From positions 1 to 32,965 of the forward strand of contig JARQZL010000036.1 of the NCBI GenBank assembly GCA_029984855.1: DNA of 32,965 bases, given 5' to 3'. This DNA is from Archaeoglobales archaeon (GTDB taxonomy: Archaea; Halobacteriota; Archaeoglobi; Archaeoglobales; Archaeoglobaceae). Made by a program: the position numbers and the translations under genes. The first letter of the stretch is position 1, and the number at the start of each line of letters is the position of its first letter. Shown here one piece after another: positions 1 to 32,965 of the stretch. The notes beneath the pieces were generated by a model. The model ran no database searches. It had not been told where the DNA came from and saw only the letters and a list, made by a program, of their open reading frames with translations.

Positions 1-2
1 TT

Positions 3-395
3 CTCCACGGTGTTATCACGATTCACTCAAGTTCAGACTTCAGCGAGGATGAAATAGAACTTCTCCAGAAGCTTTCAAACAACATAGCATTTGCACTGAG
101 TGCATACGAGGTCGAAAAAGATAGAGAGACCGCTATTGAGCAGCTTGCAGCCAATCTCAGGCAGTTTGAGTCCTCTGCAGACAGGCTGAGGAACCCTCTT
201 GCGGTTATGATCGCCTCGCTTGAGCTGGTGGATGAACTCGGAAAGGATAAGGTTTTCGAGATTATACGTGAACAGGTAATGAGAATAAAAGATGAACTCG
301 ACGAGATGAGGGAAGAGGAGGTAAGAACGTACAAACTGACAGAGAAGATATACGGTGACCTGGTCTCAAAAAAACAAGGGATAAAGGATGTCTGA
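3..395 (+). CDS. GAF-domain sensor protein with degenerate histidine-kinase dimerisation helix (5' end outside window)
   Basis: The reading frame is open from base 3 and ends at TGA 393-395, so only the last 130 residues are present. The first ~40 residues look like the end of a GAF domain (a beta strand ending ITIHSS, then a helix NNIAFALSAYEVEKD that leads into a signalling helix). A HisKA-like stretch follows, SADRLRNPLAVM, in which the usual phospho-accepting His of H-E-L-R-x-P-L is Asp and the following Glu is Arg. The protein then ends in a charged helix without any HATPase_c domain, so it cannot be a normal histidine kinase. The gene overlaps hdrA by 8 bp, implying co-transcription. 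From family knowledge GAF domains bind small ligands or sense redox; a role in sensing for the Hdr proteins is inference only. Confidence 0.75.
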   Translation, partial: LHGVITIHSSSDFSEDEIELLQKLSNNIAFALSAYEVEKDRETAIEQLAANLRQFESSADRLRNPLAVMIASLELVDELGKDKVFEIIREQVMRIKDELDEMREEEVRTYKLTEKIYGDLVSKKQGIKDV

Positions 396-2295
396 AAAGC
401 GTGAGCTGGTCTATTTATGCAAATGCGGAGGCGAGATAAGCAAAAAAATAGACCTTGACAGAGTGGCTGGAGTCATAAGCTCGGAGGTTGAAAGGGTAGT
501 TACTGTTCCTATGCTCTGCATACCGGAAGTGCTGAACAGCTTGCCGGAGGAAATTTCAGGATTTACGCACGTTATTTTTGGAGCGTGCACACCGAAGAGG
601 ATAGAGGGCACATTACGGGAGGTGGCAAAAAAAGCAAAGATCAATCCATTTTTAATTCATGTTGTAAACCTCCGAGAGCAGTGCGCCTGGGTGAGCAGAA
701 ACGTGGAACTGGCAACAGATAAGGCGATACACCTGATGAGAGGAGGGTTGAACAGGATCAGACTTCATGAACCTCTGGAGGAAAAATATGTGGATGCTAA
801 CCCGGATGTCGCAATTGTTGGAGCAGGTGTAGCGGGCAGTTTAGCGGCAATCACCCTGAGTGAAGACACACGTAGGACTGTACACCTCATCGAGAAGAAT
901 CCCTACATCGGCGGAAGAATAATTACTTACGAGCTCCTGACTCCAAATCTTGTCTGTGCACGGTGTTTAATTGCACCGATGATTGAGGACATTTTTGGAA
1001 GACCCAATGTCAGGGTACACACCTGTGCGGAAGTTGTGAGTGCTAAAGGCAGCTTGGGAAACTTTCAGCTGAGGATTCTGCAGAAACCGAGATATGTGGA
1101 TGTGGACAGATGTATGGGTTGCGGTGTGTGTACGGAAGTGTGCCCGGTGAGGGTGGAAAATGACCACGAGTACGGAATGAAGGAGAGAGGAGCAATATAT
1201 TTTCCATATCCGGGAGTGCTGCCTAATGTGCCTGTTGTTGACGAAAACTGTCTCCATGCAGAAGGGTGTCGAAGGTGTATCGACTCGTGCGCTTTTGGTG
1301 CCATAAACTTCGAGGAAAAAGCTCGGGAGATAACTCTGAGATGCGGGGCAGTGATACTTGCACAGGGATTTTCAGCATATCCCGTCCGTGATGAACCACG
1401 GATATTCACTTCTCCGAAGTTTGAAAGAATACTTGCCAGAGATGGCCCTACGGGCGGCAAAATCCTGCTGCCAGATGGAGAGAAACCGAAGTCCATAGCA
1501 ATAATCCACTGTGCTGGCAGAGAGGAGCTGGGATACTGCTCCAGGATTTGCTGTTCTGTTGCCCTGAAGTACTCACGTATGATTCATGAGCAATTGCCGG
1601 AGTGTGCAATCCACCACATTTATACCGACTTGGTTCTGCCAAATCCTTCTGAATGGAAACTCTATGATGAAGTTTCCAGAATAGCGAACTTCCACAGAAG
1701 GTTAATGGGAAGTGAGGTCAGGGTGAGCGGCACCGATAAAAAAGTGGTCGTGGAATACAGAGGTGAAAAAGGAGATCGGAGGCTAACCGTGGATGCGGCT
1801 GTTCTGATGTGTGGCATAGCTCCACCCCGCGAGATTGAAAAAACTGCAGAAATGCTTGATTTTATTCTGAACGAATACGGCTTCCCCAGAGCCACAGACA
1901 TGATGACCTCTCCTGTGGAGATATCCCCGGGTGTGGCGGCGGCAGGGGGAGTCCTTGGCCCGTGCAGCGTGGGAGAGAGTGTGCAGCAAGCAATGGCGGC
2001 TGCCAGCATGGTTTTATCAAAACTCCGTTACGGAGAAAAGCTTCCGATGGAACCAACAGCGTGCACGATAATTAAGGAGAGGTGTTCAGGCTGTAGAATC
2101 TGCATCGCACTGTGTCCTTACGGGGCAATCTCATACGATGAAGATGAGGGTGTATGCGTAATTGATGAGGCTTTCTGCAAGGGATGTGGAATCTGTGCCT
2201 CGGCCTGCCCAGCAGGAGCGATAAAAGCGAGGCATTACACAACCGAACAGATTTTTGCAGAAATAGAGGGGATAACTGGATGTGCGAACCCGTAA
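388..2295 (+). CDS. hdrA: Heterodisulfide reductase subunit A-like iron-sulfur flavoprotein
   Basis: This 635-residue protein is HdrA-like: an FAD-containing iron-sulfur subunit of soluble Hdr complexes that passes electrons between ferredoxin or hydrogenase modules and disulfide substrates. It has an N-terminal cysteine motif (CKCGGEIS), a Rossmann FAD motif GAGVAG at 145-150, an inserted ferredoxin domain starting at C242 (CMGCGVCTEVCP) with a second cysteine set (CLHAEGCRRCIDSC), the HdrA-specific cysteines C375, C384, C388 and C389 (YCSRICC) that ligate the cluster near FAD, and two C-terminal [4Fe-4S] motifs at C566 and C597. The first cysteine of the CC cluster is nearer to the others than I recall for methanogen HdrA. 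It overlaps the upstream sensor gene by 8 bp and mvhD by 16 bp. No hdrB or hdrC is visible in the window. Confidence 0.93.
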   Translation: MSEKRELVYLCKCGGEISKKIDLDRVAGVISSEVERVVTVPMLCIPEVLNSLPEEISGFTHVIFGACTPKRIEGTLREVAKKAKINPFLIHVVNLREQCAWVSRNVELATDKAIHLMRGGLNRIRLHEPLEEKYVDANPDVAIVGAGVAGSLAAITLSEDTRRTVHLIEKNPYIGGRIITYELLTPNLVCARCLIAPMIEDIFGRPNVRVHTCAEVVSAKGSLGNFQLRILQKPRYVDVDRCMGCGVCTEVCPVRVENDHEYGMKERGAIYFPYPGVLPNVPVVDENCLHAEGCRRCIDSCAFGAINFEEKAREITLRCGAVILAQGFSAYPVRDEPRIFTSPKFERILARDGPTGGKILLPDGEKPKSIAIIHCAGREELGYCSRICCSVALKYSRMIHEQLPECAIHHIYTDLVLPNPSEWKLYDEVSRIANFHRRLMGSEVRVSGTDKKVVVEYRGEKGDRRLTVDAAVLMCGIAPPREIEKTAEMLDFILNEYGFPRATDMMTSPVEISPGVAAAGGVLGPCSVGESVQQAMAAASMVLSKLRYGEKLPMEPTACTIIKERCSGCRICIALCPYGAISYDEDEGVCVIDEAFCKGCGICASACPAGAIKARHYTTEQIFAEIEGITGCANP

Positions 2296-2702
2296 TTGTC
2301 ACATTTTGCTGCAACCACTGCAGTTACGAAGCTGCAGACAGAGCCGGTGGAGCAAGGAAGAAATATCCGGAGGGTGTGCGAATAATAAAGGTTCCCTGTA
2401 CCGGAAGGGTTGAACCTGAGTTTATTCTGAAGGCATTTAAATGTGGAGCTGAGGGAGTGCTTGTACTTGGCTGCCGTCCCGGTGGATGTCACTTCAAAAT
2501 AGGCAATTACAAGGCCTATGGAAGATGCCTGCTGCTCAGAAAAACATTCAGGAGTGTGGGCATTGAGGAGGAGAGAATAAGGTTCGACTGGATTGATGCG
2601 AATGAGGACGAGAGGTTTGTCAAAATTTTGAGTGAATTTGCCGAAAAATTAAGGCAACTCGACTCAAGACTCAGGAGGAACAGATTAGACTTGTCATCAT
2701 GA
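2280..2702 (+). CDS. mvhD: MvhD-type [2Fe-2S] electron-transfer subunit
   Basis: The 140-residue product has the MvhD/FrhD-type iron-sulfur signature: FCCNHCSYEAADRAG near the N-terminus, VPCTGRV around residue 40, and LGCRPGGCHFKIGN around residues 70-83. MvhD carries a [2Fe-2S] cluster and docks on HdrA to feed it electrons from a hydrogenase or dehydrogenase. I chose ATG 2280 because the conserved family start follows at once and a GAGGGG ribosome site lies just upstream; the frame is open further upstream inside hdrA, but that part is not MvhD-like. The gene overlaps the hdrA 3' end by 16 bp, so HdrA and MvhD are very probably made together. No hydrogenase genes are in the window, so the electron donor is unknown. 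Confidence 0.93.
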   Translation: MCEPVIVTFCCNHCSYEAADRAGGARKKYPEGVRIIKVPCTGRVEPEFILKAFKCGAEGVLVLGCRPGGCHFKIGNYKAYGRCLLLRKTFRSVGIEEERIRFDWIDANEDERFVKILSEFAEKLRQLDSRLRRNRLDLSS

Positions 2703-2710
2703 CCAAAGAG

Positions 2711-2740
2711 TTTTAAAAGGTTGCATATAAAGGTTGCATA
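2711..2740 (+). promoter_or_regulatory. Promoter with 12-bp tandem repeat, candidate operator
   Basis: The 12-mer AAAGGTTGCATA occurs twice, at 2716-2727 and 2729-2740, a 13-bp period. It sits in a TATA-like AT-rich stretch (TTTTAAAAGG, CATATAAAG) directly upstream of a gene for a ribbon-helix-helix protein. RHH proteins typically bind short tandem repeats as dimers and repress their own genes, so this is a natural autoregulatory operator. The repeat is seen directly; the function is inferred. Confidence 0.55.
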
Positions 2741-2760
2741 AAAAAGTGGCAGGTGATAGT

Positions 2761-2976
2761 GTGGAGAGCAGAACAGTTAGCATTCCGGCAGACCTCTATG
2801 AGAAGATAGAGGAGAGGATAGGTGAAACAGGCTTTGAATCAGTCTCGGATTACGTAACCTACGTATTGCGGGAAGTTCTTGCAAGTTTGGAGGGAGAAGA
2901 AAAAGAAGAGGTGTTCACTGAAGAAGAGGAAGAGAAAGTAAAGGAGAGGTTAAGAGCTCTCGGCTATCTGGACTGA
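2761..2976 (+). CDS. Ribbon-helix-helix (CopG-like) protein
   Basis: Short protein (71 residues from this start) with the RHH pattern: a beta strand ESRTVSIPADLYEKIEERI, then SVSDYVTYVLREVLASL as the second helix, followed by an acidic linker and a C-terminal helix KERLRALGYLD. RHH proteins are usually dimeric DNA-binding regulators. I chose GTG 2761 because GGTGAT lies at 2752-2757 with a good spacing; an in-frame TTG at 2734 and a GTG at 2746 would fall within or next to the tandem repeat. The C-terminal KERLRALGYL resembles the end of many archaeal sulfatase-like alkaline-phosphatase-superfamily proteins, an odd coincidence since such an enzyme is encoded two genes downstream. It is separated from the DHH gene by only 11 bp, so it is probably the first gene of that operon. 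Confidence 0.8.
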   Translation: MESRTVSIPADLYEKIEERIGETGFESVSDYVTYVLREVLASLEGEEKEEVFTEEEEEKVKERLRALGYLD

Positions 2977-2987
2977 CCAATCCTGAA

Positions 2988-3941
2988 ATGAAGCTCGTAG
3001 TTCATCACTGGGATGCCGATGGTATCTGCAGCGCTGCAATAGCCGCCACTTCCTTCGATAAATCTGGTATCTCATGGAAGAATCTCACGCCACCGGTCGG
3101 CAGGTTTGAGCTCGACGGGAGAATAATGGAACAGATGAGCAGGGCAGGCGAGTTGTACTTCCTCGATTTAAACATGATTGATGCTGTCAGAGCGATTGAG
3201 AAGCCTGTGATTTTCATAGACCACCACAACCAGGAGAAGGTGGTGAAGGCAGGTTTTGAGCACGTAAATCCCGTGCTTGATGGAAATCAGGTCCCTTCAG
3301 CCTCATGGGTTGCATCTGACTACTTTTCCACGTGGAACCATCTTTCGGCAATCGGGGCTGCAGGGGATGTGGGAGAAAAGCTATTCTCAACCGAATTCGG
3401 CCGTACTGCAGAAAAAATTCTGCTGAACCATGGATTGACAAGGCATGATGCGCTGAAAGTTGCAAATCTGATGGATACCAACCACATCATGATGGACAGA
3501 AAAGGTGTTGAGAAAAGTGTCAGATTTGCAGCATTTGCAGAGCCGGTGGAACTCCTCAAAAGGGAGGAGTGGCTGAAAAACTCCATAAAGATTGAAGAAG
3601 AGATCGAAGATGTACTTTCAGGCCTCAGGATTACCACCGGGATGGCATGGATTGAATTTTCATCTGATTTCAACATAATCTCAAAAGTAGCAAGGAAACT
3701 TGTGTGGGATCAGGGTTTCAATGCAGTGGCGGTGAATAGAGACTTCAACGGTATGGCCCAGCTTTACGTGAGATTTCGGAATCCATCCCCCCTGATTGCC
3801 CGTCTAATCTTTGAATTTAAAGCTAAAGGTTTTAATGCTGGAGGTAAGGACGATGTTATGGGTGCTGTGTGTCAGAAAAACAGAGTTGATGAAGCAATAA
3901 GAATTGTTGAAGAGGTGCTTGGATGCGCGTATTTGTCATAG
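2988..3941 (+). CDS. DHH-family phosphoesterase
   Basis: 317 residues. The four DHH metal-site motifs are present: HHWDADG (6-12, with D9 and D11), FLDLN (D60), IDHHN (D78-H79-H80) and GAAGDVG (D127). Near the C-terminus, GGKDDVMG (from G285) resembles the DHHA1 substrate-binding GGH motif with Lys in place of His. Family members are Mn-dependent 5'-3' exonucleases on nanoRNA, pAp phosphatases (NrnA type) or c-di-AMP phosphodiesterases. With an adenylylsulfate kinase in the same operon, removal of 3'-phosphoadenosine 5'-phosphate is an attractive but unproven role; nanoRNase activity is equally possible. The last 19 bp overlap the next gene. Confidence 0.88.
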   Translation: MKLVVHHWDADGICSAAIAATSFDKSGISWKNLTPPVGRFELDGRIMEQMSRAGELYFLDLNMIDAVRAIEKPVIFIDHHNQEKVVKAGFEHVNPVLDGNQVPSASWVASDYFSTWNHLSAIGAAGDVGEKLFSTEFGRTAEKILLNHGLTRHDALKVANLMDTNHIMMDRKGVEKSVRFAAFAEPVELLKREEWLKNSIKIEEEIEDVLSGLRITTGMAWIEFSSDFNIISKVARKLVWDQGFNAVAVNRDFNGMAQLYVRFRNPSPLIARLIFEFKAKGFNAGGKDDVMGAVCQKNRVDEAIRIVEEVLGCAYLS

Positions 3942-5278
3942 GTCTGGATTCCGCCCCTCCTGAACTTCTGTTTGGCGAATTTCTGGAGGATCTGCCGAAT
4001 ATAAGGAGAATCATTGAGAGGTCAATTTTCGGCCCTATGAAGAGCTGCATTCCTGCGATAACAATCCCTGCCTGGATGGTGATGGCCACTGGCAAGACAC
4101 CGGGTGAACTCGGTCTCTACGGCTTCAGGCACAGGAAAGGTAATAGCTACAGGGACATCTGGATAGCCCACAGCCTGATGGTCAAGGAGAAAGCTGTCTG
4201 GGACTACATAATTCCTAAGAAATCTGTTCTTGTTGGAGTTCCCCCTTCCTACCCGCCAAAGCCGGTTAATGGATGCATGATTTCATGCTTCATAACTCCG
4301 GACAGCAGTGTCAACTATACTTTCCCGAAGGAGCTGAAGGCCGAGGTGGAAAAGCTTGTTGGTGAGTACATCTTTGATGTGGTTTTCAGGAAGGAAGATA
4401 GAGATGCCGTTATTGAAGAAGTAAGGGAGATGACTGAAAAGAGGTTTGAGGTGATAAGATATCTCATCGACAGGGACTGGCAATACTTCCAGTTCGTTGA
4501 AATTGGGTTGGATAGGATTCATCATGCCTTCTGGAAGTATTTTGACACCAGGCATCACCTCCATGAGCCAGACAGCAGATACAAAAATGTTGTAAGGGAC
4601 TACTACAAACTGCTTGACAAGGAGATAGGCAAAACGATCAAGCTCCTCGATGAGGATACGGCCATAGTTATAGTTTCTGATCATGGTATTAAGAGGATGA
4701 AGGGCTGCTTCGCAGTCAACCAGTGGCTGATTGATGAAGGAATGTTAAAAATAAGAAATTCCAGACTGAAGCCGGGGACAAGATTCGAACAGCTTGATGT
4801 TGACTGGAGCAGAACAACCGCATGGGCGTGGGGTGGCTACTATGCAAGAATCTTCCTCAACGTGAAGGGGAGGGAACCTGAGGGGACAATCAAGCAATCA
4901 GAGTATGAGAGGGTAAGAGAGGAAGTAGCAGACATGATAAAATCAATAAAGGGCCCGAACGGTGAGAGGTGGAATACGAGGGTTTTCTATCCCGAGGACA
5001 TCTATCCAGTTGTGAGGGGCGATAGGCCTGACATGATGGTCTACTTTGACGACTTATACTGGCGCTCTGCCGGAACCCTCGGCTATGAATCGCCCTACCT
5101 GCTTGAGAACGATACAGGGCCTGATGACGCTGTTCATTCGGAATACGGCGTCTTCGCTTTACACCTGCCGGACATGCAGGAAGCAAGACATGTTGAAAGT
5201 GAGATATACGACTTTGCCCCAACGGTGTTGAAGTTGCTTGGTGTTGAAGCAAATCTGAGAGGGAGAAGCCTGATATGA
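3923..5278 (+). CDS. Alkaline phosphatase superfamily type I phosphodiesterase / nucleotide pyrophosphatase
   Basis: 451 residues with a complete two-metal alkaline-phosphatase-superfamily site: D9 in VIGLD, nucleophile T47 in IPAITIPAW, D197 and H201 in GLDRIHH, D253-H254 in SDHG, and H405 in VHSEYG. Because the nucleophile is Thr, this is the phosphodiesterase/nucleotide pyrophosphatase branch rather than a formylglycine sulfatase (which needs C/S-x-P-x-R). There is no signal peptide, so it acts in the cytoplasm. A good GAGGTG ribosome site (3912-3917) precedes the ATG inside the DHH gene. It shares a 4-bp ATGA overlap with the adenylylsulfate kinase gene, which suggests its substrate is related to APS or PAPS or to a sulfated or phosphorylated product made from them. 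Confidence 0.88.
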   Translation: MRVFVIGLDSAPPELLFGEFLEDLPNIRRIIERSIFGPMKSCIPAITIPAWMVMATGKTPGELGLYGFRHRKGNSYRDIWIAHSLMVKEKAVWDYIIPKKSVLVGVPPSYPPKPVNGCMISCFITPDSSVNYTFPKELKAEVEKLVGEYIFDVVFRKEDRDAVIEEVREMTEKRFEVIRYLIDRDWQYFQFVEIGLDRIHHAFWKYFDTRHHLHEPDSRYKNVVRDYYKLLDKEIGKTIKLLDEDTAIVIVSDHGIKRMKGCFAVNQWLIDEGMLKIRNSRLKPGTRFEQLDVDWSRTTAWAWGGYYARIFLNVKGREPEGTIKQSEYERVREEVADMIKSIKGPNGERWNTRVFYPEDIYPVVRGDRPDMMVYFDDLYWRSAGTLGYESPYLLENDTGPDDAVHSEYGVFALHLPDMQEARHVESEIYDFAPTVLKLLGVEANLRGRSLI

Positions 5279-5799
5279 GCTTCGTGATATGGCTTACTGG
5301 GCCGAGCGGAGCTGGAAAGACAACTCTTGCGAACGCTTTAAGTGAAAGGTTAACAGAAATGGGGCTGAACGTTGAGGTTCTTGATGGTGACGGGATAAGG
5401 AGCCGGCTTTACCCCGACCTGGGCTTCAGCAGGGAAGAGAGGGAGATGCATAACCGCGTGGTTATTCAGATGGCGAAGCTGCTTGCAAAAAATGGTATTA
5501 TCACAGTAGTTTCAATAATCTCCCCGTTCAGAGAAACGAGGGAGTATGCAAGGCGTGAGATAGAGAAATTTGTTGAAGTTTATCTGAAATGCCCGCTGGA
5601 AGTAAGGCTGGAGAGGGATCCAAAAGGGCTGTACTCAAAAGCGTTGAAGGGTGAACTTGAAGAGCTTACTGGATACGATGGAGCTTATGAGGAGCCAGCA
5701 AACCCTGAGCTAATCCTTGAGACGGACAGAATGTCTGTAGAGGAAGAAGTAAATGCTGTAATTGAAAAGGTGAGGGAGCTCGGTCTGAAGATTCAGTAA
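5275..5799 (+). CDS. cysC: Adenylylsulfate kinase
   Basis: 174 residues. Converts APS plus ATP to PAPS. Visible motifs: Walker A GPSGAGKTT (9-17), the substrate loop LDGDGIRSRLYPDLGFS, the phosphoacceptor-type segment SIISPFRETR, RDPKGLYSKAL, and the C-terminal PELILETD. Length is typical of stand-alone CysC. Start ATG 5275 overlaps the stop of the preceding phosphodiesterase gene (ATGA), indicating translational coupling. Dissimilatory sulfate reduction uses APS directly and needs no PAPS, so a PAPS-forming enzyme suggests sulfation of a cell component, assimilation or regulation. A kinase with a related but different substrate cannot be excluded. Confidence 0.92.
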   Translation: MSFVIWLTGPSGAGKTTLANALSERLTEMGLNVEVLDGDGIRSRLYPDLGFSREEREMHNRVVIQMAKLLAKNGIITVVSIISPFRETREYARREIEKFVEVYLKCPLEVRLERDPKGLYSKALKGELEELTGYDGAYEEPANPELILETDRMSVEEEVNAVIEKVRELGLKIQ

Positions 5800-5818
5800 A
5801 TTCATCCATTGAAGTTAG

Positions 5819-5829
5819 TTTAAAAAATA
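5819..5829 (+). promoter_or_regulatory. TATA-like promoter element of the TauE/SafE gene
   Basis: An AT-rich element TTTAAAAAATA lies in the 78-bp gap between cysC and the permease gene, about 50 bp before the ATG. It would give a transcription start near 5850 and a short leader. Assigned by composition and position only. Confidence 0.4.
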
Positions 5830-5877
5830 AACAAATTAATCTCGACAGGTTTATGTAGTTTATGTGTAAGTCTCTTT

Positions 5878-6612
5878 ATGGCAAGCTTGCTTCTTATTGC
5901 AGCTATCTCTTTTGCAGTGTCTTTTATATTCGGTCTTGGAGGACTCGGTTCTGCTGTTGCCCTTGTACCCGTTCTGGTATTCATAGGTACTCCTTTCGTA
6001 ACTTCAAGAACTATAGGTCTGTTTGTTAATTTCATATCAACATTTTTCATAACAGTGCACAATATAAAGACCAGAAGGCTGGATTACAGGCTTTGCCTTC
6101 CTATCATTTTATCATCAATAGCGTTTGCTCCAGTAGGTGCTTATGCATCCTTTGTCATTCCCGAAAAAGTTGTTGGTATGGTCTTCACTTTTTTCCTCTT
6201 TTTTGCCGGAACTGCAACGGTTTTGCCACCAAAGAGACTTTCATACAGAGATAATCTGCCTGCAGCTGTTCCGATACTGATTGGAGGTATGGCAGGATTC
6301 ATCTCTGGTCTCTTAGGTGTTGGAGGTGGAGGTGTAATCTCTCCTCTACTTATTCTATGTGGTTTGAATCCAAAAACAACAATTGCAATCACCGCCTTCA
6401 GCGTACCCTTCTCATCATTTACTGGCTTTCTTATCTATTTGAAGCTTGGAGGTGCTGACTGGATCGTGCTGCTTTCAGCATCCATTCCTGCAGTGGCATC
6501 TGGCTACCTTGCGGGTCACACTACAAGGCGTTTAAGAATCCTGACAGTAAGGAGAATTCTCGGGGTGATATTTTATATAATTGCAATAAAATTTGCAATG
6601 AAATTCCTCTAA
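5878..6612 (+). CDS. TauE/SafE family permease (sulfite exporter-like)
   Basis: 244-residue, very hydrophobic protein with about eight predicted membrane segments and an internal duplication: the glycine-rich GLGGLGSA in the first half (residues ~20-27) and GLLGVGGGGVISPLL in the second (~residues 142-156), both hallmarks of the TauE/SafE (formerly DUF81) family. Members export or import small sulfur or organic anions such as sulfite, sulfoacetate or taurine-derived compounds. It follows the PAPS-related operon after a 78-bp gap with its own TATA-like element, so it may be a separate unit with a related sulfur theme. No in-frame start lies just upstream and no clear ribosome site is seen. The substrate cannot be deduced. 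Confidence 0.85.
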   Translation: MASLLLIAAISFAVSFIFGLGGLGSAVALVPVLVFIGTPFVTSRTIGLFVNFISTFFITVHNIKTRRLDYRLCLPIILSSIAFAPVGAYASFVIPEKVVGMVFTFFLFFAGTATVLPPKRLSYRDNLPAAVPILIGGMAGFISGLLGVGGGGVISPLLILCGLNPKTTIAITAFSVPFSSFTGFLIYLKLGGADWIVLLSASIPAVASGYLAGHTTRRLRILTVRRILGVIFYIIAIKFAMKFL

Positions 6613-6660
6613 CTGTAATCTTTCCAGTTAGTTCCCCCGTTCTCAACTGAATTATCGATG

Positions 6661-7059
6661 TTAGTCTCCGGTAAGGGTTGTGAATTTAAAATTCTCCAGA
6701 TGCCTTTTTGCCTCTCTCGAAACAACAACAGCCCTGTGTTCTGCAAGCCTGCGCAGGAGTTTCTCCCCTCTTTCTGTGTCAATTTTTGATAATGCCTCAG
6801 CAACCTCTTTCAAGATGAAGACGTCTTTTTCTTTTTCGATAATCTGCTCGAAGTAATCAAGTGCTTTCTCTGACTTCATTCTTCCAAGCAGTCTGATTGC
6901 GTTTATGCGAAACTCTCTGACAGGATGCTTTAACGCAACGATGAGCTTGTCCTCATAATTCAGCCTCTCAAATTCCCTGATATCGTATCCGCATACCGGA
7001 CACTTCCTGTAATTTCTCTTGAGTTCACTCCAGCATCTTGGGCAGAAGTAGGATGGCAT
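6661..7059 (-). CDS. Zinc-ribbon/HEAT-repeat protein
   Basis: 132 residues. The N-terminus holds a zinc ribbon of two knuckles, CPRC (residues 6-9) and CPVC (20-23). After it come HEAT-like helical repeats, e.g. HPVREFRINAIRLLGRMKS and a second around VFILKEVAEALSKI. HEAT repeats are protein-binding solenoids. The gene begins 18 bp after the enolase stop and is therefore the likely third gene of the riboswitch-led operon. The specific function is unknown; a chaperone-like or adaptor role is only a guess. It ends 48 bp from the convergent permease gene. Confidence 0.8.
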   Translation of the reverse strand: MPSYFCPRCWSELKRNYRKCPVCGYDIREFERLNYEDKLIVALKHPVREFRINAIRLLGRMKSEKALDYFEQIIEKEKDVFILKEVAEALSKIDTERGEKLLRRLAEHRAVVVSREAKRHLENFKFTTLTGD

Positions 7060-7077
7060 GTTAAAAAATCAAAAAGG

Positions 7078-9190
<2,113 letters not shown>

Positions 9191-9196
9191 TATGTC

Positions 9197-9207
9197 CACC
9201 TCCTTCC
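9197..9207 (-). promoter_or_regulatory. Strong ribosome-binding site just after the fluoride aptamer
   Basis: On the minus strand the sequence GGAAGGAGGTG lies 4 nt downstream of the aptamer and 6 nt before TTG 9190. It decides the start of the repeat-protein gene and is close enough to the aptamer to be controlled by its folding. Confidence 0.7.
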
Positions 9208-9211
9208 AAAA

Positions 9212-9258
9212 TAGGCGTCATCAGCCTTAACGGCAGTTGGGGGTGGACGCCATCACCC
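9212..9258 (-). ncRNA. Fluoride riboswitch aptamer (crcB motif)
   Basis: On the minus strand the 47-nt segment reads GGGTGATGGCG, then TCCACCC, AACTGCC, a five-base loop, GGCTGATG and ACGCCTA. This is the order and conserved sequence of the fluoride (crcB) aptamer as I recall it from the Thermotoga petrophila structure (GGGCGAUG..., AACUGCC..., GGCUGAUGG...). Three helices can be drawn: 9254-9258 with 9241-9245 (GGGTG/CACCC), 9246-9251 with 9214-9219 (GGCGTC/GACGCC), and 9232-9234 with 9224-9226 (GCC/GGC). It lies in the leader of the operon containing enolase, a known fluoride target and a known riboswitch-associated gene. A TATA-like element near 9289 would start the RNA at about 9263. I could not run a covariance model. 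Confidence 0.88.
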
Positions 9259-9284
9259 GCCCTATCAGTATGGTAAGTTTTGCC

Positions 9285-9297
9285 CCTTTAAGTTTTA
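9285..9297 (-). promoter_or_regulatory. TATA-like element of the riboswitch-enolase operon
   Basis: Minus-strand TAAAACTTAAAGG centred near 9289 is about 26 bp upstream of 9263, just before the aptamer, the normal TATA-to-start distance in archaea. Confidence 0.5.
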
Positions 9298-9316
9298 CCC
9301 TTCTGTTCCGGCTGAG

Positions 9317-9328
9317 TAAAAATAAAAT
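9317..9328 (-). terminator. T-rich terminator after HMG-CoA reductase gene
   Basis: Immediately after the stop codon the minus strand runs TTTTATTTTT. Archaeal RNA polymerase terminates at T-rich tracts without hairpins, so this probably separates the reductase gene from the riboswitch promoter ~25 bp further on. Confidence 0.45.
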
Positions 9329-9331
9329 GGA

Positions 9332-10600
9332 TCAGAGCTTGCCTGAACGAATCTTCTCAAGAACTTCCTTAGCGTAGTCAACCTTTATTCTCCTGTCCTT
9401 TACCAGTATTTCGACTATCCTGTCAACTTCTTCTCCAACAGCTCCGGCGGATATGGCTATATTCCTCGCATGCAACTCCATGTGCCCCCTCTGTATTCCT
9501 TCCGTTGCCAGAGCTCGCAATGCAGCAAAGTTCTGCGCTAAGCCAACTGCGGCAATGACTCTCGAAAGCTCTTCGGCCGTCTTAACACCAAGTATCTTCA
9601 GGCAAATTCTGGCCATTGGATTGACCGACGTGGCACCTCCAACTATACCAACGGCAACTGGCAGCTCTATTGTACCAACCAAGTCTCCCTCCCGGTTTTT
9701 CTCATACGTTGTAAGGGGTTTGTAGCCACCAAGGGCTGCATAGCTATGTGCTCCTGCTTCAACAGCCCTGAAATCATTGCCCGTTGCGATTACAACTGCT
9801 GAAATGCCATTCATTATGCCCTTGTTGTGCGTTGCACATCTGTAAGGATCTGCTTTTGCAAATGCATAGGCTTCAATTACGCCATCAACGACTTCTTCAC
9901 CCCCAATTGCATCTCTGTCAAAAACAGCCTTTGCCCTTGCAAGTCTGTACGTTGCGAGGTTCGAGACGATCCTCAACCTGACCTTTCCCCCCGTCATGCG
10001 CTCAATTATTGGGGCTACAGCTTCAACCATCGTGTTGACAGTATTTGCTCCCATCGCATCTCTCACGTCAACAAGAAGGTGCACGATCAGCATCTGGCCT
10101 GCTGTGGTGTGCATCACCCTTGCCTCTACATCCTTACAGCCACCTCCGAGCTTGATGAGGGTACCATCCTGCTCATTTGCCTTCTGTATTATCTCATCTC
10201 TATGCCTGAGCACCTCAATTTTTGCAGCAAATGGATCTTTTAATCCCACAACCTGAATCTGGCCTATCATCACCGGCGGCGTTGCCTGCGTAACAAATCC
10301 TCCTTTAACTCTTGCCATCTTTGCAGCGTTGCTTGCAGCAGCAACAACGCTCGGCTCTTCTATTGCCATCGGTATGAGGTAATCTTTCCCATCAATCAGA
10401 AAGTTCGTTGCAATGCCCAGAGGGAGCTCAAAAGTGCCAATTACGTTCTCAATCATTCTGTCTGCGATATCAAGAGATAGGGAACCATTTTGCAGAATAA
10501 CCTGCTTTTCTTCTTCACTCAATCCAGCAAACTCTGCAACTTTTTCAAGCCTCTCTTCAATGCTCAGTTTGTAAAATCCGGAAATTCTCGATGATTTCAT
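9332..10600 (-). CDS. hmgA: Hydroxymethylglutaryl-CoA reductase, class II
   Basis: 422 residues. Reduces HMG-CoA to mevalonate for isoprenoid lipid synthesis. The class II (bacterial, Pseudomonas mevalonii-like) form is recognised by [14 protein letters not shown] with the catalytic Glu, [22 protein letters not shown] with the catalytic Lys, [12 protein letters not shown] with the catalytic Asp, GGATSVNP, and [11 protein letters not shown] with the catalytic His. Most archaea use class I; Archaeoglobales and Thermoplasmatales are known for a class II enzyme acquired from bacteria, often NADH-preferring. This is one of the best taxonomic hints in the window. No ribosome site precedes the ATG; an AT-rich stretch about 30 bp upstream suggests a near-leaderless transcript divergent from the zinc-ribbon gene. 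Confidence 0.96.
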
Positions 10601-10674
10601 GGCTGAAATAAAGATGTGGAATTAAAAATACTTTCGTTTGGGGTAAATTATTGATATGCGATATTCCGGAGAAA

Positions 10675-10689
10675 AACTTAAGTTTATGC
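10675..10689 (+). promoter_or_regulatory. TATA-like element of the zinc-ribbon gene
   Basis: AAACTTAAGTTTATG, partly palindromic, is centred about 25 bp upstream of ATG 10708, as expected for a leaderless transcript. Its position argues against starting the gene at the in-frame ATG 10651. Confidence 0.5.
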
Positions 10690-10707
10690 AATCAGGCAGC
10701 AAAAACA

Positions 10708-10944
10708 ATGATAAAGTTGATTCGATGCCCATCATGCGGGGAAGAAATCGAACTCAACGACCTTTATGAGGGTATGGAAATACATTGCAAGCTCTGCAAC
10801 AGTATAATGATATACACGGATGGAAAACTGCACCTTCTCGACACAAATGAAGAGTTTGACATCGACGAGCTTGTGCATGACGATGAAGAGGAGACAGTGG
10901 AGGAGGAATTTGAGGAGGAGTACTATTTCAGTGATGACATTTGA
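10708..10944 (+). CDS. Small zinc-ribbon protein with acidic C-terminal tail
   Basis: 78 residues. An N-terminal zinc ribbon CPSCG ... CKLC is followed by a short strand region and a very acidic tail (EEETVEEEFEEE). The layout recalls the amino-group carrier protein LysW (zinc ribbon, then acidic C-terminus), but the tail ends YYFSDDI and not in the EDWGE motif whose terminal Glu carries the substrate, so it is unlikely to be a functional LysW. Start ATG 10708 was chosen from the TATA spacing; an upstream in-frame ATG (10651) adds 19 residues that do not look like part of the domain. A T-tract terminator follows directly. The function is unknown. Confidence 0.75.
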   Translation: MIKLIRCPSCGEEIELNDLYEGMEIHCKLCNSIMIYTDGKLHLLDTNEEFDIDELVHDDEEETVEEEFEEEYYFSDDI

Positions 10945-10945
10945 A

Positions 10946-10961
10946 TTTTTTTAGAATTTTT
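10946..10961 (+). terminator. T-tract terminator
   Basis: Starting two bases after the stop codon are T7 and T5 tracts separated by AGAA, typical of archaeal intrinsic termination. The 140 bases from here to porC are AT-rich and hold only the porC promoter region (AAAATTTATTAAC around 11037-11049). Confidence 0.55.
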
Positions 10962-11089
10962 AGAATCTAACATGAATTACAATTATAATAATCTATCATC
11001 ACAATTCAGCCTATATTGTGTAGAATCAACAATGATAAAATTTATTAACTATATCTCGACATTCAGCAAAAAATTTCGGGGGGATATGT

Positions 11090-11647
11090 ATTTTACTGGA
11101 AGTCAGATTTCATGGAAGGGGTGGACAGGGAGTTGTTACATCGGCAGATGTCTTAGCTGTTGCGGCGTTCAGGGAAGGTTATTATACGCTTTCATTCCCG
11201 ACTTTTGGGGCAGAGAAAAGAGGAACTCCAGTGGCATCATTCTTAAGAGTGTCTGATAAGCCCATCGTTCTGAGAGATGAGATATACTATCCAGACTATG
11301 TTGTCGTTCTTGATTCAACGGTAATGGATTCTGTAAACGTTGTGGCAGGCCTTAAAGAGGAAGGAGTGGCGATAGTGAACTACCCGGATGAAGACAAACT
11401 TGGAGAAAAACTTAAAGTTAAGGCTGTGGCAATTAACGCTACAAAACTTGCAATTGAGAAACTCGGCAGACCGATTACGAATACAGTGATGGTTGGAGCG
11501 TTTGCAGGTTTGACAGGTCTGATTAAGCTTGAAACTTTAAGAAAGACGATTGCCGAATGGTTCAGGAATCCGTCAATTGCCGGGAAGAATGCAGAGCTTG
11601 TTGAGATTGCATATACAGAGATGGAAAAGAGGAGGAATGGCCTGTGA
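11090..11647 (+). CDS. porC: Pyruvate:ferredoxin oxidoreductase, gamma subunit (non-canonical start)
   Basis: The frame encodes a full gamma subunit: LLEVRFHGRGGQGVVTSADV at the N-terminus, FPTFGAEKRGTPV, VVVLDSTVMDSVNV, ITNTVMVGAFAGLTG. No ATG, GTG or TTG occurs in frame between the upstream stop (11036) and GTG 11231, yet the strongly conserved HGRGGQG lies at 11111-11131. The best start is ATT 11090, with GGGGGG (11078-11083) six bases before it; CTG 11096 and ATA 11084 are alternatives. An ATG at 11086 is out of frame by one base, so an indel is also possible. Starting at GTG 11231 would delete about 47 conserved residues. It overlaps porD by 4 bp. About 185 residues, normal for PorC. Confidence 0.85.
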   Translation: MLLEVRFHGRGGQGVVTSADVLAVAAFREGYYTLSFPTFGAEKRGTPVASFLRVSDKPIVLRDEIYYPDYVVVLDSTVMDSVNVVAGLKEEGVAIVNYPDEDKLGEKLKVKAVAINATKLAIEKLGRPITNTVMVGAFAGLTGLIKLETLRKTIAEWFRNPSIAGKNAELVEIAYTEMEKRRNGL

Positions 11648-11961
11648 TCAGAATAACTCCCGGAGCTGTATCAAAACCTCTTGAATCTCTCAAAGTCAAA
11701 ACGGGTGATTGGGGTGCAGAATATCCGGTGATTGAGGAGGAGAAATGTATAGGCTGTGGTGAGTGTGAGATATTCTGCCCTGATCTCTGTATAGAACTCA
11801 TAGAGGCTGGAATGGAGAAAAAGGGGGAGAAAGAAAAAATTATCAGGGTGGCAAAGGTGAATTACGAATACTGCAAGGGTTGTGGAACGTGCAGTGTCGT
11901 CTGTCCTGCTGAGGCCATAAAAATGGAACTCAAGGATATCTACAGGGGTGAGCTGAAATGA
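11644..11961 (+). CDS. porD: Pyruvate:ferredoxin oxidoreductase, delta (ferredoxin) subunit
   Basis: 105 residues with two [4Fe-4S] motifs, CIGCGECEIFCPDLC and CKGCGTCSVVCPAEA, separated by the usual spacer. It carries electrons from the catalytic beta subunit to external ferredoxin. GTG 11644 overlaps the porC stop (GTGA) and its own stop overlaps the porA ATG, so all por genes are coupled. N-terminal PGAVSKPLESLKVKTGDW is typical of PorD. Confidence 0.95.
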   Translation: MIRITPGAVSKPLESLKVKTGDWGAEYPVIEEEKCIGCGECEIFCPDLCIELIEAGMEKKGEKEKIIRVAKVNYEYCKGCGTCSVVCPAEAIKMELKDIYRGELK

Positions 11962-13124
11962 TGAAGGTCGTCAGAGGATTTTACTCCGTCGCATATTCTG
12001 TAAGACTCTGCAGGCCGGACGTGATATGTGCATACCCCATCACACCCCAGACTGAAATTGTTGAAAGACTTGCTGAAATGTATGCAAATGGAGAACTCGG
12101 GAACTGTGAATATGTAACAGCAGAATCCGAGTTTGGAGCAGCATCAATTCTTGTCGGGGCCTCTGCAACAGGAGCAAGAACGTTTACAGCCACGTGTTCT
12201 CAGGGTCTAATTCTGATGAGTGAAGTGCTGTGGAACGCATCTGGTATGAGATTGCCCATAGTTCTTGTAAATGCAAACCGATCACTTTCCGCCCCGCTGA
12301 GCATATGGAATGACCATCAGGACAGTATGGCAATGCGGGATGCCGGAATCATTCAGGTTTATGCAGAGAGCAACCAGGAAGTACACGACATGATACCTCA
12401 GGCATACAAGGTTGCTGAGGACAGACGTGTGATGTTGCCATTTATGGTCTGCATGGATGGATATAAGTTAACGCACGCTTACGAGCCGGTTGATTTGCTT
12501 GATCAGGAAATCGTTGATGGATTCCTTCCGGCTTATGATCCACCTGTAAAGCTCACGACAAAAAAACCTCTCACATTTGGAAGCTATGCAACTCCAGACT
12601 GCTATATGGAGTTCCGTGTTGCCATGCACGATGCAATGGATAGGGCAAGGAAAGTTATGGATAATGTGTTCCAGGAGTGGGCAGAGGTCAGCGGACGTGA
12701 CTGGGGAGGACATATATCAAACGGAGAAGAGGCTGAAACCTGCGTTATAGCAATGGGCTCTCTTGCTGGCTTGGTTAGAAATGTGGTGGAGGAACTGAGA
12801 AAGGAAGGTAAATCTGTGAGTTTTATAAAGCTCAGAACTTTCCGCCCCTTCCCTGCTGAAGAACTCAGAAAGGCTTTAACCGGGGCAAGCAAGGTGATAG
12901 TTTTTGAACGTAGCCTATCTCTTGGCAGCGAACCTCCTGTAACTCTCGATGTTAAATCCGCAATCCAAAAGATGGGAATTGACGTTTATTCCGTGGTTGT
13001 GGGTCTTGGAGGGAGGGATGTGCCGAGAGAACTCGTGAAGAGCACGATTCAGGAGGTGCTTGAGGACAGGGTTAAACCTGGCTTGCACTTCAAGGCCAAG
13101 CAGTTCGAAGAGGTGATACCATGA
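11958..13124 (+). CDS. porA: Pyruvate:ferredoxin oxidoreductase, alpha subunit
   Basis: 388 residues. It supplies the pyrimidine-binding half of the thiamine diphosphate site. Visible: AYPITPQTEIVE near residue 24, ESEFGAASILVGASATGARTFT, CSQGLILMSEVLWNASGMRLP, and ANRSLSAPLSIWNDHQDSMAMRD, which is characteristic of PorA rather than 2-oxoglutarate enzymes. The C-terminal transketolase-type domain has VIAMGSLAG and LRTFRPFP. Together with the other subunits it makes acetyl-CoA, CO2 and reduced ferredoxin from pyruvate, or the reverse. A branched-chain 2-oxoacid preference cannot be excluded from sequence. ATGA overlaps on both sides. Confidence 0.94.
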   Translation: MMKVVRGFYSVAYSVRLCRPDVICAYPITPQTEIVERLAEMYANGELGNCEYVTAESEFGAASILVGASATGARTFTATCSQGLILMSEVLWNASGMRLPIVLVNANRSLSAPLSIWNDHQDSMAMRDAGIIQVYAESNQEVHDMIPQAYKVAEDRRVMLPFMVCMDGYKLTHAYEPVDLLDQEIVDGFLPAYDPPVKLTTKKPLTFGSYATPDCYMEFRVAMHDAMDRARKVMDNVFQEWAEVSGRDWGGHISNGEEAETCVIAMGSLAGLVRNVVEELRKEGKSVSFIKLRTFRPFPAEELRKALTGASKVIVFERSLSLGSEPPVTLDVKSAIQKMGIDVYSVVVGLGGRDVPRELVKSTIQEVLEDRVKPGLHFKAKQFEEVIP

Positions 13125-13993
13125 AGCTCTTTGGTTCTGGTCACGGAGCATGCCCGGGCTGTGGTTTACCCATTGCCGTGAAAAACGTTCTTGAGGGTGT
13201 TGGGCCGTGTTTCGTTGCTAACTCCACGGGCTGTCTTGAGATAATAAGTTCTCAGTATGGTAAAAGTGCATGGGGGGTGCCATACATCCATTCTGTATTC
13301 GAGAATGCTGCTGCTGTTGCAGCCGGTATAGAAGTTGCCCTTAAGGCTCTTAGAAGGACTGATGAGGGGCCAATAGTTGTATTTGCTGGAGATGGTGCAA
13401 CTGCTGATATAGGCATCGGCCCCCTTTCTGGAATGTTTGACAGGGGGCACAATGTTCTCTACGTCTGTCTTGATAACGAAGCCTACCAGAACACCGGCAA
13501 CCAGCAGAGCGGCTTAACTCCTTCAGGGTGTTACACCACAACAACGCCGGCAGGCAAAATTATGGCGGGCAAACAGGGACAGAAGAAGGACATGGTTGCT
13601 TTTGCTCTCGCCCATAAGCTGCCGTACGTTGCGACTGCGAGTGTAGCGTTTCCAAGAGACATAAAGAGAAAGGCAAAGAGAGCGATTGAATTCAAAGGCC
13701 CCAAGTACATCCAGATTCACTCACCATGCGTTACTGGCTGGGGGTTGAATGGTAAGCAGGCTATTCCTGTGGCGAGATTGGCTGTTGAAACCGGTCTTTA
13801 TCCACTTGTAGAGTATGAAAACGGAGAGCTTGTCAGGGTGAAGAAGGTGAAAGAAAGAAAGCCTGTAGAAGAGTACTTAAAACAGCAGAAAAGATTCAGA
13901 CATCTGTTCAAGCATCCGAAGGGTCATGAAGTTGTAGAGGAATTGCAGAAAATTGCAGACGGAAACGCTCTAAAATTTGGGCTGGATATTTGA
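13121..13993 (+). CDS. porB: Pyruvate:ferredoxin oxidoreductase, beta subunit
   Basis: 290 residues. Binds the thiamine diphosphate pyrophosphate and magnesium through GDGATADIG (90-98) and DNEAYQNTGNQQSG, and a proximal [4Fe-4S] cluster through C11, C14 (ACPGCG), C38 (STGC) and C203 (SPCVTGW). This four-cysteine set is the PorB pattern. Start ATG 13121 overlaps the porA stop by 4 bp. Last gene of the porCDAB operon; 36 bp separate it from the inositol phosphatase gene. Confidence 0.95.
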   Translation: MKLFGSGHGACPGCGLPIAVKNVLEGVGPCFVANSTGCLEIISSQYGKSAWGVPYIHSVFENAAAVAAGIEVALKALRRTDEGPIVVFAGDGATADIGIGPLSGMFDRGHNVLYVCLDNEAYQNTGNQQSGLTPSGCYTTTTPAGKIMAGKQGQKKDMVAFALAHKLPYVATASVAFPRDIKRKAKRAIEFKGPKYIQIHSPCVTGWGLNGKQAIPVARLAVETGLYPLVEYENGELVRVKKVKERKPVEEYLKQQKRFRHLFKHPKGHEVVEELQKIADGNALKFGLDI

Positions 13994-14029
13994 GGAAAAA
14001 TCTATCTTCCCGACCATTCTCTTTTACCC

Positions 14030-14791
14030 ATGCGTGAAGGAGAGGCACTTGAGATCTCACGTCAGGTGGCAGGTGAGGTTCGAAAGGCAATAACAGCCAT
14101 TGCTCGTGAAGAAGCTGGAATGGAAGTAGGAATGGGAAAAGATGGCACCCCTACAAAGAAGGTCGATAGAGTTGCAGAGGATGCAGCGCTCGAAGTTCTC
14201 AGGCAGTACGATGTTAGAATTGTATCTGAAGAGTCCGGTGTTGTTGGCAGTGGTGATATCATCGTAGCCCTCGATCCTGTGGATGGGACTTTCAATGCAA
14301 CAAGAGGTATTCCGATTTATTCGGTAGCTCTATGCTTCTCCAGCGGAGAGAGCCTCAGCAATACATTCTTTGGATATGTCATAAATCTCGCCACAGGTAC
14401 TGAGTACTGGGCTGACGAAGCAGCATACAGGGACGGCAAGCGAATAAATGTCTCAAAACAGGACTCACTTAAATGCAATGCGATAGTGTACTATCCTCAT
14501 AAGGAGTATGGCTTTAAGAGAATGAGAATTTTTGGCAGCGCAGCCTTGGAGATATGCTTTGTTGCCGACGGCTCCGTGGACTGCTTCATCGATGTAAGAA
14601 GGGGAGATGGAAATGGCCTTCTGAGAGTTTACGATGTGGCAGCATCGCTTTACATAGCTGAAAAAGCCGGAGCGATTATTACGGATGATGGAGGAAAGAG
14701 TATCTGGAACAAAAAGTTTACAATGGAGGAGCGATTCAAGCTTGTTGTGGCCAATGAAAATCTCCATTCAAAACTGCTTGAGGTGCTGTAA
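14030..14791 (+). CDS. suhB: Inositol-1-monophosphatase / fructose-1,6-bisphosphatase family phosphatase
   Basis: 253 residues. Metal-site motifs of the IMPase family: SEES (E67, E68), LDPVDGTFN (D82, D85) and RVYDVAAS near residue 201, in place of the more common WDxAA. The sequence strongly resembles the dual-function Archaeoglobus fulgidus enzyme AF2372 as I remember it, including NAIVYYPHKE and FKRMRIFGSAALE. In hyperthermophiles the enzyme can make myo-inositol for di-myo-inositol phosphate and/or act as fructose-1,6-bisphosphatase. No ribosome site precedes ATG 14030; an AAAAATCTATC stretch ~28 bp upstream may be the TATA element of a leaderless transcript. NAD kinase follows after 14 bp, an arrangement also recalled from A. 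fulgidus. Confidence 0.92.
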   Translation: MREGEALEISRQVAGEVRKAITAIAREEAGMEVGMGKDGTPTKKVDRVAEDAALEVLRQYDVRIVSEESGVVGSGDIIVALDPVDGTFNATRGIPIYSVALCFSSGESLSNTFFGYVINLATGTEYWADEAAYRDGKRINVSKQDSLKCNAIVYYPHKEYGFKRMRIFGSAALEICFVADGSVDCFIDVRRGDGNGLLRVYDVAASLYIAEKAGAIITDDGGKSIWNKKFTMEERFKLVVANENLHSKLLEVL

Positions 14792-14805
14792 ATTCAGGTG
14801 TTGAA

Positions 14806-15570
14806 ATGAGAGCTGCTGTAGTCTTCAAGCCCGATTCAATGAACATGGCGGAGGAGGTAAGAGACTTTCTCCTTTCGATTGGAGTGGATGCTGAAGTCTG
14901 TGAACAGTCCAGGGAAATTGAGAAGTACGACATCATAGTCAGCGTTGGAGGGGACGGAACTATACTCCGGACGCTTCAAATGCTCGAAAAATGTCCTCCA
15001 ATATTCGGCGTTAACACAGGCAAGGTGGGGCTGCTAACCCACGCAAATCCGGATAACTACAGGGTCGAACTTGAAAAAGCCATCAGAGAAATGAACGTAG
15101 AGGAGTTCATGCGGATAGAGTGCTTTACTGCAGAGAAGCTTGTTGCTCTCAACGAAATCGCAATACTGACCGCAGTTCCTGCGAGGCTTGTGGAATTCCA
15201 CATTGCCGTTGATGGAGTGAAGATTGAAAGCATGAGGAGCGATGGTCTCCTTGCTTCAACTCCCATTGGATCGACAGCATACGCACTTTCAACAGGAGGG
15301 CCTATCATCGATCCTTACATGAGGTGCATGCTGATCGTACCGATTGCCCCTTTTAAGCTTGGCTGGAAGCCTTGGGTTGTTGGCTCTAAGAGGAGGATCA
15401 CCGTCCGTATTCGCGGAAGACCCTGCCTTGCCATAGCAGATGGCCACAGAATCGTTGAGTTGCAGCCGGGAGCTGAAATGGAGATAAGAGAATCGCCTCA
15501 TCCAGCAAGGTTTTTCAGCATTGGCAACAGAATGGGAAGGATAACAGAAATGCTCAGACAGATGGATTAA
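14806..15570 (+). CDS. nadK: NAD kinase
   Basis: 254 residues. Phosphorylates NAD to NADP. The GGDGT motif is at 48-52 (SVGGDGTILRTL), followed by GVNTGKVGLLTHA, the NE motif (ALNEIAIL, around residue 115), and RSDGLLASTPIGSTAYALSTGGP, the conserved NAD-binding loop. ATG 14806 has AGGTG upstream. It is probably co-transcribed with the phosphatase gene, as in A. fulgidus. Its stop codon overlaps the stop of the convergent PhoU/TrkA-C gene by 4 bp (TTAA), leaving no space for a terminator between them. Confidence 0.95.
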   Translation: MRAAVVFKPDSMNMAEEVRDFLLSIGVDAEVCEQSREIEKYDIIVSVGGDGTILRTLQMLEKCPPIFGVNTGKVGLLTHANPDNYRVELEKAIREMNVEEFMRIECFTAEKLVALNEIAILTAVPARLVEFHIAVDGVKIESMRSDGLLASTPIGSTAYALSTGGPIIDPYMRCMLIVPIAPFKLGWKPWVVGSKRRITVRIRGRPCLAIADGHRIVELQPGAEMEIRESPHPARFFSIGNRMGRITEMLRQMD

Positions 15571-16742
15571 GCTGCCACACACATGCGGCGAAGCAACATC
15601 TCACCCTCTCTCGTTCCCTTGACTATCAACAAATCTCTTGATCTTATCATCGTTGAAGCGGTTGGATGAGTTATCCATTTATTCCCCCTTTTTATTGCAA
15701 CAACGTGCATACCTGTATTTGTCTCTACTTTCGCCTCTCCAAGCGTCTTTGCATCAAGGTTTGACCTCCGAGTTACCTCTACTACAGTTATTATTTCATC
15801 CGTCTCCTTCATTGCCTCGCTGAATATCGGATGAATCTCCATTTTCTCAATTACTATCTGTGCTATTTCCCTTGCAGAATCTGCAATGGTCTCACTTGCA
15901 TATGCTATGTCCAGTAAGGCTGCAAGAGGCTTGAGCTCATCACTCTCAAGATGCCTTGAACTTTCCAGAACCCAGTGCTGGAGTTCGTACTTCATGTTAT
16001 CAACTTTCTCCTCTATGTATCCCACCTCATGGGCTATCTCCTCATTGTAGTAAAGCAGGGAAAGATAGCTGAGATCTATGGCAAGTTCGGACAGGTTTTT
16101 CATATCTATCAGTATATCAACAGCATTGTCAAGATCTTCAAGCTCGAGCTCCGGTTCCACGTCTTCTATTCTCTTCTCCTCTCCAGTAACGAGTTTGTAG
16201 AATCTCGGAATGCCAGATATGTCTCCTCTTGCAAACAGGATATCTCCTTTGTGTATCTTTGTATTCCTGTCAGGGCCAAATATCCAGTCGTAACCCCTTT
16301 TTATGGCTATGACCCTCATGCCAGTTACTGTATGGAGTCTGGACTTGCCGAGGGTTTTTCCTGCTATTTCGGAGTCCTCTGAAACTGAAGCCTTTGCAAC
16401 AGTCTCCTCACTCTTAAGGAGTGCAATCTTTACCATATCTTTGGGGAGCTTGAAGTTTCTCAGAACGAGAATGGCTATATCTCCAGCAGCATTGCCTATT
16501 TTCTGGGCAGCATTTGCTATCTGGAGTATTGAGGATACAGATTCTGCCTCATCAACTCTCCTTGCTGCCAGAATTGAGACGATCCTTATCTGCTTGAGGA
16601 GGCTGTTCATTCTGTCTTCAAGATCAAGGACTTCTTCTGCAATATCCTCGCTATCAAAAAGGACTGCAGAATAGGCAAGATCAACAATAATCTCTGAAGT
16701 GTCCTTTATTTCCACAAGCAGATCCTTGACGGTTCGTCGCAT
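15567..16742 (-). CDS. Duplicated PhoU-like / TrkA-C (RCK_C) domain protein
   Basis: About 391 residues in two copies of the same module. Each has a PhoU-like helical region (KDTSEIIVDLAYSAVLFDSE in the first, KNLSELAIDLSYLSLLYYNE in the second, with EVxxxExxxxxM spacing) followed by a TrkA-C domain (GKTLGKSRLHTVTGMRVIAIKRG and AKTLGEAKVETNTGMHVVAIKRG). No membrane segment or Rossmann RCK_N domain is present. RCK_C domains bind cations or cyclic dinucleotides on potassium transporters, so this may be a soluble regulator of ion or phosphate uptake. ATG 16742 fits a leaderless transcript from the TATA box CTTAAATATT (16766-16774); ATG 16754 and TTG 16766 are alternatives. Confidence 0.82.
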   Translation of the reverse strand: MRRTVKDLLVEIKDTSEIIVDLAYSAVLFDSEDIAEEVLDLEDRMNSLLKQIRIVSILAARRVDEAESVSSILQIANAAQKIGNAAGDIAILVLRNFKLPKDMVKIALLKSEETVAKASVSEDSEIAGKTLGKSRLHTVTGMRVIAIKRGYDWIFGPDRNTKIHKGDILFARGDISGIPRFYKLVTGEEKRIEDVEPELELEDLDNAVDILIDMKNLSELAIDLSYLSLLYYNEEIAHEVGYIEEKVDNMKYELQHWVLESSRHLESDELKPLAALLDIAYASETIADSAREIAQIVIEKMEIHPIFSEAMKETDEIITVVEVTRRSNLDAKTLGEAKVETNTGMHVVAIKRGNKWITHPTASTMIRSRDLLIVKGTREGEMLLRRMCVAA

Positions 16743-16787
16743 TTTTTTACTCATTTTTTCAGACAATATTTAAGGGTTTCGTAAAAA

Positions 16788-17057
16788 TCAGGCTTTCCTC
16801 GCTATATATCTTTTGAAAGTGAGGGCTGTTAAAGCTGTGCACCAGTCTTTTAACACCTCTACATCCCCATCATCCGCAGAAGTAATGCTCAGACCGTTCT
16901 TGGTAAGTACGGCCAGCTCTTCTCCTGCCTTCAGGACTATTTGCTCCTCATTTCGCAGTATTTCAATCGTATAGGGCGGGTCAAAAATTGTAATGGTGTT
17001 TCCATGGCATTCTGCTCTTTCCTTTAACGTATGCTTCAAGAGCTGGAAAGAATTCAT
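16788..17057 (-). CDS. Small protein of unknown function
   Basis: About 89 residues from ATG 17057, chosen because a very strong GGGGGGAGGTG (17070-17080) lies upstream, though the 12-nt spacer is long. The frame stays open to GTG 17135, and ATG 17120 or GTG 17111 would add up to 26 residues that include an 8-residue near repeat (VQNKGMNA/VQNKSV). The product looks like a soluble alpha/beta protein (GNTITIFDPPYTIEIL, then EEQIVLKAGEELAVLTKNG). I do not recognise the family. It may share a transcript with the PhoU/TrkA-C gene, which nevertheless has its own TATA box after this gene's stop. Confidence 0.55.
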   Translation of the reverse strand: MNSFQLLKHTLKERAECHGNTITIFDPPYTIEILRNEEQIVLKAGEELAVLTKNGLSITSADDGDVEVLKDWCTALTALTFKRYIARKA

Positions 17058-17216
17058 GATCTCTGAACACACCTCCCCCCATCCATCTTCGCTCACACTC
17101 TTATTCTGCACAGCGTTCATACCCTTATTCTGCACAGAGCACGAAATGCATCAGGCTTTATGAGTGTTTTGCTTTTTGAGATATCTGGATATAGCTTGCA
17201 GTAAATACTTCCAAAA

Positions 17217-17254
17217 CCTTTAAATTTACCCAATCTGTGGAGGAAAAAAGGTGG
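17217..17254 (+). promoter_or_regulatory. Promoter and ribosome site of the aIF5A gene
   Basis: A consensus-like archaeal TATA box TTTAAATTT (17219-17227, preceded by CC) would start transcription near 17249. The ribosome site AGGTGG (17249-17254) stands four bases before ATG 17259. Confidence 0.6.
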
Positions 17255-17258
17255 TAAA

Positions 17259-17636
17259 ATGAAACAGCAGGCAGAAATCAGGCAGCTCAAAGAGGGCGGT
17301 TATGTCATCATCGACGATGAACCCTGTGAGATTGTGAGCATGTCGGTCAGCAAGCCCGGAAAACATGGAGCTGCAAAGGCGAGAATTGATGCCATCGGCA
17401 TATTTGATGGGCAGAAAAGGAGCATAGTACAGCCCGTAACGGCAAAGGTTTACGTTCCGATAGTGGAAAGAAAAAGAGCACAGGTGATCAGTATAACAGG
17501 AAACGTAGCACAGTTGATGGATTTAACCACTTACGAGACCTTCGAGCTTGTAGTTCCGGAAGGCATGGAGATAGAGCTTGGGAAGGAGATAGTCTATATT
17601 GAATCTTTAAATAAGAGAAAAATTGCCGAGAAGTGA
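17259..17636 (+). CDS. eif5A: Translation initiation factor aIF5A
   Basis: 125 residues. aIF5A/EF-P binds the ribosome E site and relieves stalling. The hypusine loop is SKPGKHGAAK with the modifiable Lys at position 35, followed by the OB-fold domain (YVPIVERKRAQVISITGN). Length is typical of archaeal IF5A. It is separated by 1 bp from the agmatinase gene, so the factor and an enzyme of the polyamine pathway that supplies its hypusine are co-expressed. The promoter and ribosome site are strong, as expected for a translation factor. Confidence 0.97.
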   Translation: MKQQAEIRQLKEGGYVIIDDEPCEIVSMSVSKPGKHGAAKARIDAIGIFDGQKRSIVQPVTAKVYVPIVERKRAQVISITGNVAQLMDLTTYETFELVVPEGMEIELGKEIVYIESLNKRKIAEK

Positions 17637-17637
17637 A

Positions 17638-18465
17638 ATGCATATCGGCTCCTTTTTTGCCTGTTCAAACTCAGAGCTTGAGGATGCGGAGTATGTTATA
17701 TTTGGTATTCCGTACGATGCAACGCAGTCATTCAAGTCAGGTTCGCGCTTTGCCCCGAATGCAATAAGGGAGGCAAGCTGGAGCCTTGAGGACTATTCTC
17801 TTTTTTTCAGATTCCCGATGTACAGAGCAAAGATCTGTGATGCGGGGAACGTTAATACTGACGGTAGCTTTGACAGTATTGCTGATAGGGTTTCAGGATT
17901 CATGGAAAAGCTTTCTGGAGTTCCTATTGCCCTTGGTGGAGAACACAGCGTGACTTATGCGATTGCAAAGAACGTTAAAAAAGCATGCTTTGTTATCTTT
18001 GATGCTCATTTTGATATGAGGGGCAGCTTCGATGGAAATCCGTACAGCCATGCGTGTACATCGAGAAGAATATACGAGCTCGGTCACGACATTATACTCG
18101 TTGGAGTGAGGAGTTGCTGTGAAGAAGAGGCGCAGTTTGTGAAAGAAAATGACATAGCGGTATACACGGCCTTTGATATTCTTAAAAAGGGGATTGACAC
18201 CGTAGAAATAGATGCAGATAGGATTTATCTCTCTGTTGATATGGATGTCTTCGACCCTGCATTCGCCCCAGGAGTTTCAACACCGGAACCTTTTGGGCTG
18301 AAGCCACTTGACTTATTATTTTTTATTCGCAGGTTTGGAGAGAAAATAGTTGGCATGGATGTTGTTGAGCTCATCCCTGACCCGGAGAAGATAACTCAGG
18401 TTCTTGCAGCAAAAATTGTCATGGAGTTTATTGCCTGTAAACACACTTTTTCCTCTTTCCGGTGA
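17638..18465 (+). CDS. speB: Agmatinase (ureohydrolase family)
   Basis: 275 residues from ATG 17638. Hydrolyses agmatine to putrescine and urea. Manganese ligands are seen in GGEHS, DAHFDMR (D-A-H-x-D) and SVDMDVFDPAFAPGVSTPEP. An in-frame TTG at 17623 would overlap aIF5A; I prefer the ATG because MHIGSFFACS fits the normal N-terminus. Some archaea make spermidine through aminopropylagmatine, where this family member acts on aminopropylagmatine, so that substrate is also possible. Its 3' end overlaps by 38 bp a small gene on the other strand. Confidence 0.92.
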   Translation: MHIGSFFACSNSELEDAEYVIFGIPYDATQSFKSGSRFAPNAIREASWSLEDYSLFFRFPMYRAKICDAGNVNTDGSFDSIADRVSGFMEKLSGVPIALGGEHSVTYAIAKNVKKACFVIFDAHFDMRGSFDGNPYSHACTSRRIYELGHDIILVGVRSCCEEEAQFVKENDIAVYTAFDILKKGIDTVEIDADRIYLSVDMDVFDPAFAPGVSTPEPFGLKPLDLLFFIRRFGEKIVGMDVVELIPDPEKITQVLAAKIVMEFIACKHTFSSFR

Positions 18466-18547
18466 AGCATTCTTCGAAGTACTTGCAATCTTCACACGTT
18501 ATAAGCTCCTTGGATGCATCCTCTCTGTGCTCTTTTTTGCCCGACAT
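18428..18547 (-). CDS. Tiny cysteine-rich (zinc-finger-like) protein
   Basis: A 39-residue frame: MSGKKEHREDASKELI, then CEDCKYFEEC and KKCVYRQ. Four cysteines (CxxC, then C, then C) in a small basic protein suggest one metal site. A good TATA element (TTATATAT, 18575-18582) lies about 31 bp upstream of the ATG, consistent with a nearly leaderless message. It overlaps the agmatinase 3' end by 38 bp in the opposite direction, and the CxxCKYFxxC pattern is unlikely as chance antisense of that gene because most of the frame is outside it. I do not know the function. Confidence 0.6.
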   Translation of the reverse strand: MSGKKEHREDASKELITCEDCKYFEECFTGKRKKCVYRQ

Positions 18548-18574
18548 GAATCTCTTGATGTGGGAAATTAGAGG

Positions 18575-18583
18575 ATATATAAT
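18575..18583 (-). promoter_or_regulatory. TATA element of the 39-residue gene
   Basis: Minus-strand ATTATATAT about 31 bp upstream of ATG 18547. Confidence 0.45.
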
Positions 18584-18693
18584 CTTTTTGATTTTGTTTT
18601 AACCTATAGTCTAAAAGTTTAAACTGATGGTTTTAAATTCCTGCCATCAGAAAAAGAACGATCGAAGAATTGATGATGAGTATAATAGCCAAG

Positions 18694-18704
18694 CTTTTTA
18701 TAAC
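18694..18704 (+). promoter_or_regulatory. TATA box of the glycogen cluster
   Basis: CTTTTTATAAC is centred 25 bp before ATG 18724, implying leaderless transcription of the glycogen synthase-like gene and ruling out starts further upstream (18670). Confidence 0.6.
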
Positions 18705-18723
18705 TCGCAGAACAATTTCTGTT

Positions 18724-20367
18724 ATGTTTATTGTCATCGCCAGCGAGGAAGCGGGACCTAAATCCAACAAGCTTGGAGGGGTGTGGAATGTTGTCGATGC
18801 AGAAGCAAGAAAAATGGCCGAAATAGCGGGGGAAGAAATCATACTTGCTGGCCCTCTTTTTGAGAGGTTGGGACAGGACTGGAGCCCGAAGAACAGGATT
18901 ACCGAAACGAGCTTCGAGGGCACCGTACCTCCCGAGGTAGAGGAGGCTGCAAAGAGCATCGGAATTCCATATTCTGCGGGTAAAACTGGAAAAGTGAACT
19001 ATGTGCTGTTCAATGTTGAAAGAGGTCTGGAAGAGACTGCAGTGTATGACGGGCGAAAGATGAGAAGGTGTGATGCTGTAAAGGCGGAGGCGTACAAGCT
19101 TGTGGGTCTTGACTCTTTGAAGTATGAAGCAACGAGCTATGGAGGGGAATACACGCACTATCTATGCCTGAGTCATGTAATCTCTGAGTTTGTGCGGGCT
19201 CTCGTTGAGTACGGTGGTGTATCGCTCCACTGCCATGAATACCCTGTTTTTTATGCAATCGCAAGGCTTGAGAAGCTGAAGGCTCCTGTCAGGACAGTTG
19301 CAACCTTTCATGCAACTAAGGTGGGAAGAGCTCTTGGTGTCAAGGTCTTTGAGAGAATAAGAAATGGTGATAGCAGCTTTCCGCCGAACATACAGCATGG
19401 CCTTGTAGAGCTGGAAAAGCTCGCCAGGTTTGCAAAGATTGTGACATTCGTCAGTGAGGGTACGAGGAGCGAGGCAAGGCTATTCTACAACATTGAGGGG
19501 CTTGTGATAAGAAACGGAATTGATGTTCCATACGAATACATTGACTGGGATAAGAAAAGCAGATGCATGAACAGAATCCGCTCCACGCTTGTATCCAAAC
19601 TTGGCAGTTTTAATGGAATTGAGCTGGAAGAGGAACAGATAATTCCGATTTATACAATCTCACGCCTGGAGCTTGAGAATAAGGGCTATCCGGATCTTCT
19701 CGATTCTCTTGTTATTCTCGACAGAATACTCACCACCAGAATTGAGAACGGTGAGATTGAAGAAGTTAAGGTGTTCTGTTTCCTGATAACTGCACATGGT
19801 TATAAGGATCCATCCACGCTTCCTGAAGGATTTCCCGTGTATCTTCCGGATGAAATACTCGTTGGAGATGAGCTCAGACTCAAGAAGATGGTTGAGGAGA
19901 GAAAGATTGACACAACCCACCTGAAAAAGAGAGCTGTTTGTGCTCTGCCATATCCCCAGTGGGTCGGCAGAAATGATGGTGGTTTAAATATGACAATAGA
20001 CGAGATCGCTGCAGGATGTGTTGCAGGTATATTTCCTTCCCGGTATGAGCCCTTCCTTCTTACCGCACTCGAAGCCTGCAGTGAAGCCTGCCCAGTGGTC
20101 ATAAGCAGGGCATGCGGGTTCAGTGGGGCAGTGAGGGAGCTACAGAAGAAGAAGGGGATATTTGGTGGAGTGATTCTGGTGGACAACATCGAGCAGAGTT
20201 ACCTCGAGACAGTGACGGATTATGCTTTTGGACTGCATGTCATAATTGATGCATATCTCAGGGATAAGGCGAAGGATAAGATGATGTGCTCAACAGCCTT
20301 CATTCTTGCCAATGAAATGAGCTGGGACGAGCCTGCGAGGAAGTATTACGAGATACTGCGTGAGTAA
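18724..20367 (+). CDS. GT3-like (eukaryotic-type) glycogen synthase
   Basis: 547 residues. It resembles family GT3, the animal and fungal glycogen synthases, rather than bacterial GlgA: an N-terminal loop SNKLGGVWNVVDAEA, a GPLFERLGQDW segment, TVATFHATKVGRALG (compare the HAT-x-x-GR motif of GT3), VTFVSEGTRSEA, IRNGIDVP, and a C-terminal domain with RYEPFLLTALEA holding the E-x7-E donor-site pair. It should extend alpha-1,4-glucan from UDP- or ADP-glucose in the cytoplasm. ATG 18724 fits the TATA box; an in-frame ATG at 18670 would lie upstream of that box. It leads a run of glucan genes and is separated from the next gene by a 138-bp AT-rich gap. Confidence 0.85.
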   Translation: MFIVIASEEAGPKSNKLGGVWNVVDAEARKMAEIAGEEIILAGPLFERLGQDWSPKNRITETSFEGTVPPEVEEAAKSIGIPYSAGKTGKVNYVLFNVERGLEETAVYDGRKMRRCDAVKAEAYKLVGLDSLKYEATSYGGEYTHYLCLSHVISEFVRALVEYGGVSLHCHEYPVFYAIARLEKLKAPVRTVATFHATKVGRALGVKVFERIRNGDSSFPPNIQHGLVELEKLARFAKIVTFVSEGTRSEARLFYNIEGLVIRNGIDVPYEYIDWDKKSRCMNRIRSTLVSKLGSFNGIELEEEQIIPIYTISRLELENKGYPDLLDSLVILDRILTTRIENGEIEEVKVFCFLITAHGYKDPSTLPEGFPVYLPDEILVGDELRLKKMVEERKIDTTHLKKRAVCALPYPQWVGRNDGGLNMTIDEIAAGCVAGIFPSRYEPFLLTALEACSEACPVVISRACGFSGAVRELQKKKGIFGGVILVDNIEQSYLETVTDYAFGLHVIIDAYLRDKAKDKMMCSTAFILANEMSWDEPARKYYEILRE

Positions 20368-20474
20368 TAATATAAGAATTAAGATATGAGTATATTCTGA
20401 ACAAAATTTTTAAAGGCTAATAATCTTGCAAATAGATAATTAAAACCAGTATATTTGATTAAAGAGGGAAAGAG

Positions 20475-20486
20475 CTAAATATTTAG
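20475..20486 (+). promoter_or_regulatory. Palindromic TATA element CTAAATATTTAG
   Basis: A perfect 12-bp palindrome centred 25 bp before ATG 20506, consistent with a TATA box for a leaderless message of the DUF835-like gene and the downstream glucan genes. The rest of the 138-bp gap (20368-20505) is AT-rich with no other clear structure. Confidence 0.5.
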
Positions 20487-20505
20487 GAGTAGACAAGTAA
20501 TAACT

Positions 20506-21087
20506 ATGTTAGACGATAAAAGGTTGCTTTTAATCTCCCAGTTCGGTGTTGAGGGCTATTCTCTCCTTGCCAAGCTCGGGTGTGTGCACCCCAAAATCCT
20601 GTGGATCTCATCCAACCCGTACATCCCGTGGAATATGCTGAAGATTTATTCCTACTCCGGTGATGCAAAGGTTCTCGGGTTCAGCAGGCAGAGCAAGGAC
20701 AGGATAAATCCTATGAATCTTAACGATCTCGGAATAGCCATCTCTTCATCCACAGAAAAAGGGCGTGCCATAGTTTTTTCATGCATATCAGAGCTTCTGA
20801 TGTTCCACAAGGTTGAACGGATTTACTATTTTCTGTCTAATATTATGGACAGTGTTGAAGAGGGCCAGTTTATAGGAATGATGATAGAAGGTGCTCAGAG
20901 CAAGAAAGACGAACTGCTTATTGCTACACTATTTGATGCAGTTTTTAGGCTCAGAAAGGAGAATGATGAACTTGTGCTATCGCCCGAGCTGTATCTCCCC
21001 AGAAAAACCTACAGCCTCAGGTATGAGAGAGGCATTGTTGAAATAGAGGGGGAGGAAATGGAGGAGGAAGTGGTTACCAATGTCTAA
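20506..21087 (+). CDS. DUF835-like protein
   Basis: 193 residues, no signal peptide or membrane segment. The middle resembles DUF835 (a RecA-like fold of unknown function in archaea): a strand LLLISQFGVEGYSLL, then WISSNPYIPWN, a strand GRAIVFSCISELLMFHKVERIYYFL, then helices and an acidic C-terminus. No Walker A motif is visible, so nucleotide hydrolysis is unlikely. The last 8 bp overlap the GH57 gene, so the two are coupled and a role in glucan metabolism is a reasonable inference. Family assignment is from pattern recall and needs a profile search. Confidence 0.65.
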   Translation: MLDDKRLLLISQFGVEGYSLLAKLGCVHPKILWISSNPYIPWNMLKIYSYSGDAKVLGFSRQSKDRINPMNLNDLGIAISSSTEKGRAIVFSCISELLMFHKVERIYYFLSNIMDSVEEGQFIGMMIEGAQSKKDELLIATLFDAVFRLRKENDELVLSPELYLPRKTYSLRYERGIVEIEGEEMEEEVVTNV

Positions 21088-22528
21088 GGTCTGCTTTGGC
21101 TTTGAGGTTCACCAGCCCTATCGCCTCAATCCGAAATTCAACTTTGAGGTTGCCAGAAAGAAAAGAAAGCTTACAGATATATACTTCAGCAGCAAAAACA
21201 AAGAAATTCTGAAGAAAGTTGTGGATAAATGCTATATCCCTGCAACGCAGATAGTGCTTGAAGGGCTTGATTCAGGTTTCAAATGTGCGTTCAGTTTCTC
21301 GGGCACTCTGATTGAGCAGCTTGAGAGGTGGGGAAATGATGCCCTTGATCTCTTTAAGCAGGTTGCGAAGCATAAAAATTCTGAAATTCTTGCTCAGACG
21401 TACTACCACAGCCTCGCAGGTCTTTTCGAGGATAAGAGCGAGCTTGAGGAGCAGATACTCCTTCACAGGAGTTGTATGAGAAATGTCTTCGGTGTTAATC
21501 CGGAGGTCTTTGAAAACACAGAGTTTATATTTAATAACTCAGTTGCATATACTGCGAAAAAGCTCGGTTTTAAGGCAGTGTTTACTGAAGGTGTTGAGAA
21601 GGTGTTGGAGTGGAGAAGCCCAAACTACGTTTACTCATGCAATGGAATAAAAATTCTGATGAGAAACTACATGCTTTCAGATGACATAGCCTTCAGGTTC
21701 TCATCCAGCCTGCTTACAGCAGATAAATTTGCAGGCTGGCTTGCAGCAACATCAGGCGATTGCATAAACATCTTTGTTGATTATGAAACGTTTGGAGAAC
21801 ACCACTGGGAGGAGAGCGGAATTCTGGAGTTTCTTAGGTGGTTGCCGGTTGAATGCATGAACAGGGGTTTAGAATTCGCAAAGCCGTCTGAGGTTGCAGA
21901 ATTTGATGCAAGAGATGAAATAGATGTTAATGACTTTGCAACGATATCGTGGGCAGATGTTGAGAAGGACACTTCAGCATGGCTTGGAAATGAGATGCAG
22001 CGAACAGCATTCAGAGAGGTGAAAAGAGCAAAAACTTATGCAGAGCATTACAGCAAGGACATATGGCGCTATCTCCAAACGAGTGACCACTACTACTATA
22101 TGGCAACTAAGGGGGGCTCGAGCGGAGAAGTTCATTCATACTTCAGCCAGCAAAATGCTTTTCATGCCTTTTCCACGTATATGAGAGTTCTCTCACACTA
22201 TGAAATGAGATGCGCATCAAGGATGAAGAGCAGAAAGGCTGCACTGGCATTGAGAGTTCTTCCGCCTGAAAAAGCCTTCCACTTCTGTACTTCATCAGGA
22301 TATACTGGTTTTTCTGCATACAGCCTTGACGACTTCTGTGAATGCCTTAAGGCAATTCCTGAAGACTCAGTCTCCTTCCATGCTGGGAGAGGGGACTTCT
22401 CGAAGTGGGTTGGGGGAGTTCTGGGTGAGAGAAAACTTGCTTCCGATTTGGGAGTATGTAGAACACGGGAAGAAATTATAGATGTTGTTGATAGAAGAAG
22501 GTGTGAGTTATGGAAACTCTTAAAATAG
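21080..22528 (+). CDS. Glycoside hydrolase family 57 alpha-amylase-type enzyme
   Basis: 482 residues. GH57 conserved regions in order: FEVHQPYRL (from residue 8), QTYYHSLAG, FENTEF with the nucleophile Glu at 148, FVDYETFGEHH with the acid Asp at 234, and SWADVEKDTSAWLGN. The enzyme is intracellular and acts on alpha-1,4-glucan as amylase or glucanotransferase. After the catalytic region an extra C-terminal domain (from about residue 395, FHFCTSSGYTGFSAYSLDDF, then HAGRGDFSKWVGGVLGE) resembles the small DUF5752 domain sometimes found beside glucan enzymes. It overlaps the next glycosyltransferase gene by 19 bp. Confidence 0.88.
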   Translation: MSKVCFGFEVHQPYRLNPKFNFEVARKKRKLTDIYFSSKNKEILKKVVDKCYIPATQIVLEGLDSGFKCAFSFSGTLIEQLERWGNDALDLFKQVAKHKNSEILAQTYYHSLAGLFEDKSELEEQILLHRSCMRNVFGVNPEVFENTEFIFNNSVAYTAKKLGFKAVFTEGVEKVLEWRSPNYVYSCNGIKILMRNYMLSDDIAFRFSSSLLTADKFAGWLAATSGDCINIFVDYETFGEHHWEESGILEFLRWLPVECMNRGLEFAKPSEVAEFDARDEIDVNDFATISWADVEKDTSAWLGNEMQRTAFREVKRAKTYAEHYSKDIWRYLQTSDHYYYMATKGGSSGEVHSYFSQQNAFHAFSTYMRVLSHYEMRCASRMKSRKAALALRVLPPEKAFHFCTSSGYTGFSAYSLDDFCECLKAIPEDSVSFHAGRGDFSKWVGGVLGERKLASDLGVCRTREEIIDVVDRRRCELWKLLK

Positions 22529-23643
22529 CCTTCTTTTGCTGGGAATCCCTCCATGCGGAAAGGGTTGGTGGTTTGGCAAGAGCTGCCACGCATCTTGCAG
22601 AAACACTTGGAGGAAATCATGAAGTTCACTTTTTCACGAGAGGGGGAGAAGATAAAGAGATTAACGGCGTCCACTATCACTACTGCAGACCGTGGGGTGG
22701 AAATATCATCGACTACTGCAGAGATATGAGCCTGAAAATGGTTGAAAGATTTAAAGAATTTGATTCTCCAAAGTTTGACATCCTCCACTTCAATGACTGG
22801 CATGTTGTTGAGGCGATGCATATTCTGAAGGATAGAAACACTGTTTTCACCTTTCACTCCACAGAATACGGGAGGAATGGAAATAATTTTGGTGACTGGT
22901 GGGAGTTCAAAGAGATTTCAGGCAAGGAGTGGTATGCCGGCCTCATAGCGAAGAGGATAACTACAGTTTCCAACACACTCAAAAACGAGGTGATGTGGCT
23001 CTACAATATCCCTGACTGGAAGATAAGCGTGGTACCGAACGGTATAGTTCCTGAAGAGTTTCAGGCCGATGTGGATCCGGGAGAGGTGAAGGAAGACTAC
23101 GGTCTTCATCCCCTCGCTCCCCTCGTCTTTTTCGCTGGAAGGCTTGTTTATCAGAAGGGGCCGGACTTGCTTGTAGATGCAATCCCCTTTGTTTTGAACC
23201 ACAGATGGGATGTAAAGTTCCTCTTCGCTGGAGACGGAGGCATGAAACTTTGGCTTGAGGAGAGGGCCAGAGGATTGCCCGCAAAGTTTCTCGGCTATCT
23301 GCCAGATTTTGAATTCGTAAGGTTGCTAAATGCAAGCGACATTGTTGTCATTCCGAGCAGAAACGAGCCTTTCGGTCTTGTTCTGCTCGAAGCATGGAGT
23401 GCTGAAAGGTGCGTTGTTGCAACTGAAGTTGGAGGGCTTGGGGAGAACATAGATAACTTTGTTGATGGAATAAAAGTCTACGTCAACCCCGGGTCAATTG
23501 CCTGGGGTATAAACTACGTTATAGATGATCCTGTTGGCGTTCAAATTCTTGGAAGGAGAGGAAAGCAGAAAGTTGAAAGGCAATTCAGGTGGAAAGTAAT
23601 AGCAGATAAGATGCTGAAGGTTTACCGGGAAGTGATGCAATGA
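22510..23643 (+). CDS. Family 4 glycosyltransferase
   Basis: 377 residues, GT-B fold. The N-terminal domain has the glycine loop ERVGGLARAATHLAETL and FNDWHVVEA; the C-terminal domain has FFAGRLVYQKGPDLL, the retaining donor-site motif SRNEPFGLVLLEAW (E-x7-E) and a terminal helix. Such enzymes transfer glucose or other sugars from nucleotide sugars. In this position it is probably a glucan synthase or initiator, e.g. using ADP- or UDP-glucose. ATG 22510 lies inside the GH57 3' end and its stop overlaps the next gene by 4 bp. Confidence 0.87.
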   Translation: METLKIAFFCWESLHAERVGGLARAATHLAETLGGNHEVHFFTRGGEDKEINGVHYHYCRPWGGNIIDYCRDMSLKMVERFKEFDSPKFDILHFNDWHVVEAMHILKDRNTVFTFHSTEYGRNGNNFGDWWEFKEISGKEWYAGLIAKRITTVSNTLKNEVMWLYNIPDWKISVVPNGIVPEEFQADVDPGEVKEDYGLHPLAPLVFFAGRLVYQKGPDLLVDAIPFVLNHRWDVKFLFAGDGGMKLWLEERARGLPAKFLGYLPDFEFVRLLNASDIVVIPSRNEPFGLVLLEAWSAERCVVATEVGGLGENIDNFVDGIKVYVNPGSIAWGINYVIDDPVGVQILGRRGKQKVERQFRWKVIADKMLKVYREVMQ

Positions 23644-24878
23644 GGATGGTATATTTTGTTGATGAATTTCCCCCTTTTTTTAGAGGGGGGCTTGGTACGT
23701 ATGCAATGGAGATTACAAGGCAGATCGTGAGACTCGACCATACAATAACGGTGTTCTCCAGAAATACAGGTGATGACCCGACAAGGGATATATGGGAGGG
23801 TGTTGAAGTCCACCGCCCTCTCCTGATGAACATCGTTGACGTCTTGCCAATAGCGGTTCCTGAAGACGTTAAAAGGTGGCCCATTGGATCACAGGAGTTT
23901 TTCGGTGAAACTCTTCTCTACAACTTTCTTTCAGCCTCTAAGCTTGTCAACAGGCTTGTTGCTAAAGAACGGAGGAAGTTTGACATTCTTGTCTCCCACG
24001 ACTGGCTTGCAGCTCTCGCCGGCATAATTGCAAAAAGGAATCTGAATCTTCCATTCGTCTTCCATTTTCATTCAACCGAACAGGGAAGGACGAAAGATGG
24101 CTCACCTACAGTTAAGGAGATAGAGAGGATGGCCGGTCTGAAGGCTGACCTTATAGTTACCGTAAGCTATGCCATGCGGGACGAACTCGTGAGCCTCGGT
24201 TACCCGGAGCAGAAGATAAGAGTGGTTTACAATGGCGTCGATGAAAGAAAGTACAGACCGGATAGATTTCCAGAAGATGAGGTCAGGGCTTTCAGAGAGA
24301 GGATAGGTGTGGGAGACAGCCCAATGATTTTGTTTGTTGGCAGACTTGCATGGGTTAAGGGAGCAGACACCCTCATAAGAGCAATGCCACTGATACTGCG
24401 GGAAGTGCCGGATGCGAAGCTGGTGATACTCGGCAAGGGTGACCAGCAGACTCTTCTCGTTCAGCTTGTGCACTCTCTTGGTCTGCAGGAAAATGTGATA
24501 CTTCATTTCAAGTATGTGAGTGAAGAGGAAAGAATACTGTACTATGCGGCATGCGATGTTGCCGTATTTCCATCCAAATACGAACCATTTGGTATTGTTT
24601 GCACAGAAGCAATGGCTATGGGAAAGCCCGTTGTTGTGGGAGCAAGAGGGACTTCTGGAATGAGAGAGCAAGTAATTCCTGAAGGAAGCAATGCATGTGG
24701 CTTTCACGTTAACCCCTATGACCCTGCGGACATAGCCAAATTCGTTCTCACTCTGTTGAAAGATACTGACTTGAGGAGTAAAATGGGCAGAAATGCAAGA
24801 AGCAGGGTTCTGGAGAGATTTACATGGAAAGCTGTGGCGGATAACACCATTAATGTTTATGAGGAGGTTGTATCGTGA
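23640..24878 (+). CDS. Family 4/5-like glycosyltransferase (glycogen synthase-like)
   Basis: 412 residues, GT-B fold. The start DEFPPFFRGGLGTYAMEIT resembles the ADP-glucose loop of archaeal glycogen synthases. Further motifs: SHDWLAALAG, FHSTEQGR, VSYAMRDEL, YNGVDERKY, FVGRLAWVKGADTL and the donor motif SKYEPFGIVCTEAMA. It is a paralogue of the preceding glycosyltransferase, so the cluster has three synthase-type genes. The stop overlaps the next gene by 4 bp (GTGA). Confidence 0.88.
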   Translation: MRMVYFVDEFPPFFRGGLGTYAMEITRQIVRLDHTITVFSRNTGDDPTRDIWEGVEVHRPLLMNIVDVLPIAVPEDVKRWPIGSQEFFGETLLYNFLSASKLVNRLVAKERRKFDILVSHDWLAALAGIIAKRNLNLPFVFHFHSTEQGRTKDGSPTVKEIERMAGLKADLIVTVSYAMRDELVSLGYPEQKIRVVYNGVDERKYRPDRFPEDEVRAFRERIGVGDSPMILFVGRLAWVKGADTLIRAMPLILREVPDAKLVILGKGDQQTLLVQLVHSLGLQENVILHFKYVSEEERILYYAACDVAVFPSKYEPFGIVCTEAMAMGKPVVVGARGTSGMREQVIPEGSNACGFHVNPYDPADIAKFVLTLLKDTDLRSKMGRNARSRVLERFTWKAVADNTINVYEEVVS

Positions 24879-25081
24879 AATCCGTTATAATCTCCAAAAA
24901 GCTCGATCCAGAGGCAAAGAAGATGCTTGAGGAGAGGCTTGGTGAGATAAAAGGATTTAAAGAAATCATTTTCGGTTACATTTCTGCTGAGATAGTCTTT
25001 GAGGAGAAAGAGGTTGGAGAGTGCCTGAATCTCCTCAAGGAGCTGAATATACCGGTTGAGAGAGTAGTTGATAAGAGATGA
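24875..25081 (+). CDS. 68-residue conserved-context protein of unknown function
   Basis: A small soluble protein: VIISKKLDPEAKKMLEERL, then KEIIFGYISAEIVFEEKEV, then CLNLLKELNIPVERVVDKR, i.e. strand-helix-strand-strand-helix-strand. GTG 24875 is supported by a strong GAGGAGGTT ribosome site (24861-24869) and 4-bp overlaps with the genes on both sides. The tight coupling to a glycosyltransferase and the debranching enzyme suggests a role in the same pathway, maybe as a regulator; I do not recognise the family. Confidence 0.75.
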   Translation: MKSVIISKKLDPEAKKMLEERLGEIKGFKEIIFGYISAEIVFEEKEVGECLNLLKELNIPVERVVDKR

Positions 25082-26775
25082 TAGGATTTGGAAGTGAAAT
25101 CAGAGATTACAGCTTTGCAAGCAGGAGAGAATTTATAATGGTCAGCGGAGATAGTTACTGCTCTTCCTCGCTTGCAGGAAACACAAGAAAGTATCATGGC
25201 CTTCTCGTTTCTGGTAGGAGAGTTTATCTCTCAACCCTTGATGAATTTATAAACGGGAAGCGAATATCGGTTGCGAGGTACTCTGGAGGTTTTGACAGTG
25301 GCCTTGAGTATGTGACTGGATTCAGTCTTTATCCTCCGGAGTTTCACTACTTCGTGGACGGTGTGTTTGTTAAAAAAACGATTGTGTTTGACGGTTCTGT
25401 GAGAATAAAGTATGACGTTCTCGGGAAAGCGGAGATACAGGTTGTTCCCCTTATAACGGACAGAAACATCCATGAAACCAGAAAAACCTTTGATTTCTCC
25501 CAGAAGAGGCTTGAAGATGGTATCGCAGTGGGGAGGTTGAGAATAACGTCACCGGAGATGAACTTTCATGAGAGCCCGGATATATACTGGAATGTATTTT
25601 ATTCAAAGGATTATGAACGGGGATACGATTGTATAGAACATCTGTACACACCCGGCTACTTCTCATGTACGGTCAAAAACGGAAGCGTTGAAGTTAAGGC
25701 AGAGATTGAGGGAGCTGAGAAGATAGCTAAAGCTGTAAGCCATAAAAGACCCTCAACTTCTGTTGAATGCTTAGAGCTGTCGGCAGATAGTTTCCTTGTT
25801 GGCAGTACAATATATGCGGGCTATCACTGGTTTGCCGAGCCATGGGGGAGGGATGCGTTTATAAGCCTGCCCGGTCTCTTGCTTGAAAGAGAGAAATTCA
25901 GAGAAGCGAAAAACGTTTTCAGATTTTTTGCAAAAAGAATGAAAAATGGCGTAATTCCAAATGTTTTGGGCAAGTACAACTCAAGCGATGCCTCGCTCTG
26001 GTTTATTTACGCACTGACAAAATACTTCGAGAAGAGGGAAGATAAGGAGTTCCTTTCTAAAATGAAGCCGTACGTTGAAGAAATCATGACGAAGTATCCT
26101 GAAAGCGATATTGCAGAGCTCGATGGATACCTGATTTCTGTGAAGCCATGCAGCACTTGGATGGATACCCGGTACACTCCGAGGGAAGGAAAGCCTGTTG
26201 AGATAAATGCACTCTGGATTTACTCTCTGAAATTTGCTCAATCAATTGGTATTGAAGTTCCCTTTTCGCCAAAAAAAGCTGAAAAAGAGTTTAACAGGTT
26301 CTGGAATCCAGAAAAGAGCTGTTTTTACGATGTAATCGACCCTTACGATGACTCAATAAGGCCTAATCAGGTTATAGCAGTCGCTCTGGGTGTTGGAGAT
26401 GGTGAAAGAGCAAAGGCTCTTAATGTCATCAGAACCAGGCTGCTAACTCCGTACGGGCTGAGGACTCTCTCCCCCGATGATGATAGATACAGGGGAAGGT
26501 ACTGCGGAGACAAATCGTACCACAACGGATGCGTGTGGCCCTGGCTCATGGGATTCTACGTAGAGGCTCTTCTGAGACAGGGAGAGTCGGGAGATAGGTT
26601 GAAGATGCTCCTGATCCCTCTGCTTGAGCACATCAGAGATGCAGGATTGGGAACTATTTCGGAAATATTCGATGGAGATCCCCCTCATGAACCGAATGGA
26701 TGTATCTCTCAGGCATGGAGCGTTGCCGAAGTTCTTAGAGCTTGCAAACTCCTCTCAGGGTTTGAATTTACTTAA
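25078..26775 (+). CDS. Glycogen debranching enzyme (amylo-alpha-1,6-glucosidase, GH133)
   Basis: 565 residues. An N-terminal GDE_N-type beta-sandwich (SSSLAGNTRKYHGLLV, around residues 27-43) is followed by an alpha/alpha barrel GDE_C domain: HWFAEPWGRDAFISLPGLLL with D259, YNSSDASLWFI, CSTWMDTR, VEINALW, RPNQV, YHNGCVWPWL and GTISEIFDGDPPHEPNG. It removes alpha-1,6-linked branches in glycogen. Its ATG overlaps the upstream stop (ATGA). It ends only 3 bp from the stop of the convergent P-type ATPase gene. Confidence 0.93.
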   Translation: MIGFGSEIRDYSFASRREFIMVSGDSYCSSSLAGNTRKYHGLLVSGRRVYLSTLDEFINGKRISVARYSGGFDSGLEYVTGFSLYPPEFHYFVDGVFVKKTIVFDGSVRIKYDVLGKAEIQVVPLITDRNIHETRKTFDFSQKRLEDGIAVGRLRITSPEMNFHESPDIYWNVFYSKDYERGYDCIEHLYTPGYFSCTVKNGSVEVKAEIEGAEKIAKAVSHKRPSTSVECLELSADSFLVGSTIYAGYHWFAEPWGRDAFISLPGLLLEREKFREAKNVFRFFAKRMKNGVIPNVLGKYNSSDASLWFIYALTKYFEKREDKEFLSKMKPYVEEIMTKYPESDIAELDGYLISVKPCSTWMDTRYTPREGKPVEINALWIYSLKFAQSIGIEVPFSPKKAEKEFNRFWNPEKSCFYDVIDPYDDSIRPNQVIAVALGVGDGERAKALNVIRTRLLTPYGLRTLSPDDDRYRGRYCGDKSYHNGCVWPWLMGFYVEALLRQGESGDRLKMLLIPLLEHIRDAGLGTISEIFDGDPPHEPNGCISQAWSVAEVLRACKLLSGFEFT

Positions 26776-26778
26776 GCT

Positions 26779-29070
26779 CTAAATTTTAAAGCTCTGGTAG
26801 CATTTAATTTTCACATAGTCACTTATCAGGAACCACACCAAGCAGTATGTCCATATAAGCCCTGCATATTCAACGCTCACCGGGGCCATAAGTACGCCCA
26901 TAACTGCAAATATTGTCGCAGCTATTTTGGTTCCTACTGCACTCCAGAATAGCAGTCTTCCGGGCTTAACGCTCCAGAAATGTTTTCTCGTTCTTGTTAC
27001 AAAGATTGTCAGATGGCCAGCAACTGCGAGCTTGAGAAACATAAAGGTCTTCAGAGTTTCGTGATCGACGGACATAGATACGGCGATGAAGTAAAGCGTG
27101 AAGCTCGATATCAATCCGGTAATACCGAGAACCGTGGCAACGGCGAGCAAAGACTCAAGGTTCCATTTTTCAGGTCTTCTCGAAAATACAACGTTGTCGT
27201 ACGCTATGGAAAGAATCGGTATATCGTTCAGCAGAGCGAGCAGGATTATCATGGTGGCTGTTACCGGGTAGAAATTGAATACAAGTATGGACAGAGCAAT
27301 AAAGAAAAGAAGCCTTATCGTTTCTGCAATTCTGTAAATTGCGTAGCTCTGCATTCTCTGAAATATCCTTCTGCTCTCCTTTATTGCATCGATTATCACT
27401 GAAATCCCCGGGCTCGTGAATACTATGTCCGCAGCGGACTTTGCAGCATCCGTTGCACCTGCGACAGCAATTCCTACATCAGCTTTTTTGAGGGCCGGGG
27501 CATCGTTAATGCCGTCTCCGGTCATTGCGACTGTATGCCCGTGCTTCTGAAGGGCATCAACAATAACGTACTTGTGCTCCGGAAAGACCTCTGCGAATCC
27601 GCTCACATCTTCCACAACTCTCGCAACATCTGCGTACTTCAGCTTCATCAGCTCTTTAGCACTGAGAATGTTTGTACTCATGTTGAGAAGCTTTGCAACC
27701 TCTATTGCTATTGCTATGTGGTCTCCCGTAACCATTTTCACTTCCACGCCCATATCTCTTGCCAGCTTTATTGTTTCTGCTGAATCTGCTCTTGGCGGAT
27801 CGTAGAGGGGTATAATCCCGGCAGTTTTCCACTTATCCCCGTGATTAACAGTAACAGCAACGGCAATCGCTCTATAGCCTTTCTCTGCAAGTTCGTCAAC
27901 ATAATCGCTCAGATCCTCTCCTGTAATCTCAGATATAACCTGTGGAGCCCCTTTAGTCACTCTGAACGTTCTTCCGTCTTTTTCAACTGCAGCTTCACTT
28001 CTCTTTCTTACGGGATCCCATGGTATGAATTCAACCACCCTGTACTCTTTAAGCTTCTTTTCGTCTGCTCTGATAAGTACAGCATCATCTATTGCGTTAC
28101 CACTCTCAGAAGCGAGTGCGGCAAGCAAAAAGACGTCTTTCTTGCTAAATTCGAATGTTACCGGGTCTCCAGCGGTTAATTTATTCTCTGTCAGGGTTCC
28201 TGTTTTATCCGAACAGAGTATGTCCACTCCCGCAAGTTCTTCAATTGCCACGAGCTTCCTGACTATTGCCTCTCTCTTTGCAAGGTTTAGAGCTCCAACA
28301 GCCATTGTTACCGACATCACCGCTGGCAGTGCCGCTGGAATTGCCGCAACCATGAGGACGAGAGAGAACCTGAGCATCTCCAGGATGCTCTCGTTCCTGC
28401 TAATTGAAACGAGGATGACTACGAGGATTACTGCTATGGCAAGGACTATCAGGTAGTTGCCTATTTTCAGGATGACTTTCTGAAACCTGCTCCCCTCTCT
28501 GACCTCTTCAACGAGTTTTGCTGTTTTACCGAAGTACGTTTTCTCTCCGGTGGCCTTAACCACCCCTACTATCTCGCCTCTTCTGCAGATTGAGCCCGAA
28601 TAGATCGTATCTCCAGCCTTTTTTTCAACGGGCAGTGATTCTCCTGTCAGAGCGGACTCATCAAACTCGCTTTTCCCATCCAGTATCTCGATGTCTGCAG
28701 GCACTATATCTCCTATTCTCACCCTGACAACATCGCCGGGAACGAGGAACCTTGCCTGTAAGGTTCTCCACTCTCCATCTCTCAGAACTCTTGCTTTTAG
28801 GGCAAGGTGCTTTTTTAGGACTTCTATCGCATTTTCGGCTCTGTGCTCCTGCCAGAAGCCGACAACACCGTTTACCAGTAGCAGCACGAAGATTATATAG
28901 AGATCTGCCCAGTGCTTAACGAGAGCAGAAAGTATCAGGGCCACTTCAATCATCCACGGTATGGGACCCCAGAAGTAGGAGAGAAACTTTAAGACAGGAT
29001 GCCTCTTTTTCTCAACGATTTCATTGTAGCCGTATTCCTTCAGCCTTCTTTCTACCTTTTCCTCCGTCAG
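26779..29070 (-). CDS. P-type IIIA proton-transporting ATPase (start codon unclear)
   Basis: About 763 residues, membrane. Type IIIA (plasma-membrane H+-ATPase) features: LTGESLPVE, phosphorylation site SDKTGTLTEN (Asp at 28207-28209), KGAP, TGDGINDAPALKKADVGIAV, and LLNDIPILSIAYDNV carrying the Asp that binds the proton. The conserved N-terminal cytosolic segment (GLTEEKVERRLKEYG, then FLSYFWGPIPW) is encoded in frame upstream of the first Met (28953), yet this stretch has no ATG, GTG or TTG and begins directly after the stop codon of the GalT-like gene. I list CTG 29070 as the earliest plausible start. ATG 29077, overlapping that stop, is one base out of frame. The usual ~25 residues before GLTEEK seem to be missing. 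Confidence 0.85.
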   Translation of the reverse strand: MTEEKVERRLKEYGYNEIVEKKRHPVLKFLSYFWGPIPWMIEVALILSALVKHWADLYIIFVLLLVNGVVGFWQEHRAENAIEVLKKHLALKARVLRDGEWRTLQARFLVPGDVVRVRIGDIVPADIEILDGKSEFDESALTGESLPVEKKAGDTIYSGSICRRGEIVGVVKATGEKTYFGKTAKLVEEVREGSRFQKVILKIGNYLIVLAIAVILVVILVSISRNESILEMLRFSLVLMVAAIPAALPAVMSVTMAVGALNLAKREAIVRKLVAIEELAGVDILCSDKTGTLTENKLTAGDPVTFEFSKKDVFLLAALASESGNAIDDAVLIRADEKKLKEYRVVEFIPWDPVRKRSEAAVEKDGRTFRVTKGAPQVISEITGEDLSDYVDELAEKGYRAIAVAVTVNHGDKWKTAGIIPLYDPPRADSAETIKLARDMGVEVKMVTGDHIAIAIEVAKLLNMSTNILSAKELMKLKYADVARVVEDVSGFAEVFPEHKYVIVDALQKHGHTVAMTGDGINDAPALKKADVGIAVAGATDAAKSAADIVFTSPGISVIIDAIKESRRIFQRMQSYAIYRIAETIRLLFFIALSILVFNFYPVTATMIILLALLNDIPILSIAYDNVVFSRRPEKWNLESLLAVATVLGITGLISSFTLYFIAVSMSVDHETLKTFMFLKLAVAGHLTIFVTRTRKHFWSVKPGRLLFWSAVGTKIAATIFAVMGVLMAPVSVEYAGLIWTYCLVWFLISDYVKIKCYQSFKI

Positions 29071-29073
29071 ACC

Positions 29074-30117
29074 TCATATTTCATTCTTCAGCTCCTCCGC
29101 AAGCCTGAACGGGTCGCTTGCCACAACTGCCGTTCCAGCGTAAAGCTCCATCCCTCCTATGTCCGTCGTTCTGCTCAATGGGTCTCCTCTGTCAACTATT
29201 CTTGTAACAAACGTATCTATGTCGTGTATGGCTGGCATGAATATGGCAAGGTTGAAGCTCCTCACGCCGAGCCTGTGGTAGCATCTGAGAACAAGGGCTA
29301 TGGCCGAGGGTAATTCTGAAAGGCTGTTTGAGAGCATAACTACTTCCTTCTCCTTGAGAGGCGTGAGATAAGCCATCAGCCTGACATTGTTGTATCTGAA
29401 GCCAAGCCCGAGGTTTTCGTGGATGAGATATATGTCGTCAAAGTACTCCGAGTTGTACTCCATTATATAACTCTTCCTTATTCTGTTATAGAACTCCTGC
29501 CTTCCGTAAGGCTCCCTTGAGATCAGAGCCTGTGCATGACCGTGTATTATGCTCGCTCCAGCTCTCCACAGGCAATTCCACATAAAAAAGGGGTATTTTG
29601 CATCTTTATCGTATTCGTTTGCCTTTTTGAACCATCTCTGAGCCACATCAAGATAGTCTGCTATCTTCTCCTCATCGTAGACAAAGGGGTTGTGGTCTCT
29701 GAAGACTATAACAGCATGAAGATAATCGTACTTGGCTATGTTTGATGCTGTTATACAGTGTTTTCCCTCAATCCTGCCAAATGCATCTTCTGGTGTTTTT
29801 TTAAGAGGGTTGCAGAATGTTCCGCCTTTACTTTCTTCAATCATATCTTCAATATCTCCGCTAACTCTCGCATCTATTGGTCTTCTTGCCCTCAGTTCAT
29901 TGAAGAGCGTGCTCTCTAAGGTTAACTTGTTTGTAACTCTCACAATGCGCTGTTTCTCGCATTCACCAAACCTCTCAATTGCCCACTTTCGCATCGTTTC
30001 TGGCAGTTTCAGTCTTCCAACTTCGGAATAGAATCGGTATATACGCTGGAAAAAGGCTTTTTTATCCTCTGGAAGATTTTCAACAATCTCCGGCAGTTCT
30101 GTGATTGAAAAATTCAT
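29074..30117 (-). CDS. Galactose-1-phosphate uridylyltransferase-like (HIT superfamily) protein
   Basis: 347 residues. GalT-type nucleotidyltransferase: CNPLKKTPEDAFGRIEGKHCIT, NIAKYDYLHAVIVFRDHNP and the active-site WRAGASIIHGHAQ (H-x-H-x-Q), where the first His would carry the nucleotide. Substrates are sugar-1-phosphates plus UDP-sugar, or a related nucleotidylyl transfer. A link to the glucan cluster is possible but it is on the other strand, separated by the ATPase gene. ATG 30117 is supported by a TATA-like GATTTTAATATTC near 30140. Its stop is immediately followed in the same frame by the ATPase coding sequence. Confidence 0.85.
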   Translation of the reverse strand: MNFSITELPEIVENLPEDKKAFFQRIYRFYSEVGRLKLPETMRKWAIERFGECEKQRIVRVTNKLTLESTLFNELRARRPIDARVSGDIEDMIEESKGGTFCNPLKKTPEDAFGRIEGKHCITASNIAKYDYLHAVIVFRDHNPFVYDEEKIADYLDVAQRWFKKANEYDKDAKYPFFMWNCLWRAGASIIHGHAQALISREPYGRQEFYNRIRKSYIMEYNSEYFDDIYLIHENLGLGFRYNNVRLMAYLTPLKEKEVVMLSNSLSELPSAIALVLRCYHRLGVRSFNLAIFMPAIHDIDTFVTRIVDRGDPLSRTTDIGGMELYAGTAVVASDPFRLAEELKNEI

Positions 30118-30201
30118 AACTTCAGTCCTGTAGAGAATATTAAAATCTTACTTAATTCTGGATTTTGGATTCTTAGACGCCCGGATGCCCTGTCAAACAA
30201 A

Positions 30202-30212
30202 CCTTTTTAAGA
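30202..30212 (+). promoter_or_regulatory. TATA box of the DNA polymerase gene
   Basis: CCTTTTTAAGA centred about 27 bp before ATG 30235, implying a leaderless transcript and arguing against the in-frame TTG 30220 as start. Confidence 0.6.
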
Positions 30213-30234
30213 GATTGCGTTGAAGACTGTAGAG

Positions 30235-32592
30235 ATGGAAATAACAGGCTGGTTGCTCGATGCGGACTACATAACCGAAAATGGGAGAGTCGCCGTTAGG
30301 CTGTGGTGTAAGGACGAAAAAGGAATTTTTGTAGCCTACGACCGCTCTTTTCAGCCTTACTTTTACGCTATAAGGGAAGAAGGAGTTACTGCTGAAGACA
30401 TAATGGACATAAAAATCCAGAAGAAAAAAGAAATTATTTCTCCTGACAGAGTCGAGGAAACAGTTGCAAAGAATCTGGGTAAAGAAGTTGAGGTCTTCAA
30501 AATTTACGCAAAACACCCCCAGCACGTTCCAAAGCTTCGGGAAGCTGTTGGAGAACTTCTGGAGGTCAGGGAAGCGGACATCCCTTTCGCATACCGTTAC
30601 CTGATTGATAAAAATCTGGCATGTATGGATGGAATAGCAGTCGAAGGGATCGAGCGTAGCGGCACACTCAGAAGTTACGAGGTCAAGAACGTTGAAAGAG
30701 TGGCAAAAGAGGATTTTCCAGAGCTGAAAATACTGGCCTTTGACTGTGAGATGCTTTCTGCAGTTGGAATGCCAGATGCAGAAAAAGACCCGATTATAGT
30801 CATATCTGTAAAATCAGGAGGTTCTGAGGAGATTATAAACGGAGATAACGAAAGGGAGGTCATGAAGAGGTTCGTGAAAGCTGTGAAAGACATAGATCCG
30901 GACGTGATTGTTGGATACAACCAGGACAACTTTGACTGGCCATACATAAAAAAGAGGGCGGAGAAGCTTGGAGTAAGGCTGGACATAGGCAGAGATAAAA
31001 GTATCTTGGCAATAAGGGGTGGGAGACCAAAGATTGCCGGCAGATTGAACGTCGACCTCTATGATATAGCGATGAGAAGTATAGACGTCAAGATAAAGAA
31101 GCTTGAGAACGTTGCGGAATTTCTTGGCACAAAAGTGGAAATTGCGGACATAGAAGCGAAGGACATCTACAAGCACTGGACAAAAGGCGATAGGGAGGCT
31201 GTGCTGAGATATGCAAGACAGGATGTCGTGAACACCTATCTCATAGCTGAAGAATTGCTACCGATGCACTATGAGCTTTCGAGAATGATCCGCATCCCCC
31301 TCGACGACGTCACAAGATGTGGAAGGGGCAAGCAGGTTGAATGGCTGCTGATGAGTGAAGCCTACAGGCTCGGAGAGCTTGCTCCAAATCCGAAAGAGGC
31401 AGGGGAGAGCTACGAGGGAGCTTTTGTTCTCGAGCCTGCAAGAGGTTTGCACGAGAACGTAATCTGCCTGGATTTTGCCTCGATGTACCCGTCAATAATG
31501 ATTGCGTTCAACATAAGCCCCGACACACTCGTAATAGGCAAATGTGATAGCTGCAACGTAGCCCCTGAGGTGGGTCACAAATTTAGAAAAGAGCCAGACG
31601 GTTTTTTCAAGCGCATCCTGCAAATGCTGATAGAGAAGCGTAGAGAACTAAAGAAGATAATGAAGAAACTCGATAGAGAAAGCAGTGAGTACAGGTTGCT
31701 GGATATAAAGCAAACAACTCTCAAGGTTTTAACAAACTCATTCTACGGCTACACCGGCTGGAGTTTTGCAAGATGGTACTGCAGAGAGTGTGCTGAAGCG
31801 ACGACAGCATGGGGGAGGCACACGATAAAGAAGTCTGCAAAAATTGCCGAGGATCTGGGATTTAAAGTTCTTTATGGTGATACGGACAGCATCTTCGTCA
31901 AAAAAGATGGACTGAGTCTTAAAGAACTCAAAAGGGAAATCGGGAGATTGATAGGGAAGTTGAGAGAAGATATGCCGATACAGATAGACATTGATGAGTA
32001 CTACGATGTTGTTTTCTTCGTTGAAAAGAAACGCTATGCTGGCTTAACATCTGATGGCAGAATAATCGTGAAGGGGCTTGAAGTCAGGAGGGGGGACTGG
32101 TGCGAGCTTGCAAAGCAAGTTCAGAGGAAAGTCATAGAGATAATACTGAAAGAGCGGAGCCCGGAGAAGGCCGTTGAGTACGTAAGGGAGATTATAGATG
32201 AAATAAAAAGCGGAAAAATCCCGATAGAAGATTACATAATCTACAAGGGTCTTACAAGAAAACCATCAAAATACGAAAGCGTGCAGGCACACGTCAAGGC
32301 TGCGATGAAAGCTGCAAAGAAGGGGATTGTTTACACCATCGGCTCAAAGGTTGGCTTTGTTGTTTTGAAAGGAACAGGTAATATTGGTGACAGGGCTTTT
32401 CCATCCGACCTCATCGAGAGCTTCGATGGTGATACGATTACAGATACGGATGGAAACCGCTACAAGCTCGACAGAAACTACTACATCGACAATCAGGTAA
32501 TTCCGGTGGTTATGCGAATACTGGACAGGTTTGGCTATACAGAGGGGCAGTTGAAGGGGAAGGAACAGAAAACGCTCGATGCGTTCTGGTAG
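30235..32592 (+). CDS. polB: DNA polymerase B (family B replicative polymerase)
   Basis: 785 residues, without an intein. Proofreading exonuclease: Exo I FDCEML (D170, E172), Exo II VGYNQDNFDWPY, Exo III YARQDVVNTY. Polymerase: motif A DFASMYPSIM, motif B KVLTNSFYGYTGW, motif C YGDTDSIF. The extreme C-terminus QKTLDAFW is a good PCNA-interacting (PIP) peptide. Length and layout match crenarchaeal/euryarchaeal PolB enzymes such as that of A. fulgidus. ATG 30235 was chosen for its TATA spacing. It is divergent from the GalT-like gene; a weak T-rich stretch after the stop (32632-32647) may end transcription. Confidence 0.97.
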   Translation: MEITGWLLDADYITENGRVAVRLWCKDEKGIFVAYDRSFQPYFYAIREEGVTAEDIMDIKIQKKKEIISPDRVEETVAKNLGKEVEVFKIYAKHPQHVPKLREAVGELLEVREADIPFAYRYLIDKNLACMDGIAVEGIERSGTLRSYEVKNVERVAKEDFPELKILAFDCEMLSAVGMPDAEKDPIIVISVKSGGSEEIINGDNEREVMKRFVKAVKDIDPDVIVGYNQDNFDWPYIKKRAEKLGVRLDIGRDKSILAIRGGRPKIAGRLNVDLYDIAMRSIDVKIKKLENVAEFLGTKVEIADIEAKDIYKHWTKGDREAVLRYARQDVVNTYLIAEELLPMHYELSRMIRIPLDDVTRCGRGKQVEWLLMSEAYRLGELAPNPKEAGESYEGAFVLEPARGLHENVICLDFASMYPSIMIAFNISPDTLVIGKCDSCNVAPEVGHKFRKEPDGFFKRILQMLIEKRRELKKIMKKLDRESSEYRLLDIKQTTLKVLTNSFYGYTGWSFARWYCRECAEATTAWGRHTIKKSAKIAEDLGFKVLYGDTDSIFVKKDGLSLKELKREIGRLIGKLREDMPIQIDIDEYYDVVFFVEKKRYAGLTSDGRIIVKGLEVRRGDWCELAKQVQRKVIEIILKERSPEKAVEYVREIIDEIKSGKIPIEDYIIYKGLTRKPSKYESVQAHVKAAMKAAKKGIVYTIGSKVGFVVLKGTGNIGDRAFPSDLIESFDGDTITDTDGNRYKLDRNYYIDNQVIPVVMRILDRFGYTEGQLKGKEQKTLDAFW

Positions 32593-32840
32593 CGTCAGAT
32601 TACATATTCTTCATTGATCTCATATCTGGTGGTATCTTCTTGTTTTAATATTAAGTGAGATGGTGTTATAACGTTTTGCGGGTATTTGAAGTCCTTCCGC
32701 TCCGTGAACCGATAGCAAGGTTATAAGATTTGCGGAGGGATTTAAGCGAAGTGCCAAAGGCACGAAGTCAGATAGCCGCTTGTTGTACGAGTGCGGTAGC
32801 ACCGAGCAATCCGAAGGATTGCGAGAGTCCCAAACCCTGC
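32593..32840. repeat. Intergenic cluster of small hairpins flanked by CGAG/CGAAG
   Basis: This 248-bp stretch holds no convincing gene. Three short hairpins stand in a row: GTGCC-AAA-GGCAC (32751-32763), GTGC-GGTA-GCAC (32791-32802) and GCAATCC-GAA-GGATTGC (32806-32822). Each is bordered by short direct repeats: CGAAG at 32747-32751 and 32763-32767, and CGAG at 32788-32791, 32803-32806 and 32822-32825. A loose TCCGC/GCGGA pair (32697-32701 and 32731-32735) encloses another segment. The pattern looks like a dispersed palindromic element or structured RNA, but copies elsewhere cannot be checked here. Confidence 0.45.
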
Positions 32841-32965
32841 TCATTTCTTTCCCTCCTTTTCCATGATTTCTAGCAGTTTTTCTCTCAATGCAGGGATATC
32901 TTTTGTTGCTGTATCCCATACAGCGTCTAAATCTACTCCAAAGTATCCATGTATCAGTTTATCCC
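32841..32965 (-). CDS. HepT-like (HEPN/DUF86) toxin, C-terminal part (5' end outside window)
   Basis: The frame continues beyond the window; the 40 residues present start DKLIHGYFGVDLDAVWDTAT and end LLEIMEKEGKK before TGA 32841-32843. LIHGYFGVD-xx-VW followed by DIPALREKL is characteristic of the HepT/DUF86 HEPN family, minimal RNases of the HepT-MntA toxin-antitoxin type (active-site pattern R-x4/6-H-x-Y, of which H-G-Y is seen). A partner MntA nucleotidyltransferase would be expected next to it, outside the window. Confidence 0.75.
   Translation of the reverse strand, partial: DKLIHGYFGVDLDAVWDTATKDIPALREKLLEIMEKEGKK

Follow-up and report, generated by a model that had tools for sequence, protein, structure and literature searches.

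A fluoride riboswitch upstream of an alpha/alpha-toroid protein gene and an enolase in an Archaeoglobales genome: a proposed translational ON switch

The window, a 32,965-nucleotide stretch of an Archaeoglobales genome, carries on its minus strand a fluoride riboswitch aptamer followed by three genes. The first (9190-8360, start codon TTG at 9190) encodes a 276-aa protein with a PF00432 alpha/alpha-toroid domain (Pfam, 62.8 bits), referred to here as the toroid protein; the second (8355-7078, ATG at 8355) encodes an enolase of 425 aa; and the last (7059-6661) encodes a 132-aa protein combining a Zn-ribbon with HEAT repeats (PF13646, 42.8 bits). Only 4 nt separate the toroid stop codon from the enolase ATG, and the enolase has a Shine-Dalgarno (SD) sequence of its own, AGGAGGAG (8370-8363, minus strand), inside the 3' end of the toroid gene. 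The aptamer match ends 15 nt upstream of the toroid start, in leader position, and the HMG-CoA reductase gene further upstream (10600-9332) ends before this leader. By inspection, a possible archaeal TATA-like box, CTTAAAG, lies at 9292-9286 (minus strand), from which the transcript could start close to the 5' end of the aptamer. The first-pass annotation had placed a fluoride riboswitch in the leader of an operon that includes enolase and had noted that the first gene is not a fluoride exporter; both points hold, enolase being the second gene, and an exporter is found nowhere among the operon genes. On the plus strand, the window also contains a glycogen-type cluster (18670-26775), with glycogen synthase-like, GH57, glycosyltransferase and amylo-alpha-1,6-glucosidase genes.

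RF01734 (Fluoride) was the sole Rfam family above its gathering score in the window (cmscan). The match (9266-9205, minus strand) scores 52.9 bits against a curated gathering score of 34 bits (E 4.2e-12), spans model positions 1-64 of 64 without a single non-standard pair, and is the only one in the whole genome of 2,127,036 bases (2.13 Mb). The coordinates first assigned to the element, 9212-9258, cover the aptamer core and fall short of the full model match; the crcB aptamer blocks recognised there, their order and the three helices are all present. P1 is formed by GGGTG (9258-9254) and CACCC (9245-9241), P2 by GCC (9234-9232) and GGC (9226-9224), and the pseudoknot by GGCGTC (9251-9246) and GACGCC (9219-9214). 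The P1 5' strand follows the model structure line, the P1 3' strand and P2 the model structure together with an alignment of 39 distinct archaeal aptamers, and the pseudoknot that alignment. Across the 39 aptamers, 98.0% of cells are paired, against 32-55% when the structure is slid by 1-3 columns, and both-sided changes occur at 6 of the 13 pairs, amounting to 65 such cells versus 20 in shuffles. The pseudoknot is paired in 100% of cells, with both-sided changes at three of its six pairs, and one P1 pair covaries between C-G and U-A (20:18).

Could the element be a chance match or a decayed, functionless aptamer? Decayed relatives do occur, in both copies of one Archaeoglobi genome (G020) and as a remnant with an intact 3' half in another (G029), but this explanation is scarcely credible for the window, where the full-length score rules out chance, no pair is broken and all core positions are intact. 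With the strong covariance-model match and the aptamer kept in orthologous Archaeoglobi leaders, the identification withstood the checks that the first-pass annotation had proposed. Judged by class membership from its sequence, the window element is a genuine fluoride riboswitch, with the same helices, pseudoknot and conserved nucleotides as the crcB motif (RF01734; Weinberg 2010, Baker 2012). The class, including its presence in archaea, is already known (Weinberg 2010, PMC2864571).

The genes controlled by such elements were compared across archaea. RF01734 is present in 14 of 59 Archaeoglobi genomes, and most of these riboswitches have the toroid gene as their first gene; others precede the membrane subunit of a formate-hydrogenlyase-type hydrogenase (the subunit being named by sequence inspection). 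Twenty-one Archaeoglobi genomes encode a toroid orthologue scoring 200 bits or more, with the riboswitch just upstream in 9, crcB immediately downstream in 8 and crcB divergent in 1, so that a riboswitch upstream and/or an adjacent crcB accompanies the toroid gene in 15 of the 21. The family is retained even where crcB is absent. Outside Archaeoglobi, a toroid profile run against 394 genomes of the phylum returned 25 genes scoring 180 bits or more in 23 genomes, all of which are RF01734-positive against a background of 66 positives in ~337 (Fisher p ~1e-18, a value that is too small because the genomes are related to one another); riboswitch-linked members contributed to the profile, but the search itself made no use of linkage. 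For 23 of the 25 genes, a same-strand riboswitch is found no more than 2 kb upstream, in most cases within 30 nt, and the two unlinked ones are found at a contig start (G077, C46) and on contig C67 of G100.

Standing so consistently behind fluoride riboswitches across archaea, the toroid gene resembles one for an undescribed fluoride-response protein. These sequence comparisons indicate that the conserved riboswitch partner is the toroid gene, and that the enolase is a lineage-specific addition. The initial view of the leader as an enolase leader is therefore revised: among the other Archaeoglobaceae, what follows the riboswitch is the toroid gene or the hydrogenase subunit, and enolase is encoded at another site. 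Enolase was accordingly rejected as the conserved regulated gene, the native Archaeoglobaceae enolases being also of a different type.

The toroid protein is predicted (AlphaFold2 pLDDT 90.9) to adopt the alpha/alpha-toroid fold common to the PF00432 prenyltransferase-beta/squalene-cyclase superfamily. Comparison with the PDB gives Rab geranylgeranyltransferase beta and terpene cyclases as the best matches, with TM-scores of 0.35-0.66 and 12-19% identity, and the protein has no NCBIfam match at E 1e-5. Unlike the superfamily enzymes, the 28 toroid proteins compared have no conserved Cys or His column that could correspond to the Zn ligands (Asp, Cys, His) of protein prenyltransferase beta subunits, and the squalene-hopene-type DxDD motif is absent from all 28. 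Conserved acidic columns are found at 39, 214 and 261, and at 171 in 89% of members, along with a conserved Arg251. On these motifs a prenyltransferase or squalene cyclase was rejected, and either activity is unlikely. Gene context suggests a role in fluoride tolerance, and the protein may act on fluoride itself, on Mg-fluoride complexes or on a partner that is sensitive to fluoride.

No CrcB/Fluc exporter was found by PF02537 in this genome (G000). A CLC-F exporter would be recognised as a CLC protein with a fluoride-type filter, usually without CBS domains; the genome encodes two long PF00654 (CLC-type) proteins, and the one checked has 580 aa and a GREGP motif.

The enolase matches the TIGR01060 equivalog at ~658.5 bits (curated cut-off 300), and its best PDB relative is 4yws. 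It is the single enolase match in a genome that is 99.99% complete by markers and comprises 154 contigs, although a second copy could possibly lie in an assembly gap. Nearly all other Archaeoglobaceae, among them the complete genome G019 of the same genus, carry a different, archaeal-type enolase (416-488 bits), and the window enolase is ~42% identical to native archaeal enolases. The exception is genus g12 (G040-G042), where a window-type enolase is likewise the sole enolase, but not beside an RF01734 match. In a maximum-likelihood tree, the window enolase falls in a clade of 12 rows (support 100/99) together with 8 riboswitch-linked methanogen enolases and those of g12; the tree holds no bacterial enolases, so that neither a donor nor a ‘bacterial-type’ label can be read from it. 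Methanogens with a riboswitch-linked enolase carry a second enolase elsewhere. Taken at the level of sequence, this suggests that a riboswitch-associated enolase type stands in place of the native archaeal type in the window lineage. On balance we favour the combined view that the toroid proteins of Archaeoglobi and methanogens are a dedicated, undescribed fluoride-response family and that, in the window lineage, the riboswitch-associated enolase replaced the housekeeping one.

Enolase stands behind a fluoride riboswitch at nine methanogen loci (L073, L079, L116-L120, L125 and L126), and the toroid-enolase order recurs in G075 (L119) and G070 (L116). At L119 the riboswitch, toroid and enolase are directly followed by a plasma-membrane H+ P-type ATPase gene (TIGR01647; 7555-10032, plus strand). 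Enolase N-terminal fragments of 87 and 99 aa with the PSGASTG loop were also seen right behind riboswitches (L118:7008-7271 and L132:5995-6294, both plus strand); at L118 the remainder of an enolase lies ~1 kb beyond the fragment, and both are probably broken enolases.

Homologues of the Zn-ribbon/HEAT gene are likewise found directly behind a riboswitch and toroid gene (L096, L100, L113, L114, L118, L124), and toroid-HEAT pairs recur at L096, L100 and L107-L109 and at methanogen loci L113, L114, L118 and L124. In G019 the riboswitch, toroid and HEAT genes occur together without enolase. Since the toroid, enolase and HEAT genes all recur behind other fluoride riboswitches, each appears to be an independent member of archaeal fluoride gene sets. 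Some of these sets form islands, with seven RF01734 matches in ~13 kb at L113 (G373:C3:199000-217000) and eight in ~12 kb at L114 (G297:C16:67000-86000). At L114 a glutamine synthetase gene starts at a riboswitch, with a dihydroxy-acid dehydratase gene nearby, and at L113 a dynamin-like GTPase gene follows one. In methanogens, the riboswitch is often followed first by a gene for a dynamin-like GTPase of ~600 aa (L073, L113, L116, L117, L118, L120, L124-L126), frequently with enolase or toroid next.

The window leader contains a second set of complementary sequences. Just 3' of the aptamer lie the SD sequence GGAGGTG (9203-9197) and its extension GGTGGAC (9200-9194), the latter being the exact complement of GTCCACC (9248-9242), an anti-SD that shares bases with the loop of the pseudoknot and with the 3' strand of P1. 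The resulting duplex is worth -19.3 kcal/mol; among 68 control gene starts, which bear an SD and no aptamer and exclude riboswitch genes, a single one reaches this value. In 13 intact Archaeoglobi leaders, pairing between the aptamer strand and the SD zone averages -18.9 kcal/mol, against -9.2 in the 68 controls (Mann-Whitney p 8e-9), and in 10 of the 13 the energy is matched by no control. GGTGG, a lengthening of the SD that favours pairing with the aptamer and not with the 16S rRNA, is present in 11 of 13 leaders versus 9 of 41 controls (Fisher p 9e-5). In the window, the modelled SD-aptamer pairing reaches a mean probability of 0.87 at 37 C and 0.83 at 75 C (pseudoknot-free ensemble). The predicted ensembles of most leaders pair the SD to the aptamer; at L004 it pairs weakly at 37 C (0.13), and in both decayed G020 copies most of the pairing is gone. 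Five leaders in genera g11 and g12 (L007, L008, L011, L013, L015), in which the riboswitch precedes a HyfC/NuoH-like hydrogenase subunit, have the same anti-SD layout as the window.

In the models, GUCCACC is common to P1 and the pseudoknot on the one hand and to the SD pairing on the other, giving mutually exclusive folds, and this sharing is conserved in the 13 leaders. The minimum-free-energy (OFF) fold of the window leader is -37.9 kcal/mol, and in it CACCTGCC (9187-9180), covering toroid codons 2-4, is predicted to pair with GGCGGGTG (9261-9254), which includes the P1 5' strand. At 37 C the aptamer state amounts to -26.9 kcal/mol without the pseudoknot, to which the pseudoknot adds ~-9.6 before loop penalty; the fold calculations leave the pseudoknot out and reach growth temperature by extrapolation, and the treatment of both pseudoknot energetics and temperature is crude. 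The aptamer state is thus close to, and not below, the OFF fold, so that ligand energy would be needed and the balance is uncertain.

Riboswitches of this class are known to bind fluoride with Mg2+. The element is likely, in our view, to act as a translational ON switch for the toroid, enolase and Zn-ribbon/HEAT genes, which would together form an operon responding to fluoride. Without fluoride, GUCCACC would pair with GGUGGAC at the SD while the P1 5' strand pairs with codons 2-4, closing both the ribosome site and the start codon. Fluoride, with Mg2+, would lock P1 and the pseudoknot and, the same bases being used in both structures, would free the SD. More toroid protein would then be translated and, by coupling, more of the enolase encoded 4 nt behind, the extra enzyme offsetting the inhibition of enolase by fluoride. 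The sequences themselves show the class membership, the conserved complementarity, and the gene content of the operon and its recurrence; we infer that the window copy binds fluoride, that it switches translation, that the enolase is coupled to it and that the proteins are protective. As the enolase has a strong SD of its own, it may be only loosely coupled to the switch and, if it is the sole copy, it must be made without fluoride too.

The same facts lend themselves to a narrower reading, in which the riboswitch governs the toroid gene alone and the enolase and HEAT genes are constitutive passengers, each translated from a ribosome site of its own or driven by an internal promoter. The enolase SD, the apparent dependence of the cell on this one enolase in fluoride-free conditions and the riboswitch-toroid-HEAT arrangement of G019 without enolase would all fit, but we find passenger status rather doubtful given how repeatedly enolase stands behind fluoride riboswitches, in methanogens and in bacteria (PMC11139923), and given that the window enolase falls in a clade holding riboswitch-placed enolases. 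Control might also be exerted on transcription, with RNA polymerase terminating or pausing without fluoride at the U-rich stretch after the aptamer (CCUAUUUUGG) and reading through once fluoride stabilises the fold. A UAUUUU run does lie directly behind the pseudoknot strand, U-rich tails recur in relatives, and for many bacterial representatives of the class control runs through terminators that overlap them (Weinberg 2010, PMC2864571). Such control is nonetheless improbable here: no terminator-like hairpin was found on the minus strand in the leader, the strong and conserved SD complementarity would lack an explanation, and a Thermococcus kodakarensis fluoride riboswitch is described as presumably translational in an article on archaeal riboswitches (PMC8241225).

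That riboswitch, from an anaerobic hyperthermophilic archaeon, has been tested (Speed et al. 2018, as cited in PMC8241225), and so the first-pass remark that the archaeal class is sparsely studied, especially in anaerobic hyperthermophiles, needs correction to that extent. Like the window element, it belongs to a heat-loving anaerobic archaeon, and it resembles the translational ON switch that we propose for the window, but is described there as regulating fluoride-export genes. The downstream genes of RF01734 relatives include enolase, crcB, antiporter-like and formate-hydrogenlyase-type genes, and the leader position is shared with the window; the enolase and formate-hydrogenlyase links are themselves already known (PMC11139923). 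Compared with known RF01734 systems, the window differs in its toroid first gene, in that no terminator was found, and in that the aptamer itself supplies the anti-SD, from the 3' strand of P1 and the loop of the pseudoknot. Bacteria, too, are known to have enolase genes under fluoride riboswitches (PMC11139923). As in the window, enolase belongs there to fluoride-controlled operons (Enterobacter cloacae FRM, PMC5533749; review PMC11139923), in which it is thought to offset inhibition; the window enolase differs in that no other was found in its genome and in that it lies behind a toroid gene. In the literature searched, with incomplete coverage of key papers, we found nothing linking the toroid family or Archaeoglobus to fluoride riboswitches, and no description of the anti-SD layout.

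To our knowledge, little is known of how archaea without the usual exporter cope with fluoride. The toroid family now provides a specific candidate gene family for the archaeal fluoride response, and the modelled leader suggests an archaeal translational switch of simple design, where the aptamer itself would act as the anti-Shine-Dalgarno. Enolase appears to have joined fluoride operons repeatedly, and in the window genome the copy so placed is the sole enolase found; if this is true, an essential enzyme would have been placed inside a fluoride operon in the window lineage.
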